DNA of 64,000 bases, from assembly GCA_013289835.1 (NCBI GenBank), contig JABCZG010000008.1:124001-188000 (forward strand). Direction: 5' to 3'. Of the stretch, positions 1 to 64,000 are shown piece by piece (position 1 is the stretch's first letter; each line of letters begins with the position of its first letter). Made by a program: the position numbers and the translations under genes. This stretch comes from Acidobacteriota bacterium. GTDB taxonomy: Bacteria > Acidobacteriota > Terriglobia > Acidiferrales > UBA7541. The notes beneath the pieces are model-generated. The model was given only the letters and a program-made list of their open reading frames with translations, did not search any database and was not told where the DNA came from.

Positions 1-6
1 GATGGT

Positions 7-75
7 TTACTTGGGGCGCGATGCGGCGAGCATGTTGGCGGAACGGCGGTAGGCCCGGGGACGCCTTCGTGCAGT
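7..75 (-). pseudogene. decayed 3' fragment of a PIG-L deacetylase-type gene
   Basis: This stretch is an imperfect direct copy of the 3' end of the PIG-L gene at 125-2740; the two copies lie about 118 bp apart. The last codons read AYRRSANMLAASRPK-stop here, against AYRLFINLLVASRPK-stop in the intact gene. A one-base deletion near 55-58 shifts the frame just upstream of that tail. Both copies end with the same ASRPK-stop. I read it as a remnant of a duplication or of a lost tandem paralogue. The window starts here, so more of the remnant may lie outside. Confidence 0.5.
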
Positions 76-124
76 TGACGCAACAAAGCGAGATTCGAAC
101 ACGGCGGGGTTGTGCCCAGATGGT

Positions 125-2740
125 TTACTTTGGGCGCGATGCGACAAGCAAGTTGATGAAGAGACGGTAGGCTCCGGGAACACCTTCGGGCAGCTCGCGG
201 AAGAAGGCCAGGCCGGTGTAAATGTACGTGCCTTTGCCGAAGTGCGCGTAGACGAGCGCGCCATTGAGGGCGGGCTCGCCGGGATCGTTCATGGCGAGGA
301 GCGGCGTGTATTTCGAATCGAACTGCGTCCAGAAATAAAGCCCCCGTTCCTGGACCCAACCCTTGAAATCGTCCTGCGTGATTTTATTTGGTTTGTTGAG
401 CAGTGGATCACTCGGCTTCAGAAATTTGACGGGAGAAGTTTCGTCGGTGATGCGCGGCAGGGGCCGCGGCGTTTGCGGAGCGCCATCTTTTGAAACGGGC
501 AGCGGCGGAGAGATGAGCGCGGGATACGGGGCGTACTGGAATTTATCCCAGGCAAAATCGCGCTGGTATTGCACGACGAGCGTGCCGCCTTTCGAAACGT
601 AGTCCAGCAGGCGCTGGTTCGCGCCGGGCAATTCGGGGCGCAATTCATAGGCGCGCACGCCAACGACGATGGCATTGAATTTGGGCAAATCACCAAAGTT
701 CAACGCTGCAGCATCGAGCATATCCACTTTGATTCCGAGGCGCTCGATGGCTTCCGGCACCGGCTCGTTTTCTGCGCTGATGTAGCCCACGTGCAGGTTC
801 AGCGGCACGTTGGCTGCGAAGGCATGAACAACGCACTGCGCCGGCTCGGTCCAAAGAAGCGTCGGCAGCGTCTGTAGCGGCTCCAGTGAGGTAGTGAATT
901 TTTCCGTTTTTGTGCCTTTCGATCCAGCGGCACTGCGCTCGGCGTACGCGGAGATTTTGAATTTTCCCATGGTCAACTTCACCGGCGGCGTTACCGTCAG
1001 GCGGGCGTAGCGGTCTCCCGTACCGGTGAATTTCAACGACACTGCGGTGCTTGTGCGCCAGCCTTTTGGCGCAGTGAGCCCGACGCGAACTTCTCCGGGT
1101 TGCGTCGCATACGAGTGCACGCGGAGCAGGACGTCAAAGGGCTTTCTCACCTTGGCCACCAGCTCGATTTCCTGGTTGGGCTCGACCGCCAGGGTGTAGG
1201 CGGGCACCAAGCGCGGATTGATTTGATCCACCCGCGTAGAGGTGGCGTGCACGCTGGTTACCGGCACGGTGACGGCGAACGAATAGCCATCAATCATCGC
1301 GCCCTGGCTAGCAGTCACGAGCGGCGGAGGCTCCGGCAATTGCGCGGTGAGAGATCCTGATGTGCTCTGCGGATTTTGCGGATTCGGCACGACGGAAATA
1401 GTGAAACGAATTGCACCGCCGGGTTCCGGTTCTTCCTTGGCAACGCTCCAGGCAGGAGGAAACGACAACGTTGGTTTCTGAAATTCGCCTGTGATTCCCT
1501 CGCGATGACGAGAATCCACGCGAACCGTAAAGGTCTCGCCAGAGACGATGTCGCTGCGGTCGGAGACCGCTTCGAGTCTCAGCCCAGCCACAAGCGCGAG
1601 GGCTCTATCAATTTTTTCGCGCTTGCGTGCGAGGCTTCGCACAAGGGAGACGACCGGGGCCGGAATTTGAGAAGAGGCTGAAGGCTTCGGCACTTCGTCT
1701 ATTTTTCTTCCCGCTACAACGAGCGAATCGGCCGCCGACTTCCAGTCGAGACGCAAGGCGGCATCGCGCGCGGCAACCAGGGCTGCGTCCACCGTTCGCA
1801 TGAGAGGGTCGACGCCCATGTTCCCGACTTCGTAGTCTTCATCGAGCGGGCCGAGCCCTTGCGCGAGCAGAGCGGGATCGAGGTCGGCGCCATCCTCGCG
1901 CTTGAGGGCAATGGGGCGCCGCAAAAACGGAGAGCCCAGAAATCCGGTAATTCCCTGCGTGCGATGATTTGCAAACGCGTCCAAGCCAATTTCGCGCCAG
2001 GACTTTCCGTACAAGGAAGAAATGCCATCGAGAGGCAGAATGTAGCCCTTGGGAGATTCACTGCGATCCATGTCCAGCACGACGACTGGTTTTCGATCAC
2101 CCCAAGCTCCTAAGTCTTGCTCTTCGGAAGGCGGACCTTGCAATTTGTACGATGGATCGGCGGCGAGTTCGACGGCTTTCGGCGTCAGAAGTCCTGATGC
2201 TTGATGGTGGCCGTGACCCGTGTGCACGCCGCCCCAGCCGTTGATGACGATGTTGGGGCGAAACGCGCGGATAACGCGGACCATGTCACTGAGAACCTGA
2301 TCGCCCCAGATCTTTTCGGTTTCTTCCGGAGTCTTCGAAAAGCCAAAGTCCCTGGCGCGCGTGAAATAGAGCTTCACGCCGTAGCCGCGCGTAGCGGCGA
2401 GAAGTTCTTGCGTTCGAATCAAGCCGAGTTGCGGAGCCTGTTCCGGGCCGAGATCATTTTGCCCGCCCTCGCCGCGCGTCAGCGTGAGCAGCGCGACATC
2501 GGCGTGCAAGCCGCGTGCAAGATAGGTGAGGACGGCCGCGGGTTCATCGTCGGGATGCGCGGTGATAAAGAGGATGCGCGTGGTGACACGAGCGTTCTCA
2601 ATGGCTTCAACCGTTTCGGGGAGTCCCGGCCCGGTCCCGGGCTGCGGTGGGAATTGTGCGGTGGCAGACTTTGCAAAAATCGCGGTCAATCCGCCGCTTA
2701 GCAAAACAAGAACGGTCAGACGTTTAAGAAAGAAATGCAC
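125..2740 (-). CDS. exported PIG-L (LmbE-like) family deacetylase with long C-terminal extension
   Basis: The start is a GTG at 2740 preceded by GGAGG (2744-2749); a longer open frame upstream has no such site. The protein has 871 residues and begins with a basic then hydrophobic signal peptide ending near SATAQ. The PIG-L deacetylase domain follows, with the zinc motif HPDDE at about residues 62-66 and a second histidine cluster GHGHH near 175-179. Members of this family remove N-acetyl groups from GlcNAc-type sugars. The remaining ~600 residues are beta-rich domains plus a C-terminal ThuA/glutamine-amidotransferase-like region, so the natural substrate is unknown. It lies 37 bp downstream of the APC permease and may be cotranscribed with it. 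Confidence 0.85.
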   Translation of the reverse strand: MHFFLKRLTVLVLLSGGLTAIFAKSATAQFPPQPGTGPGLPETVEAIENARVTTRILFITAHPDDEPAAVLTYLARGLHADVALLTLTRGEGGQNDLGPEQAPQLGLIRTQELLAATRGYGVKLYFTRARDFGFSKTPEETEKIWGDQVLSDMVRVIRAFRPNIVINGWGGVHTGHGHHQASGLLTPKAVELAADPSYKLQGPPSEEQDLGAWGDRKPVVVLDMDRSESPKGYILPLDGISSLYGKSWREIGLDAFANHRTQGITGFLGSPFLRRPIALKREDGADLDPALLAQGLGPLDEDYEVGNMGVDPLMRTVDAALVAARDAALRLDWKSAADSLVVAGRKIDEVPKPSASSQIPAPVVSLVRSLARKREKIDRALALVAGLRLEAVSDRSDIVSGETFTVRVDSRHREGITGEFQKPTLSFPPAWSVAKEEPEPGGAIRFTISVVPNPQNPQSTSGSLTAQLPEPPPLVTASQGAMIDGYSFAVTVPVTSVHATSTRVDQINPRLVPAYTLAVEPNQEIELVAKVRKPFDVLLRVHSYATQPGEVRVGLTAPKGWRTSTAVSLKFTGTGDRYARLTVTPPVKLTMGKFKISAYAERSAAGSKGTKTEKFTTSLEPLQTLPTLLWTEPAQCVVHAFAANVPLNLHVGYISAENEPVPEAIERLGIKVDMLDAAALNFGDLPKFNAIVVGVRAYELRPELPGANQRLLDYVSKGGTLVVQYQRDFAWDKFQYAPYPALISPPLPVSKDGAPQTPRPLPRITDETSPVKFLKPSDPLLNKPNKITQDDFKGWVQERGLYFWTQFDSKYTPLLAMNDPGEPALNGALVYAHFGKGTYIYTGLAFFRELPEGVPGAYRLFINLLVASRPK

Positions 2741-2777
2741 GCGTCCTCCAGCACTAGCTGGTCTCGATTTCCAAGGG

Positions 2778-4151
2778 TCAACTGTGAATCGTTGACGGCA
2801 AACGTTCGAACGGCCATTGTCGCACTTCTCGCGCGCGAATGAAAAATGCGAGCGCGCCGAGGGCAATCTCCGCGAGTCCCCACTTTCGCGATGCCCCCGT
2901 CTGCCAGAAGAGCCAAGCCCAGCCGATCATGGTCAGGACCGCAGGGAGCGGATAAAGCCACATTTTAAAGGGCAATCCCGCGGTCCCCTTGCGCTTGCGC
3001 AACAACATCACTCCCACGGCTTGCCCGATGAACTGAACCAGGAGGCGCATGGCGAGAATCCCCGCGATGGCTTCCTTGAGTTTCAGCGAGATGCTGAAAA
3101 TAAAGGCGAGTCCTGCAAGGACCAAAAGCGAGATGTGCGGGAAATGCTTGGTGGGATGCACGCGCGCAAATACCGGGAAAAAATTCCCGTCGCGCGCCGC
3201 GGAATACGGCACACGAGAAGCGCCCAGCAGGACCGAAAAGGCCGAAGCGACCGCAATCCACAAAATCATGCCGGTCACGAAGCGCGCAGCGGCCTGACCG
3301 TAGAGCCGCTCGACAAACAGGCTGGCGATGAAATCGGAGTTCTGCGCTTCGCGCCAGGGCACCACTCCCAAGATGCTCGTCTGCAACGCGAGATACAGGA
3401 TGGTGATTCCCAGGACGGAAAGAAAAATGCCTCGGGGGATGTTGCGCTCGGGATCCTTGATTTCACCGCCGAGGTGGCAGATGTTGTAGTAGCCCCAGTA
3501 GCTGTAAATCGTGCTTACCATCGCGGACCCCAGCCCTGCGAACCACAACCACGACAGGTGAAACGCCCCCGGCGGAAAATCGAATGCAATTTTCGCGTTG
3601 AAATGACTCATGCCTCCCCAAATCAGCCAAAGCAAAGTCGCGACAACACCGACCCAGAGCAGTACGGAGATTTTTCCGATGGTGGTGATGCGGCGGTAAA
3701 GAAGAATCACGAGAAAAATGACGAGGCCGCCGGAAATGGATTTCGAGGCGAGCGGGGAAAGCGGATGGAGATAGCCGGCGTACTTGGCGAAGCCGATGGA
3801 GGCGGAGGCGACGGAGAGCGGTGCCTGGACAAACGTTTGCCATACGAACAGAAAGGACATCAAGCGTCCCCAACGCTGCGGCCCGTAGGCTTCGCGCAGG
3901 AAAACGTACGTGCCGCCGGCTTTTGGCATTGCCGCGCCAAGCTCGGACCAGACAAACGCGTCGAGCGTCGCCAGTAGCGCTCCGGCCAGCCAGGCGATTA
4001 AGGCTTGCGGGCCGCCCATGGCGCGGATCACCAGGGAACTGACCACGAACGGGCCAATTCCGACGATCTCGATCATGTTGAGCGCGACGGCCTCTTTCAG
4101 GCCCAGGCCGCGTTCGAGACCCGTGCTTTCCGGTTTGATTTCAATCGCCAT
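2778..4151 (-). CDS. APC superfamily amino acid permease
   Basis: A 457-residue inner-membrane protein with about 12 hydrophobic segments. The N-terminal part has the family pattern: a charged leader, LGLKEAVALNMIEIVGIGPF in helix 1 (unwound glycine region), then WLAGALLATLDAFVWSELGAAMPKAGGTYVFLREAYG, which contains the conserved loop around helices 2-3. Members import amino acids or polyamines by H+ symport or antiport; the substrate is not evident. I chose ATG 4151 because the upstream GTG at 4184 adds only 11 poorly conserved residues; neither has a strong ribosome site. The gene probably shares a transcript with the downstream deacetylase. Confidence 0.85.
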   Translation of the reverse strand: MAIEIKPESTGLERGLGLKEAVALNMIEIVGIGPFVVSSLVIRAMGGPQALIAWLAGALLATLDAFVWSELGAAMPKAGGTYVFLREAYGPQRWGRLMSFLFVWQTFVQAPLSVASASIGFAKYAGYLHPLSPLASKSISGGLVIFLVILLYRRITTIGKISVLLWVGVVATLLWLIWGGMSHFNAKIAFDFPPGAFHLSWLWFAGLGSAMVSTIYSYWGYYNICHLGGEIKDPERNIPRGIFLSVLGITILYLALQTSILGVVPWREAQNSDFIASLFVERLYGQAAARFVTGMILWIAVASAFSVLLGASRVPYSAARDGNFFPVFARVHPTKHFPHISLLVLAGLAFIFSISLKLKEAIAGILAMRLLVQFIGQAVGVMLLRKRKGTAGLPFKMWLYPLPAVLTMIGWAWLFWQTGASRKWGLAEIALGALAFFIRAREVRQWPFERLPSTIHS

Positions 4152-4314
4152 CGGCTCGCCGAGGATAGCAAATGCGCCGCGCACCGCCTAACGCAGTTTC
4201 TTTTTCGGGATTCTGCCGCGGGCGCCAGTTTGATTTGTAGTTCTTCTTGATCGGCCTAAACACATCGTGCGCGAAGCCTGGGACTGCGCGGAGGTTTTCT
4301 TTTACACTGGGGCG

Positions 4315-5286
4315 ATGATTTTAACGCGTATGAGCGGCAACGGCGTCGCTTTCCTTCTATTCTTTGCTTTTCTCGCCACGCCGGCGTTTGCGTCCAAACT
4401 TCCTCTGCCGGCCGATACTCCCGCCATTCTTGACAAGATTTATTCATTCGATCTGCAAGGAGCGATCGAAGACGCGCGGCGGATGCAAGCGGAGCAGCCT
4501 GATCACCCCCTGGGATATCTACTGGAAGCGGAAGCGTTGTGGTGGAGAATGTGGTGCACATCGGCGGAATTCAAGTATGGAATGAACGACGCGCGGCACC
4601 GCGCAAAGCTCGAAGCGGACCAGCATTACATGCACCTGGCGGAAAAAATCTCGTCGCTGGCCGCCGCGCAGATCAAACTGCACGAAACCGCGGAAATGCA
4701 ATTTTACGCAGGGACGGGCGATGCGATGGCGGCGCGACTGTATGGGTTGCGCGGGGAGACTCGCAATGTGGCGCGCGCGGCGGTGCGCGGCCGCGAACAT
4801 CTGTTGCGCGCCAAGACGCTGGACCCGGAGCTGGCTGATGCCGATGCGGGGCTCGGCTTATACAACTACTATGTGGATACGCTCAGCTCGATCGCCCGAG
4901 TTCTGCGTTTCTTAATGGGGATTCCCGGAGGTTCGAAACAGGAAGGAATACGCTTGCTGGAGCACGCTATTTCGGATGGCGTGCTGACGTCTAACGACGC
5001 GCGCTTCTATCTGGCGCTGAATCTGCACCGCTACGATCAGCAATATGAGAAGGCTCTCACAGTGATCAGCCCTTTGGCGGAAAAGTATCCGGAGAATCCA
5101 CTCTTTCAACTGGCGCGCGGGGATCTCTACGCCAAACTCGGGCGCAAGGACAAAGCCCTGGTTTGTTATCGGGCGGCGGGTACGGCAAAGATTCAGGATA
5201 CGGAGTTCGAAAAGCACGTCCGGGAACTGGTCCGCGTTTCCATTGCAGCGCTCGGGGCCGGCACCGACAAGGATACTGGTCGCTGA
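4315..5286 (+). CDS. exported helical-repeat (TPR-like) protein of unknown function
   Basis: A 323-residue protein. The start ATG 4315 gives a signal peptide (hydrophobic run VAFLLFFAFLATPAFA, cleavage after AFA); ATG 4330 is an alternative. The mature part is almost all helical with TPR-like pairs, such as the stretch near residues 100-160 and the C-terminal repeats around YEKALTVISPLAEKYPENPLF and GRKDKALVCYRAAG. It probably acts as a periplasmic scaffold. It stands alone on the plus strand between minus-strand genes. No catalytic motif is visible. Confidence 0.7.
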   Translation: MILTRMSGNGVAFLLFFAFLATPAFASKLPLPADTPAILDKIYSFDLQGAIEDARRMQAEQPDHPLGYLLEAEALWWRMWCTSAEFKYGMNDARHRAKLEADQHYMHLAEKISSLAAAQIKLHETAEMQFYAGTGDAMAARLYGLRGETRNVARAAVRGREHLLRAKTLDPELADADAGLGLYNYYVDTLSSIARVLRFLMGIPGGSKQEGIRLLEHAISDGVLTSNDARFYLALNLHRYDQQYEKALTVISPLAEKYPENPLFQLARGDLYAKLGRKDKALVCYRAAGTAKIQDTEFEKHVRELVRVSIAALGAGTDKDTGR

Positions 5287-5402
5287 GCCGCCAGTGTCCG
5301 CTTTGTTTTGGTCGCAGATCTCGTTGTCCACGATTCCGGATAATACTCTGTGGCACGAAAGTCTCGACCATTCGGCAAAGCGCAGTTACGAGTGCTGCTT
5401 GT

Positions 5403-6518
5403 TTAGTGGACACCACGGTCCTCCACCGTCTCGCTGTGAACGGATCCTGGGTCAGCTAGGAACTTTGCGACTGTTGGTCCCAGCGAGATACAAGTAAAAC
5501 TCTGGTGCCCGCAAGGGGAATCCAGATTTATAACAGGAGCACTGATGGCAGCAGCAAACTGCAGCGCAGGCCGCGGGTTCACAACATGGTCCTGTGCCGA
5601 AACGACGACCAGTAGCTTTGCACGTACCCGCTTTGCAGCCCGCTCCAGGCTTAAGCCAAATTCACCGGGTATGTCGAGTGCGATGATGGCTTCACGCTGG
5701 CGGATTTGGTCACTCGCGGTTCCACCATCGCCCTTCGCATTTTTCTTAACTTCCGCAACAAAGATATCGAAATCCTTCGAGCTGGTATGCGTTACTCGAT
5801 AGGAAGGGGAGGTGCCATTCATTGAGCCGATTTCCTCGGAAAGTGCAAACCCACGTCCGAGTGGACCTTTAGGATTGCCGTGATTCCATGCAGGATCAAG
5901 CTCGATGGCATCTATTTGAGCAGTCCAATTCAACTTGTCGAAAGAAGTCGACTGTGGTGAACCAGACATTGGAATGCCAATATCCATGAAATCGGGATAG
6001 CTAATAACCCATTCAAACACTTGCATGCCACCCATCGAGATTCCTACTGCAGCACGGAGATGTGATAGGTGAAGTACATCGGTACAAAGCCGATGCTCTG
6101 CTTCTACCATGTCATGTACGGTGAATTTGGGAAATCTCATGAGCGGCTGTCGCTTGCTGTTCGATGGCGAACTCGAGACGCCGTTTCCAATCGCGTCCAC
6201 GAGGATCACGAAATATTTATTGGTATCAACGACGTTTCCTGGCCCGATAAACGGAAGCAAATCTTGCGTCGTGCCGCCGATCCACGTAGGCCAAAGCACC
6301 GCGTTTGACTTGTCCGCGTTAAGCTTGCCGAGCGTGCGATAGCCCAATCGAAAATCATGAATCACACCGCCGTCGCGCAGATTGAAATCACCCAGTTCAG
6401 CAAATTGTTGGGTTCCTTCTCCAGGGGGAGCCTGCGCATTGGCGGAGATGCAGCGCGTCGTGCCAACCGCAATAAGAAACCAGATTGCCAATCGAGATTT
6501 GTTTTTCATATTTCGCAT
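5403..6518 (-). CDS. exported alpha/beta hydrolase of the homoserine O-acetyltransferase (MetX) type
   Basis: A 371-residue protein with a signal peptide (SRLAIWFLIAVGTTRCISANAQA). The fold matches the MetX branch of alpha/beta hydrolases. The nucleophile elbow is GISMGGMQ (Ser about 161), the acid lies in VVSAQDHVVNP and the histidine in DSPCGHQSF. True MetX enzymes are cytoplasmic and acylate homoserine. The export signal and the lack of methionine genes nearby suggest a secreted esterase or acyltransferase instead. Starts at 6518 and 6509 are both possible; neither has a clear ribosome site. By eye the gene is less GC-rich than its neighbours, which may mean it was acquired. Confidence 0.75.
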   Translation of the reverse strand: MRNMKNKSRLAIWFLIAVGTTRCISANAQAPPGEGTQQFAELGDFNLRDGGVIHDFRLGYRTLGKLNADKSNAVLWPTWIGGTTQDLLPFIGPGNVVDTNKYFVILVDAIGNGVSSSPSNSKRQPLMRFPKFTVHDMVEAEHRLCTDVLHLSHLRAAVGISMGGMQVFEWVISYPDFMDIGIPMSGSPQSTSFDKLNWTAQIDAIELDPAWNHGNPKGPLGRGFALSEEIGSMNGTSPSYRVTHTSSKDFDIFVAEVKKNAKGDGGTASDQIRQREAIIALDIPGEFGLSLERAAKRVRAKLLVVVSAQDHVVNPRPALQFAAAISAPVINLDSPCGHQSFTCISLGPTVAKFLADPGSVHSETVEDRGVH

Positions 6519-6617
6519 TGTATAGCACGCTTTTATCGGCGGAATTGAAACGAAATCGCGAAGCCTCCTACGATTGAAGGAGTCCATCCATCGGATAGCC
6601 TGGTACTACGCACCCGC

Positions 6618-7163
6618 TTAATTCCGATCAAGGGCAGCGAGGAGCGTGGCGGGAGTGGCGTTATCGCCAAAGGTTTTGCTGAGGTGGGCGAAGCGATCGA
6701 GGTTTCCGGGGGCGAAGATGAAGCTGCCGCCGAGCTGGAAGGGATTCCGGCCAAGTTTGTGCTGCTGGTGGCCGGCGGCGCGAGCGCGCTTGCGACTTTC
6801 GAAATTGTCGCTGCGAAGCAAGTGAAGCAAATTGGCGGAACGCAGGCCAGCGATGGCATAGGCCTTGCGCTGTTCATCCACGAGCAGAGGAAATGTGATG
6901 CCGGTTTCTTCGCGGAAAAAGCGGGCGTAGTTGCGGTCGCCGAGGCCGATGGCGGCGAGAGAAGCGCCTTTGTCCAGGAAGGCTTGCTGGTGTTCGCGCA
7001 ACTGCGCGACATGTTCGCGGCAAAAGATTCAGCCATAGTGGCGAAGAAACACGATGACGGCGGGCTGGCTCTCCCACAGAGAACCGAGGCGAATTTCCCG
7101 GCCGTCGGAGTCGGGGAGAACGATGTCTGCGAGCTGCTTGCTGAGACTTTGTTTCACGTCCAT
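6618..7163 (-). CDS. selenocysteine-containing peroxiredoxin-like protein (AhpC/TSA, PRXL2/SelL-related), UxxC active site
   Basis: Reading from ATG 7163 the frame is open to TAA 6618-6620 except for a single TGA at 7031-7029, codon 45. Translated through it as selenocysteine (U), the protein has 181 residues. The context is FLRHYG-U-IFC-REHVAQLREH, which is the family's FLRHFG-C-xx-C-RE motif with the first Cys replaced by U (U45, C48). A thioredoxin-fold core follows: the GASLAAIGLGD strand, then ITFPLLVDEQRKAY and GGSFIFAPGN, all typical of AhpC/TSA-like PRXL2 proteins (Pfam AhpC-TSA_2). Similarity continues without a break on both sides of the TGA, so this is not a frameshifted or dead gene. 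A hairpin right after the TGA fits a bacterial SECIS (separate entry). Such proteins are thiol/selenol-dependent redox enzymes, probably reducing peroxides or disulfides in the cytoplasm. The gene stands alone. No selA, selB, selC or selD lies in this window, so the machinery must be elsewhere. No good ribosome site precedes the ATG. An uninterrupted antisense frame (6684-7208, plus) is a shadow. Confidence 0.87.
6994..7009 (-). promoter_or_regulatory. candidate bacterial SECIS hairpin for UGA decoding
   Basis: On the minus strand, 19 nt after the TGA, TCGCGC pairs perfectly with GCGCGA around the 4-nt loop AGTT: six base pairs, five of them G-C. There are 25 nt between the UGA and the loop. 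Bacterial SECIS elements generally have a small apical loop carrying a G in its first two positions, about 16-37 nt after the UGA, and this hairpin fits on both counts. It would bind SelB in the coding region. It also encodes residues that are well conserved in the family, so part of the pairing could be coincidental. Confidence 0.65.
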
Positions 7164-7329
7164 CTATCATTGAAGAGCCGGCATCTGTCTGTCAAGGATT
7201 CGCACTGATCGCATTTTTCCCTAGTGTGAGGTGGCGGATTCGTTTTCGATTCCGCTTCATCTAATGCAGGCTGCGGCCGATAAAACGCATTGGGCGGTAA
7301 CGCAACGGAACGGCTAAACGGGCGTCATC

Positions 7330-7358
7330 TTGACATGGATGTTGAGTCGGCCTACACT
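7330..7358 (+). promoter_or_regulatory. strong sigma70-type promoter for the DksA-like gene
   Basis: TTGACA at 7330-7335, a 17-bp spacer, and TACACT at 7353-7358. This is a near-consensus housekeeping promoter about 50 bp upstream of the DksA-like start codon. Confidence 0.7.
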
Positions 7359-7406
7359 ACGGAGTTTTTAGATGGCCATGGAAGCGGGCCTAGAGGCGGA
7401 ACTTTC

Positions 7407-7781
7407 ATGGAAGGGACCAAAGTAGTCATGGACAAGAAAAGGCTGGAGTACTACAAGAAGAAGCTGGTAACGCGGCGCGAAGAGTTGATGAAGACGATCG
7501 CGCGCACCCAGGAAGAAGGCCGCCAAGCGGACGAAGATCCGACGGTGGACCTGGCGGACAAAGCGGCGAACTCCTACACCAAAGAGTTTCTGTTTGGGAT
7601 GACCAATACGGACCGCACGATCCTGAACATGATTGATGCGGCGCTGAAGCGCATCCAGAAGGATGATTACGGCGTGTGCGCGAACTGCCAGGAAGAGATG
7701 CAGCAGAAACGGCTGGAAGCGGTGCCGTGGGCCAAGCATTGCATCGCGTGCCAGGAGAAGATGGAGCAGGGGCTGCTGTAG
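7407..7781 (+). CDS. TraR/DksA family C4 zinc-finger transcription factor
   Basis: A 124-residue protein: a long N-terminal coiled-coil hairpin (about residues 8-80, rich in K/E/R), then a C-terminal zinc finger with cysteines at about 91, 94, 112 and 115 (CANC...CIAC). The sequence YGVCANC...RLEAVPWAKHCIAC is the DksA/TraR signature. These proteins enter the RNA polymerase secondary channel and modify initiation, often with ppGpp. ATG 7407 is preceded by GAGGCGGA with 6 nt spacing; ATG 7428 is an alternative. The proximal promoter is near consensus. Which DksA subtype this is cannot be decided here. Confidence 0.88.
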   Translation: MEGTKVVMDKKRLEYYKKKLVTRREELMKTIARTQEEGRQADEDPTVDLADKAANSYTKEFLFGMTNTDRTILNMIDAALKRIQKDDYGVCANCQEEMQQKRLEAVPWAKHCIACQEKMEQGLL

Positions 7782-7900
7782 GATGCAACGGGCACAGTAA
7801 AGCGTACGGGTCTGAAGACGCGCCACTACAGAACCTTAGATTACCCAAGCGTACATTTCTTCTTTCAATAAAAGACGCGGAAGAGTAGAGTTCTGGCTGC

Positions 7901-8725
7901 ATGGGAGCGGGAAGCTCATCCAGCTTGGCGGGAGGAACTCGGCGGAAGGGTGTGCGCGGCTGGATGGCGGAGGCTGGCGACGCGCTGGTGAGCGTGTTTT
8001 TCCCGGCGGGGTGCAGGATTTGTGACCGGCTGCTTACTGGGGCGAGCCGGGTGCCGATCTGCGAGGAGTGCCTGGCATCGTTTGTAGCCATACCGAGGGA
8101 CATTTGCGAGGTGTGCGGGCGGCCGCTGGCGGCGTTTGCGGGCAATGAAGGGGTGACGTCACTTTGTCCGGCCTGCGGGGACAAGACGTACGCGTTTGAG
8201 CGTGCGCGGAGCCTGGCGGTGTATGAGGGGGCACTGGTGCAGGCCATCCTGCTGCTGAAGTTCGAGCAGATCGAACCGCTAGGGGCGTGGTTTGCGGGGC
8301 GGTTGGCGGAGCTTGTGGGCGCGGAAGGGGGCAAGCTGGCAGCGGACGTGGTGGTGCCGGTGCCGTTGCATCGTCAGCGCGAGCGGGAGCGGGGATACAA
8401 TCAGGCGGCGCTGCTGTCTAAGCCGCTGGCGAAGCGGCTAGGGTTGCCACATAAGGCCGTCTTGTTGATGCGAACGCGGGCGCGGCCGGACAAGCGCATC
8501 CTCACTTTGGAGGAGCGCTGGAAGTCCGTCCGTGGCGCTTTTGCCACACGTCCAGGCAGCCAAGTTGACAATCTCCGCGTCTTACTGGTAGATGATGTAT
8601 TGACCACTGGGGCGACCCTAGATGCTTGCGCCAGAGCACTGCGCGCGGCGGGGGCCAGGTCAGTGATTGGGCTTACGGTGGCCCGGGCGGTCCGAAACCC
8701 GCTCCCCAGCTCCGATACGTGGTAA
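7901..8725 (+). CDS. comF: ComF family phosphoribosyltransferase-like protein
   Basis: A 274-residue protein. The N-terminal third carries CxxC pairs of a double zinc ribbon (CRIC, CEEC, CEVC, CPAC). The C-terminal part is a type I phosphoribosyltransferase fold with the PRPP loop VLLVDDVLTTGATLDAC near residues 225-242, and VPVPLHRQRERERGYNQAA upstream of it. ComF is needed for natural DNA uptake in several bacteria, but its reaction is unsettled and many copies in non-competent species have no known role. The start may be 7901 or ATG 7964. It sits with the DksA-like and HNH genes on the plus strand. Confidence 0.85.
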   Translation: MGAGSSSSLAGGTRRKGVRGWMAEAGDALVSVFFPAGCRICDRLLTGASRVPICEECLASFVAIPRDICEVCGRPLAAFAGNEGVTSLCPACGDKTYAFERARSLAVYEGALVQAILLLKFEQIEPLGAWFAGRLAELVGAEGGKLAADVVVPVPLHRQRERERGYNQAALLSKPLAKRLGLPHKAVLLMRTRARPDKRILTLEERWKSVRGAFATRPGSQVDNLRVLLVDDVLTTGATLDACARALRAAGARSVIGLTVARAVRNPLPSSDTW

Positions 8726-8883
8726 GATAGCCCAAGGAAAGCGCAATGGGCGCAAACCGGCACATGTCGGTCGATCCCCGGGGGCGCTATACCCCCGAAG
8801 TGGACGGAGCGGCTGTGTCCGGCTCCGAAGGTCCTGCAGGCAGTAGAAACCCCAACCCAATTACGGCGCGGCGAGGCTCGTTG

Positions 8884-9393
8884 ATGCAGGAGCCGGTGCT
8901 GGTGCTGAACGCGACGTATGAGCCGATTAACGTGACGGCGGTGCGGCGCGCCATGGTGTTGATGTTGAAGGGCGTGGCGCAGGCGGAAGAAATGCACAAC
9001 GCGGAAGTGCATTCCGCGGCGCATGCGCACAAGGTTCCGTCGGTGATTCGGCTGCTGGCATACCGGCATATTCCGCAGCAGAGCCGTGCGCTTTCGCGCA
9101 AGAATATTTTGCTGCGCGACCGGAATACGTGCCAGTTTTGCGTGCGAGTTTTTCCGAGCTCGGAATTGACGCTGGACCACGTGGTGCCGCGTTCGCGGGG
9201 CGGGCGGTCTTCGTGGGAAAACCTGGTGGCATGCTGCTACCGCTGCAATAACAGCAAGGGCGACCGGACTCCCGAAGAGGCCGGGCTGAAACTGGCTCGC
9301 CGGCCACGGCCGTTTACCCTGCACACCTCGCGGCAGCTCATGAGGCTGATCGGGCACCGCGACGAACGGTGGCGTAAGTACCTGTTTTACTGA
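8884..9393 (+). CDS. HNH endonuclease family protein
   Basis: A 169-residue protein from ATG 8884; the frame is open further upstream to 8746, but without family-like sequence. The C-terminal HNH domain shows CQFC, then [11 protein letters not shown], then [24 protein letters not shown]. These are the catalytic His (in DHVVPRS), the metal and DNA-contact Asn residues, and the two CxxC pairs that hold the fold. Stand-alone HNH proteins of this size are common in Acidobacteriota and Actinobacteria, and their targets are unknown. It follows comF by about 160 bp. A hairpin terminator lies downstream at 9500. Confidence 0.85.
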
Positions 9394-9449
9394 GTTTTAC
9401 GCCGCTAAATCGATTTTCTTGAAAAATCTTCCGAAAGAAGAAACCTTTT

Positions 9450-9478
9450 TTGCTGGCGTACATCTAACACAGTAATAC
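9450..9478 (+). promoter_or_regulatory. possible promoter before a short terminated transcript
   Basis: TTGCTG at 9450-9455, a 17-bp spacer and TAATAC at 9473-9478. No coding frame follows; the next element is the hairpin at 9500. Confidence 0.35.
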
Positions 9479-9484
9479 CACTTC

Positions 9485-9537
9485 GAGGACACACCCCGGG
9501 AAGCGGTTAGGGCAACACCCTAGCCGCTTCTCTCCTT
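9485..9537 (+). ncRNA. possible very short RNA ending in a terminator hairpin
   Basis: The promoter-like pair at 9450-9478 would start RNA near 9485, and the hairpin at 9500-9530 would end it about 50 nt later. No convincing reading frame lies between. It could equally be no more than the 3' end of the HNH transcript. Confidence 0.22.
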
Positions 9538-9539
9538 TT
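9500..9539 (+). terminator. rho-independent terminator downstream of the HNH gene
   Basis: GAAGCGGTTAGGG (9500-9512) pairs with CCCTAGCCGCTTC (9518-9530) through one G-U pair around a 5-nt loop. A pyrimidine tract ending in TTTT follows. It ends plus-strand transcription before the convergent STAS gene. Confidence 0.65.
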
Positions 9540-9573
9540 ACGGCCCAAATATCTCACGCCTAGTCTTTTTGTA

Positions 9574-9972
9574 TTATTTCGGCTCGCCGGTTTCCGGGAA
9601 ACTTCGCAGAGCTGCAGCTTCGTCCGGAAATTCGGGGAAAACCTGATAAAGCTTGGTGATTTTCAGAATTTCTTCCACTTTGGACGAGAGCCCGATCACT
9701 TTCATCTGCCCGCCTTGTTTCACGACCGTGACGTACAAGCGCGCGAGTTCGCCGATTCCTGAGCTATCGAGATATTGCAAGCCGCTCAAGTTCAGGACGA
9801 TGTCTTTGTGGCCCTGCTTCAGCAATCTGGAAATCGAATCGCGTAACGCTCCCACTTCGAAGGATGTTAGACGGCCGGAAACATCCAGCAGCGAGACTGC
9901 ACCAGCTCGCCGAATTCTTGCAGAAAAGTTTGCGTGCTCCACGGTTTGTGCCCCACTAACTGGGGGACGCAA
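9574..9972 (-). CDS. STAS-domain anti-sigma factor antagonist (SpoIIAA/RsbV-like)
   Basis: A 132-residue single-domain protein. The STAS fold shows LDVSGRLTSFEVGALRDSI at residues 28-46 and the phosphorylation loop LQYLDSSGIGEL near 65-76, with the Ser normally phosphorylated by a cognate anti-sigma kinase. Unphosphorylated, such proteins bind the anti-sigma factor and free a sigma factor. No kinase or sigma gene is adjacent. The start is uncertain: TTG 9972 has an AGGT-like site, and GTG 9942 gives a protein of 122 residues. Confidence 0.82.
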   Translation of the reverse strand: MRPPVSGAQTVEHANFSARIRRAGAVSLLDVSGRLTSFEVGALRDSISRLLKQGHKDIVLNLSGLQYLDSSGIGELARLYVTVVKQGGQMKVIGLSSKVEEILKITKLYQVFPEFPDEAAALRSFPETGEPK

Positions 9973-10065
9973 TTCTACCTGTGCGAAAGTGAATGGCGCA
10001 AAAAATTCCTGACGTAGAAACAGACTTGTGGAAAGAGCGCGGGACGACTGGCAGCGTTGGAAATA

Positions 10066-11544
10066 TTATTGGCGCATGACCACGCGCAGGCCGCGACGCC
10101 AGCTTTCGGCTAGGCCGACGCGAACAATTTCGAGTTCCGGCGAGAGATACCTCAAAAGATCGTCCGTGGCAGGATGGAATCGCAGCGCGGGCGCGACCAG
10201 GTAGACGAGCGGCGGCACTTGCTGCAATTCGACTGCGGGAAAATAACCGTAGCGCGTGATTTCTCCATTGAGCAAATGGCGGCGGACACGCAGCCAATAG
10301 TCGGCAGCTTGCAGCGGCAGGTGGATGTGCTCGCTGGCTTTCAATTCGATGATCGCGAGCCTCCCCGAACGCGTCAGCGCAAGCAGGTCGAGAATGCCGT
10401 GTTCGCCGCCGGCGTTGGCGAATACCTGGGCGTAAATGAAGCGCGGATCGAGCGCGGCATCCACGCGCGTGACGTCCTCGCGCACCAGGGATTCCAGCCA
10501 GCGTTCGGGTTGCGCACGATAAAGAGCGTGGCGCGTATCGTCGGCAAGCGGATGGCGATGCACTTCCAGATCGTGGAGAAGACGCTTCAGCGCAGGATGT
10601 GTACCGTGAGAAAGCTCCTTGCGCGGATCGGCGATTCCAAAAAAAATGCGCCCGTCGTCCCAATACGCGAAGGGAAGACCACGAAAACGAAGCCACACTT
10701 GGGGGGACTGCGCGGCTGGATGCAGGGTGATGCCTTGCGGCGCCAGAGCGACGATCGGTTCCAAGGCGGGACGCGCGCGGTCCAACAATGCCTCCGATTC
10801 GCGATGTGGCACAAGCCAGGTTTCGAGATTCGCGGCACGGCGTGGATCTATTTTTTCCAGGGTCTCGAGCGCCGGATGGTGTTCGTACAATTCCACGGGA
10901 CACTGCGGAGCGAGTGCGGGAAGACGATGGACAACCGTGCGGCTGGTGTCCTTGGGAAGAATGATGCGAAGCGTCGCAATGGTTCCGCGATGATTCGACT
11001 GTCGCGCGCGCGTCAGCCAGAGCAAGGCAAACGTGAGGCAGTTGTCGGCCGTGTCCGAAGATTCGCCGTCGGGAACCGTCAACAAAGCCACATACGAGGA
11101 GCCGCGACGGAGAAGCCCACGGGCATAGTTGCCGGAAAGGGAGTGCTCGAGGTCCGGAGAGATGCTGAGCGATTCGACCGTCTCGTCGGGGAACTGAGCG
11201 GCGAGTAGCTGCGCGAGGCGAGCACGAAACTCCTCACGCGAGAGCTCGCGCGCTTTGCGTTCATAATCCCTACGGATGAACTCCAAGCGGTCTGGCTTAG
11301 CTCGTCCGAAGCGTTCGACGGCCAGCGCCAGCCGATGCTCAGAGTGATCGGTGATGGCCAGCACACGGCGCGTGAGATTGAACTGTTCCGACCACAGATG
11401 AAGAAGCGGCTTTTCGCCGGAGCCGCGCACTTCCCAGGACATTCCGGAAAAAGGCGCGACTCGTCCGCCGCTTTCCCGCACTTCCACGACGCCGGAGGAA
11501 ACAAACTCCTGGAGACTGGCCTGCAATTCAGCGGAGAATTCCAC
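10066..11544 (-). CDS. conserved hypothetical protein with a C-terminal PD-(D/E)XK nuclease-like domain
   Basis: A 492-residue protein with no family recognised over its first ~330 residues. Near residues 385-425 it reads GILDLLALTRSGRLAIIELKAS followed by LQAADYW. This is the D...ExK core of PD-(D/E)XK enzymes plus a downstream Gln, a layout shared with RecB-type and archaeal NucS/EndoMS-like nucleases. The middle region (Q-x-WLRFRGLPFAYWDDG) looks like a globular domain of its own. No signal peptide is present. It is probably a DNA-processing protein, but this rests on motif reading only. It stands alone between the STAS and phosphoesterase genes. Confidence 0.6.
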   Translation of the reverse strand: MEFSAELQASLQEFVSSGVVEVRESGGRVAPFSGMSWEVRGSGEKPLLHLWSEQFNLTRRVLAITDHSEHRLALAVERFGRAKPDRLEFIRRDYERKARELSREEFRARLAQLLAAQFPDETVESLSISPDLEHSLSGNYARGLLRRGSSYVALLTVPDGESSDTADNCLTFALLWLTRARQSNHRGTIATLRIILPKDTSRTVVHRLPALAPQCPVELYEHHPALETLEKIDPRRAANLETWLVPHRESEALLDRARPALEPIVALAPQGITLHPAAQSPQVWLRFRGLPFAYWDDGRIFFGIADPRKELSHGTHPALKRLLHDLEVHRHPLADDTRHALYRAQPERWLESLVREDVTRVDAALDPRFIYAQVFANAGGEHGILDLLALTRSGRLAIIELKASEHIHLPLQAADYWLRVRRHLLNGEITRYGYFPAVELQQVPPLVYLVAPALRFHPATDDLLRYLSPELEIVRVGLAESWRRGLRVVMRQ

Positions 11545-11622
11545 GCGGCGAATTATAAGAGAGATACGTCTTTTGTAAACTATTCTTTTCGTGATGTAGG
11601 AGACTATCAGTAAAAATGCGAA

Positions 11623-12366
11623 CTAGCGCCCAACGGTGAGGCGTTGGATCAAAGGCTCGGGAAGCTTGGCGAGCCGCATGCGTTCCTGAACGGCGACGAT
11701 ATCGTAGGGCACGCGCCAGAATTCCACGGTCTGGTGGTCGAGGTCGGCGATGGCGAACGCGGCGCGCGGATCTCCATCGCGTGGCTGTCCGATGGAGCCC
11801 GGATTGAGAAGATAGCGCCGCGGTTCTTCGATGCGCAGCGCGGCAAAAGACTCGCTCGGACGCGGCCGGATTTGCAGCACCTCGAGCTGCGAATCTTGGT
11901 ACGAAAACCCACCCTGGTGATGGGTGTGGCCAAAAAAGGTGACCTCCGCGGTGGAGTCCAAAAGGCCATCGAGAGCTTGCGCGGGCGTGAAGACATATTC
12001 GTCTTCATCTTGAAGCGCGCCGTGAACGAGCACTACACCATCCGTCGCGAGAGGACCGTGGGGCAGGGCGGAGAGCCACGCCAAGTGCTCGGGCTTCAGC
12101 TGTGCCCGCGTCCATTCCACCGCGGCCTTGGCGACGGGGTTGAAATCGTCGGTGATCATCAGTCCCGTCACGGCCTTGTCGTGATTGCCGCGGATCGTTT
12201 GCGTGCCCATTTCCAGCAGCCGCGCCGTGACTTCGTTGGGATCGGGGCCATAGCCCACCACATCTCCGAGACAGACGGAAAGGTCCCAGTGGCCCTTCGC
12301 GGCGGAAAGGACGGCGTCAAGTGCAGTGGCGTTCGAGTGCAAGTCGCTGAGGACTAGAATCCGCAT
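11623..12366 (-). CDS. metallophosphoesterase (calcineurin-like, YfcE-type)
   Basis: A 247-residue cytoplasmic protein containing all the dinuclear metallophosphoesterase motifs in order: SDLHSN at residues 7-12, CLGDVVGYGPDP near 32-43, GNHD near 60, VHGALQ near 114, and GHTHHQGG near 145. Relatives hydrolyse phosphodiesters or phosphoproteins; the substrate here cannot be told. Its start at 12366 faces a 490-bp non-coding interval. Confidence 0.85.
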   Translation of the reverse strand: MRILVLSDLHSNATALDAVLSAAKGHWDLSVCLGDVVGYGPDPNEVTARLLEMGTQTIRGNHDKAVTGLMITDDFNPVAKAAVEWTRAQLKPEHLAWLSALPHGPLATDGVVLVHGALQDEDEYVFTPAQALDGLLDSTAEVTFFGHTHHQGGFSYQDSQLEVLQIRPRPSESFAALRIEEPRRYLLNPGSIGQPRDGDPRAAFAIADLDHQTVEFWRVPYDIVAVQERMRLAKLPEPLIQRLTVGR

Positions 12367-12674
12367 CCCTGGTGTCCGAAAAAATGACCTTGAGTATAGA
12401 TGAACATGAGAGCCGATGCACGGTGCGATGCAACGGGAAATGGTTTGGCGGTACGACGCCGAGAAGGCGAAAACGTTTCGAAAGAGAGCAGCGGATTTAT
12501 TACAACTTTAGAACCATTGGCAGCGGAAATCGGAGAAGCATTCCCGAAAATGGGATTAGCCTCAACGAGGCGAACAGGCAGCAGAAAATATAATCCAAAG
12601 GACGAAACATTCGCATTGGGTCATTCGTCTATACAGGTGCAGCCGGTAACGCAGCAGCTCGAGGTGAGATTCAG

Positions 12675-12702
12675 AAAAAACCCCGCGGTGGCAGCCGCGG
12701 GG
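12675..12702 (-). terminator. rho-independent terminator, minus strand
   Basis: An 8-bp all-G/C stem (CCCCGCGG with CCGCGGGG, 12681-12702) is followed on the minus strand by TTTTTT (12680-12675). It is one of the clearest terminators in the window. Confidence 0.75.
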
Positions 12703-12754
12703 CCATGACACGCAGTCTTTCCGGCCGTTAGTCCAGGAAGAAGAGGTGTCTTCA
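12675..12754 (-). ncRNA. probable ~80-nt small RNA with its own promoter and terminator
   Basis: On the minus strand a near-consensus promoter (12761-12789) is followed about 50 nt later by the hairpin CCCCGCGG-loop-CCGCGGGG (12702-12681) and six T residues (12680-12675). The start is placed near 12754 from the promoter. The transcribed strand has no reading frame of useful length. It does not match tmRNA, 6S or SRP RNA by eye. A leader peptide or attenuator is unlikely because no minus-strand gene follows closely. Confidence 0.5.
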
Positions 12755-12760
12755 GGGGCG

Positions 12761-12789
12761 AGAGTACTCGTCCTTTGCGCGCGTGTCAA
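12761..12789 (-). promoter_or_regulatory. sigma70-type promoter for the candidate small RNA
   Basis: On the minus strand TTGACA (12789-12784), a 17-bp spacer, then TACTCT (12766-12761). It points toward the terminator at 12681-12702. Confidence 0.6.
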
Positions 12790-12855
12790 CTCCATCTGGC
12801 CAAGAGTAGCCTGCCGTGCGGCTGACTCGATCCTGATTGAAAGGAATTGACACGC

Positions 12856-13188
12856 ATGAAAACTAATTCATTTTTCCGCAGTATCGCTTTGCTGGCCGCG
12901 ATCGCACTGGCGATCCCGGCATTTGCCAAGCCCTTCACAAAAACGATCAACGTTACGCAGACCGCGAAACTCGGCAAGTTCGAACTCAAGGCCGGCGAAT
13001 ACCGTCTGGAGATTGAAGGCAACAAAGCCACCGTCCAGAAAGGCAAGCAGGTTGTTGCCGAGTCCGAGGGGCGTTGGGAAGACCGCAGCTCGAAGGCCAG
13101 CTATGACTCCCTGCTGATCGGCGAAGGCGGGCAGGTGAAGGAAGTTCGCTTCGCGGGCCAGGCGCGTGTTTTTGTTTTCAGCGAGTAA
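12856..13188 (+). CDS. small exported protein of unknown function
   Basis: A 110-residue protein. ATG 12856 follows AAGGAA at 12841-12846. A signal peptide (FFRSIALLAAIALAIPAFA) is followed by a compact beta-rich domain of about 85 residues (INVTQTAKLGKFELKAGEYRLEIEGNKATVQKGKQ), probably a small beta-sandwich. Proteins of this shape are frequent in Acidobacteriota, and no function is known to me. It stands alone, transcribed away from the small RNA. Confidence 0.7.
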   Translation: MKTNSFFRSIALLAAIALAIPAFAKPFTKTINVTQTAKLGKFELKAGEYRLEIEGNKATVQKGKQVVAESEGRWEDRSSKASYDSLLIGEGGQVKEVRFAGQARVFVFSE

Positions 13189-13402
13189 ACGAGGAGATTC
13201 CGTGACTCCTTTCCTTGGGACGAGAGGGAGGCTGCACACTGCTGCGGCCTCCCTGCTTGTCGTTTTCGCCGCCGAGCTTTTGAAATGGCAGGACCCAGCG
13301 ACACGAGTGAATGAAATTCTTCGGTTTCTGAAGTCCAGCACAGGCAAGATGATCGCAGGCAACGCACGAACCATTTCCACGCAGTAGCGAACCCCCGCCC
13401 AG

Positions 13403-14500
13403 TCAACGAATCAGCATGCAGTCGCCGTAACTATAGAAGCGGTAGCCTGCTTCGACGGCGTGTCTATAAGCGGCGAGCGTGTGCTCGCGGCCCGCGAAGG
13501 CGCATACCAATGCGAGCAGCGTGGAACGCGGCAAGTGAAAGTTTGTGAGCAGTCCATCGACCACGCGAAATAGGTAGCCTGGAGTGATAAATAGGCGCGC
13601 TTCGGCTTTGTCTGCGAGCACAACGTTTGCGGAGTTGGTTTCGGCGGCGCGGCGTGCGGAATCTTCTAATGCGCGGACGACAGTGGTGCCGACGGCTAGA
13701 ATGGGGCGACCCGCAGTGCGGGCTGCCTGGATGCGATCAGCGGTTTGCGCGGGAATTTCATACGATTCCGGGTGCATGCTGTGGCCTTCAAGCGTTTCGC
13801 TGTGAATTGGCTGAAATGTACCGAGTCCGACGTCCAGGGTTAGTTCGCAGATCTCCGCGCCGCGAGCGCGGATTTGCGCCAGGATTTCTGGTGAAAAGTG
13901 CAGTCCCGCCGTCGGAGCGGCAATAGCGCCAGGACGCTTGGCAAAGACCGTCTGATAGCGCTCGCGATCCGACGTTTCATCCGCGCGATCGATGTATGGC
14001 GGAAGCGGCATGTGCCCTAACCGCTCCAGATGTTCGCCAATGCTCCGCTGGTCATGAGAAACAAATCGCAGCGTGCGCAAGCCAAGTTCGCCGCGCGCGG
14101 TGACTTCGCATTCGAGTTCGCCATCGCCAAAGAGAACGCGTTCGCCGACCGGCATTTTGCGGCCGGGACGGACCAGCGCCTCCCAAGAATCGGCATCGAG
14201 TTGCCGCGTCAGGAAAACTTCGATCTTTCCCCTGAGATGTTCCAAGCGCGTGGCGCGTGACGGGGCCTGCGCGTGAATGCCGGCGCGATGTCCAAACAGA
14301 CGGGCGGGAATTACGCGAGCATTGTTTAGGATGATGAGCTCGTTTCCGCGAAGAAGCCCCGGAAATTCGGCGAAAAGGCGGTCCGTGAAGACTCCAGTAG
14401 AGCGATCCATCGCGAGAAGACGAGAAGCTTCGCGACGCTCCAAGGGTTTCTGCGCAATCCGATCGAGTGGCAGGTGATATTCGAGTTCGTCGAGTCGCAT
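13403..14500 (-). CDS. queA: S-adenosylmethionine:tRNA ribosyltransferase-isomerase
   Basis: A 365-residue cytoplasmic enzyme of queuosine synthesis. It transfers the ribosyl part of SAM to 7-aminomethyl-7-deazaguanine in tRNA, giving epoxyqueuosine. Signatures seen: the N-terminal LDELEYHLPLDRIAQKPLERREASRLL, the NNARVIPARLFG motif, then GAIAAPTAGLHFSPEIL, LDVGLGTFQPI and NFHLPRSTLLALVCAFAG. ATG 14500 was chosen because MRLDELEY is the usual beginning; the frame extends seven codons upstream. No other queuosine genes are adjacent. Confidence 0.95.
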   Translation of the reverse strand: MRLDELEYHLPLDRIAQKPLERREASRLLAMDRSTGVFTDRLFAEFPGLLRGNELIILNNARVIPARLFGHRAGIHAQAPSRATRLEHLRGKIEVFLTRQLDADSWEALVRPGRKMPVGERVLFGDGELECEVTARGELGLRTLRFVSHDQRSIGEHLERLGHMPLPPYIDRADETSDRERYQTVFAKRPGAIAAPTAGLHFSPEILAQIRARGAEICELTLDVGLGTFQPIHSETLEGHSMHPESYEIPAQTADRIQAARTAGRPILAVGTTVVRALEDSARRAAETNSANVVLADKAEARLFITPGYLFRVVDGLLTNFHLPRSTLLALVCAFAGREHTLAAYRHAVEAGYRFYSYGDCMLIR

Positions 14501-14679
14501 GAATCTGGAGTCTACCAGCAATCACTGCAACCCTAAGAAAGGAAAGTGGATAGGCCCAGTGGCAATTCATGAAGCGTTTGACCCAAATTGGGCATGTACA
14601 TTTGAGTCGAATACACAGTGCTCATAAAATACTGATATTAAATAACTTAATTAAAGACAAGCGAGTTAGGAATTCATAC

Positions 14680-14708
14680 TTGACAACATAGCGCTCATAT
14701 TTTATTAT
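14680..14708 (+). promoter_or_regulatory. strong promoter for hsp20-clpB
   Basis: TTGACA at 14680-14685, a 17-bp spacer and TATTAT at 14703-14708, in an AT-rich stretch. The hexamers match the housekeeping consensus and not a heat-shock sigma factor. No CIRCE (HrcA) inverted repeat is visible between 14521 and 14746, so any heat control must act some other way. Confidence 0.7.
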
Positions 14709-14745
14709 CACAACGTAGTCACTAATATTGGAGGCGAAATCTACC

Positions 14746-15222
14746 ATGAGAATTCTTACCCGTTGGGAACCCTCTCGCGGGGTTTCCACGCTGCAAGATC
14801 AAGTCAATCGCTTGTTCAATCAAGCTTTCACCAAAACCGATGAGGAAGCCAGCCTGACGGCTTGGGCCCCGGCCGTGGATATCTACGAGACCGAGCACGA
14901 ACTGGTCGTCAAGGCCGATCTGCCGGAAGTCGATCCCAAGGATCTGGACATCCGCGTGGAGAACAACATCCTCACGATTCGCGGTGAGCGCAAGTTTGAG
15001 AAGAAGGTGAACGAAGAGAATTACCTGCGCGTGGAGCGCTCGTACGGCTCGTTTGCCCGCAGCTTCACACTCGCGAACACCGTGAACTCGGAAGCCATTA
15101 AGGCCGATTACCAGAATGGCGTGCTGACGCTGAGCATCCCGAAGCGCGAGGAAGCCAAGCCCAAGCAAATCAAGGTCAACGTCGGGACTCCGGCGGTGGC
15201 CGCGGCTGCCGCAGGAAGGTAA
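14746..15222 (+). CDS. hsp20: Hsp20/alpha-crystallin family small heat-shock protein
   Basis: A 158-residue protein. ATG 14746 follows GGAGG (14730-14734). The alpha-crystallin domain spans about residues 40-140, with VDIYETEHELVVKADLPEVDPKDLDIRVENNILTIRGE and the closing A-x-x-x-NGVLTLSIPK motif. A short alanine-rich tail follows; the usual C-terminal IxI motif is not obvious. It forms oligomers that hold unfolding proteins for refolding by DnaK and ClpB. It lies about 95 bp upstream of clpB with a terminator between, so clpB transcription needs read-through or its own promoter. Confidence 0.92.
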   Translation: MRILTRWEPSRGVSTLQDQVNRLFNQAFTKTDEEASLTAWAPAVDIYETEHELVVKADLPEVDPKDLDIRVENNILTIRGERKFEKKVNEENYLRVERSYGSFARSFTLANTVNSEAIKADYQNGVLTLSIPKREEAKPKQIKVNVGTPAVAAAAAGR

Positions 15223-15256
15223 GTCTGGAAGGTAGCCGCAGTTCAGCAGTACAGTA

Positions 15257-15287
15257 AGGGGCTGGCGAGGGTGCCAGCCCCTTTTTC
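15257..15287 (+). terminator. terminator between hsp20 and clpB
   Basis: GGGGCTGGC (15258-15266) pairs with GCCAGCCCC (15273-15281) around a 6-nt loop, followed by TTTTT. It would attenuate transcription from hsp20 into clpB. Confidence 0.7.
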
Positions 15288-15316
15288 TGCAAAGTCGTAG
15301 AGGAATTGAGGATGTT

Positions 15317-17941
15317 ATGTTGCGATTTGAAAAAATGACGGTCAAGGCGCAGGAAGCCGTGCAAAGCGCGCAGGAAGTCGCCGCGCGTCATGAAAATCAG
15401 CAGGTGGAACCGATGCATTTGCTGGCGGCACTGGTCGGGCAAGCTGATGGCGTAGTACCGCCGCTGCTGGCGAGGCTAGGGATTCGCAGCGAGGCGCTGT
15501 CGCAAGAGATTGAAAGAGAAATTGGGAAGTTGCCGAAAGTGCAAGGCTTCGGGCAGCAACATCTGGGACGGGCGCTGAATGACGTGCTGGAACGCGCCTT
15601 CAAAGAGGCGGAGAACTTCAAGGATGAGTACGTTTCAACGGAGCACCTGTTTCTGGCCATTGCCGGACAGGATCGCGATCCTGCCGGGCTCCTGCTGAAG
15701 CGGCAGGGCGCGTCGCACGACGCGATCCTGCAGGCATTAACCGGTGTGCGCGGAACGCAGCGCGTGACCTCGCAGAACCCCGAGGCGACGTACGAAGCAT
15801 TGGAAAAATATTCGCGCGACCTCACGGAACTGGCGCGCAAGTCAAAACTTGATCCGGTGATTGGGCGCGATGAAGAAATTCGCCGCGTCATGCAGATCCT
15901 GGCGCGGCGCACGAAAAACAATCCGGTGCTGATCGGCGAACCGGGCGTGGGGAAAACCGCGATCGTCGAAGGACTGGCGCAGCGGATCGTTTCCGGAGAT
16001 GTGCCGGACGTGCTGAAGACCAAACGCATCGTGGCCTTGGACCTGGCCGCGCTCGTGGCCGGCGCGAAATACCGCGGCGAATTTGAAGACCGTCTGAAAG
16101 CCGTCCTGAAAGAAATTACACAAGCAGAAGGACAGATCATTCTGTTTATCGACGAGTTGCACACGCTGGTGGGCGCTGGCGCCGCGGAAGGCGCGATGGA
16201 CGCTTCCAATATGCTGAAGCCGGCGCTGGCTCGAGGAGAGCTGCGTGCCATTGGCGCGACCACGCTGAACGAATACAAGAAACATATTGAAAAAGATCCG
16301 GCGCTGGAACGCAGGTTCCAACCTGTCCTCGTCAGCGAACCGACGGTCGAGGATACGATCGCAATCCTCCGGGGCTTGAAAGAGCGCTACGAAGTTCATC
16401 ATGGCGTGAGGATTAAGGACGCAGCAATTCTCGCTGCCGCTACGCTTTCCCACCGCTACATTTCGGATCGCTTTTTGCCAGACAAGGCCATCGATCTGAT
16501 CGACGAGGCGGCAGCCAGCCTGCGCATGCAGATTGATTCCCTGCCTGTGGAGATTGACGAAATCGAGCGGCGCCTCATGCAGTTGGAAATTGAACGCCAG
16601 TCGCTGTTAAAGGAGAAAGACGCGCATTCGAAAGAACGGCGCAAGCAGATCGAGAAGGAATTGGCGGTGCTGAAGGAAGATTCCAGCGGGCGCAAAGCGC
16701 GGTGGCAAGCGGAGAAAGAAGCCATCGGCAAGATTCACAAGCTGAAAGAGCAGATCGAACAACTGAAAGCGGAGGAGCAGAAATACGAACGCGCGGGAGA
16801 GTTGGCCAAAGTGGCCGAGATTCGTTACGGCAAAATTTCCGCGGCGGAACGCGAGCTGAAGCAAGCCGAGGAGCGCTTTGCATCGGTGCAGAAAGGCGCA
16901 CCGATGCTGAAGGAAGAAGTCGACGAAGAAGACATCGCAAAACTGGTGAGCAAGTGGACCGGGATTCCTACGGGCCGCCTGCTGGAAGGCGAAGTGCAGA
17001 AGCTCGTGCATATGGAAGAGCGCCTGCGGCAGCGCGTGGTTGGCCAGGATGATGCGCTGGCGCGCGTTTCGAACGCCGTGCGCCGCAGCCGTGCGGGGCT
17101 TTCCGACACCAAGCGGCCGATTGGCTCGTTTATTTTCCTGGGACCTACGGGTGTGGGAAAAACGGAACTGGCGCGCGCGCTGGCGGAGTTCCTGTTCGAC
17201 GACGAAAAGTTGATGATCCGCATTGACATGAGCGAATGCATGGAGAAGCACAGCGTGTCGCGGCTCATCGGCGCGCCTCCGGGCTACGTTGGTTACGAGG
17301 AGGGCGGACAGCTAACGGAGCAGGTACGGCGCCATCCCTATTCGGTGATTCTCTTCGACGAAATTGAGAAGGCGCATCCCGATGTGTTCAACGTGCTGCT
17401 GCAGATTCTCGAGGACGGGCGGCTCACGGACGGCAAAGGACGTACAGTGGACTTCCGGAACACGGTGCTGGTGATGACCAGCAACGTCGGCTCGACGGCT
17501 ATTTTCGAATTGTCGAGCAAAGATCCGGAGCGTGCCAGGAAGGAAGCCATGGAAGCGTTGCGCGCTTCGTTCCGGCCGGAGTTCATCAACCGCATTGACG
17601 AAATTGTGATTTTCAATCCGCTCGGGAAGGAGCAGTTGAAGGGTATCGTGGCGCTGCTGCTGAAGAGCGTGGAGAAACTGCTGGCCGAACGGCAAATCAC
17701 GCTGGAGCTGACGCCTGCGGCGCAGGAGCTGTTGCTCAGCGAAGGATACGATCCCGCGTATGGCGCACGGCCGTTGCGCAGGACGATTCAGCGGTTAATT
17801 CAGGATCCGCTGGCAATGCAGATCCTGCAAGGAACCGTGCTGCCAGGCGATCACGTGCGGGTGGACCGCGACGGGCAGAAAGATGCGATGCGCTTCGAGA
17901 GCGCTAAGCGAAAACAACCGGCGACGGCGGCACGAATCTAA
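15317..17941 (+). CDS. clpB: ATP-dependent disaggregase ClpB
   Basis: An 874-residue Hsp100 protein. The Clp N domain (two repeats) covers about residues 1-145. AAA+ domain 1 has Walker A GEPGVGKT near 206, and the long charged coiled-coil middle domain lies at about 410-520. AAA+ domain 2 has Walker A GPTGVGKT near 609, with the ISMD of AAA2 around [23 protein letters not shown], then the C-terminal D2 small domain. The middle domain marks it as ClpB and not ClpA/C. It extracts polypeptides from aggregates with DnaK. It follows hsp20 in the same direction, matching a joint protein-quality role. Confidence 0.96.
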
Positions 17942-17973
17942 ACTAAAGGCTAGTTTGGTCAGATGAGGAACAA

Positions 17974-18840
17974 ATGAAGCTTTTGCGAACTGGTGTTTTG
18001 TTGATTCTAATGAGCGTGCTTCTGGTGCTTGCAGGCGGCGCGATTGGCGGACAAGGCGGTCTGAAGATCGCGCTGGCGATCGCCGTATTGATGAATGGCA
18101 TTTCGTACTTTTACTCGGACAAGATTGCGCTTGCTTCCAGCGGGGCGCAGCCCGCCTCGCGAGAACAGTTGCCGAGACTCTACGAGGTGATGGAGCGCCT
18201 CGCAGCAAAGGCGAACATTCCGGTGCCTCGGCTCTACGTGATTCCTGAGCCCGCGCCCAATGCGTTTGCGACGGGGCGCAACCCACAGCATGCCTCCGTG
18301 GCGGTAACCGAGGGCCTATTGGAACTAATGAACGACGAAGAACTCGAAGGAGTCATTGCGCACGAGCTTTCTCACGTACGCAATTATGACATCTTGACGA
18401 GTTCGATCGCTGCAACCATCGCGGGGGCGATTACGTATCTGGCGTCCATGGGGCGCTGGGCCATGTTGTTTGGCGGTTTCGGAAGAGGCCGTGATGACGA
18501 CCGCGAAGGTGGCGGGCTCGCCGCGCTGCTCATGATTTTCCTGGCGCCCCTTGCCGCGCTAATGCTGCAGCTTTTTCTTTCTCGTACGCGGGAATACTCG
18601 GCCGACGAGACCGGAGCGCGAATGGTAGGGCAGCCGTACGGACTGATTAGCGCCCTTCAGAAGCTTGGGGCTTATAATCAGCGCATTCCCACAACCTTGG
18701 TTTCTCCGTCCACATCAGCACTGTGCATCGTAAAGCCCCTATTTGGCAGTGGCGGGCTGACTTCCTGGTTTAGCACACACCCGCCGCTCGAAGCTCGTAT
18801 TAAGGCCCTCCGGGAAATGACCGTCATACCGCAGAGGTAA
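17974..18840 (+). CDS. htpX: membrane zinc metalloprotease HtpX
   Basis: A 288-residue inner-membrane M48 peptidase. It has an N-terminal transmembrane hairpin (residues about 5-45), the zinc motif HELSH at 130-134, two more membrane segments near 145-160 and 180-205, and the third zinc ligand in REYSADETGA. HtpX degrades misfolded membrane proteins alongside FtsH. It starts 33 bp after clpB and extends the quality-control cluster. Confidence 0.93.
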   Translation: MKLLRTGVLLILMSVLLVLAGGAIGGQGGLKIALAIAVLMNGISYFYSDKIALASSGAQPASREQLPRLYEVMERLAAKANIPVPRLYVIPEPAPNAFATGRNPQHASVAVTEGLLELMNDEELEGVIAHELSHVRNYDILTSSIAATIAGAITYLASMGRWAMLFGGFGRGRDDDREGGGLAALLMIFLAPLAALMLQLFLSRTREYSADETGARMVGQPYGLISALQKLGAYNQRIPTTLVSPSTSALCIVKPLFGSGGLTSWFSTHPPLEARIKALREMTVIPQR

Positions 18841-19058
18841 GGACCGTACGTCAGGTTTCTGCACACTTTCGCCCCCTCACGTGTAATCTTTTCAGGAGTT
18901 TACCCCATCGATTTTTGGTGCTAAGACCTTAAGCGAGCCTTAAATCTTTTATTTACAGGGGGATAACATTTGAGGCTGGGCGATCACGGAATTGGCGCTC
19001 GAAGTGCACAATCCCGTATCGAGATTTTCTCGCCGTGGGGAATCTGGGGACGGGGGCT

Positions 19059-19259
19059 ATGAGCTGTAAGGATACTATCCATTTGATTTGTTGGTATTTA
19101 GAGGGGCGTCTCTCCGAGTCTGTAGAAGGGGAGATCAAGCGGCACGTACAGTCTTGCTCCGATTGCCATCTGGTATTAGACGCCGCGGTGAACACTCTTG
19201 ACCGGTATTTCACCACCGAACGCATGGTCGAGGCCGAGGCTGCTTCCCGCGCCGCGTAG
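19059..19259 (+). CDS. small zinc-finger (anti-sigma HC2-like) protein
   Basis: A 66-residue protein. It contains MSCKDTIHLICWYLEGRLSE, then HVQSCSDCHLVLD: a Cys near the start and an H-x3-C-x2-C motif, the pattern of the putative zinc-finger HC2 domain found at the N terminus of anti-sigma factors. There is no membrane segment or sigma-binding extension, and no sigma gene is adjacent, so its partner is unknown. ATG 19059 has a G-rich stretch just upstream. GTG 19035 is an alternative that adds eight residues. Confidence 0.65.
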   Translation: MSCKDTIHLICWYLEGRLSESVEGEIKRHVQSCSDCHLVLDAAVNTLDRYFTTERMVEAEAASRAA

Positions 19260-19585
19260 CAAAAATCCTGCATAAATATGTGAAAATGAGTTGGTTAAGC
19301 TCGTGCCGCATTGTCCATCGGGCCAAGGCATCTACGGAATCCCTGCCTGCAGCCACTCCCAAAATGGCAATTTGCCAAAGCAGCAAAATTTACGTTCGCA
19401 GGAAAGACCAAGTAATCTTTACTAGTACTAGTACGTATAAACCTATCATTGAGTGGCCTCTAAATTCTACTTAACCTATTAATTTTCATACAGTTACTAC
19501 AAAATGGCTTGATTTCGAGGCTTTGGCGTAAAGGGTGCACCTTCCTTTTGTACTGGCCGAAGAGCCTAAAGGAGAACGAAAGTAT
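19260..19585. other. AT-rich intergenic stretch
   Basis: No convincing gene. The region is clearly less GC-rich than its surroundings. It contains a short ACTAGT-type direct repeat at about 19421-19433 and weak promoter-like sequences before the next gene, but nothing that can be called with confidence. Confidence 0.5.
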
Positions 19586-20428
19586 ATGAGCGAATTCCTG
19601 CACTCGACCGACGCGAGCACATCTGGAACGCCACGTTGGGTCGGACTGGCAGTCGTGGTTTTAGGCGGCGTGTCGCTTCTTGGCCTCGGAGTAGGCTGGA
19701 GCGCATTGAATCAAGCCAAGGGCATCGAGCAGTCCACCCTGGCGTCCGTCAAGCAGTCCAATGATGCTTTGTCGCAGCGGCTGGCAAAGGAAGACGAGAT
19801 CAACCAGCAACTGCAGAGCGACCTGAAAGTTGTCACCAACAAGCTGAACCTGACGAAAGAGGAACTGCTCGCGGCCCGCAAGCAGGACAAGAACGCCACG
19901 AGCGCCGTGGATCAGAAGGTGACCAGCCTGGCGACATCCGTAAAGGCTGAACTCGCCACCAAGGCGAATGCAGATGACGTGAACAAATTGAACGGCGACG
20001 TCACGGGCGTGAAGACCGACCTGGACGCCACCAAGAACAGCATTCAGATGGCACGCAGCGAAATGGGCACACTTATCGCTCGCAACCACGATGAAATCGA
20101 TCAGCTCCGCCGCATGGGGCAGCGCGACTACTTTGAATTCACCGTGCAGCGCAAGGGCGGTGCCACCAAGGTCGGGTCCATCCAGATCGAGCTGAAGGAC
20201 ACCAACACCAAGAAGAACCGCTACACCATCAACGTTCTTGCCGACGACAACAGCTTTGAGAAGAAAGACCGCTCGGTCAACGAACCGATCTTCTTCTACA
20301 CCGGCGGGACCCGCGCGGCGCTCGAACTGGTGGTCAACAAGGTCACCAAGTCGACGGCCACGGGCTACCTGAGCATCCCAAAGGCAGCCGGAGCGACCTC
20401 AGCGAGCACGGCTACCTCCGGACAGTAG
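19586..20428 (+). CDS. membrane-anchored coiled-coil protein of unknown function
   Basis: A 280-residue protein. ATG 19586 follows AAAGGAG at 19568-19574. A single transmembrane segment (about residues 18-40, WVGLAVVVLGGVSLLGLGVGW) is followed by a long heptad-rich coiled coil to about residue 175, and a C-terminal beta-rich domain of ~90 residues (YFEFTVQRKGGATKVGSIQIEL...). The N terminus is probably cytoplasmic and the rest periplasmic. It has the shape of an envelope spacer or sensor. No family is recognised, and it is a single-gene unit with a terminator at 20488. Confidence 0.7.
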   Translation: MSEFLHSTDASTSGTPRWVGLAVVVLGGVSLLGLGVGWSALNQAKGIEQSTLASVKQSNDALSQRLAKEDEINQQLQSDLKVVTNKLNLTKEELLAARKQDKNATSAVDQKVTSLATSVKAELATKANADDVNKLNGDVTGVKTDLDATKNSIQMARSEMGTLIARNHDEIDQLRRMGQRDYFEFTVQRKGGATKVGSIQIELKDTNTKKNRYTINVLADDNSFEKKDRSVNEPIFFYTGGTRAALELVVNKVTKSTATGYLSIPKAAGATSASTATSGQ

Positions 20429-20487
20429 CAATTTTCCTTGATGTTGGTTTTGCACTCTTTGAGAGCACAGTAACAACCGTAAGAAAG

Positions 20488-20519
20488 GGAGGATTCCAGA
20501 GAATCCTCTCTTTTTATTT
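20488..20519 (+). terminator. rho-independent terminator after the coiled-coil gene
   Basis: GAGGATTC (20489-20496) and GAATCCTC (20501-20508) form an 8-bp stem around CAGA, followed by TCTTTTTATTT. Confidence 0.75.
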
Positions 20520-20651
20520 GGGCTCATCCGGGCATAAGAATCCAGCGTAGTAGGTCTTAGGAAGAGTCTGGACACCGAGCCGCCGCTGTGACAAGCTACT
20601 GGGCGGCCCGGCGGATATAAAAACCGCAGTGGATTTCTGGAGGGGGAAATC

Positions 20652-20984
20652 ATGAAAATCCGTTTTGCAACTGGAATCGCAGTAACGCTCTTTGCGGCGG
20701 CTCTGGCAATGGCGGCGGAAGGCACCTGGACCGGGTACATTTCCGATGATCATTGCGGCGCCAAGGGCATGAGCGAAAAGCATGCCGAATGCGCCACAAA
20801 GTGCGTGAAGGAAAAGGGCGCCAAGTACGTGTTTGTGAATGACGCCGACAAGAAAGTCTACGCGATCGATGCACAAGACAAAGTGGCGGCACATGCCGGC
20901 CATCACGTGACCGTAAAGGGCAGCGTGGATGGCGAAAACCTGAAGCTGGCCAGCATTGACATGGCGCCTGCAAAGAGCATGTAG
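20652..20984 (+). CDS. small exported protein with conserved Cys/His residues
   Basis: A 110-residue protein. ATG 20652 follows GGAGGGGG. A signal peptide (IAVTLFAAALAMAA) is followed by GTWTGYISDDHCGAKGMSEKHAECATKCVKEKG and a small OB-like beta region (HHVTVKGSVDGENLKLASI). The three Cys and the His/Glu residues between them resemble a metal- or disulfide-stabilised site. Similar exported proteins are common in this phylum without an assigned role. It is monocistronic, with a terminator at 21011. Confidence 0.7.
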   Translation: MKIRFATGIAVTLFAAALAMAAEGTWTGYISDDHCGAKGMSEKHAECATKCVKEKGAKYVFVNDADKKVYAIDAQDKVAAHAGHHVTVKGSVDGENLKLASIDMAPAKSM

Positions 20985-21010
20985 CTGCTTTTTGCGTCGC
21001 AATTTCTGAA

Positions 21011-21050
21011 AACGGGCGAACCGGACAAGCCGGCTCGCCCGTTTTGTTTT
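21011..21050 (+). terminator. rho-independent terminator before nagA
   Basis: AACGGGCGA (21011-21019) pairs with TCGCCCGTT (21035-21043) with an inner CCGG/CCGG stem, followed by a TTGTTTTG tail. It overlaps the upstream part of the nagA open frame, which supports the later start at 21088. Confidence 0.75.
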
Positions 21051-21087
21051 GTGCCCTGACCTATTTCCGTTACGATGTTGTGCTGCC

Positions 21088-22254
21088 ATGTCCACCATTC
21101 TGATTCACTCTGGCCGTGCCCTGACTCCCACTGCGGAAATCCCCGATGCGGGAATCCTGATTCGCGAAGACGTTATTGAGGCTATCGGGCCGCGCTCGGG
21201 AATGACGCTGCCTGCAGGAGCGCAGGAAATTCGCGCGGCGGACAAGACGGCCATCCCTGGCTTCCTGGACGTGCACATCCACGGGGCCGGCGGCCATGAT
21301 GTTATGGAGGGCAATTCCACCGCCCTGCGTGCCATTACGCGCAAAGTCTCGGAATACGGAACAACTTCCATCGTCGCGACCACGGTAACGGCCAGCATCG
21401 ACGAAACTCTACGTGCCGTCGAAGGGATCGCGGGATTCATCGCGCGGCAGCATGAAACGGATGAACCTCGAGCGGAAATCCTGGGGATCCATTTTGAGGG
21501 ACCGTTTATCAGCAAGCAGCGCCGTGGTGTTCATCCCGCGGAATGGATTCAGCTGCCATCGGCGGAAACGCTGGCCCGCTTCCTCAAGGTCGCCGCGGGG
21601 AATGCCCGGATCCTGACGATCGCTCCGGAAGTTCTCGGGGCCGTTCCTTGCATTGATGCCGCGCGGGAAGCCGGTCTGGTCGTTTCGATGGGCCACACCG
21701 ACGCAACGTACGAGCAGGCTCGTGCGGCCATGGCGCGGGGAGCGCGCAGCGCCACGCACGTCTACAACGCGATGCGTCCGTTTACCCACCGCGATCCGGG
21801 CGTCATTGGTGCCGTGCTCACTTCGCCTGATGTCAATGCGGAACTGATCGCTGACGGCGTTCATGTCGAAGAAGCCGCAATGAGGCTGCTGCTGATCGCC
21901 AAGGGAGCAGCGCACGTCACCCTGGTCAGCGACGGCCTCTCTGCGACAGGTATGCCGGACGGAAAATACATGCTCGGTGGCTTCGAGGTTACGGTCAGCG
22001 GCGGCGTGTGCCGGAATGCCGAAGGAACGCTGGCGGGAAGCACGCTGACGCTCGACCGCGCGTTGCGAAATATCGTTGCCCTTGGAACGCCGCTCCCGGA
22101 CGCCGTCCGCATGTTGACGCTGAATCCTGCAACGCTGCTTGGAATTGAATTTAAGAAAGGTTCTCTGAGAGTGGGCGCTGACGCGGACATTCTGCTGCTC
22201 GATGAAGGACTACATGTGACAAACGTGTGGGCTCGTGGAGTGGCTTTGAATTGA
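21088..22254 (+). CDS. nagA: N-acetylglucosamine-6-phosphate deacetylase
   Basis: A 388-residue cytoplasmic amidohydrolase that converts GlcNAc-6-phosphate to glucosamine-6-phosphate plus acetate. Motifs seen: the metal site DVHIHGAGGHD near residue 60, IHFEGPFIS with the metal-binding Glu, GHTDAT with a His ligand, GARSATHVYNAM, and LVSDGLSATG carrying the catalytic Asp. The length is typical. ATG 21088 was chosen because the upstream frame runs through a terminator. No nagB or transporter is adjacent. Confidence 0.92.
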   Translation: MSTILIHSGRALTPTAEIPDAGILIREDVIEAIGPRSGMTLPAGAQEIRAADKTAIPGFLDVHIHGAGGHDVMEGNSTALRAITRKVSEYGTTSIVATTVTASIDETLRAVEGIAGFIARQHETDEPRAEILGIHFEGPFISKQRRGVHPAEWIQLPSAETLARFLKVAAGNARILTIAPEVLGAVPCIDAAREAGLVVSMGHTDATYEQARAAMARGARSATHVYNAMRPFTHRDPGVIGAVLTSPDVNAELIADGVHVEEAAMRLLLIAKGAAHVTLVSDGLSATGMPDGKYMLGGFEVTVSGGVCRNAEGTLAGSTLTLDRALRNIVALGTPLPDAVRMLTLNPATLLGIEFKKGSLRVGADADILLLDEGLHVTNVWARGVALN

Positions 22255-22327
22255 GTAGGACAGGCATTTCTGCCTGTCCGCTTTATTTTCGCTTGAAAAC
22301 ACGGACAGACAAGAGTGTCTGTCCTAC
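22255..22327. repeat. REP-like doublet of two related hairpins
   Basis: There are two 22-nt hairpins in direct order: GGACAGGCA-TTTC-TGCCTGTCC (22258-22279) and GGACAGACA-AGAG-TGTCTGTCC (22303-22324). Their arms differ at one position. The outer ends GTAGGACAG and CTGTCCTAC are also complementary, so the whole unit can fold into one long structure. It lies directly after nagA, and its first hairpin could double as a terminator. The layout is that of a repetitive extragenic palindrome pair. Confidence 0.6.
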
Positions 22328-22342
22328 AAATCCACGCAAGCT

Positions 22343-22597
22343 TCACGGATTGAGCGGAATGTGAAGCTGCTCGGCGAGCTGTTCCGCATCGAAGGGACTG
22401 CAGGAAAAATAACGGCCACCGACATCGAACGTGGGCACAGTGCGCTTGCCGTCGTTCGCTTTGATAACGATGGCTTCCCCAGACGGATCCTGTTCAATAT
22501 CCACTTCGCGAAAAGCCACGCCGCGTTCTTTCAAGAACGATTTCGCCCGGCGGCAATCGGGGCACCATGTAGTGCTGTAAACGGTGATGGGTTCCAT
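22343..22597 (-). CDS. glutaredoxin-family (mycoredoxin-like) protein
   Basis: An 84-residue thioredoxin-fold protein. It has the active site TTWCPDC at residues 9-15, the cis-Pro in KRTVPTFDVGG near 51-61, and a C-terminal helix. The CPDC centre and the size fit the NrdH/mycoredoxin-like group. It reduces disulfides or mixed disulfides in the cytoplasm. It lies downstream of the ATP synthase operon on the same strand, about 70 bp after atpC, and might be read from it. Confidence 0.88.
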   Translation of the reverse strand: MEPITVYSTTWCPDCRRAKSFLKERGVAFREVDIEQDPSGEAIVIKANDGKRTVPTFDVGGRYFSCSPFDAEQLAEQLHIPLNP

Positions 22598-22670
22598 AGC
22601 TTTGTCCTACAAGATTAGATGCGCTCTGGCCTGGTCCGTCGCAGAGCCTTATTCCGATGAGGCGTAATCG

Positions 22671-23111
22671 TTATGGGTGGGAATTGACGGAAGCTCCTCG
22701 GTACTTGCGCGCAACTTGAATGCGGATCAAAGCGCGCTGAAGTGCGACGGTGACGCGGTCCCAATCGATATTCGTATCTCCGGAAGCGAGTCGCTTTTCC
22801 GCGCGCGCCCTGGCTGCCTCGGCGCGAGCAATGTCAATCTGTTCCGCAAACTCGGCGGTCTCCGCGAGGACCGTGACGCGATTGGGCAACACCTCCGCAA
22901 ATCCCCGAATGATCGCGAGATGCTCCGATTCCTTCCCGCTCGCATCGTGATAACTCAGCTCTCCGATGCCCAACTCGGTGATCAGCGGCGCGTGCCCCGG
23001 CAAAATTCCGAGATAGCCGTCGGCTCCAGGAAGCTGCACTTCCTTCGCGCTCTGGCGAAGCAACTGCTTCTCCGGCGTCACGACCACGAGTTCGATGGCT
23101 TCAGGAAGCAT
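22671..23111 (-). CDS. atpC: F1 ATP synthase epsilon subunit
   Basis: A 146-residue protein. The N-terminal beta-sandwich shows the family sequence GADGYLGILPGHAPLITELGIGEL. A C-terminal helical region rich in A/R/E (about residues 88-135) forms the inhibitory hairpin. It joins gamma in the central stalk. It starts 8 bp after atpD and is the last gene of the cluster. Confidence 0.93.
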   Translation of the reverse strand: MLPEAIELVVVTPEKQLLRQSAKEVQLPGADGYLGILPGHAPLITELGIGELSYHDASGKESEHLAIIRGFAEVLPNRVTVLAETAEFAEQIDIARAEAARARAEKRLASGDTNIDWDRVTVALQRALIRIQVARKYRGASVNSHP

Positions 23112-23119
23112 CTTCGTTC

Positions 23120-25455
<2,336 letters not shown>

Positions 25456-25478
25456 CGCTATTCGTTACACGCCGGTTC

Positions 25479-27014
25479 TTACTTGGCGGCGGCAGCGGCC
25501 GCAACCGTGAAGCGCTCCTTGAACGCATCCACCGCCGTCTTGATCTCCGCCCTGATGGCGTCGTCGAGCGCCTTCTTCGTGGCGATGTTCTTCAGAATCG
25601 CAGGATAGTTGGTTTCCGCGAACTGCAAGAACTCGCGCTCAAAGCGCCGAACTTCGGGAACGGGAATCGAATCAAGAGAACCGCTGGTCGCCACGTAGAG
25701 AATCAAGACTTGTTTCTCCACTACCAGTGGCACGTACTGATCCTGTTTCAGAACTTCCGTGAGGCGCTGGCCGCGCGCCAACTGGCCCTGCGTGACCTTG
25801 TCCAGTTGGTCGGCCCCGAACTGCGCGAAAGCCGCCAAGTCGCGATACTGCGCCATGTCCAGTCGGAGTGAACCCGCCACTTGGCGCATCGCCTTGATCT
25901 GCGCGTTGCCGCCCACGCGGCTGACGGAAATGCCCACGTTGATGGCCGGGCGAATGCCGCCGTTGAAAAGGTCCGCTTCCAGATAGATTTGGCCGTCGGT
26001 GATCGAAATCACGTTCGTCGGAATGTAGGCGGAGACGTCGCCCGCCTGCGTTTCAATGACCGGCAACGAAGTCAGAGAGCCGCCGCCGAGCTTGTCGTTC
26101 AATTTCGCGGCGCGTTCCAGCAGGCGCGAGTGCAGATAAAACACGTCGCCGGGAAATGCTTCGCGGCCCGGCGGGCGCCGCAGCAAGAGCGAGATTTCAC
26201 GGTACGCCTGCGCGTGCTTCGAAAGATCATCATAAAACGTGATGGCGTGCCGTTTCGTGTCGCGGAAATATTCGCCCATCGCGCAAGCAGCGTACGGCGC
26301 AATGTATTGCAACGAAGCAGGTTCCGAAGCCGAAGACGCGATAATGATGGTGTAGTCCATCGCGCCGGCATCGGTCAGCGTCTTCACCACCTGCGCGATC
26401 GTCGAGCGTTTCTGCCCGATGGCGCAGTAAATGCAAATAACGTCGCCGCCCTTTTGATTGATGATGGTGTCGAGAATGACGGCGGTCTTTCCCGTCTGCC
26501 GGTCGCCAATGATCAGTTCGCGCTGGCCGCGCCCGATGGGGATCATGGCGTCAATGGCTTTGATGCCCGTCTGCAGCGGCTCGCGAACCGGCTGGCGATC
26601 GAGTACGCCCGGAGCAATGCGTTCCAGCGCATTCCTTTGCTTCCCCACGATCGGTCCCTTGCCGTCCACGGGCTCGCCGAGCGGATTCATCACGCGGCCG
26701 ATCAGACCTTCGCCCACCGGCACGGACATAATCGTGTTGGTGCGCTTGACGACGTCGCCTTCCTTCAGCTCCTGCGATTCGCCGAGGAGCACCACGCCGA
26801 CTTCTTCCTCTTCGAGGTTGAGCGCAATGCCGTAAACGTTGTGCGGGAAAGCGAGCATTTCGCCGGCCATGACTTTCTCAAGGCCGTGCACGCGCGCAAT
26901 TCCGTCGCCCACGCTGATGATCGCGCCGACTTCGTCCACCGAAACGGTCTGCTCGTAATTCTCGATCTGCTCGCGCAGAATCTTGCTGATTTCGTCTGCC
27001 TTGATGTTCGCCAT
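25479..27014 (-). CDS. atpA: F1 ATP synthase alpha subunit
   Basis: A 511-residue subunit with regulatory nucleotide site GDRQTGKT near 170-177, the [11 protein letters not shown] beta-barrel motif at the N terminus, and the arginine finger region around [11 protein letters not shown]. Spacing to atpG is 23 bp. Confidence 0.98.
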
Positions 27015-27046
27015 GCCTGCTCCGTGGTTTCCGTCTGTCTAGCTGT

Positions 27047-27583
27047 TTATTCCGCCGCCAGGCGCGTGCGCAGTTCGTTCAAACGATTGCGCAACGAGCC
27101 ATCGTAAATCGTGTCTCCAATGCGCACGACCGCGCCGCCTAGCAGCGCCGGGTCGAGCGAGTATTTCGTTTCAATTTTCTTGCCGGTAAGCCGCGCCAAG
27201 GTCGCCGCGAATTCTTTCTTTTGCGCTGCGCTCAATTCCACCGCGGAAGAAATTTCCGCTTCGGCGATGCCCTGCCGCTGCCGAAGAACTTCCTGAAAAG
27301 TTTCTATGATTTCTGGCACTAGATGCGTGCGATGGTGGTCCGCGATTAAGAACAGAAAATTGCGCAAAATTTTGCTCGCGCCCAAGCGCTTGACGAGTTT
27401 TTCGATCACCGCGTGCTTGTCCTCAGGAGTGACCGCGGGGCTCGCCAGAAATGTCCGCAGCTCCGCCGATTGCGTGTAAGTCGTCCCAAAGTCGTTCAGC
27501 TGTTTGGACGTCGGTTCGGCAGCGCCCTGCGCGAGCGCAACGTCCGCCAGCGCATTCGCATACTGGAGGCTCGCGGATTTCAA
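27047..27583 (-). CDS. atpH: F1 ATP synthase delta subunit
   Basis: A 178-residue protein linking F1 to the peripheral stalk. The N-terminal six-helix domain begins [16 protein letters not shown]. The C-terminal part holds the family signature ([38 protein letters not shown]). Its start overlaps the stop of the b subunit gene by 4 bp, so translation is coupled. Confidence 0.95.
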
Positions 27584-28164
27584 TTCGGTCTCCCTTCGAG
27601 ACTCTTTACGAAGCTACTAATTAGCGATTCCTGTGCTTTAGGAGTGAGCTGTTTGGCGAGCAGCGATTCCGCGCCATCCACCGCCAACGTCGCCGCCAAA
27701 GCTTTCAGTTCCAGGCGAGCCGCGCGTTCCGCGGCTTCGATTTCTGCTTTCGCGGCCGCGGCGATTTTCTGCGCATCGTTCTGTGTGGTCGCGCGGAGCC
27801 GCGCGACCTCGGCCGCGGATTCGCGCTCGGAAAGCGCGCGGAGTTCCGTAATTTCCACTTGAAGATTCGCCAGCTTGGATTCGGCCTCACGGAGCTGCGC
27901 ATCGGCCGCGGCTTTCGCGCTAGTGGCTTTCGTGATCGCCGAGCTGATCGCCGCAGCACGCCCGCTGAAAAACGCCGGAGCCTTTTTCAGGCACAGCCAG
28001 AGAACCGCGCCCGCGACGATCGCGAAATTGATCCACTTGAAAAGCTCCGTGGCGCTTTCCACGGCAGGGTCCTCGTGCTTCTCCGCGGCGTGCGCCCCGA
28101 TCGCGGCGAACAGCACCACGAATAAAACACACACAGTAAAAAGGGCACGGCGCTTCCGGGTCAT
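27580..28164 (-). CDS. atpF: ATP synthase b subunit with N-terminal signal-like extension
   Basis: A 194-residue peripheral-stalk subunit. Before the usual membrane anchor (about residues 45-62, FAIVAGAVLWLCL) it has an additional hydrophobic leader, RALFTVCVLFVVLFAAIGAHA, that reads as a cleavable signal peptide. The rest is a long right-handed coiled coil (residues 65-190). It overlaps atpH by 4 bp and the b' gene by 4 bp. Confidence 0.88.
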   Translation of the reverse strand: MTRKRRALFTVCVLFVVLFAAIGAHAAEKHEDPAVESATELFKWINFAIVAGAVLWLCLKKAPAFFSGRAAAISSAITKATSAKAAADAQLREAESKLANLQVEITELRALSERESAAEVARLRATTQNDAQKIAAAAKAEIEAAERAARLELKALAATLAVDGAESLLAKQLTPKAQESLISSFVKSLEGRPN

Positions 28165-28634
28165 CGAGCCTCTCTCATGGGAGCGCCCGACGGCGGCGTT
28201 TGCAAAATGCGGCGCGCAATTTCGGCGGAGAGTTGGCCCACAGTAGCTTCGATGTCGCGCCGCGCACCGGCTAATTCGCGAGCAATCCGTTCTTTTCCAG
28301 CGCCGACTTCCGCGGAAGCCTTCGCCCGCGCCTCTTTGAGTTGTGCCGCACGCTCCTCGAGCAACTGTTTGCGCGCCGCTTCCTGCTCGGCGTAAACCTG
28401 CCCGCGAGCCTGTTTCAGCGCATCCTGGTACTGCTTGACCTTCTCGGCAGCGGCGACTTGGGCGGCTTCCGCGGCCTTCTGGGCGCCTGCGGTGCGAGAA
28501 TCGCGTTCCGCCATGACCTGGAGCAGCGGTTTGAAGAAAAGTGCCCGTAAGATGATGTAAAAAAGGAGGATGATCAGGACTGTAGGCACAGCCTGAAGGA
28601 ACAGTTCGCCTAGTTGGCCAACAATCGCCTGCAT
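28161..28634 (-). CDS. ATP synthase b' subunit (second b-type subunit)
   Basis: A 157-residue protein. One N-terminal membrane helix (PTVLIILLFYIILRALFF, about 16-33) is followed by a coiled coil to the C terminus. It is the first gene of the operon and, with the next gene, gives two different b-type subunits, as in phototrophs and several other bacterial lineages. The a and c subunit genes are not here. The start ATG 28634 has only a weak ribosome site. Confidence 0.9.
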   Translation of the reverse strand: MQAIVGQLGELFLQAVPTVLIILLFYIILRALFFKPLLQVMAERDSRTAGAQKAAEAAQVAAAEKVKQYQDALKQARGQVYAEQEAARKQLLEERAAQLKEARAKASAEVGAGKERIARELAGARRDIEATVGQLSAEIARRILQTPPSGAPMREAR

Positions 28635-28733
28635 CAGAAGTTGTGTCGCCTAAAAGTCAGGTTGGCAGCCACGCCGCGCCCCACCCCGTGGGAGCCTTAC
28701 GGCGGGCTAAACGCTGCCGTCTTAAACCAATAT

Positions 28734-28762
28734 TGTATAGCATCCGTCGTGGCTTCCGTCAA
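28734..28762 (-). promoter_or_regulatory. promoter of the ATP synthase operon
   Basis: On the minus strand TTGACG (28762-28757), a 17-bp spacer and TATACA (28739-28734), about 100 bp upstream of the b' start. Confidence 0.6.
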
Positions 28763-28904
28763 CGTGACCTCCAGGACGGTCAATCGCCCATAAGCGGTTC
28801 AGTCGGCTCGTCTGAATTTGACGCAGCGCGGGGTTACGCGCACTCGAACGTGCAAGGCCCGTAGATGATGAGCAGGACGGTGCAAAGATAAGGCGTCAGC
28901 AGCT

Positions 28905-29396
28905 TCAAAAAAGGATTCCGGCCACCATCTCGGCTACTAGATTGGTTTTTTCGCGGCGCATTTCCTTCGTGAAGGAGGGATCGTCCTGAGCGTTGGAGCT
29001 TAGGCTTATCACGAAAGCCTGGTCGCGCACGCGGCCGACCACCAACTCAGCCTGTTGGTTTTGTTTGCCCTGCATGCTGCACATCACGGCCTCATTGCCG
29101 ATAGCGCCGAGCGCGGCGCTCTTCGGCGGGCATTGCGCGAGGTACTTGGGGAATTGCTTGGGGATATCGGTCATGACGTCGACCGCGATGCGCAATTGGC
29201 GAGTTACAGCTCCTTGCTGGCGCGAAAATTCGCAAACTCCATCGCCGTGCTCACTGACCTTCGCGGTCAACGTCACATCACCGCCAAGAATCCCCCGCGC
29301 AGTCGCCTCATTGATCCAGGGACACTTCGTTTGCCCCGGACACACAGCCGGCGTGACAAGCGCCAAGCCAAGCAGAAATATGTGAAAGCTTCGCAT
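28905..29396 (-). CDS. exported protein of unknown function
   Basis: A 163-residue protein with a signal peptide (FHIFLLGLALVTPAVCPGQ). The mature part has four spaced Cys residues (KCPWIN, VCEFS, QCPPKS, MCSMQGK), probably two disulfides, and ends with a helix. No family is recognised. It lies just downstream of the CRTAC1 gene on the same strand and may be its cotranscribed partner. Confidence 0.6.
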   Translation of the reverse strand: MRSFHIFLLGLALVTPAVCPGQTKCPWINEATARGILGGDVTLTAKVSEHGDGVCEFSRQQGAVTRQLRIAVDVMTDIPKQFPKYLAQCPPKSAALGAIGNEAVMCSMQGKQNQQAELVVGRVRDQAFVISLSSNAQDDPSFTKEMRREKTNLVAEMVAGILF

Positions 29397-29430
29397 GTCA
29401 TTCAAATTGTAGTTTCATGGCACGCGCGCG

Positions 29431-31311
29431 TTACGATTTCATCGCGGGTTTCAGCGCTTCCGCTTTGAGGATCTTGCCGCCCTCCTGGATGACGTAAAGG
29501 CGGTTGACCTCCAAATTCTTCAATTGATCGACTTGCCCGCTCAGCCAGCGAATCTCCACCATGTCCACCTTGGTTGCCTGGTCCAGTCCAAAGTGCATGC
29601 GCATATCATTCTGCGAAAAGTAGCTGCCACCGCTCCGCAGCTCGTCCATCTGCACGAGCGGCTCCTCTGCAGCCGGGACCGTCTTGGCCGTCACCAGCAC
29701 GCGGCTGCCGATCCCCGTTCGATTGGATTTCACACCGACGAGTTTGATCTTGATCCAGTTCCGCTTGAGAGTTGAGTCGCAACGCAGCAGCTGCGGAATC
29801 GCATTGACGCAGTTGACCGCGATATCAAGGTCGCCATCGTTGTCGTAGTCACCGAAGGCGCAACCCCGCGCTGGCGCGTTCTCTACAATTCCCGGCCCGC
29901 CCTGGTTGGTGACCTCCTCGAATCGCCCGTTGCGCAAATTGCGATAGAGATATTTGTGTTCAGCATATTTCAAGTCGGTCTTTGACTTGTCCACCTCGGG
30001 ATAGACGTGGCCGTTGGACATCAGAATGTCGAGCCAACCGTCATTGTCCATGTCAAAGAAGCCGACTCCCCAGCCCAGCAGGCGCGTGTTGACGCCGAGT
30101 CCGCTCGGATAAGTGCGATCCTCGAAGACGCCCCCGCCGAGATTGGTGTACAGCGAGTCCGTATCGCCGGCAAAATTAGTCTTCACAACGTCGAGATTGC
30201 CGTCGCGATTGTAGTCGCCGATGGAAACACCCATGCCGGCCTGAGGTTTGGCCTCCGCGGAGAGCGCGGCTCCCGCCTCGATGGCGATGTCCTTGAACGT
30301 GCCATCCTTCTGATTTAGGTACAACGTCGCAGGCGCGGAATCATTGGCCACGTAAATGTCCGGCCATCCATCGTTGTCGAGATCCGACGCGGCCACGCTT
30401 AGACCGTAAGTACCGACGGCGTTCCACATCCCCGCTTTTTCGCTAACGTCGGTAAACGTTCCGTCACCGTTGCTGTGATACAGAATGTTTTTTCCTCCCA
30501 GCAATCCGGGAGGACCACAGGCGACGAGAATGCCTTTGTATGTACATGGGCCATCCTCGGGAAGAGGTGCGGTCTTCAGGTCAAAATCAACATAGTTCGC
30601 CACAAACAAATCGAGATGCCCGTCGCGGTCGTAATCCACCCAGGTGCAGCCGGTATTCCAGCGCGTCTTCGGTCCGGGCTGGATCAGTCCGGCGCGCTTC
30701 GTGACGTCCGTGAATGTTCCGTCGCCGTTGTTGTGATACAGCGCGTTTTGCCCGTAGTAGGTGACGAATAGATCGTCATAGCCATCATTGTCGTAATCGC
30801 CGACGCAGCACGCTTGTCCCCAGCCGGTGTGGAGTTCCAGCCCCGAACCCTTCGTGACATCGGTGAACGTACCATCGCGGTTGTTCTTGAACAAACGACA
30901 ATGCGGCTCCTGGCCTTTGGCGAATCCTTCCAGCCGCCATCCATTCACTAGAAAAACGTCTAGCCATCCGTCGTTGTCGTAATCGTAGAAGGCCAGTCCG
31001 CAGCCCGTCGTCTCCAACAAATACTTGTTCTTTCCCACGCCGCCATAGATAGTCTCGACGTCGAGCCCTGAACCCTTCACAACGTCCACGAAGCTCACGC
31101 CCAGCGGGGTGCCTTCAATGGGAGATTTGGGACCCGGTGGAGGAGGAGCAGGCTTGGCGTCGTAGGTGCGCTCGACTGGGCCAATCTTCTTTTTTTGATT
31201 TTGTGTAGCGTCTTGCCGAGGAGCGGCCAAAGCCAGAATATCAGCGAAGGGAAGTACCAGAGCGGTGCGGCTCAGCGAACGTAGAAACTTCCGGCGACCC
31301 GAGTGCGACAC
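29431..31311 (-). CDS. Tat-exported CRTAC1/ASPIC-UnbV family protein with FG-GAP repeats
   Basis: A 626-residue protein. GTG 31311 follows GGAGGA at 5-nt spacing. The N terminus SGRRKFLRSLSRTALVLPF is a twin-arginine signal. The body carries at least six FG-GAP/VCBS calcium-binding repeats of the form DYDNDGxxDLFV, forming a beta-propeller. The C-terminal ASPIC/UnbV domain contains GIGSRVLV and ends near the C terminus. It lies 13 bp after the pentahaem cytochrome gene, so the two are almost certainly cotranscribed. Function is unknown. Confidence 0.85.
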   Translation of the reverse strand: MSHSGRRKFLRSLSRTALVLPFADILALAAPRQDATQNQKKKIGPVERTYDAKPAPPPPGPKSPIEGTPLGVSFVDVVKGSGLDVETIYGGVGKNKYLLETTGCGLAFYDYDNDGWLDVFLVNGWRLEGFAKGQEPHCRLFKNNRDGTFTDVTKGSGLELHTGWGQACCVGDYDNDGYDDLFVTYYGQNALYHNNGDGTFTDVTKRAGLIQPGPKTRWNTGCTWVDYDRDGHLDLFVANYVDFDLKTAPLPEDGPCTYKGILVACGPPGLLGGKNILYHSNGDGTFTDVSEKAGMWNAVGTYGLSVAASDLDNDGWPDIYVANDSAPATLYLNQKDGTFKDIAIEAGAALSAEAKPQAGMGVSIGDYNRDGNLDVVKTNFAGDTDSLYTNLGGGVFEDRTYPSGLGVNTRLLGWGVGFFDMDNDGWLDILMSNGHVYPEVDKSKTDLKYAEHKYLYRNLRNGRFEEVTNQGGPGIVENAPARGCAFGDYDNDGDLDIAVNCVNAIPQLLRCDSTLKRNWIKIKLVGVKSNRTGIGSRVLVTAKTVPAAEEPLVQMDELRSGGSYFSQNDMRMHFGLDQATKVDMVEIRWLSGQVDQLKNLEVNRLYVIQEGGKILKAEALKPAMKS

Positions 31312-31324
31312 GAATCCTCCTCAG

Positions 31325-33541
31325 CTACCGCTGACCGCCTGCGCTGGCGGCGCCGTGCTGCAAATCCGTGTGCATGTGCCAGGGCACGCTCTCGGTCGAA
31401 ATCTCCGGATGTTTGCGCAGAAAGTCGAGCGAATACGTTGGCGCTTCGGGGTCGATTCTCTTGGTGGCATACAACGCAGCCTGCGCGGCGGCCTCGGCAT
31501 TCCTGCCCTTGCGACGATACAAGATGGCGAGATTGTAGTGCGCAGCCACGTCGTCGGGATCAATCGCCTGCAACGCTTCAAACTGCGCAACGGCGTCATC
31601 CGAACGATGCTGCTGGTAATAGGCAATGCCTAGCTCGCGTCGCGCGTCGCGCGATTGCGGATATTGCTCTACGACCTTTTGCAAATTGGCAACTTCCGCA
31701 TCTGGATGTCCCTCGCGGCGCTCCACCAACGCAAGATAGTAAAGAGCTCGCGCATATTCCGGATGCAACTGCAGCGCCTTCTCCAGTGGCGCTCGCGCCG
31801 ATGAATATTTTTCCCACTCGATGTAGGTCAAGCCCAGATTGACGTAGCCGTCCTCGTAGTCCGGCCGCAGTTTTACAACTTGTTCGAAAGCCTCAATGGA
31901 ATCGGAGTATTGCTGCTGGTCCAGATATCCGATGCCGAGGTTGTTCCACCGCATCCAATCCTCATTGTCACCGGGCAAGGCAGGCGTGGGGTCATTCGTG
32001 CCCAGGTTCAGCGCGCGCGTCCGGGAAGCCAGCTCCACCACGGGATAGAGCGGATGATCGGGACCGAACACATTGTTCAGGTAACTCTGCCGCAAGTGGC
32101 GGTAGTTTACGCGCGCCGTGATGCTGAGCGGTCCCTTCACGTCGGACGGAACCTGAAATTCATACCGCACCAGCGCCGAGCGTCCGGACTGAATCGAATT
32201 GTCATAGGCCATCGAATGAATCGTCCAGACCTTGTGATTGTCCACAAACTCGCCCGAGAGATTCACCGGCCGGTTGGTGAAGCTGTGCGCGCGCGCATCC
32301 AGCATGCCATCGGGCTTCAGAAAACCGCTGTGATAAACATCATTCCCGGCGGCATCCTTCACCGTGACCTCTACCCACGCTTCATAGAGATCGCGAACCT
32401 CAGGAATCAGCGAGTGCCCAATGTTTTTGTTCTGGATGACGACGTAGGCTTCCACTACATCCTTCGGCGCAAGCTGAAAGGGCACGGAGCCCAGCGGCGC
32501 AATGATGTTGTCGTCGCCCGCTTTCTTCAGCGCGAATATATCCACGTTCAGGAAATTACCCGCCTTCAGGAACTCGATCGTCTTCTGCAACTGCTCATCG
32601 AAGCCGTAGTAGTAGGGCACGGCCGTGTTTCCGGCCAGCCAGCGATGCGACGCGAACGATCCGCCTTTCGTGCCGTAGTCTGACAAAGTAGCCGGCGCAC
32701 GGCGCATGTGGCAGCTCTGGCACGTCGTGAAATTCGCCTGGTAAAATGTCAGCGGGTTGCGCTTGGAGAACTTGGAATTCTGCCACTCGTCGTACACGGT
32801 AAAAGCCCGAATGAACTTGTACTCGTTCAGTGGATTCGGCAGGTTGGCTTTGTGGCAGGCCGCACAAAATTCCGGCGTCCGGTAAAACGGCTGCATGACC
32901 GCCTGTGAGTGACGGTCGGGATGATCCAGAATGTCGGGGAAGGGGACCTCGCCCGGAATTCGATTGCCCTCCTCGTCCACGATCACGGCGGGAACCCCCA
33001 GCACAAATCCGCCATTCCCAGAAGTAGACTGTAATCGCTGAATAGAATGGCAGGTAGTGCACGTTAACCCGTCCTTGTCGAAGGAACGATCGACGTGCGA
33101 ATCCTGCGTCAGCCCACCCGAGAGAACCGCGATGGGATTGTGGCAGCTATCACAATGCCGCGAAAACTCGATACCTTTCGTGCGAACCAGGATGTTCACG
33201 CTCGTCCGGTAGAACGGCGTACGGAAGGAGTTGGAGTGCAACGCTTGCCGCCATTGGTGATAGGCCTCTTCGTGACAATGGCCGCAGTACTCGGCCTCGG
33301 GGAAAGCGCCTGGCTTGACGAAGTCGTTGCCCTCTATGGCCGCGTTTCCGGGCAGCGACAAATTGTCCTTGCCGAACCTGAAGTTATAGCTCTGCCGGAT
33401 CCAGTCAGAATAACTCTTCCCTTGCAGCCCCTGCGCGGACTGGGTGTGCACGGTGAACGTTACGTTTCCCATTAGCAACAGAATGCTACCCACGAAAAGG
33501 GCGGTACTCACGAGGATTCTACCCATGCGAGGCTTCATCAC
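31325..33541 (-). CDS. exported pentahaem cytochrome c fused to TPR repeats
   Basis: A 738-residue protein with a signal or anchor segment (ILVSTALFVGSILLLMG, residues 9-25). Five CxxCH haem motifs start at residues 86, 130, 161, 226 and 274 (CGHCH, CDSCH, CTTCH, CAACH, CQSCH). A beta-rich region follows (about 330-510). Five or more TPR units fill about 525-715 (NNLGIGYLDQQQYSDSIEAFEQVVKLRP and successors). The haem half resembles cytochrome c554/NrfB-like multihaem folds. It probably moves electrons in the periplasm, with the TPR part binding a partner. The adjoining CRTAC1 protein is a candidate partner. Confidence 0.87.
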   Translation of the reverse strand: MMKPRMGRILVSTALFVGSILLLMGNVTFTVHTQSAQGLQGKSYSDWIRQSYNFRFGKDNLSLPGNAAIEGNDFVKPGAFPEAEYCGHCHEEAYHQWRQALHSNSFRTPFYRTSVNILVRTKGIEFSRHCDSCHNPIAVLSGGLTQDSHVDRSFDKDGLTCTTCHSIQRLQSTSGNGGFVLGVPAVIVDEEGNRIPGEVPFPDILDHPDRHSQAVMQPFYRTPEFCAACHKANLPNPLNEYKFIRAFTVYDEWQNSKFSKRNPLTFYQANFTTCQSCHMRRAPATLSDYGTKGGSFASHRWLAGNTAVPYYYGFDEQLQKTIEFLKAGNFLNVDIFALKKAGDDNIIAPLGSVPFQLAPKDVVEAYVVIQNKNIGHSLIPEVRDLYEAWVEVTVKDAAGNDVYHSGFLKPDGMLDARAHSFTNRPVNLSGEFVDNHKVWTIHSMAYDNSIQSGRSALVRYEFQVPSDVKGPLSITARVNYRHLRQSYLNNVFGPDHPLYPVVELASRTRALNLGTNDPTPALPGDNEDWMRWNNLGIGYLDQQQYSDSIEAFEQVVKLRPDYEDGYVNLGLTYIEWEKYSSARAPLEKALQLHPEYARALYYLALVERREGHPDAEVANLQKVVEQYPQSRDARRELGIAYYQQHRSDDAVAQFEALQAIDPDDVAAHYNLAILYRRKGRNAEAAAQAALYATKRIDPEAPTYSLDFLRKHPEISTESVPWHMHTDLQHGAASAGGQR

Positions 33542-33755
33542 GGCTTACCTGGAGGAGCCAAACTACCAAATCTTTGTATAGACTGGGGGCACTTGCTGCG
33601 CGTGTGGCAGCGCTTCGCGGAACCACGCCGAGAGAGCATTCGATTGCCCACAGTTCCAGTCCCCTTGGGCTGGCATGGATGCAGTCTGGTATAGCGCATC
33701 CTCAGTTCCCTGTAAATAGCGGCACTGGCAAAGAGCGCTTGTCGGCAATCCAGGG

Positions 33756-35621
33756 CTACGGCTTGGACTTTTCCAACTCGTCCGTTTTCCGCCGCTCGGC
33801 CGCGGCTTCGTCCTTCTTTCCTTGGCGTTCCAGCGCGTTAGCTAACCCACGATGCGCCTCAGCATAGCCGGGGTCTTCGCTAATCGCCTGTTGATAGCGC
33901 TCGATGGCGTCCTCGACCTGCCCTTTCTGCAGCAGCGAATTTCCTGAATTGGTGGCCACGCTAGCCCTCTGCCGATTCATGACCACGCGTTCCAGCTCCG
34001 CGCCTTTCTTCCGCTCGGCGGCGGCCTCCGCTCCATTACCCAAATCCGCGAGCACGGTCGCCAGGGTCAGGTGCGAATCGGGCTGGTTGGGCATTTGACG
34101 AATTGCCTCCCGCAGTGCGTCCGCGGCTTCGGGAAGTTTGTTCATCCTTCGATAGAGGCTGCCAAGCTTGGCCCAGCCATCCGCGTTTTCAGGATGAAGC
34201 TTCATCGCCAGCGACAGTTCGCGAGCGGCATCCTCGTCGCGGCCATCCTGCATGTAGAGGACGCCAAGCGTGTAATGTGGCGCGTGGGAGGATGGGTCCA
34301 GCTTGGCCGCTGTTTCCAGCTCCGGAATGGCCTCAGCATTGTCATCTTTCAACTTGAGCGCGAGTCCAAGATTGTAATGAAGCTCGAAGTCCTTGGGATT
34401 GCTCTTGAGACCGGAGCGCAGCACTTGGATGGCCTCATCGTTTTCGCCCATTTCCAAATACGCCGCCGCCAGATTCTCATGTGCCGTGGCGTCCTTCGGA
34501 TGCTGCTCGAGTGCACGCTCAAGAAACGGGATGGCATCTTTTGCATTCCCAGCACGCAGTAGAGCAAACCCCAGACTCGCATTCGCCGCGGCGTTCTTTG
34601 GTTCAGCTGCAACGATCTGGCGAAGCAGCGGAACAGCCTCAGCATCATGGCCGGTGCGCTGCAAGGCTAGAGCCAGCTGATGCTTTGCTTCCGTGGACCT
34701 GGCATCGAGTTTGATCGCGCGCTGGAATTCCGCGATGGCCTTGTCGTCTTCACGGTTCGCTGCGTAAGCTTTTCCGAGTTCCGTCGCGGCGACCACGCTG
34801 TCGGGGGCCAACTGGCAAGCCCGAGTCAGCTCCGCGATCGCCATCGAAACCTGTTGCTGCGTCAGCAGCGCGGCCCCCAGATGCAAATGTGGCGCAGACA
34901 ATCTCGGATTCAGCTGAATCGCTTCCTGGAATTCGCTGATTGCCGCAGGCCAGCCCTGCTGCTGCGCGTACAGCGAGCCCAAAGCGTCATGGAGATCGGC
35001 GCTCTTCGGCGATTCCGCGACCGCGAGCTGCATCTTGTCGATTGCTGCCGGGATCTGACCTGTGGCCGCCAGCGCGCGAGCGTAGGCTGCGAGAACAGAG
35101 GAGGGGAGCGCCTGAGAGGAATCCGGAGCGGCCTTTCGCTTCGCCTCGGCTTCCATTTCCTCGAACAGAGCGATCGCCTTCTTGTTGGCGCCCGTCTGCT
35201 CGTACGCCGACGCGAGATTGGTCAGCACGGAAACATCTCCAGGCTTCAGCGCGCGCGCCTTTTCCAGTTCTTTGATGGCTTGCGGATAATTCCCGAGACG
35301 CACCAGGACCGCGCCCAGGGCGCTGTGCCCCTCCTCAATCTGCGGCACCAGGCGAACGACCTTCTCGAACTGTGCTTCCGCGGCCTTGAACTCGTTATTC
35401 GTAACCGCCGTGATGCCCGCTCGGTACGCGGCCTGGGCCTCTTCGTTAATTTCGGCTTGAGACTTTGGCGACGAAGCGGTCTGCGCCGCGAAGCAGAGTT
35501 CGCCCGCCAACCCCAAAATCAAAACGAGGATGCATAAGAAGCGCAGTTTCAATGATGTTGCCGGGCGAACGCGTGTCCGGCCCGAGCCGGGGCTTGCATG
35601 GAAGGTCTTCGCGGGACGCAT
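33756..35621 (-). CDS. large exported TPR protein
   Basis: A 621-residue protein. ATG 35621 gives a hydrophobic segment (LRFLCILVLILGLAGELCFAAQ) as signal peptide. Nearly all the rest is tandem 34-residue TPR units, about 14 by eye, with the W/Y-G-A-F/A-P pattern (for example NPRLSAPHLHLGAALLTQQQ and HPENADGWAKLGSLYRRMNK). It is probably a periplasmic scaffold. It lies 215 bp upstream of the cytochrome-TPR gene on the same strand and might belong with it. The start is not fixed by a good ribosome site. Confidence 0.8.
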   Translation of the reverse strand: MRPAKTFHASPGSGRTRVRPATSLKLRFLCILVLILGLAGELCFAAQTASSPKSQAEINEEAQAAYRAGITAVTNNEFKAAEAQFEKVVRLVPQIEEGHSALGAVLVRLGNYPQAIKELEKARALKPGDVSVLTNLASAYEQTGANKKAIALFEEMEAEAKRKAAPDSSQALPSSVLAAYARALAATGQIPAAIDKMQLAVAESPKSADLHDALGSLYAQQQGWPAAISEFQEAIQLNPRLSAPHLHLGAALLTQQQVSMAIAELTRACQLAPDSVVAATELGKAYAANREDDKAIAEFQRAIKLDARSTEAKHQLALALQRTGHDAEAVPLLRQIVAAEPKNAAANASLGFALLRAGNAKDAIPFLERALEQHPKDATAHENLAAAYLEMGENDEAIQVLRSGLKSNPKDFELHYNLGLALKLKDDNAEAIPELETAAKLDPSSHAPHYTLGVLYMQDGRDEDAARELSLAMKLHPENADGWAKLGSLYRRMNKLPEAADALREAIRQMPNQPDSHLTLATVLADLGNGAEAAAERKKGAELERVVMNRQRASVATNSGNSLLQKGQVEDAIERYQQAISEDPGYAEAHRGLANALERQGKKDEAAAERRKTDELEKSKP

Positions 35622-35760
35622 GACGTCACCAGGGGCTCTCCTGAGCCATCGGAGCAAGATGCCCGCGAAGAGTATAACAACCTCTTTGCCGGGATTGCCG
35701 TGCGCCGGAAAAAAGCGCTCACCGAGAATCGCCTCACAACGATTTGAGGTCGGCCGGGCT

Positions 35761-36498
35761 TCAGGGATTGAGTTGCGGTCTGGTCTGCGGCGGAATGTCA
35801 TAGACGAAGCGATAGGTAACCGGCGTGTTGCTTCGCCCGCTGGTTATGTGCAGCGTTTCGTAAAGCTGCCGGCCGTCTTCGGAAAGCTCAAACGTGCGGC
35901 TCATCTTGTTGCCATGCGGATCTTTCTCATCGCTCACCAAGCGATTGCCATCCCACTTCGCGGCGATCTCCTGGTAGTTGGTGTCCTTGGACTTCTCCAG
36001 CTTGCGGCCGTCGGTCATGAACGCACGCTTGCGGTTCTGGTCGTCCACAAGATCCACTTCTGCGCCCGTCATGGACATGGCCATGGTGCTTGGCGGCGTC
36101 GTCAGTTCGTGCATTTTTTGCCGCTGATCGTCGTTATCCCCGCCACCGCGGCGACCGCCGTTTCCCATGCCGCCTCCGCTGCCAGGCAAGCCGACCCCAA
36201 TGCGAGGTCCGCCGTAGCCACCACCACGCCCGCCATTCGATCCTTGCGAGTCTTGCGTTTGTTGGCGCGGGTCGTCGCTTTCGTCGCGATTGAGCTTCCA
36301 GGCGCCCAGAATTGTTGTCCGCGGTGGCGGAAGCGGTACCGGTTCCTGCGGCTTTGCCGCGGGCGTGGAAGCGGGCTGAGGCGGTGCGCCAGCCAACGGC
36401 CCCGGAGGGGCCTGCGCGTGAATCGCAGCCGGCATAAACAGGCTCAAGGTGACAAAAACAGCGGAAGTTGTGAGTTTGGCGATGCGTGTGGTTTTCAT
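35761..36498 (-). CDS. exported Gly/Pro-rich protein of unknown function
   Basis: A 245-residue protein. ATG 36498 starts a signal peptide (LTTSAVFVTLSLFMPAAIHAQ). A proline-rich linker (about residues 29-60) is followed by a Trp motif LGAWKLNRDESDDP, a glycine-rich spacer (about 85-120), and a folded C-terminal half with KWDGNRLVSDEKDP and a beta-rich end. The W-KLN-E motif and layout resemble small lipocalin-like domains seen in Acidobacteriota. Function unknown. Confidence 0.65.
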   Translation of the reverse strand: MKTTRIAKLTTSAVFVTLSLFMPAAIHAQAPPGPLAGAPPQPASTPAAKPQEPVPLPPPRTTILGAWKLNRDESDDPRQQTQDSQGSNGGRGGGYGGPRIGVGLPGSGGGMGNGGRRGGGDNDDQRQKMHELTTPPSTMAMSMTGAEVDLVDDQNRKRAFMTDGRKLEKSKDTNYQEIAAKWDGNRLVSDEKDPHGNKMSRTFELSEDGRQLYETLHITSGRSNTPVTYRFVYDIPPQTRPQLNP

Positions 36499-36568
36499 GG
36501 GTCGTTCCAGAGGTACTTCCGGGAGCATTTATATATTCCTGCTTCCAGTGGGAAAAGTTCCTGCCCAG

Positions 36569-37273
36569 CTACCTCAACCAGCGGTTGAGGTCCGTCGCAC
36601 GAGGAAGGAAAGCCAGCGCGCCAAGTTCGCGAAAGCGTGCGGCACGCTGGCGATAGCGATGTTCGCCCGGAGCGATGATAGCCATGAACGGAACGCCGGC
36701 ATCACGCGCCGCTAGGGCGTCGTCAATGTTATCGCCCAGATAGAGCGCGTTCATGGGATCCCGTTCACCGAGAATTTTTTGCAGGCCTTCTGGATGCGGC
36801 TTTTTTTTTGCGTCATCCATAGTCACAACAGTGCGAAAGCATTTCGTGGCGGGCCAGCGCTTGAACGTAAACTCAAACTCGCGCCGCGTGCGGCCCGTGA
36901 AAAGATTCAATTCATAGCGGCTCGCCCAGCGCTGAATCTGCCGCGGCGTGACAATCAATTTTTCATTTCGAACGTTTCCCGGCTTCCCGTCCGTCCCCCA
37001 GTAAAATTTCTCAAACGCCGCGCGTGCTTCCTCGTAGGTGGCGGGATGCCCGAGCGACGTCACCCACGCGGACACCATGTTCCAATCATCATTAAAGCCC
37101 GGCTTGCTCTTCCACTTGTGCAGCTCGGCATACGTCACGCGTTTCCCGGTGATATACCGCACCGTGTCCAGCGCCGAACGCCAGTATGTCCCCCGCACGT
37201 CCACCAGCACGCCGTCTACGTCAAAGATCAGAATTTGCGGCACCAGCTTTTTTTTCGTTTTTATGAAGTTCAC
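36569..37273 (-). CDS. HAD-superfamily phosphatase
   Basis: Motif I is ILIFDVDGVLVDVRGTYW, motif II NLFTGRTRREF, motif III K in DDAKKKPHPEGL, and motif IV ALYLGDNIDDALAARDAG. These are all four HAD catalytic motifs, with an alpha-helical cap. The start at GTG 37273 (234 residues) is my choice because motif I normally lies near the N terminus; the frame is open to ATG 37432. No ribosome site decides. The substrate is unknown. Two A-runs (37245-37253 and 36801-36809 on the coding strand) are noted in the findings. Confidence 0.82.
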   Translation of the reverse strand: MNFIKTKKKLVPQILIFDVDGVLVDVRGTYWRSALDTVRYITGKRVTYAELHKWKSKPGFNDDWNMVSAWVTSLGHPATYEEARAAFEKFYWGTDGKPGNVRNEKLIVTPRQIQRWASRYELNLFTGRTRREFEFTFKRWPATKCFRTVVTMDDAKKKPHPEGLQKILGERDPMNALYLGDNIDDALAARDAGVPFMAIIAPGEHRYRQRAARFRELGALAFLPRATDLNRWLR

Positions 37274-37500
37274 CTGCGATTGTGGGTTTTCCCCTCGGCG
37301 CGGAAAGAATGCGCGCCCGAGCCGGAGAATAAGTCTAAAAAGCAGGATATCACGCTGGATGGATGGAAACAGTTCAGATGGGGACGAGCCAAGAAGCTTA
37401 TGAAGATTGCGCGGGAAGCCAAAGGACCGCATCCGGCTTGCCAGTGGGCCTCTCGCTCATCCGGTCCGCAAGGGGCGGGATACTCACTCTCCTGTCCCTA

Positions 37501-38997
37501 TCAGTAAATGAGCTCGCGTTGCGCCACGATCGTATAAGGAAACGACTGAGTGAGCGAACTAGTCCAGCAACTGTCGTATTGAATCGTGGCATTGCCTCCG
37601 CCGTTCCAATTGATCGTCGGTATTCCCGGCGGGTTGTTGGCACCCAGAGGAATTAGGTGGGTGTAAGTAGGCGGCGTGTCGCTGTACAGGTTGGCGACGA
37701 GCAGCGAACCGTCCAGCGTGCCGTTGCCTCCACCGTTCTTAACGACATTCCCTTCGCCGATTATCAGAATGAGCCCATTGAAACTGGGAGTTCCGCTCAT
37801 GGTCAGAGTTCCTGTGACCATAAGAATCCCGGTTCCTGAGCCGCTCAAGGAATAATCTCCTTGAACAACATTTATCACCGGCGCGCTATTGGTGCCCAGA
37901 TTTGTGGGGACGGAGCTATTCGCATTTGGAAAGACGTTGCTGGCACCCGCCGCGGCAGTAATGCTGCTAACCAGATTTGTCAGGCCATCCACCGTGGACA
38001 ACGGCCCCAGCGCGGTACTTACGTTCGACACGGCGGGAGTGGCCGTATAGGGCGTACTTGACGTGTAGCTACCCGGACGGTTGAGCTGCCCATTCAAGCT
38101 TGTTACAGCGGCGTTGTTGTACCCTCCTAACGCGGGTTGATTCGCCGCGGCCCCGCAGCCTGCTCCGCCGTTTGGTCCTTGGTTGGCATCCGCGCCGCTC
38201 ACATTGAATGCGTTCGAGTTTGGCGCTCCATAAACTGGGTTCGGACCGTCAAATACCATCGCTCCTGGTATGGGCGGGAAAGAAGTTCGGCTGACTTCGT
38301 ATTGGGTCATGCGGCGTGAACCGCTCGGTGTGACCGCCAGTGCCGTCAGTTCATACACCGGCAAGTAATTTCCGTTGGCCGCGGCGCAGCTCGCGTAGGT
38401 ATTGGCGACGGCCACTTCATTTGTTCCGGTCCAGCAAACACGATTGCCGTTCGTCGTGCCGTCGACGGACGTAACAAGCGTTGTCCCTGTAACCGATTTG
38501 TTGGCCTTGGCCATCACGCGGACCCACTTCCATGGAAGTATGGGCGAAGCCGCGTAGCTCGTGCTGGCCGTAGCAGCAGGGGTTATGTACCAACCTCCCA
38601 CGGGCACGCCGCCCGTGCAGGTTACTTCCTGGCAGATTTCAGTATCGGGATAGTTGGTCCCTAGGGGGAGCCAGGGAGTATCGGTCTCTCCTGACGCGGG
38701 GTTGGTAACATAAAGAACGCCGTTGGCCCCGCCGGGCAGCGCCGTCGCGGGAAGACTGCTGGTCAAGCTGTTCGTGGCCCCGGAACGCATGCGGTCGCGA
38801 ACCTCTTCAATGCCGGCCTTCGACCCAAAAAACGCCGTTTGCTCGTCGCGAAAATTAGCACTGACGCTGGTCTCTGTGTTGGACATCATAATCATTCCCA
38901 TCAGCGCCGCGCTGAGGAGCAGCAACACCATCAACGCAACGATCAGAGCAATGCCTTGCTCGGACGCCTTGGACTTCTTGCCGCGAATATTATTCAT
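37501..38997 (-). CDS. PilX-type type IV minor pilin/pilus assembly protein
   Basis: A 498-residue protein with an N-terminal PilX-like hydrophobic segment (GIALIVALMVLLLLSAALMGMIMMSNTE, residues 15-42), then the conserved helix FRDEQTAFFGSKAGIEEVRDRM. The large Ser/Thr/Asn/Gly-rich C-terminal region probably folds as an exposed beta domain. PilX proteins sit at the pilus tip with PilV, PilW and PilY1. It is the last of four minor-pilin genes read from 40959. Confidence 0.8.
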   Translation of the reverse strand: MNNIRGKKSKASEQGIALIVALMVLLLLSAALMGMIMMSNTETSVSANFRDEQTAFFGSKAGIEEVRDRMRSGATNSLTSSLPATALPGGANGVLYVTNPASGETDTPWLPLGTNYPDTEICQEVTCTGGVPVGGWYITPAATASTSYAASPILPWKWVRVMAKANKSVTGTTLVTSVDGTTNGNRVCWTGTNEVAVANTYASCAAANGNYLPVYELTALAVTPSGSRRMTQYEVSRTSFPPIPGAMVFDGPNPVYGAPNSNAFNVSGADANQGPNGGAGCGAAANQPALGGYNNAAVTSLNGQLNRPGSYTSSTPYTATPAVSNVSTALGPLSTVDGLTNLVSSITAAAGASNVFPNANSSVPTNLGTNSAPVINVVQGDYSLSGSGTGILMVTGTLTMSGTPSFNGLILIIGEGNVVKNGGGNGTLDGSLLVANLYSDTPPTYTHLIPLGANNPPGIPTINWNGGGNATIQYDSCWTSSLTQSFPYTIVAQRELIY

Positions 38998-39009
38998 AGT
39001 CTTTTCCCG

Positions 39010-39786
39010 CTAGCACGACATCGGTTGTCCTGAAGCTGCCATCGAGCAATTGTTGAGCGAAACCTCGCCCTCAAGGACTGTTTCGATTGGCTGCCCCGTC
39101 TTGGGGTCGACTACGGCATTGTTCCGGATAACCAAGCTGATCTTGATGGTCTTGATGGAGGCGATGGTTTGGGCTCCGCTGCTGGTGCTAATGTCCACCG
39201 GCAATGACGTGATCTGCGTCCCGTTCGCTTGAAAATAGGAAAAAATGGGATTGCTGATCACATCGTTCGTTTCGGTTCCCCAGTTTTGCGTTTGGCCCGT
39301 AAGCGGATTGCCGCTGACCTTGGCAACCTGGCTGCGCTGCAGGCACAAGCCGCAGTTCCCTGATCCGTTGATCATGTACATCATGCTTTGCACCGTGCCG
39401 TTGCCATTTATGTCGCCTTCGAATTGGATCTCGTTGGCATCTATTTTTACCAGGCCCATGGCCAACCGATTGTCGTTGATGTAGGCATTGCCCCAGGTAT
39501 AGGCGGTCTGCGTGGTGAGTGCCGGGCTCCAGGACAGGCTTGTCGTATCCACCATTCGCGAGTTCGGATAGCCGATCTCGTTGATGTCACGAAAGAATTG
39601 ATCCACGAAATCGCGCGCTTCCTGGAAATTATCCAGCTTCACTTGTTCGGAATAAGCACGCTGTTCAGCGTTGTTGATCTGCACAAAGAGTCCCGCACTG
39701 ACGATGCCCAGAATCAGCAACACCACCATCATTTCCAGCAACGAGAACCCGCCTTGACGAATGCCGGCTTGCCTGTTTCCGTTCAT
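39010..39786 (-). CDS. PilW-type minor pilin
   Basis: A 258-residue prepilin-like protein with leader MNGNRQAGIRQGG, cleaved before FSLLEMMVVLLILGIVSAGLF. The helix carries the essential Glu5 of class III leaders. The globular C-terminal part is beta-rich with CGLC and a final Cys. The next gene pilX starts 12 bp after its stop. Confidence 0.85.
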   Translation of the reverse strand: MNGNRQAGIRQGGFSLLEMMVVLLILGIVSAGLFVQINNAEQRAYSEQVKLDNFQEARDFVDQFFRDINEIGYPNSRMVDTTSLSWSPALTTQTAYTWGNAYINDNRLAMGLVKIDANEIQFEGDINGNGTVQSMMYMINGSGNCGLCLQRSQVAKVSGNPLTGQTQNWGTETNDVISNPIFSYFQANGTQITSLPVDISTSSGAQTIASIKTIKISLVIRNNAVVDPKTGQPIETVLEGEVSLNNCSMAASGQPMSC

Positions 39787-39787
39787 C

Positions 39788-40339
39788 TCACTGTCCTCCC
39801 GCCATCGAGCGAATCGTTACCGGGAGCGAAAACAAGATAGGGTTCGTCCCTGAACCCTGCATCTTTGCCGACACCGTTACCAGCTTGACGTAGTTCGAGG
39901 GTGTCTGAATGTTCCACCGCACATCGTACAAGGACTGCCGGTTCGTCGTGCCGCACGCCGTGTAGGACATGTAATAACCCACCGGCGCACCGCCGCTTCC
40001 CTGGGCCTGTGAGAAATCGATCGATCCCGTGGACAGCACCGTCGCTCCGGTTCCTGCCGTCGATCCCGTTATGTTGATCGTATTGGATGTGCCGGTGCAG
40101 TCCGTGATAGTGAGCGCTGACGAGCCACTGGCGGAGGCGCTCGCTATTTTTTCCGTCACCATTTGCGCGATGACTGTGGAATTGCTCTGCTGCCTGTTTC
40201 TCGAGTTCGTCCCAATCGCAATCGGAATCAGCACCGCGCATCCCAATACGCCGACCGTCAGGACGAGACTCGCGACCATGAGCTCGACCATGGACATGCC
40301 GCTCTGGCTTGACCCTCTGCTGCTTCTTTTCAATTCCAT
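39788..40339 (-). CDS. PilV-type minor pilin
   Basis: A 183-residue prepilin. ATG 40339 follows GGAAGC and overlaps the stop of the upstream gene by 10 bp, so translation is coupled. Leader ...SSQSG is cleaved before MSMVELMVASLVLTVGVLG, which has the Glu5. The stop of this gene abuts the start of pilW (1 bp). Confidence 0.83.
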   Translation of the reverse strand: MELKRSSRGSSQSGMSMVELMVASLVLTVGVLGCAVLIPIAIGTNSRNRQQSNSTVIAQMVTEKIASASASGSSALTITDCTGTSNTINITGSTAGTGATVLSTGSIDFSQAQGSGGAPVGYYMSYTACGTTNRQSLYDVRWNIQTPSNYVKLVTVSAKMQGSGTNPILFSLPVTIRSMAGGQ

Positions 40340-40959
40340 GAGCTTCCATTCCACGTCACAATCTTGGCGCGTCCGCTTTTGGTCACCACTACCGCCGCCC
40401 AACCCGATCCGCCAACCCGCGTGTCAGACATGTAGTACACAAAATACTTTGCTGGCGGCGTGTTGCAGGTCGCGGGCGTCGTCGTCGTATCATAATTGCA
40501 AGGCAGACCTCTGCCCGTGTACCCGAGAGTGTTGGTGTTGTCATACGATCCGCTTCCCGTGTCTCCCACCAGGACATACGCTGTCGGCTGCCCGTTGCTG
40601 CCGCTGGGTGTGCTGGAGGCCGGAACCGTGGTCCCGCTGAACTGCATTAGCGGCTCGCCCGTGTCGACGCTGCCATTTCCATTTAGATCGACATACGCGA
40701 TTCGCGCACCATTGCGGGTACCGTAAAGAATCGCGTAGGTCGTATTATTCTTTGCGGCAAGGATTCTTGCGTCTTGCATGAGTCCGGCCAGGTCGCCCGC
40801 CGAGGCACGCAGCCGTACGTTCGAAACGGCTAACAGGATGTTCGGTATGGCGATTCCTGCGACCACCATTACCACGAACACGACAATCAAGAGTTCTAGC
40901 AGGCTGAATCCATTCATTCGGCCACACTGCTTCCAATTCTTCATGCAAAACTTTTTCAT
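40330..40959 (-). CDS. FimT/GspH-type minor pilin
   Basis: A 209-residue prepilin. The leader ends NG, cleaved before FSLLELLIVVFVVMVVAGIAIPN, the classic pilin helix with Glu5. The GspH-like C-terminal domain ends RAKIVTWNGSSWN. It is the first gene of the fimT-pilV-pilW-pilX cluster; no pilA, pilY1 or pil motor gene lies in this window. Start ATG 40959 or ATG 40944. Confidence 0.85.
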   Translation of the reverse strand: MKKFCMKNWKQCGRMNGFSLLELLIVVFVVMVVAGIAIPNILLAVSNVRLRASAGDLAGLMQDARILAAKNNTTYAILYGTRNGARIAYVDLNGNGSVDTGEPLMQFSGTTVPASSTPSGSNGQPTAYVLVGDTGSGSYDNTNTLGYTGRGLPCNYDTTTTPATCNTPPAKYFVYYMSDTRVGGSGWAAVVVTKSGRAKIVTWNGSSWN

Positions 40960-41513
40960 TTTCTTTGACGGTTCTCTTCTGGGCGCTCAGCGAGGGGTCT
41001 TCAGGAGGAGACGCCAACTGCCACCACAACCAATGCAGCACCTTGTGCGCCAACGCTGGTCGCCGAATAACTCCTTCTTCTTGGCAGACTTACAAGAATC
41101 GAGAAAGCGAATTCCGTTTCGCGGAAGAGGGCAGTGGGTGAAAACGTGGCATTATGCGCGGAACCAGAGAGTTTTAGATTAGAGACTATTAATCTGCCAT
41201 AGGCGATAAGTGTGGCTCAAATTGCATGCCGCTTCACCCATCCATGTTTGTTTCGCGGCAGAATTAGGCACAAATAAGTGCTGGCCAACAAACAATAAGG
41301 ACCGGCAGCACACCGCCTCTTTGTTGCCGCCTCTTTCGCGGACTTGCTACAATCGCTCCGTCGGTATTGCGGCCCAACGGGACGCACCCTTGGAACGGCG
41401 CCTGCAGCAAACCATCTCCCTGCGAACCAATCACGAGTCGCCGGACGGAAGGCGCGCCATCAAGAACTTCGCGTGTCGGTCGCTGTGTGACCGTCAGAAT
41501 CAAGGAGCGGCGT
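40960..41513. other. 554-bp interval between divergent pilin and dehydrogenase genes
   Basis: No convincing coding frame. An AT-rich inverted repeat AGATTA...TAATCT lies near 41181-41200. The right half holds the dehydrogenase promoter (41324-41353) and its ribosome site (41502-41507). A pilin promoter on the minus strand is expected near 41150-41200 but not clear. Confidence 0.5.
41324..41353 (+). promoter_or_regulatory. probable promoter of the acyl-CoA dehydrogenase gene
   Basis: TTGCCG at 41324-41329, an 18-bp spacer and TACAAT at 41348-41353. Confidence 0.5.
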
Positions 41514-42686
41514 ATGGCCAAGTATGGCGGAGTGGATTTCATCGATTTTGATTCGCAGTTAAACGACGAAGAACGGCTGGTCCGCCAGACGGCACGCGAG
41601 TTCGTCGAAAACGAAATCATTCCCATCATCGAAAAGCACAGCCGCGAAGCGACGTTCCCAAAGCACTTGGTTCCGCAGCTCGGCGAGCTGGGATTTTTCG
41701 GCGCCAACCTCCACGGTTATGGCTGTGCGGGAATGTCCAACGTGGCCTACGGCTTGATGACCCAGGAACTCGAGCGCGGCGATTCCGGTTTACGCAGCTT
41801 TGTTTCCGTGCAAGGCGCGCTGGTGATGTATCCAATTTATGCCTTCGGCAGCGACGCGCAGAAAAACAAATGGCTTCCATTATTGCAGCAAGGCAAAGCC
41901 ATCGGCTGTTTCGGTTTGACCGAACCGCAATTCGGTTCGAACCCTGGCGGGATGCTCACCCGCGCAGTTAAGAAGGGAAACAAATACGTCCTGAACGGCG
42001 AAAAAATGTGGATCACCAGCGGATCCATCGCCGACGTCGCGGTCGTCTGGGCCAAGGCCGAAGACGACAAAGTTCGCGGATTCCTCGTGGAAAAAGGCGC
42101 GCCAGGATTCAAGGCCTGGGACGTGCACGGCAAATGGTCGCTGCGCGCGTCGGTCACATCAGGCCTGGCATTCACGGATTGCGAAATCCCAGAAGAGAAT
42201 CTCCTGCCCGGCGTGGTGGGCCTGAAGGGACCGCTAAGTTGTTTGAACCAGGCGCGCTACGGCATCGGCTGGGGCGCGCTGGGCGCCGCCATGGCGTGTT
42301 ACGACACCGCCCTGCAATACGCCAAAACGCGCAAACAATTTGCCAACAAGCCCATCGCCTCGCACCAACTCGTGCAGGAAAAACTGGCGTGGATGATCAC
42401 CGAAATCGTGAAGGGCCAATTGCTGGCGCTGCACGTCGGCCGCTTGAAAGACAACGGCAAAGTCGATCCGTCACACATCTCTATGCTGAAAATGAACAAC
42501 GTGGGCATCGCGCTGGACACCGCTCGCAAAGCCCGCGACATCCTCGGCGCCAACGGCATCGTCGACGATTACTGCATCATGCGCCACATGAATAACCTCG
42601 AAAGCGTCTTCACCTACGAGGGCACCAACGACATCCACAAGCTGGTGATCGGCGAACGCATCACCGGCATAGCCGCGTACTTGTAG
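41514..42686 (+). CDS. gcdH: acyl-CoA dehydrogenase, glutaryl-CoA dehydrogenase-like
   Basis: A 390-residue FAD enzyme. ATG 41514 has AAGGAG at 6-nt spacing. The core signatures are CFGLTEPQFGSNPGGMLTRA (FAD/substrate loop), EKMWITSG, and the catalytic Glu in YEGTNDIHKL near residue 369. The spacing and the sequence around the substrate pocket resemble glutaryl-CoA dehydrogenase, which decarboxylates glutaryl-CoA to crotonyl-CoA in lysine and tryptophan breakdown. A related short-chain acyl-CoA dehydrogenase cannot be excluded. No partner genes (ETF, thiolase) are adjacent. Confidence 0.85.
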   Translation: MAKYGGVDFIDFDSQLNDEERLVRQTAREFVENEIIPIIEKHSREATFPKHLVPQLGELGFFGANLHGYGCAGMSNVAYGLMTQELERGDSGLRSFVSVQGALVMYPIYAFGSDAQKNKWLPLLQQGKAIGCFGLTEPQFGSNPGGMLTRAVKKGNKYVLNGEKMWITSGSIADVAVVWAKAEDDKVRGFLVEKGAPGFKAWDVHGKWSLRASVTSGLAFTDCEIPEENLLPGVVGLKGPLSCLNQARYGIGWGALGAAMACYDTALQYAKTRKQFANKPIASHQLVQEKLAWMITEIVKGQLLALHVGRLKDNGKVDPSHISMLKMNNVGIALDTARKARDILGANGIVDDYCIMRHMNNLESVFTYEGTNDIHKLVIGERITGIAAYL

Positions 42687-42705
42687 AATCATCAAATCGA
42701 GCCAA

Positions 42706-42969
42706 ATGGCCAGGAAAGTCATCTTCCCTGTGATGTTTGCGATTTTTCTCCTCGTCACAGGGTGTGCTAGGAGCCAATCGCAGAAAAACGTCTGCCCAAT
42801 CGACGGACAGTCTCCCCAGTGGGTGGGACAAAGAAAAGGGAAGTCTTGCGAGTTTTTCCACTATAGCGACATGGAACGCCACAGCCATTCCTGGTGGGCC
42901 GATTGCGAGCAAGGCGAGACACCAAAATCGAGCCCGCTCCCGGACGGGCCGCCTTCCATGCACCGATAA
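42706..42969 (+). CDS. small putative lipoprotein
   Basis: An 87-residue protein with a lipoprotein signal (VIFPVMFAIFLLVTGC, lipobox LVTGC, Cys near 20). The short mature part holds WVGQRKGKSCEFFHYSDMERHSHSWWADC, rich in His, Trp and Cys. No family is recognised. It lies 20 bp after the dehydrogenase and may be a coincidental downstream gene; no good ribosome site. Confidence 0.5.
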   Translation: MARKVIFPVMFAIFLLVTGCARSQSQKNVCPIDGQSPQWVGQRKGKSCEFFHYSDMERHSHSWWADCEQGETPKSSPLPDGPPSMHR

Positions 42970-43037
42970 CGAGTTACGCTGAATCTTGTAAGCTGTAGGA
43001 GCACCTGCCGCGCCGGATAAGCGAACGGAGGTTTATC

Positions 43038-44312
43038 GTGCGAATTCAAACTAGAAATAGAGCATTAAGACGGGCCTCGTTCGCGCTTCTCGCCGCTGCC
43101 ATTTATGTCTGTTCTGCTCGCGCGCAGCAGAAGTCCGCGCCCGTGCCAGAAAAACCAAAGATTCGCGCGATCACGGCCTTTATCAATCTCGATCGTACTC
43201 AATACCAGGAACAAGTGGCCGATGCTCTGAAACTGCTGAGGCGCGCCCAGACCACGTTTGAGTCACGCGGCTATCAGGTCCAGACCATTCGCATCGCCAC
43301 GCAGCCGTTTTCGGAATACACAAAAGGATTAACAACCGAGCAAGCCGTAGCGTTCTTCAAGGAGTACGACGCCCTCGCCGTAAGAGAAAAATTTGCCGCC
43401 TCCATCGGGCCCGCGATGCTGAACGCCGACGACAGCGAAGTTCAAGCCGACCTCGTCGCCGAAATTCTGACCAACACAAAAACGCTGAACGCCAGCCTCG
43501 TCGTGGCCGGTGACGATGGCGTCCGCTGGAACGCAGTCGGCGCCGCCGCTCGCGTGATGAAGAAACTCGAGGCCACCGAACACAGCCAGGGCAATTTTCA
43601 TTTTGCCGCCATCGCCATGGTGCCGCCGCTGACGCCCTTCTTTCCCGCGGCCTATCACACCGGCTTCGGACACCAATTCGCCATCGCCCTCGAATCAGCA
43701 AACGTCGTTGCCGTCGCCTTCAAAGACGCCCCGAACCTGGCCGTCGCCAAGCAACGCCTCACGGATTCGCTCGCCGCCAGCGCCTTCGAAATCCAGCGTC
43801 ACGCCGGACGCATCGACCAGGAAACCGGCTGGGCTTACATGGGAATCGATCTTTCGCCCGCCCCCGCGGGAGATGTTTCTATCGGCGCGGCCATCGAAAA
43901 CCTGACTACCGTACCCGTCGGCATGAGTGGAACGTTGACTGCCGCCGCAACCATCACTGCCGCCATCCGCGACGTCAAAGTTAAGCAAACCGGCTACAAC
44001 GGCTTGATGCTGCCGATTCTGGAAGATAGTCGCCTGGCGCAACGCTGGAGCGAAGGTCACATTTCCCTCGACGCGCTGCTGAGCTATTCCGCGGTATGCG
44101 GCACGGGTCTCGACACGATTCCGCTGCCCGGCGACATCACCGCCGACCAGCTCTCGCTCATCATCGGGGACATGGCCAGTCTCGCCTTCAAATGGCACAA
44201 GCCGCTCGCAGCGCGCTTGCTTCCGGTTGCAGGCAAAGGATGGGGCGAAATGACCGAGTTCAACGACCCATTTTTAGTGAACGTAAAGCTGCAGGCGCTG
44301 GACGTGAAGTAG
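43038..44312 (+). CDS. exported DUF711 (UPF0210)-family protein
   Basis: A 424-residue protein. GTG 43038 follows GGAGGTTT. The N terminus looks like a Sec signal peptide (RRASFALLAAAIYVCSARAQ), with cleavage near residue 30. The body matches DUF711: RAITAFINLDRTQYQEQVADAL, then long alternating alpha/beta segments and CGTGLDTIPLPGDITADQL with the conserved DTIPLPGD-x4-L signature near 345-360. Cytoplasmic DUF711 proteins are related by structure to a glycyl-radical-like fold without the radical Gly, and their role is unknown. The export signal is unusual. Confidence 0.75.
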   Translation: MRIQTRNRALRRASFALLAAAIYVCSARAQQKSAPVPEKPKIRAITAFINLDRTQYQEQVADALKLLRRAQTTFESRGYQVQTIRIATQPFSEYTKGLTTEQAVAFFKEYDALAVREKFAASIGPAMLNADDSEVQADLVAEILTNTKTLNASLVVAGDDGVRWNAVGAAARVMKKLEATEHSQGNFHFAAIAMVPPLTPFFPAAYHTGFGHQFAIALESANVVAVAFKDAPNLAVAKQRLTDSLAASAFEIQRHAGRIDQETGWAYMGIDLSPAPAGDVSIGAAIENLTTVPVGMSGTLTAAATITAAIRDVKVKQTGYNGLMLPILEDSRLAQRWSEGHISLDALLSYSAVCGTGLDTIPLPGDITADQLSLIIGDMASLAFKWHKPLAARLLPVAGKGWGEMTEFNDPFLVNVKLQALDVK

Positions 44313-44382
44313 CGTTTGCAGTTTTTGGTTCTAATTTCTCTGTAAGAATTGACGAAACACAGAAGGGGCACGCCCTCCCCAG

Positions 44383-44823
44383 TTACTTTGCCCGGGCAGC
44401 GATAGTCTTTCCAGCCCAGCGTTCCCGGGCCGCCGCCAGAAACTGCTCCTTGTCCTTTTGAATAAGCTGGACAAGTCCGGGGTTTTCGGTTTTCTCATGT
44501 GCCGCTGCCCAAAGCACCATCTCCGTAAGCACCGGCGCCAAATCGATCCCTTTTTCCGTGAGAGAGTAAATCACTTTCCGTCCGTCCAATGGATCTCGCC
44601 CCGTGGTGATAATTCCATGAGCCATCAGCTTCCGCAGCCGGTCGGCCAAAATATTCGTCGCAATGCCCTCGTAGGACTCCAGGAATTCCTTATAGCTCCG
44701 GAACCCCCGCAGCATCATGTCCCGGATAATCAGCAACGACCAGCGATCGCCCAGTATCTCTACGGAAGCATTCAGCGGACACCCCGACCGCCATTTTGGA
44801 CTAGGCTTCTTCTTCGTCACCAT
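44383..44823 (-). CDS. HxlR-family transcriptional regulator
   Basis: A 146-residue winged-helix protein. Motifs: CPLNASVEILGDRWSLLIIRDMMLRGFRSYKEF (the HxlR N-terminal signature with the conserved Cys), then the recognition part GIATNILADRLRKLMAHGIITTGRD. Many HxlR proteins sense quinones or reactive electrophiles by this Cys. It is divergent from the GyrI-like gene across a region that has a 7-bp inverted repeat (44842-44858), the likely operator. Confidence 0.9.
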   Translation of the reverse strand: MVTKKKPSPKWRSGCPLNASVEILGDRWSLLIIRDMMLRGFRSYKEFLESYEGIATNILADRLRKLMAHGIITTGRDPLDGRKVIYSLTEKGIDLAPVLTEMVLWAAAHEKTENPGLVQLIQKDKEQFLAAARERWAGKTIAARAK

Positions 44824-44841
44824 TTCATCCTAGCACTTTTA

Positions 44842-44858
44842 ACTTGCATTTTGCAAGT
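44842..44858. promoter_or_regulatory. inverted-repeat operator candidate between hxlR and the GyrI-like gene
   Basis: ACTTGCA-TTT-TGCAAGT is a perfect 7-bp inverted repeat with a 3-bp centre, located 19-35 bp before the hxlR start and 67-83 bp before the divergent gene. It matches the size of HxlR sites and is the best candidate for autoregulation. Confidence 0.55.
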
Positions 44859-44924
44859 GACTTATTGCAGACTGTCGTTCCCAACCCGCGAGTTTCGTTC
44901 GCACTTTGAAACGGGAGAATGAAT

Positions 44925-45437
44925 ATGAGCCAGGCCACGATGAAAAAAACGTCCGCATCTCAACTGGGACCGCCGCGCTTCGAAAACGGCAAGCCCTTGT
45001 GGATTGCCGGATTCCGCCAGCACTTCACTTCCGAAACCATGCGCGACATTCCTTCTCTTTGGCAGCGCTTTGCGCCTCACATTGGCAACATCCCCGGACA
45101 AGTGGGCCGCGTGGCCTATGGCTTGTGCTTCAACGCCCAGAGCCCGGACGGCATGGACTACATGGTTGGCGTCGAAGTCTCCAGCCCCTCGCATCATCGC
45201 GCCGACTTCAGCGTCATCTCCATCCCCGCGCAAAAATACGCCGTTTTCTTGCACCGCGAGCATGTTTCCAAACTCCGTGAAACGCTGGACGCTATCGACA
45301 AATGGCTCCCGGGATCTGGCCTTCAAACCGCTTGCGGAACCGCCGGAGTGCCGGACTTTTTCGAGCGGTACTCCGAGGAATTCGATCCGCAAACCGGAAT
45401 GGGTGGCATGGAAGTTTGGGTCCCGCTCAAGTCGTGA
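44925..45437 (+). CDS. GyrI-like effector-binding domain protein
   Basis: A 170-residue protein. ATG 44925 was chosen because GGGAG at 44913-44917 is 7 nt before it, but only 1 nt before ATG 44919. It has the GyrI/AraC-effector fold: WIAGFRQHFTSETMRDIPSLWQRFAPHIGNIPG, then VAYGLCFNAQSPDGMDYMVGVEVSS with the conserved Glu, and FDPQTGMGGMEVWVPL at the end. Relatives bind small hydrophobic molecules. It has no DNA-binding domain. It is paired with hxlR. Confidence 0.82.
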   Translation: MSQATMKKTSASQLGPPRFENGKPLWIAGFRQHFTSETMRDIPSLWQRFAPHIGNIPGQVGRVAYGLCFNAQSPDGMDYMVGVEVSSPSHHRADFSVISIPAQKYAVFLHREHVSKLRETLDAIDKWLPGSGLQTACGTAGVPDFFERYSEEFDPQTGMGGMEVWVPLKS

Positions 45438-45520
45438 AGCAATCCAAAAAATATTTTGCAGTAGCGAAATGAGAAAAGGTACGCTCCTGCAGCGGCCTGA
45501 CTTCGACGGAGGAGTGACAG

Positions 45521-46708
45521 ATGAGCGGCGTACGAGTATTGGTAGGAACGCATAAGGGTGCATTCATCCTGACCTCGGACGGCAAGCGCCAAAAATGGGA
45601 CATCAGCGGCCCTCATTTTTCCGGCTGGGAAATCTACCACCTCAAAGGCTCGCCGGTTGATCCCAACCGCCTCTTCGCCTCCCAATGCAGCGGCTGGTTT
45701 GGCCAAATCATTCAACGCTCCGATGACGGCGGCAAAACCTGGACGCAGCCCGGCACGCCTCCCGGCGAATCCACCACCGGCCCCGGCGGAATGCCCAAGG
45801 CCGAGAGCAACAAATTTGTCTACGACGTCTCCGCCGAATCCGGCAAGCCTCTAACCACGCACATGTGGTACGACGGCACTCAGCATCCCTGGGAATTCAA
45901 GCGCGTCTGGCACATTGAACCCTCTCTCACCGATCCGGACACGGTCTACGCCGGAGTGGAGGACGCCGCCCTCTTTCGCTCGACGGACGGCGGAAAGAAT
46001 TGGCACGAACTCTCCGGCCTTCGCGGCCACGGCACCGGACCGAAGTGGCAGCCCGGCGCCGGTGGCATGTGCCTTCACACTGTGATCTTGGATAAGAGCG
46101 ATCCCAATCGCATCTACATCGCGATTTCCGCTGCTGGCGCATTCCGCACTGACGACGGCGGCAAGACCTGGCGCCCCATCAACAAGGGCCTGGTTTCCCC
46201 CTATATTCCCGAACCTCGCGCCGAAGTCGGCCACTGCGTTCACCACGTCGCCATGAATCCCTCTCGGCCCGGCGTTCTCTTCATGCAGAAACATTGGGAC
46301 GTCATGCGCAGTGACAATTCCGGCGACTCCTGGACGGAAGTCAGCGGCAACTTGCCGACCGATTTCGGCTTCGTCATCGACGTTCACGCCCACGAGCCGG
46401 AAACGATTTACGTCGTCCCCATCAAAAGCGACGGCGAGCATTTCCCCCTCGACGGCAAACTCCGCGTCTATCGCAGCCGCACCGGCGGGAACGAATGGGA
46501 GGAACTCTCCAAAGGTCTCCCGCAACGCGACAGTTACGTCAACGTACTGCGCGACGCTATGGCCATCGACACGCTCGATAAATGCGGCGTCTACTTCGGC
46601 ACCACCGGCGGCCAGGTCTACGCTTCCGCGGACGCCGGAGACAACTGGGCGCCCATCGCGGAACATCTTCCGGCCGTTCTTTCCGTCGAGGTCCAGACGC
46701 TTCCATGA
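45521..46708 (+). CDS. BNR/YVTN beta-propeller (exo-alpha-sialidase-like) protein
   Basis: A 395-residue protein without a signal peptide. ATG 45521 follows GGAGGAGTGACAG. Its blades carry BNR Asp-box repeats (SxDxGxTW type: [36 protein letters not shown]), each about 60-80 residues apart. It is usually annotated as exo-alpha-sialidase, but no sialidase catalytic Arg/Glu set is evident, so a binding propeller is more likely. Its stop overlaps the next gene's start (ATGA), so the two are translationally coupled. Confidence 0.83.
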
Positions 46709-47001
46709 TTCGGGTCGTGCTCCCGGGCCACCTGCGAACCCTCGCGCACGTCAGCGCCGAGGTGCAGGTCCACGTGGATGGCCCGGTTACGCAACGCTCC
46801 GTCCTCGATGCCCTCGAGGCGCAATATCCCATGCTGCGCGGCACCATTCGCGATCATGTCACGCAAGAGCGTCGTCCCTTCTTGCGTTTCTTCGCCTGTG
46901 AGGAGGACTATTCCCTCCAACCGCCAGATACGTTACTTCCCGAAGCAATCGCTTCGGGATCCGAGCCCCTGCTCATCATCGGGGCCATCGCCGGCGGCTA
47001 G
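46705..47001 (+). CDS. MoaD/ThiS-like ubiquitin-fold protein
   Basis: A 98-residue beta-grasp protein ending in IIGAIAGG, the C-terminal Gly-Gly needed for adenylation and thiocarboxylate formation. The start ATG 46705 overlaps the preceding stop by 4 bp. No moaE, moeB, thiF or other sulphur-carrier partner is near. The coupling with a BNR-propeller gene suggests a role outside molybdopterin or thiamine synthesis. Confidence 0.78.
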
Positions 47002-47075
47002 CGCGAGCGGTGGTGCCGAAAACGATTTCAGCATTTTGTTGTATTGAATAGAAAGCGCATCAGGAGAGAAAACGA

Positions 47076-47474
47076 ATGGAATCTGCCACGCAATCAGCCC
47101 CCGTCTCAAAGAAAGCGCTTTGGGCAGGGCGCATCCTCAGCGCCGTGCCTGTGCTTTTGCTGCTCTTCAGCGGCGTCCTGAAAGTGTTGAAGCCCGCGCC
47201 CGTCCTCCAGAGCCTCGCTCACTTCGGCCTTCCCGAGAGCCTCATTCTCAAGATTGGCATCCTGGAGATTGCCTGCACGTTCGTCTACCTGATCCCGCGC
47301 ACCGCCATCCTTGGCGCTATCCTGATGACCGCCTACCTGGGCGGCGCGACCGCCACCAACGTGCGCGTTGGCGATCCATCATCCATTATGACCGTCCTTC
47401 TCGGGGTCCTCGTTTGGGTGGGCCTGTACTTGCGTGAGGAGCGGCTGCGCGCGCTTGTACCCTTGCGAAGTTAG
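47076..47474 (+). CDS. DoxX-family membrane protein
   Basis: A 132-residue protein with four membrane segments (GRILSAVPVLLLLFSGVLKVL, ILKIGILEIACTFVYLI, LGAILMTAYLGGATATNVR, TVLLGVLVWVGLYL). DoxX-like proteins are linked to redox functions or to thiosulfate/quinone oxidation, but this one is not assigned. It lies about 75 bp after the MoaD-like gene. Confidence 0.85.
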   Translation: MESATQSAPVSKKALWAGRILSAVPVLLLLFSGVLKVLKPAPVLQSLAHFGLPESLILKIGILEIACTFVYLIPRTAILGAILMTAYLGGATATNVRVGDPSSIMTVLLGVLVWVGLYLREERLRALVPLRS

Positions 47475-47547
47475 ACTACGCCGGGCTTGGACAAATTCTG
47501 GAAACGTTTTTCTCGGTCTAGCGTCTGGATGTCAGGAGTATTAAGCC

Positions 47548-50034
47548 ATGAATCTCAAAGCGGACTTATTCCTTCAAGATCTCAAATACGCACTCCGTTC
47601 CCTCTCGCGTGCCAAGGGCCTTGTCATCACCGTGGTGCTCACGCTCGCCCTCGGCATCGGCGCCAACGCTGCCATCTTCAGCCTGGTCCGCGGCGTGCTC
47701 CTCCGCCCGCTGGTTAATGCCGACGAGGACCGCCTCATCTACATTCGCCAGAGCGCTCCCAGCCTCGGCATTGAAAACGCCAATTTCTCCGTCCCAGAGA
47801 TTCAGGACATCAAGTCCGGCACCCACACGGTCAGCGAATTCGGTGATTTCTCCGTCGTCGGCTTTACCATGATCGGCCTCGGCGAACCCCGCGAAATCCG
47901 CGCCGGCGTTGTCGGTGGCACGTATTTCGAAGTCATGGGCCTTCATCCCGTCCTCGGCCGTCTCATTGGCCCGCAGGACGATGGTCCCAAGGCGGATGGC
48001 GTGGTCGTCCTGACCTATCGCTATTGGTCCACCGCTCTCAAGAGCGATCCTTCCGTCCTCGGCAAGTCGCTTCGCCTCGGCAGCGGCGGCATGGGCGATC
48101 GCACTGCCACCATCATCGGCGTCCTCGAGCCTTCTGTCCCTTATCCCGCCGATACGGAAATCATCGCCAACATCGTGACCAGCCCTCACCACCTCTCTGC
48201 CACCATGGTCACCGGCCGCGTTCATCGCATGACCGAACTCTTCGGCCGTCTCGCTCCGGGCGCAACCGTCGAGCAAGCTCGCGCCGAGCTTCGCACCGTC
48301 TACGCTTCGATGGTCAGCCAGCATCCTGCGGATTACTCGAAAGATGGCAGCTCGCAGATCGGCGCCGTCCTCCTCCGCGACCAAATCACTTCCGGTGCCC
48401 GCACTGTCCTTCTCGTTCTGCTCGCTGCTTCCGGCCTGGTGTTCATCATCGCCTGCTCCAACGTCGCGAATCTGATTCTCGCGCGCAGCGTTCGCCGTGA
48501 AGGCGAACTTGCCATTCGCGCGGCCCTCGGGGCCAGCGCCAGCGCTCTGCGCCGGACGTTGCTCGCGGAGAGTCTGATTCTTTGCGTGGCCGGAGCTACG
48601 TTGGGGGTAATCACCGCGCGTCCGCTCCTCGCTGTGCTCGCGCGCTACGCGTCCCGCTTTTCCGTCCGCGCCCTCGACCTTACGGTGGATTACAGCATGC
48701 TCTGGGTCGGCGCCATTCTGGCGGTTATCGCCGCCGTCCTGCTGGCCTACGTGCCGCACCTTCCGAACGCCAACTCCGCGCAAACGCCCGGCCTCACCAG
48801 CGGCGGCGTTCGAATCACCGGAAGCACCGGCCGCCGCCTTCGGCTCTTCGCCATTACTCAAATCGCCGCGTCCTTCATGCTTCTCGCCGGTGCCAGCATG
48901 CTTCTCAAAACGCTCCTGGCCATGCAGGCCGCGCAGACCGGCCTCGACACGCGCCACGTACTCGCCATCAACGTTCCCGCGATCTCGTACGGAAAAACGC
49001 CTCAGCAAATCGTCGATTTCTACAAGGAGTCCATGCGCCGCATTGACGCCCTGCCCGGCGTGAGCAAGACCGCCTTCGGTATTGTCGTTCCCTGGCGCGA
49101 TGCCGGCAGTTTTGGCCCGGGTTTTGCCTTTTCCGCCGACCTCCATGTGAAGGGTCCCGGCGAAGAGGACCCTCGCGCCCAGTTGCGCACCATTTCTCCG
49201 GGATTTTTTGCCGCCCTGGGCGTTCCCATCATCGCCGGACGCGATTTCAACGAGCTGGACGGAAAGAACAACGATCCGGTCGTTATCGTCAGTGAGACTC
49301 TCGCAAAACGCATGTTCCCCAATCAGGATGCTGTCAATCGCCACGTCTATTGGACGGATCGGGTGATCAAGTTCATTCCCGGAATTAGCACTGCGCCGCA
49401 CCGCATCATCGGCGTCACCGCCGATATTGACGACGAACACGTCGTTCCGGGGCCCATCCTCACCGTCTACAGCCCGATTGATGAGGGCCCCATCTTTGGC
49501 GGCCGCCTCTTTATCCACACCACTGCGAATCCCTATTCGCTGGTCACGCCGGTCACTCGCATCGTTCGCGACATGTCCGCCGACCAGCCCGTGGAACGCG
49601 CCGCTACTCTCGAAGATGTTCGCGCGGAAGTCCTCACCCCCGATCGTCTCAACACCGTCGTTTTCGGCGTCTTCGCTGTAGTCGCACTGGCCATCGCGCT
49701 TGTCGGCGTTGCCGGTGTTCTTGCCTTCTCCGTCAGCGCGCGCACCCGCGAATTCGGCATCCGCCTCGCTCTCGGCTCGCCGCCGCGCCGTCTCCTTGCC
49801 GGAGTCATCGTCGAAGGCGCCGTTATGGCGGTCGCCGGAGTCGTCGCAGGCGCCGCAGGCGGGTATCTCTTGGCCCGTTTTGCCGGCAGCTATTTCCTGG
49901 ACGTCCGTATGCCCAGCGCCCTGCCCGTAGTCGCCTCAGCGCTCATCTTGCTAGCCGCTGCTGTTGTCGCGTCGGCACTACCCGCCGCCCGCGCCGCACG
50001 CATCAACGTCATGGAAGCCCTGCGCTCCGATTAA
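47548..50034 (+). CDS. duplicated orphan MacB/FtsX-type permease (ADOP)
   Basis: An 828-residue protein. An N-terminal membrane segment near 26-50 is followed by a MacB-type periplasmic domain (about 50-290). An FtsX domain follows with membrane segments at about 285-400, then a second periplasmic/FtsX half with segments near 690-820. The repeat of the two halves and the ARSVRREGELAIRAALGASASALRRTLLAES loop are the hallmarks of ADOP proteins, expanded in Acidobacteriota. No ATPase subunit is adjacent, which is usual for this group. Its substrate is unknown. Confidence 0.88.
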   Translation: MNLKADLFLQDLKYALRSLSRAKGLVITVVLTLALGIGANAAIFSLVRGVLLRPLVNADEDRLIYIRQSAPSLGIENANFSVPEIQDIKSGTHTVSEFGDFSVVGFTMIGLGEPREIRAGVVGGTYFEVMGLHPVLGRLIGPQDDGPKADGVVVLTYRYWSTALKSDPSVLGKSLRLGSGGMGDRTATIIGVLEPSVPYPADTEIIANIVTSPHHLSATMVTGRVHRMTELFGRLAPGATVEQARAELRTVYASMVSQHPADYSKDGSSQIGAVLLRDQITSGARTVLLVLLAASGLVFIIACSNVANLILARSVRREGELAIRAALGASASALRRTLLAESLILCVAGATLGVITARPLLAVLARYASRFSVRALDLTVDYSMLWVGAILAVIAAVLLAYVPHLPNANSAQTPGLTSGGVRITGSTGRRLRLFAITQIAASFMLLAGASMLLKTLLAMQAAQTGLDTRHVLAINVPAISYGKTPQQIVDFYKESMRRIDALPGVSKTAFGIVVPWRDAGSFGPGFAFSADLHVKGPGEEDPRAQLRTISPGFFAALGVPIIAGRDFNELDGKNNDPVVIVSETLAKRMFPNQDAVNRHVYWTDRVIKFIPGISTAPHRIIGVTADIDDEHVVPGPILTVYSPIDEGPIFGGRLFIHTTANPYSLVTPVTRIVRDMSADQPVERAATLEDVRAEVLTPDRLNTVVFGVFAVVALAIALVGVAGVLAFSVSARTREFGIRLALGSPPRRLLAGVIVEGAVMAVAGVVAGAAGGYLLARFAGSYFLDVRMPSALPVVASALILLAAAVVASALPAARAARINVMEALRSD

Positions 50035-50123
50035 TCTCCTCGTGCCTCGGCCGTGCGCGCCGACCCCGGCACACTTATCGAGGCGAGAGGGAAAACACGC
50101 GCTTGAGTTTTTGTGCAGCGCAG

Positions 50124-50774
50124 CTAGGAAGCTGCCACGTGTCGCAGTTGGGGGCGCCGGGACTTGCCGTTTGGCGAGATGCGCTTTTTGTCCCAGCCGC
50201 CAAGCTTAAGAGCCACGGCCATGCACGCCGCACGCAATTCATCAGCTACAGCGCGGTCGACCATCGTCCGGGCCACCACCATGCCGCCGATAGAAAGCGC
50301 GGCAATACTCTGTGCCGTGGTGCGTCGGCGTCGCCCCTTTTCAAGCAAACTCCGCTCCAGCACGCTCACCATTGCTTTGAAAACTGTCTCGAACGCGCGC
50401 TTCGCGCTCACCCCGCTGCGCGCCACGTCCGTAGGCAATGCCACCATGGGGCAGGAATTCTCGACATCCTCGTAATGCTGGCGTGAAAGATAGGCGCGCA
50501 CCACTTGCGGCCCGACGTCCGTCGAGGAAAGGTCCACGTGCACTCCCTCCCAGCAGCTTTTCCACTCGGGGTCCGTGAAAAAGCATCCCAGCACTGCGGC
50601 ATAGAGATCGCTCTTGCTATCAAAATAGCTATAGAACCCGCCGTGAGTCAGCCCCGCGCCGGCCATGATCTGCTGGAGAGACACGCTCTCAAAGCCGTAC
50701 CGATTGAAAAGCTTGCGCGCACTATTGATGATATTTTTCTTCACCTCGTCGCGGTGACCAGTGGGGTAAGGCAT
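50124..50774 (-). CDS. TetR-family transcriptional regulator
   Basis: A 216-residue protein. ATG 50774 follows GGAGG. The N-terminal helix-turn-helix shows IINSARKLFNRYGFESVSLQQIMAGAGLTHGGFYSYFDSKSDLYAAVL (residues 14-60). The C-terminal ligand domain is typical of the family. It is divergent from the SRPBCC gene across a 136-bp region with a perfect palindrome. Confidence 0.93.
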   Translation of the reverse strand: MPYPTGHRDEVKKNIINSARKLFNRYGFESVSLQQIMAGAGLTHGGFYSYFDSKSDLYAAVLGCFFTDPEWKSCWEGVHVDLSSTDVGPQVVRAYLSRQHYEDVENSCPMVALPTDVARSGVSAKRAFETVFKAMVSVLERSLLEKGRRRRTTAQSIAALSIGGMVVARTMVDRAVADELRAACMAVALKLGGWDKKRISPNGKSRRPQLRHVAAS

Positions 50775-50839
50775 GCGGCCTCCTCATTCGTTTGGGCCCG
50801 AAGTATGACTCCAATGGGCTCATCCGCACACAAAAACAT

Positions 50840-50852
50840 TATGTTGAACATA
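50840..50852. promoter_or_regulatory. palindromic operator candidate for the TetR regulator
   Basis: TATGTT-G-AACATA is a perfect 6-bp inverted repeat with a 1-bp centre, placed between the divergent tetR and SRPBCC genes. It probably serves both promoters. Confidence 0.5.
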
Positions 50853-50910
50853 TTTTCGCGCGGTGCTCAGATGCGTGTGCGGCTGAATGCAACAGTTAGA
50901 GAGGATGAAT

Positions 50911-51477
50911 ATGAGCGAAAAAAGGAATCAAGAAGCGGTAATCAAAGAGCCCACACGGCGGCAAGCCATCATCGGCGCCGCCGTCACCGTCGGTGCGCTC
51001 GCACTGGGCTCGCGTAACGCCTGGGCGCAGTCCGGTGAAGAGATTTCTCACAGCTGTGCCGCCATTCAACAGGAAGTGATTTTCAAGGCCAGCCGCAAGC
51101 GCGTCTATGATGCGCTCACGGAAACCAAACAGTTCGACAAAGTCGTGCAGCTCAGCGAAGCGATGAAGGGTGGCATGCCTCCGGGAGCTGCGCCTACGAA
51201 TATCAGCCGTGAAGTCGGCGGGGCCTTCATGCTTTTCGGTGGCTATGTCTCGGGCAGACACATCGAGCTGGTGCCCAACGAGCGCATCGTCCAGGCCTGG
51301 CGCCCGCAGAGCTGGAAGCCCGGTGTCTATTCGATTGTGAAGTTTGAGCTCGCTGACGAAGGCGCGGGCACCAAACTCGTTCTGGACCACACCGGCTTCC
51401 CCGATGGCACAGCGGAACATCTCGCCGGAGGCTGGAAAGTGAACTATTGGGAGCCGCTCGAAAAATATCTCCGCTAA
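50911..51477 (+). CDS. Tat-exported SRPBCC (AHSA1-like) domain protein
   Basis: A 188-residue protein. ATG 50911 is preferred because GAGAGG ends at 50904, directly beside ATG 50905 and 6 nt before 50911. The N terminus EPTRRQAIIGAAVTVGALALGSRNAWAQ looks like a Tat signal. The rest is a START/AHSA1 fold: IQQEVIFKASRKRVYDALTET, then YVSGRHIELVPNERIVQAWRPQSWKPGVYSIVKFEL and the closing LDHTGFPDGTAEHLAGGWKVNYWEPL. AHSA1 domains bind hydrophobic ligands, and an exported one is uncommon. The divergent TetR protein is its likely regulator. Confidence 0.85.
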   Translation: MSEKRNQEAVIKEPTRRQAIIGAAVTVGALALGSRNAWAQSGEEISHSCAAIQQEVIFKASRKRVYDALTETKQFDKVVQLSEAMKGGMPPGAAPTNISREVGGAFMLFGGYVSGRHIELVPNERIVQAWRPQSWKPGVYSIVKFELADEGAGTKLVLDHTGFPDGTAEHLAGGWKVNYWEPLEKYLR

Positions 51478-51505
51478 AGCGCACTGCCTCGAAGTGTATT
51501 GCGAG

Positions 51506-53326
51506 CTAGAAATTCGGCGGGCGCTGGTCCGCGACCGCGAACGCGCGCTCCAGCGCAATGCCCACGCGGCACAGCGTGCCTTCCTCAAACAGCCGCCCAA
51601 GCAGCGTGATGCCGTGCGGCACGCGCCGCGGCGGCGAAAATTTCGGCAGCGGATTCTTCGGATCCGGCGCCCAGTCCGAACGCGCCTCGGAAACCTCCAC
51701 GAATCCCGCGCGAAACGTCAGCGACGGATGCCCCGTGTGGTTGCTGATGGTAAGCATCTCGTCGCGCAGCGACGGCACCAGCAGCAGATCCACCTCCGAA
51801 AAAATCCGAGCCATCTCTCCCGCCACCTTCCGCCGGAAGCGGTCCGTCTGCACGAAATCCACCGCCGAGAGAAAACGTGACTGCCGGAAAAGGTTCGGCC
51901 ACGCATCCGGCGTCTGCACTTTCAGCTGATCCACTCCATGACTCAACGTCAGCTCTTCGAACGCCGCCGCGCCTTCCGCAAAAAGAATCAAATTGAGCGA
52001 GTCATACGGCCAGTTAGGAAGCGAAACCTCCACCGGCACCAACCCAAGTTTCGGTAGCATCTCCAGCGCGGCGCGGTCCACTGCAGTCGCCGGATCCTCT
52101 TTCATCCAGCTCGGAAAATAACCCACCCGCAGCCCCTTGATGCTCGCGCCCGCGTCAAAATCGAGCCGGCTCGGCACGCTGGAAATATCCCCCGCGTCCG
52201 GCCCTGAAATCGCTTGCAACACCAGCAACCCATCTTCGACAGACCGCGTCATCGGCCCGAGCTTGTCCAGCGACCAACACAGTGTCATCGCCCCCGTGCG
52301 CGGCACGCGTCCGTACGTAGGCCGCAGCCCGGTAACGCCGCAGCGCATGCTGGGGCTGACGATGCTCCCGCCCGTCTCGCTGCCAACCGAAAAGCCCACC
52401 AGTCCCGCCGCCGTCGCCGCGCCCGGGCCCGCGCTGGAGCCCGACGCGCCTTCCTCCAGAAGCCACGGGTTCACCGTTTGTCCTCCAAACCAAATATCGT
52501 TCAGCGCCAGCGCTCCGAGGCTGAGCTTCGCGACTAGCACCGCGCCCGCCGCATGCAGCCGTTTCACTACTGCCGCATCCTCCTTCGGAACGCGATTGCG
52601 AAACGGCTCGGCCCCATACGTCGTCGGAATTCCCGCCGTGTCCAGCAGATCCTTCCCGCCCCAAGGAATCCCATGAAGCGGCCCGCGATATTTCCCCGCG
52701 GCGATCTCTTCATCGGCCTTCTTCGCCTGTGCCAGCGCCAGCTCGCGCGTCAGCGTAATCACGCATCGCAGTTTCGGATTGAACTGTTCCAGCCGCCGCA
52801 GATAAATCTGCGTCAGCCGTTCCGAACTTATCTTGCGCTGCTCGATCCATCGCGAAAGTTGCGTGACCGGAGCAAACGCAATGTCCGCATCATTCCCCGG
52901 CAATGGCCCAGGATCGATCTTGCTACGAATAAATTGGTCCCGCTGCGGCCCCGCCTCCTGGCCCGGCAAAACCGAGCGGTACCGCGAAAATGGCGCCAAT
53001 GAGGATTCCAGCGCAATCGCCCGCGGCCCGGTCCTCCGCTCATACACCGAAGCCAAATTTGCCCGCCACGTCTCCGCAGCCAGCGCCCGATCCGCGCTCG
53101 TCAATTGCACCTGCACCAGTTTTTCTGCTTCCGCAAATGTAGTCGGCGACACCTCTGGTCCAGCGGCCGGCCCCGTTCCAAACGCCGGCGGCGCCCCGGG
53201 CGGAAGCGGCGTAGGTTCTTGCGTGAGTTCGTTCGAGTGGTTTTGTGCATTTGCACTGCTGGCGACGGCGGCGCCAATCAGTCCGAGCGAAGTCTGAGTC
53301 AAAAACTTCCTGCGCGATTTGGACAT
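51506..53326 (-). CDS. Tat-exported amidase-signature family enzyme
   Basis: A 606-residue protein. ATG 53326 follows GGAGG; the longer frame upstream has no signal. SKSRRKFLTQTSLGLIGAAVASSANA is a Tat signal peptide. The amidase-signature core holds the catalytic Lys in HGIPWGGKDLLDTAG, the Ser-rich motif EEGASGSSAGPGAATAAGLVGFSVGSETGGSI with the cis-Ser and nucleophile, and the usual C-terminal part. Enzymes of this type hydrolyse amide bonds. It lies 109 bp downstream of the M14 metallopeptidase gene and may share its transcript. Confidence 0.9.
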   Translation of the reverse strand: MSKSRRKFLTQTSLGLIGAAVASSANAQNHSNELTQEPTPLPPGAPPAFGTGPAAGPEVSPTTFAEAEKLVQVQLTSADRALAAETWRANLASVYERRTGPRAIALESSLAPFSRYRSVLPGQEAGPQRDQFIRSKIDPGPLPGNDADIAFAPVTQLSRWIEQRKISSERLTQIYLRRLEQFNPKLRCVITLTRELALAQAKKADEEIAAGKYRGPLHGIPWGGKDLLDTAGIPTTYGAEPFRNRVPKEDAAVVKRLHAAGAVLVAKLSLGALALNDIWFGGQTVNPWLLEEGASGSSAGPGAATAAGLVGFSVGSETGGSIVSPSMRCGVTGLRPTYGRVPRTGAMTLCWSLDKLGPMTRSVEDGLLVLQAISGPDAGDISSVPSRLDFDAGASIKGLRVGYFPSWMKEDPATAVDRAALEMLPKLGLVPVEVSLPNWPYDSLNLILFAEGAAAFEELTLSHGVDQLKVQTPDAWPNLFRQSRFLSAVDFVQTDRFRRKVAGEMARIFSEVDLLLVPSLRDEMLTISNHTGHPSLTFRAGFVEVSEARSDWAPDPKNPLPKFSPPRRVPHGITLLGRLFEEGTLCRVGIALERAFAVADQRPPNF

Positions 53327-53435
53327 GGATCCTCCGCGCAGCATTGTAGCCGACTCTCGCGAAGAGAAGACACGCGGTCCCCTCTCTCGTACGGCGGAAT
53401 TATTTTTGAATCGTAAATGAGTAGCCGGAACCGCT

Positions 53436-56400
53436 TTACTTGCTCGTGCTAGCGGCGCTGCCCGCATCGAGATGGTCGAAGTTGAGCATGGCGTTGAATA
53501 CAAGAAAATAGCTGCCCATCGTCTCCCCGCGCCACATGGGATTGTTAGCAAAAAGAACCACGTGCCCCTTGCCATGCGGCACATCCACAACCGCAGGCTT
53601 CTCCGCGATCTCGCTCCCGCCGGTGATCATCCCGCTCAGCAGCAAATCTTTTTCGGCAGCAAATCGCAATATCACGCGCGGTTGCTGATCCTTCGGCGGA
53701 ATCGCAAACCGCGCAAAGTCCGGAAGGTCCTCCGGAACATAAAGTTCCTGCTCGTGCGGCGTGCGCTTAACCGGTTTTTCCGGCGCCTCATACGGCCGCG
53801 CCTGAATGATGTCCGGATCGCTGGCCGTTCCGCGCCCGCTGGAACGCCCCGCGCCGCCCGGCCCTTCCTCCGGCCCCGGTCCCCCGAAATTCCCGCCAAC
53901 GGTAATGACTGGCCCCTGCCGAAAATAAACATACAACCTGTCGTCGTAGCCATACGTAATAGGGCTTTTCTTATCGTCAACAGTGGAAAGCACCACGCTC
54001 CCAGGCGCCTGCATGGTCCGCGCATCGGAGACATTTACCATCTCCGTCATCCCACCGGCCACCGGAAGCGAAGCGCTCGCTTGCACCGCAATCAGCAACC
54101 CGCCTTCGCGGACAAAGCGCTCCAAATTAGACAGACCCTGATACCCGAGCCCTCCGCGAATATCGTCGGTAGAGTCCAGCCCGGGTGCCACAAAGTTGGG
54201 TGTTTCGTCCGTATTTTTCCATGGGCGAGCATCGCCGCGCATCGGCAGCCCGCGCAGCACCGCGCTCAGTCCGGCGGGTCCGCCCCCACCCATCGGCGGA
54301 AGAATAATGACGTCAAATTTCTCTCGCAGCTTCTCGTTTTCCCGCAGCCAGGTATCCGCGACGTACGTGTAAGGAACCTTCAACTCCTCCATCGGAATCC
54401 GGAACCAGCCGTCATTCTGCGTGTTCTGCCAGTTGTGCACCACCGCGACGCGCGGAACCGCAAGCGGATGAGTGGTAACGCTCAAGCTCGCGCTAGTCGC
54501 ATGAACTTTGATTCCCAGTTCTTTGGCGGCCTTTTCAACCTGCCCGCGGTCCGCATTGCGCAGGATGAACGATCCGGCTTTGAACTTCATGCCATCCGCT
54601 TCAAAGGAATCCTCCGCAGCTTCCATCGCAACTGTACCCAGTCGGAAGCGAAACGTCGCGAGCGTATTGTCCGTGTTGTGTTGAATGACAAAGGTCGTCC
54701 CTTGACCGTCGATTCCGCCCGGCGCTTCGATCTTTTCCACTCTTTGCATGGCCGCGCTGAGAATCGAAAGATCCGTGACCCGTGTGGTCTTGACGTTTCG
54801 CAACGCGCCCAGCGTCCAGCCCGTGTCATCATAAGATCGCGGATCTCGCGGGCTGTAATACTGCGTATCCAAAATCATGTCCGCCAGCCGGCTGTACGGC
54901 TGATCCATGCGCACGACGTAACTGCCCGCAGGGATGACGGTTTCAGCAGCTTTCTTTTCTTCTTTCGGTTTGGCCGCGGCATCGGATTTTTCGCCCGACT
55001 TTTCCTTGTCCCTTTCTTTTTCACCCGCGGATTCCTGAACGTTGGCAGCAACCAGAATATGCACATCAATTCCGAGTCGGTCGACTTCCACGCCCTGAAG
55101 CTCCAGAAGATTCAGCAGGCTTGCTTGTTCTGCCGGACGCGGGTCGTCCGCCGGAAAGACCCAAGCCGCCGGGCCTTCCGTCAGAGCCTTGTGGACCGCC
55201 CGTTTGCTCTTTAAATAAAAATTGTTCAGAAACTTCTGCCCGTTCGTCGCCACGTTGTTCATCCCGAAAAGAATGGCGCTCTCCTGCATATTGATATTGT
55301 CGCGTGCCGACCATTTCACTTTAGCCAGCGGCGGATTCGGCCGGTACCACTCGCGGCTGGTGTCCGGCGGCCGCAGCGTGCGCACCCGCGTATCCGCCCC
55401 GCCATTGCCAAACGTTTCGTAGAACCGCCCAATGGCATTGTGATTGTTCGCGATCGAAAGCAAATAATTCGGCGCCCAGCCGTCGTAAAAACCGTGCGTC
55501 CAAACGCCAATGACCCCGCGCTTCGTCATCTCCTCAATCTCGTGATACGCCATCTCCTGCCACTCACTGATCACAATGGGGTCGAGCCAAGCGTTATACG
55601 GCCCCGTGCCTGTCATGATGTAGAGATACGGCACGGACTCGTGAAGGTCGTGCATCACCGTGGGATGCCAGTCGAGGAACGTCTTCAGCATATTGCGCGA
55701 AAGCGCCAGGCTCACCCCCATGTTGTCCCGGTTGTTGTCATGCGAAACGTAGTGTCCCCACCACACCAGCGGGTATGGCGCCTGGTCCGGATGTTTTTTG
55801 TGCTGCATGTAAACATCTACCATCCGGTCGTGACCATCCGTCTCGACGATCGGCGTAATCAGCACAATGGAATCGCGCCGTATCTTTTGAATGAACGGCG
55901 AGTCTTCCACCGCCAGCCGGTAAGCGAGTTCCATCAACATTTCCGGAGCGCCCGTTTCGGGCGAGTGAATGCTCCCATCCGCCCAGTAGATGGGTTTTCC
56001 CTCGCCGATCAGCTTCTGTGCATCGGCCTCGCTCAGTCCGCGCGGATCCGCCAGGTGCGCGGTAATCTCTTTGTAGCGGTCCAGCTTCGCAAGGTTCGCC
56101 TCATCGGAAACCGCCGCAACCAGCATCTCGCGCCCTTCTTCCGACGTGCCGATGCTCCACACCTTCACCCGCGGACTCTTGCTGGCCAGCAAACGAAAGT
56201 ACGCATTGATGTCCTTCGTGTAGTCCAGAACATCCGGCGCTCCCACGATGTGATGAAGAAATGTATCCGGCGGCGGAACGCAAGAGCTGAGAGGAAGATG
56301 GTCCACAAGCTCCGTGCTGAAAAAAATTTCCGTCGTGAACTCTTTGATTTTCTTGTCGTACTCCGTATGCTCGCTCACAGAACAGGGCTTGGGCCCCGCG

Positions 56401-56459
56401 AAGCTGACGGTCGCGCAAAAACACAGACTGAGAAAAGCAAAATGCATTCTGCGAATCAT
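53436..56459 (-). CDS. large exported M14-family zinc carboxypeptidase-like protein
   Basis: A 1007-residue protein. ATG 56459 follows GAGGTG. A signal peptide (FAFLSLCFCATVSFAGP) is followed by the M14 catalytic domain at about residues 70-400. The zinc motif HSPETG (H-x2-E) is near 165, with a further His in LHESVPYLYIMTG and a possible catalytic Glu later. The C-terminal two-thirds carries beta-rich regions and a glutamine-amidotransferase-like segment (NFVAPGLDSTDDIRGGLG). It probably cleaves peptides in the periplasm, although activity is inferred. A peptide-linker tract rich in K/E (about 490-520) separates the parts. Confidence 0.82.
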   Translation of the reverse strand: MIRRMHFAFLSLCFCATVSFAGPKPCSVSEHTEYDKKIKEFTTEIFFSTELVDHLPLSSCVPPPDTFLHHIVGAPDVLDYTKDINAYFRLLASKSPRVKVWSIGTSEEGREMLVAAVSDEANLAKLDRYKEITAHLADPRGLSEADAQKLIGEGKPIYWADGSIHSPETGAPEMLMELAYRLAVEDSPFIQKIRRDSIVLITPIVETDGHDRMVDVYMQHKKHPDQAPYPLVWWGHYVSHDNNRDNMGVSLALSRNMLKTFLDWHPTVMHDLHESVPYLYIMTGTGPYNAWLDPIVISEWQEMAYHEIEEMTKRGVIGVWTHGFYDGWAPNYLLSIANNHNAIGRFYETFGNGGADTRVRTLRPPDTSREWYRPNPPLAKVKWSARDNINMQESAILFGMNNVATNGQKFLNNFYLKSKRAVHKALTEGPAAWVFPADDPRPAEQASLLNLLELQGVEVDRLGIDVHILVAANVQESAGEKERDKEKSGEKSDAAAKPKEEKKAAETVIPAGSYVVRMDQPYSRLADMILDTQYYSPRDPRSYDDTGWTLGALRNVKTTRVTDLSILSAAMQRVEKIEAPGGIDGQGTTFVIQHNTDNTLATFRFRLGTVAMEAAEDSFEADGMKFKAGSFILRNADRGQVEKAAKELGIKVHATSASLSVTTHPLAVPRVAVVHNWQNTQNDGWFRIPMEELKVPYTYVADTWLRENEKLREKFDVIILPPMGGGGPAGLSAVLRGLPMRGDARPWKNTDETPNFVAPGLDSTDDIRGGLGYQGLSNLERFVREGGLLIAVQASASLPVAGGMTEMVNVSDARTMQAPGSVVLSTVDDKKSPITYGYDDRLYVYFRQGPVITVGGNFGGPGPEEGPGGAGRSSGRGTASDPDIIQARPYEAPEKPVKRTPHEQELYVPEDLPDFARFAIPPKDQQPRVILRFAAEKDLLLSGMITGGSEIAEKPAVVDVPHGKGHVVLFANNPMWRGETMGSYFLVFNAMLNFDHLDAGSAASTSK

Positions 56460-56606
56460 GGAACACCTCAGGGCAGTTAGGCCGCGGGGGATTATATAAG
56501 CTGTTTGGCGCGAAGGCACAATCTCCTCTTCGCGGTGGTCGACGATCTGAGCCCATTTAGCCTATGATTGGCCGCCGACGGTACAGGGGTGTGGGGAGAG
56601 AAACGC

Positions 56607-57593
56607 ATGGAAGAACAACTTAGCCTGGAATTCTTGCGCGTAGTCGAGAATGGCGCGATCGCCGCCGCGCGCACCATGGGATTCGGCGACCGTCACCACG
56701 CCGATGAAGTTGCCGTCGAAGCCATGCGCAAGACCATGGACTCCGTCGAGATGGACGGCACCATCGTCATCGGCGAAGGCGAACGCGACGAAGCCCCCAT
56801 GCTCTACATCGGTGAAAAAGTCGGCCTCGCCACGCACGCCCCGAAAGCCCTCTTCCCGCAAGTGGACATCGCCGTGGACCCGCTTGAGGGCACCAATCTC
56901 TGCGCGACTGGCGCGTCGAACTCTATCGCCGTGCTCGCGGCCAGCGAACGCGGCGGCTTGCTGCACGCTCCCGATCTATACATGGAAAAAATTGTCGTGG
57001 GTCCGTCCTGCAAAGGCGCCGTCGAACTCGATGCCCCTGTCGCTGACAATTTAAAATCCATCGCCAAGCGCCTCGACCGCGACGTCGAAGATCTCGTCGT
57101 CGTCGTCCTCGACCGCCCCCGCCACGAAAAGCTAATCGGCGACATTCGCACCGCCGGCGCACGCATCCGTCTAATCGGTGACGGCGACCTTTCCGCCGGA
57201 ATTTCCGCTGCCGTCATCGGCACAGGAGTCCACGCCGTGATGGGCACAGGCGGCGCCCCGGAGGGCGTGCTGACTGCCGCGGCCCTGCGCTGCTTGAACG
57301 GCGAAATCCTCGCGCGCCTCGTCGTCAGCAAACCCGAACACGCCGAGCGTCTCGCAAAAATGGGCGTGAAAGATCCGAAACGTGTTTATGACACCGAAGA
57401 TCTTGCCCCCGGCAAAAAAATGGTTTTCGCCTGCACCGGCGTCACCGACGGCAACCTGCTCAAAGGTGTGCGCTTCTTCGGCGAAGGTGTTCGCACCAGC
57501 TCCATGATTCTAACCCTCGACGACCGCCAGGTCCGCTTCATCGATTCCGTCCACCTCGAAAAGCGCCCAGACATCAAAGTCCGCTTCAATTGA
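56607..57593 (+). CDS. glpX: class II fructose-1,6-bisphosphatase (GlpX)
   Basis: A 328-residue enzyme of gluconeogenesis. ATG 56607 follows GGGGAGAG. Motifs: [15 protein letters not shown] near 46-60 and [16 protein letters not shown] near 80-95 (metal and phosphate site), with [21 protein letters not shown] near the middle. The length is typical of GlpX. It removes the 1-phosphate with Mn2+. It is isolated, transcribed away from the M14 gene. Confidence 0.95.
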
Positions 57594-57609
57594 GCGTCGG
57601 GATTAGTGG

Positions 57610-58752
57610 CTAGTGAGCGGCCTGAGACTTCGACCGCAAATTGCCAAGAACCTCTACGAGCGATTGGCAGACCTCTTCGATCTGCTCGTTAGTAATCCTA
57701 TTGAAAAAAGGCATCGCCAGCGTACGCCGCGCGATGGACTCGGTATGCTCCAGGTTCATGCAGCGGTGGGCCTGCGATCGATAGACCGGTTGCAGGTGTA
57801 TGGGTGCAAAGTATCTCCCGCAGGCTATACCGCGCGATGCCATTTCCTGAACGATGCGGTCGCGGTGAGAGCCAGAAAACCGCTCGCTCAATCGAAGCAC
57901 GTAGACAAACCAACTGATGCGGCGGTCGGGTAAGTGAATTGCTGGCAACTCCAAATCCGCCTGCTTTTCCAGCCGTCGCTGATATTCCCGCGCGATAGCT
58001 TCGCGCCTCTCCAGAATTGCGTCCAGGCGCTTGAGCTGTTCAATCCCCAATGCGCAATTCATTTCGGAGATTCGATAGTTGTAGCCCAGCTCTTCATGCT
58101 GCAGCCACTCACACGAATCAGCCCGTCCTTGATTTCGCAGTTTCCGCGCGAGCGCCGAAATCCTCGCATCGTTCGTGACGATCATGCCGCCTTCGCCCGT
58201 CGTGATCTGTTTGTTGGGATAAAACCCGAAAACCCCCGCATCTCCGAACGAGCCAACCTTCCGGCCATCGTATTCCGCGCCAATCGCTTCGCAAGCATCC
58301 TCGACGACGTATAGATGATGACACCGCGCGATTTCCGCGATTTCCCTGAGCGCCGCGGGACAACCGAACGTATGGACGAGGACGATCGCGCGAGTCCGCT
58401 TCGTGATCGCTTCCTCGATCCGCTGAGGATCGAGATTCAACGTCTGTGGATCGATATCCACAAAAACCGGCACCGCCCGTTCATAGCGCACTGCATTGGC
58501 GACGGCGATAAAGGCAAAGGAGGGCACGATAACTTCATCTTCTTCAGAGATGCCCAGCGCCCTCATACACAGGTGCAAGCCGCTCGTACCCGAATTCACC
58601 GCGATGGCGTGCGAGGTCCCCACGTAGCCCGCCATGGCCCGCTCAAACTCTTCCAACTTCGGGCCCATGCTCAGCCGGGGCGTCCGCAGAATCGCGCTGA
58701 CCGCTTCGATTTCTGATTCCGTGACGTCCGGAGCAGCGAGAGGAATCCTCAT
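57610..58752 (-). CDS. DegT/DnrJ/EryC1/StrS aminotransferase (LegC-like)
   Basis: A 380-residue PLP enzyme. The Schiff-base Lys is in YPNKQITTGEGGMIVTND near residue 185, and the substrate-end motif DACEAIGAEYDGRKVGSFGD precedes it. Such enzymes aminate nucleotide-linked keto-sugars; in legionaminic acid synthesis LegC converts the 4-keto sugar made by LegB. The start overlaps the stop of the upstream epimerase gene by 4 bp, so they form one operon. Confidence 0.85.
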   Translation of the reverse strand: MRIPLAAPDVTESEIEAVSAILRTPRLSMGPKLEEFERAMAGYVGTSHAIAVNSGTSGLHLCMRALGISEEDEVIVPSFAFIAVANAVRYERAVPVFVDIDPQTLNLDPQRIEEAITKRTRAIVLVHTFGCPAALREIAEIARCHHLYVVEDACEAIGAEYDGRKVGSFGDAGVFGFYPNKQITTGEGGMIVTNDARISALARKLRNQGRADSCEWLQHEELGYNYRISEMNCALGIEQLKRLDAILERREAIAREYQRRLEKQADLELPAIHLPDRRISWFVYVLRLSERFSGSHRDRIVQEMASRGIACGRYFAPIHLQPVYRSQAHRCMNLEHTESIARRTLAMPFFNRITNEQIEEVCQSLVEVLGNLRSKSQAAH

Positions 58753-59951
58753 GACTGTGACTTTCGGAAACTCCGCGGCACCGGGGCCGGCTCTGGGGTA
58801 GACATGGCCGTGTGGCGCTTTTGCAAGAGTTCCTGGGAAAGAGGGACGCTCGTAAGGACTTCGACAATTTTTTCGGATGCGTTGCCGTCACCATAGGGAT
58901 TGCTCATCCCACGCAGGGCATCTCGGAATTCCGCGCCCTGCGCCTTGCGCAGCGCTTCCAGGATCGCCCGCGTTTCCGGAGCAGCGTCGATAATGTTTTG
59001 CGCACGCTCGCGTCCTTGCTGGCGCAATCCCACGTTCACAGTGGGCAGCGCAAACGAAGGCGTCTCCATGATTCCGCTGCTCGAGTTGCCCAGGGAAACA
59101 TCTACCTCGCGGAGAAGGCTCCAATAGGTGATCGCATCGAGATTGACGAACAGATGTAAATTCTTGCGCGAAGCCTGAAACGCGCGTATCCGCTCGATGA
59201 GTTCACGGCTCCCCGCGTCGGCGTTGGGGTAGCAGAACAGGATTTGATTCGGAACCGCGGCTAGTGCGGCAAACAGCGCATCCGTTTCCTCGAGCGTATT
59301 TCGCGCGATGGTCACCGGATGATAAGCCACAAGGATCGCGGGCTTTTCCAGATGCACGTTCAGCCGGGATTCGAGCTCTTCGCGCGTGTGGAGCTTTGCT
59401 CGGCGCAGGTGATCCAGCGACGGCGCGCCCGCCCGGTGCACGCGCCATTCTTCCTCGTCCATCGCGATGATCCGCCGCCGCGCTTCGATCGTCGACGTGA
59501 AATGAATGTGGCTCATTTTCGTCAACGCGTTTCGAACGGCGTCGTCAATCGCACCTTCGCTGATCTCTCCGCCTTCGATGTGTGCAATGGGAATACGCAG
59601 CGCCAGCGCAACGGCAGCAGGAGCGAGCAGCTCATACCGGTCGGCGATCAGCAGCAGAATATCCGGTCGCATCTGCCCGAGGTACTCCGCGAGGCTGAGC
59701 GTCGCCACGCCGATCGTCTTGGCCATGCCCACGTCGGAATCCGAGCTGAGCAGGCACTCGATCCGCGCAGCGATAGGAAATCCGTCCTTCTCAATTTCCC
59801 GCACCGTGTGGCCGAACTCCGCGGAAAGATGCGCCCCCATGACAATCAATTTCAAATCCACTTGGGGATGGGCAGAGAGATCGCGCAACGGCCAGTACAA
59901 ATGGCTGTAATCGGCGCGCGACGTGGTGACAACGGCGATCTTGCGTTTCAA
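58749..59951 (-). CDS. hydrolysing UDP-sugar 2-epimerase (NeuC/LegG-like)
   Basis: A 400-residue GT-B-fold enzyme. It begins IAVVTTSRADYSHLYWPL, contains DILLLIADRYELLAPAAVALALRIPIAHIEGGEISEGAIDDAVRNALTKMSH with the essential Asp/Glu/His set, and ends with NSSSGIMETPSFALPTVNVGLRQQGRERA. The family releases UDP and epimerises C2 to give ManNAc or, in the LegG branch, a 2,4-diacetamido-6-deoxy sugar. Its neighbours point to the LegG role. Confidence 0.87.
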   Translation of the reverse strand: MKRKIAVVTTSRADYSHLYWPLRDLSAHPQVDLKLIVMGAHLSAEFGHTVREIEKDGFPIAARIECLLSSDSDVGMAKTIGVATLSLAEYLGQMRPDILLLIADRYELLAPAAVALALRIPIAHIEGGEISEGAIDDAVRNALTKMSHIHFTSTIEARRRIIAMDEEEWRVHRAGAPSLDHLRRAKLHTREELESRLNVHLEKPAILVAYHPVTIARNTLEETDALFAALAAVPNQILFCYPNADAGSRELIERIRAFQASRKNLHLFVNLDAITYWSLLREVDVSLGNSSSGIMETPSFALPTVNVGLRQQGRERAQNIIDAAPETRAILEALRKAQGAEFRDALRGMSNPYGDGNASEKIVEVLTSVPLSQELLQKRHTAMSTPEPAPVPRSFRKSQS

Positions 59952-59958
59952 GGTTTTC

Positions 59959-61011
59959 TCACGCTAACGATGTATTCAAGAGTCCAAGCAATGTTTCGCT
60001 AGGCTGGTATTCGGAAACAAGTTTGCCGAGCTCGCCAACTAGCGCAGGCAGGTTGCGCTCCGCGAGGCTTGCCGAAATTCGCGCCATCGACGCGTCAACT
60101 TTTTCCGCCGGAATAGGCAGTGCCCGCACGCGCTGGAGCCTTTCATCACGGGTGGGTTCGAGCGCTTCCTGCGCCGAAACCAATTCTTCCTCCAATTTGT
60201 CGCCCGGTCGCAGCCCCGTAAAAGCGATCGCCACGTCGCCTGGCGTTTGTAACCGCGCCTCCTGAATCATGCGCTTCGCCAAATCCAGGATTTTGACCGG
60301 CTCGCCCATCTTCGGAATGAAGATGCTTCCGGACTCGTCCAGCGAGCTCGCCGCCAGGATCAGCTCCACCGTCTCGCCCAGCGTCAAAAAATATCGCCGC
60401 GCTTCGGGATGCGCCACCGTCACCGGTCCGCCTTCCGCGATTTGCTGCTGAAATAACGGAGTCACGCTTCCCGGCGAACCCAACACATTTCCAAGCCGCA
60501 CGGCATTCATTCGCGTTTTCGGATGGCTCATGCGCAGCAGCCCAAGCTCCGCGACGCGCTTCGACGCTCCCATCACACTTCGCGGATTCACCGCCTTGTC
60601 CGTGGAGATCATCAGCACGCGTTCTACTCCGAATCGCGCCGCGGCTTTCGCCAGCTCCCAGGTGCCGATGGCATTGTTACGCACCACCGCCAGCGGATTG
60701 GATTCCATCAACGGAACATGCTTGAATGCAGCCGCGTGATAAATCGTGTCCGGGCGATACCGCTCGAAAATCTCTTCCAGCAGCGGCGCATCCAGAATAT
60801 CCCCGAGGATCGCGGCGTACCCCACGCACCCCAACGCCGTAAGCCGTCTGTTGAGTTCATACAGATTCTGTTCGGAATGATCGAGGAGAATCAGTTGGCA
60901 TCTGTCATCGGAAGCTAGCGCTTCCGTGAGCGCGGACCCAATACACCCGCCCGCACCTGTCACCAAAACGGTTTTGTCAGAGTTTGCTATGCTGGGTAAA
61001 GATGCGTTCAC
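59959..61011 (-). CDS. NDP-sugar 4,6-dehydratase (LegB/PseB-like, polysaccharide biosynthesis family)
   Basis: A 350-residue short-chain dehydrogenase. The NAD loop TGAGGCIGS is at residues 18-26, HAAAFKHVPLMESNP near 92, and MISTDKAVNPRSVMGASKRVAELG near 134-158. As in LegB/PglF-like enzymes the catalytic Tyr is replaced by Met in the M-x3-K motif (MGASK). It makes a 4-keto-6-deoxy sugar from UDP-GlcNAc. It lies 7 bp before the epimerase gene and starts the LegB-LegG-LegC set. Confidence 0.85.
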   Translation of the reverse strand: MNASLPSIANSDKTVLVTGAGGCIGSALTEALASDDRCQLILLDHSEQNLYELNRRLTALGCVGYAAILGDILDAPLLEEIFERYRPDTIYHAAAFKHVPLMESNPLAVVRNNAIGTWELAKAAARFGVERVLMISTDKAVNPRSVMGASKRVAELGLLRMSHPKTRMNAVRLGNVLGSPGSVTPLFQQQIAEGGPVTVAHPEARRYFLTLGETVELILAASSLDESGSIFIPKMGEPVKILDLAKRMIQEARLQTPGDVAIAFTGLRPGDKLEEELVSAQEALEPTRDERLQRVRALPIPAEKVDASMARISASLAERNLPALVGELGKLVSEYQPSETLLGLLNTSLA

Positions 61012-61068
61012 GTCAGACTCGAGACTGCGACAGATTTGCCGGCGTGGACAGCCGCCAAACGAAAAAAC

Positions 61069-62661
61069 TCACCGCTGGCCGGTGGCAATGGCCAGAAAAA
61101 CGCGATCATCCACCGCGACGGACCGCGTGAAGAGCGTAGCGGCATTCCCGCCCGAGATCGCAACATGGTTCGCGTCCCCGCTTAGCGCCGGTCCGGCTGG
61201 CTTCGTGGCGTTTTCCAGGCCATCTCCTGGTTGCAGCGAAATGCGCGTCGTCTTCGCCGTGCAGCCCGTGGCCCCAAGGCACGTGTCCCGGATAAACACC
61301 TGCCGATATCCGCTGTTGGTGGTGCTTGCCAAAGTTTTTGCTTGCGCAGCGCTTGTGCCCGAGGCCGGGCTCGGCTTCACCGCCACGAACGCCACATACC
61401 GCCCCGTGGAACTAACCGAGGGCAAGATGCTGTCCGTGCCCACCAGCGCCCCATTCGAATCGGTGGACACCAGAATCGTGGACGCCTTGCACGTGCCGCT
61501 AGCCCCCGCGCAGGTATCCCGCAAATAAATCTGCTTTCCCGCTGGCGCATTTTCAACCAGGTTCGTCGCCACCGAGCTGAACGCCACATACCGGCCATCC
61601 GAGCTCATCGAAGGCGTGTGGCTCTCGTCGTTCGCCTCGGACCCATCGGCCGCGACGGAAAGCATCGTGGTGTGCGTTTGGCATCCCGCCGCCGCTCCTT
61701 CGCACGTGTCGCGTACGAATATTTGCGCCTGCTGATTCTGAATCGCCGTGTACGCCACGTACCGCCCGTCAAGGCTCACAGCCGGAGCTTCCTCAGCGAC
61801 AGCGTCTGCCGCTGCCGTGCCGCTCTTCGCCGCCGCTGCCGGCGGGCAGGCCGGTTGTGTGGTCGGGCAAATCGTGAATGTAATCGCGCTGCTCGTACCG
61901 CCGCCTCCACCGCCTCCGCAATTCACCACGCACCCGGTCGGTGGCGGAGACGCCGCATTGAAAACCGTAACCGTCGCCGTGTTCTGAGTCTTAATCAAAC
62001 ATTGAGAAATATTGACGACAATTTGCGTCGCCGAAATCGATGTCGTCGTGATGTACGCCGGGTCCGGACAAGTCGCCGCTGGGGTGGGCATCGCCTGCGG
62101 CGCCGACGAGTACAGAATCCCGCCTTCACTCCATCGCACGATGGATCCTCCGCTAGGATCCGAAGTCGGCAAGAAGCTGCTGCCCATAATCGTCAACGGG
62201 AACGTCGCCCCTCCCGCTACTCCCGTCATGGGGCTCACCGAGCTGAACACTGGCGTCGGATTTGGCGGCGGATTGATAACCAAGGAGATCGTATTGGAAA
62301 GCCCGTTGTTCCCCGCGCCCGACGCCGGACTAAGCGTGTTAATGGTCGCGATTCCAGGAGTTGCCACCAAGTTCGCAGGGATCACGGCGGTCACGAGGTT
62401 TCCCAGTATGTTCCCCGAACTGTCCGTCGGCACCACCGTTTTGAGCGTCTTCCCATTCCACTGAATAACCGTCTGCGCCACAAACGTGCCGCCGTTCACC
62501 GTCAGCATGAACTGGCCCGTCCCAGCGCTGACCACCGAGGGCGAAATGGAGAAAATCGTCGCGCCCGTATTATTCTGAAACGTGTTGCCATAGTCGTTGC
62601 AGCCCGTCACCCCGAGCACCGCCACCGCTGCGACAGCCAACGCTGTCCAAGACACCTTCAT
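61069..62661 (-). CDS. lipoprotein with IPT/TIG domains and PD40-type propeller
   Basis: A 530-residue protein. ATG 62661 follows AAGGAG; the frame upstream is not coding. The lipobox VTGC is near residue 21. Two IPT/TIG immunoglobulin-like domains (about 30-125 and 125-235) have the IFSISPSVVSAGTGQFMLTVNGGTF pattern. A low-complexity glycine run (about 245-255) follows, then a WD40/PD40-like propeller with repeats of the type VAEEAPAVSLDGRYVAYTA and ESHTPSMSSDGRYVAFSS. It is an envelope protein, probably in the outer membrane. Function unknown. Confidence 0.8.
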   Translation of the reverse strand: MKVSWTALAVAAVAVLGVTGCNDYGNTFQNNTGATIFSISPSVVSAGTGQFMLTVNGGTFVAQTVIQWNGKTLKTVVPTDSSGNILGNLVTAVIPANLVATPGIATINTLSPASGAGNNGLSNTISLVINPPPNPTPVFSSVSPMTGVAGGATFPLTIMGSSFLPTSDPSGGSIVRWSEGGILYSSAPQAMPTPAATCPDPAYITTTSISATQIVVNISQCLIKTQNTATVTVFNAASPPPTGCVVNCGGGGGGGTSSAITFTICPTTQPACPPAAAAKSGTAAADAVAEEAPAVSLDGRYVAYTAIQNQQAQIFVRDTCEGAAAGCQTHTTMLSVAADGSEANDESHTPSMSSDGRYVAFSSVATNLVENAPAGKQIYLRDTCAGASGTCKASTILVSTDSNGALVGTDSILPSVSSTGRYVAFVAVKPSPASGTSAAQAKTLASTTNSGYRQVFIRDTCLGATGCTAKTTRISLQPGDGLENATKPAGPALSGDANHVAISGGNAATLFTRSVAVDDRVFLAIATGQR

Positions 62662-63043
62662 TGATACTCCTTGATCGTTTCTGGCGACACCCGACCTTGT
62701 CGGGCTTGGCCTACTCGGCGGACGGCGGGGGGACCCGCTGCGCCAGTCTACTTTGGGGGTGAGATGCCAAAATCGCGTTGCGCGTTGACCGCGATAGCCT
62801 CGTGGACCATCCATACGCCCGCGGCCTTCATGCACCCCTGCTTCCAGCCGCTCTTTGCCCGAAATAGAGGGCTCACGCAACCCTACATCCTTACCATCCC
62901 GGATGGGATAAGGTCAATGCGCATTCCGAGCTTCAACCGATCGCAATCCCTTGGAAGCCCCGATTCTTCCCAACTGTGGCGCCGTGCCTTCCGGCCGGTG
63001 TGTCTACGTTTTAGGTTCTTGCGCTCTGTGCAGAAAAAACGCC

Positions 63044-63631
63044 CTACGACGAAACCGCCGCCGATCCCACTTGCCCGCCACCCGCGACCATCTGATCGTA
63101 CTCCCTGCCCGAACTCTCCGGCAGCAGCACCCACAACGTATAAATCCCCAGCGCCGTTCCCAGCGGAAAACGAATCAGCGTCAGGAATCCGAGAACCAGC
63201 CCCAGCGTCCGCGCCCACGGCTGCCGCTCCAAAAGGCCCCATGCCAGAAGCACGTACAGCACTCCGAACAGTGCCAGAAAAATTCCCATCGAAAAAAGTC
63301 CGCCCAGGAACGGAAACTCTCCGCCCCATCGTCCGCCAAACGGCCACCCGCCGCCTCCCCAATTCCGCAGGAACGGGAAAAACATCGTGCCAAAAATCAG
63401 CATCCACGCCATTCCCGCAAGTCGCAGCCCCCCATAGATCATCCACAGCGTCGCCACGATTCGCAGGTTCCTCCGCACTCGCCCATCGCTCGCACTATTC
63501 GCCCCGGCCGGCACGCCGCCCTGCCCCATCGTCTGCCCCGTCGCTACCCCGGCAGGCTTGATCGCCTTCCCGCACTTCGCGCAGTATCGCCCGCCAGCGG
63601 TGACTGGGGCCCCACATCCGTCGCAAAACAT
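63044..63631 (-). CDS. zinc-ribbon membrane protein
   Basis: A 195-residue protein. ATG 63631 follows GGGGG. The N-terminal zinc ribbon has FCDGCG...YCAKCGKA (two CxxC pairs, residues 2-21), then a linker and four membrane segments (LWMIYGGLRLAGMAWMLIFG, FSMGIFLALFGVLYVLLAWGL, TLGLVLGFLTLIRFPLGTAL). Such proteins are widespread with no known function. Confidence 0.78.
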   Translation of the reverse strand: MFCDGCGAPVTAGGRYCAKCGKAIKPAGVATGQTMGQGGVPAGANSASDGRVRRNLRIVATLWMIYGGLRLAGMAWMLIFGTMFFPFLRNWGGGGWPFGGRWGGEFPFLGGLFSMGIFLALFGVLYVLLAWGLLERQPWARTLGLVLGFLTLIRFPLGTALGIYTLWVLLPESSGREYDQMVAGGGQVGSAAVSS

Positions 63632-63817
63632 GGTCCACCCCCTGCCAGATAATACGCTCCCCCCTCCAATAAGTTCCACCAGTCCCCCACGCCCCAACCT
63701 CCGAATCTTCGATCCCCCTTGCCAGATTGGCGCAAGAAATAAGAGTTTCCGCGTTCTAACTGCACGGACTCCTTAGACTGAAACAGAGCCTGTCGGCTGA
63801 ACGGAGTGATACATCTG

Positions 63818-64000
63818 ATGAATCCTCGAAATGTCACGGATCTGCCTACGCGACCAAGGCGATTCGCTTGGAGAGTTCGTAGCTTTTGGATCCTCACTGC
63901 TGCCCTCCTCTTGGGCGCATCGTTCTTAGCTGCCGCCGCGGCTGTAGCCCAAACTTGTGAAGACCGCAACCCCGCGCACGCCGCCGCATTGATCGACCAG
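63818..64000 (+). CDS. start of an exported protein, cut by the window end
   Basis: The frame from ATG 63818 runs open to the last base (61 codons). Residues about 21-42 form a signal peptide (FWILTAALLLGASFLAAAAA, cleavage after AVAQ). The rest begins TCEDRNPAHAAALIDQ. No family can be named from so little. Upstream GGAG is 12 nt from the ATG, so the start is not certain. Confidence 0.55.
   Translation, partial: MNPRNVTDLPTRPRRFAWRVRSFWILTAALLLGASFLAAAAAVAQTCEDRNPAHAAALIDQ

Follow-up and report, generated by a model that had tools for sequence, protein, structure and literature searches.

Selenoprotein L (SelL) of fish and ascidians is an AhpC/TSA-like protein with a thioredoxin fold, in which selenocysteine (Sec) is the first residue of the redox motif. 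Canonical peroxiredoxins carry the motif PxxxTxxC around the peroxidatic residue. Among bacteria, the catalogued selenoproteins include peroxiredoxin-like (Prx-like) proteins with UxxC or UxxU motifs and AhpC/TSA proteins (PF13911) with UxxS (PMC13188914, PMC9312934). Selenoproteins have been known in Acidobacteria since 2006 (PMC1794560). The initial annotation of this locus remarked that some Acidobacteriota use selenocysteine. SelL-related proteins of the NCBIfam family NF040769 are not named in the published selenoprotein catalogues (2026 catalogue). We found nothing specific in the literature on SelL-related bacterial selenoproteins or on PRXL2 proteins with selenocysteine, a result that is weak evidence given the partial coverage of the search.

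The window analysed here is a stretch of 64,000 nucleotides from an Acidobacteriota genome. Comparison with related sequences suggests, with a probability that we put at about 96%, that a gene on its minus strand encodes a selenoprotein, an oxidoreductase of the SelL-related/PRXL2 group in which Sec is inserted at the UGA at 7031-7029 by means of SelB, tRNA-Sec and a hairpin. The initial annotation had already read the locus as a hidden selenoprotein, and this reading is supported by the conserved TGA, the exchange of Cys and Sec among homologues, the Sec machinery of the genome, the SECIS signature and the family. The protein shares its superfamily and the position of Sec, first in the motif, with the catalogued Prx-like and PF13911 selenoproteins. 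However, the catalogued PF13911 member has UxxS where the window protein has UxxC; some of the catalogued PF00578 entries with UxxC may belong to the subfamily of the window protein. The gene would represent a selenoprotein of a kind already known, in a subfamily that is perhaps undescribed.

The interrupted frame and its protein family

The minus-strand frame at 6618-7163 consists of 181 codons with a single internal stop, the TGA at 7031-7029 (residue 45), in the context FLRHYG-U-IFC-RE; translation thus confirmed that this codon lies at the first position of the CxxC site. A TGA-interrupted frame of such size is, by itself, no evidence of a selenoprotein, because the window contains 207 TGA codons for which the open stretches before and after each reach at least 25 codons, with a total of at least 110. 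What raises this frame above chance, in the sequence comparison, is that homologous sequence extends both before and after the TGA and that the TGA is conserved in nearly all orthologues.

The true start is probably the GTG at 7157-7155, two codons downstream of the ATG at 7163, because the orthologues that lack a start codon at codon 1 have GTG or ATG at codon 3 and because a promoter-like site ends only 2 nt before the ATG. This site, TTGACA-18-AATGAT, is the best of the region (10/12) and combines a -35-like hexamer at 7190-7195 (minus strand), for which TTGAC is found upstream in 21 of 49 orthologues, with a -10-like hexamer at 7166-7171 (minus strand), which ends 8 nt before the GTG. Its position would imply a nearly leaderless mRNA. 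The 181-codon frame of the initial annotation therefore translates with one TGA as described, but its start should probably be moved; the coding sequence would span 6618-7157 with the stop codon at 6620-6618, and the product would have 179 amino acids with Sec at residue 43. Residue numbers below are counted from the ATG.

The read-through protein matched Pfam AhpC-TSA_2 at 57 bits and AhpC-TSA at 48.5 bits and, with C standing for U, it matched NF040769 (SelL-related redox protein) over nearly its full length at 126.6 bits, compared to a cut-off of 120. These matches bear out the earlier observation that family similarity continues in the same frame on both sides of the TGA. The members of the NF040769 model may contain Sec or Cys; the clade of the window protein is almost entirely of the Sec form.

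Human PRXL2B (prostamide/prostaglandin F synthase; PDB 9us9/9usa) is the closest solved structure by sequence, and it is also the best PDB match of the AlphaFold model (pLDDT 91, pTM 0.88), with Z 22.9 and an rmsd of 1.9 over 160 residues for 9usa. In this alignment U45 and C48 take the place of C44 and C47 of PRXL2B, the pair that is mutated in 9usa, and the TGC at 7020-7022 (minus strand) encodes Cys48, the partner (resolving) cysteine. The protein thus has the thioredoxin-like fold and a U..C pair aligned to the C..C pair at the position typical of PRXL2 (FAM213). However, the two proteins are only about 20% identical, PRXL2B has Cys in place of Sec, and its eukaryotic substrate is unlikely for the window protein. 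In comparison with SelL, the AhpC/TSA-like fold and the Sec at the first motif position are shared, while the UxxU of SelL proper is replaced by U-I-F-C at residues 45-48. The canonical peroxiredoxin motif is absent, residues 38, 42 and 45 being V, H and U. The protein is a SelL-related/PRXL2-type thioredoxin-fold redox protein; of the family first proposed, the SelL-related/PRXL2 and AhpC/TSA-like affinity stands, but a canonical peroxiredoxin it is not.

The UGA could alternatively be a true stop, separating two genes or serving regulated termination, so that a peptide of 42-44 residues would be followed by re-initiation at the TTG at 7001 and a protein of 127 residues. Both open pieces exist mechanically, and the fragment at 6618-7001 (minus strand) is indeed found where the initial annotation had named it, as is the antisense frame at 6684-7208 (plus strand). 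However, the break would split a single continuous domain within its active-site region, the Cys homologues are uninterrupted, and the SECIS-like signature described below would have no reason to exist. We consider this explanation very improbable; partial termination beside Sec insertion is possible.

Conservation of the TGA codon and of a downstream hairpin

A search of the GTDB family revealed, in addition to the window gene, 14 close orthologues of full length, each with one TGA. We also scanned genome contigs with patterns placed downstream of the Sec codon, which made the scan blind to the identity of that codon, and obtained 55 loci. The TGA was present at exactly the same codon in 48 of the 49 distinct orthologues, which belong to many genera, mostly of Acidobacteriota, and Cys48 was kept in all 49. 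The single exception (L087) has GGA, encoding Gly, at bases 3998-4000. Its SECIS-like hairpin is intact and its genome contains selA; the Gly codon is due either to recent loss of Sec or to an error in the sequence.

The deeper homologues have either Cys (L025, L027, L124, L139, L144 and others) or Sec at this site, as the initial annotation had expected, and the Gly of L087 was the only deviation. Both forms occur within Fimbriimonadaceae, with Cys in L124 and Sec in L123, and the Cys-form L027 sits inside a Sec clade of the tree. The phylogeny of 82 sequences, built with FastTree, midpoint-rooted and containing several weak nodes, separated a clade of 58 sequences (support 0.94) without any Cys member from a clade of 24 in which Cys and Sec are mixed.

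Some other loci were unusual. Two SelL-related proteins, L147 (1501-1983, minus strand) and L152 (1501-1980, plus strand), have two TGA codons each and would read RHLA-U-LP-U-RDH and RHLA-U-LP-U-REH, respectively. The resulting UxxU is the motif of animal SelL; the two genes come from two acidobacterial genomes of one genus, both with selA and selB. A truncated remnant, L071 (1501-1824, genome G024), retains only the C-terminal part (query residues 72-179), unrelated sequence having replaced the N-terminal half that included the Sec codon. A Cys-form gene (L127, 4001-4357) on a contig titled Methanoregulaceae archaeon is almost identical to the Fimbriimonadaceae gene L124, which is probably a binning error. 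The plasmid records searched gave distant matches only.

By the published rules, bacterial SECIS elements have a stem of 4-16 bp that closes an apical loop of 3-9 nt; this loop lies 16-37 nt downstream of the UGA and carries a G among its first two nucleotides, and the energy is at most -7.5 kcal/mol (PMC13188914). A putative element, UCGCGC-AGUU-GCGCGA, lies at 6994-7009 on the minus strand. Its stem of 6 bp begins 19 nt after the UGA, the loop AGUU follows the UGA by 25 nt and has G at its second position, and the energy is -9.4 kcal/mol, all within the published limits. When the orthologues were scanned at -7.5 kcal/mol, 42 of 49 passed, compared to 7.5% for control codons taken from these genes; none of four Cys homologues passed. 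Some deeper Sec members (L026, L028, L029) also failed this simple scan.

The synonymous codons at the hairpin are frozen over codons 52-56. The maximum is at Leu55, which is TTG in 49 of 49 orthologues against a background of 15%; Ala53 is GCG in 98% (background 28%) and Gln54 is CAG in 100%. Only Ala53 and Leu55 exceeded 1 bit among the 75 codons examined. Such a freeze cannot be explained by selection at the protein level. The variation in the stem mostly preserves pairing (G-C to G-U or A-U, and C-G to U-G or U-A), with full compensations to A-U in L036 (stem UCACGC-AGUU-GCGUGA) and to U-A in L117. When the single sequence was folded against shuffles, the hairpin was not unusual (z of -0.1 to -0.7), and therefore our assignment of a SECIS element rests on the codon freezing and on the comparison of orthologues. 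A search of the window against Rfam at gathering scores gave no match.

It could be argued that the locus is a pseudogene or carries a sequencing error, in which a Cys codon was broken by a point change, given that one base separates TGA from TGC or TGT and that the sequences are mostly from metagenome assemblies. This seems extremely improbable, because the TGA is shared among the orthologues across independent assemblies and many genera while the rest of the protein is conserved, because the clade is without any Cys member, and because the freeze of synonymous codons lies downstream of the TGA. A base error at 7029-7031, which the initial annotation had considered as a possible refutation, is likewise very unlikely, as independent assemblies of dozens of species have the same TGA.

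Selenocysteine machinery in the genome and its relatives

The genome of the window carries selB (356.9 bits), selA (572.8 bits), selD (345.4 bits) and a tRNA-Sec with the anticodon TCA, so that all four components that the initial annotation had proposed to look for were found. Its selD (L012, contig 6, 110778-111740) itself has one internal TGA, at the catalytic/Sec site KAAG-U-AAK. About 3 kb from selB, the same contig contains a second TGA-containing AhpC/TSA-like protein (L056, 1501-1782; contig 6, 34263-34544) with the motif SADW-U-PFC, and other TGA-containing members of this superfamily occur in many relatives.

We tested 45 genomes of relatives for selA and selB, 31 with the Sec form and 14 with the Cys form. 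All 31 Sec-form genomes had selA or selB at high score (selA in 30, selB over the cut-off in 29), and the exceptions (G025, G020 and G103) were 73-85% complete. Five of the 14 Cys-form genomes (G046, G204, G265, G273 and G342), all 99% complete, had neither selA nor selB over the cut-off. Genomes with neither gene were thus of the Cys form only (hypergeometric p = 0.0016, a value that ignores phylogeny). Nine further genomes reached via the loci, including that of L087, all had selA.

TGA conservation alone cannot name the inserted residue, and the UGA might be read by a near-cognate tRNA or be reassigned to Trp, Cys or Arg, but this is hardly credible in view of the tRNA-Sec and selA, selB and selD in the genome, the use of UGA as an ordinary stop in orthologues such as L032 and L034, the Sec-form genomes, of which none lacks both selA and selB, and the Cys found as the homologous residue.

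Proposed mechanism and biological meaning

Under the selenoprotein reading, the hairpin downstream of the UGA would position SelB with Sec-tRNA-Sec for the insertion of selenocysteine at 7031-7029, yielding a thioredoxin-fold oxidoreductase of the SelL-related/PRXL2 group with 179 residues (181 from the upstream ATG). The selenolate of Sec45 may act as the nucleophile on an oxidised or peroxide substrate, and Cys48 would then attack to form a selenylsulfide, which cellular thiols or thioredoxin would reduce. Other UxxC thioredoxin-fold enzymes follow such a selenylsulfide route; for the window protein, we infer the insertion of Sec, the catalytic cycle, the substrate and the reductant. Most likely, the enzyme would reduce peroxides or disulfides, with thioredoxin as its source of electrons. 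We also looked for a conserved operon by comparing six neighbouring proteins of the window with the 55 loci; only two of them matched, in one locus. Therefore, we draw no function from the neighbouring genes.

Tentatively, and at somewhat less than even odds, the clade of 58 sampled sequences (no Cys, one Gly) may represent a Sec-locked bacterial PRXL2/SelL-type lineage across Acidobacteriota, which includes UxxU members paralleling animal SelL and whose sister clade interchanges Cys and Sec. If this is true, the clade would be a bacterial counterpart of the diselenide enzyme, and its UxxU members would be relevant to how the diselenide motif of animal SelL arose. The two clades would provide a natural comparison of the benefits of Sec and Cys in one enzyme, and the lock on Sec would imply a function for which Cys is insufficient, in a largely soil-dwelling group. 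Acidobacteriota are among the commonest soil bacteria, and standard annotation splits or loses such genes, so that their use of selenium is easily underestimated.
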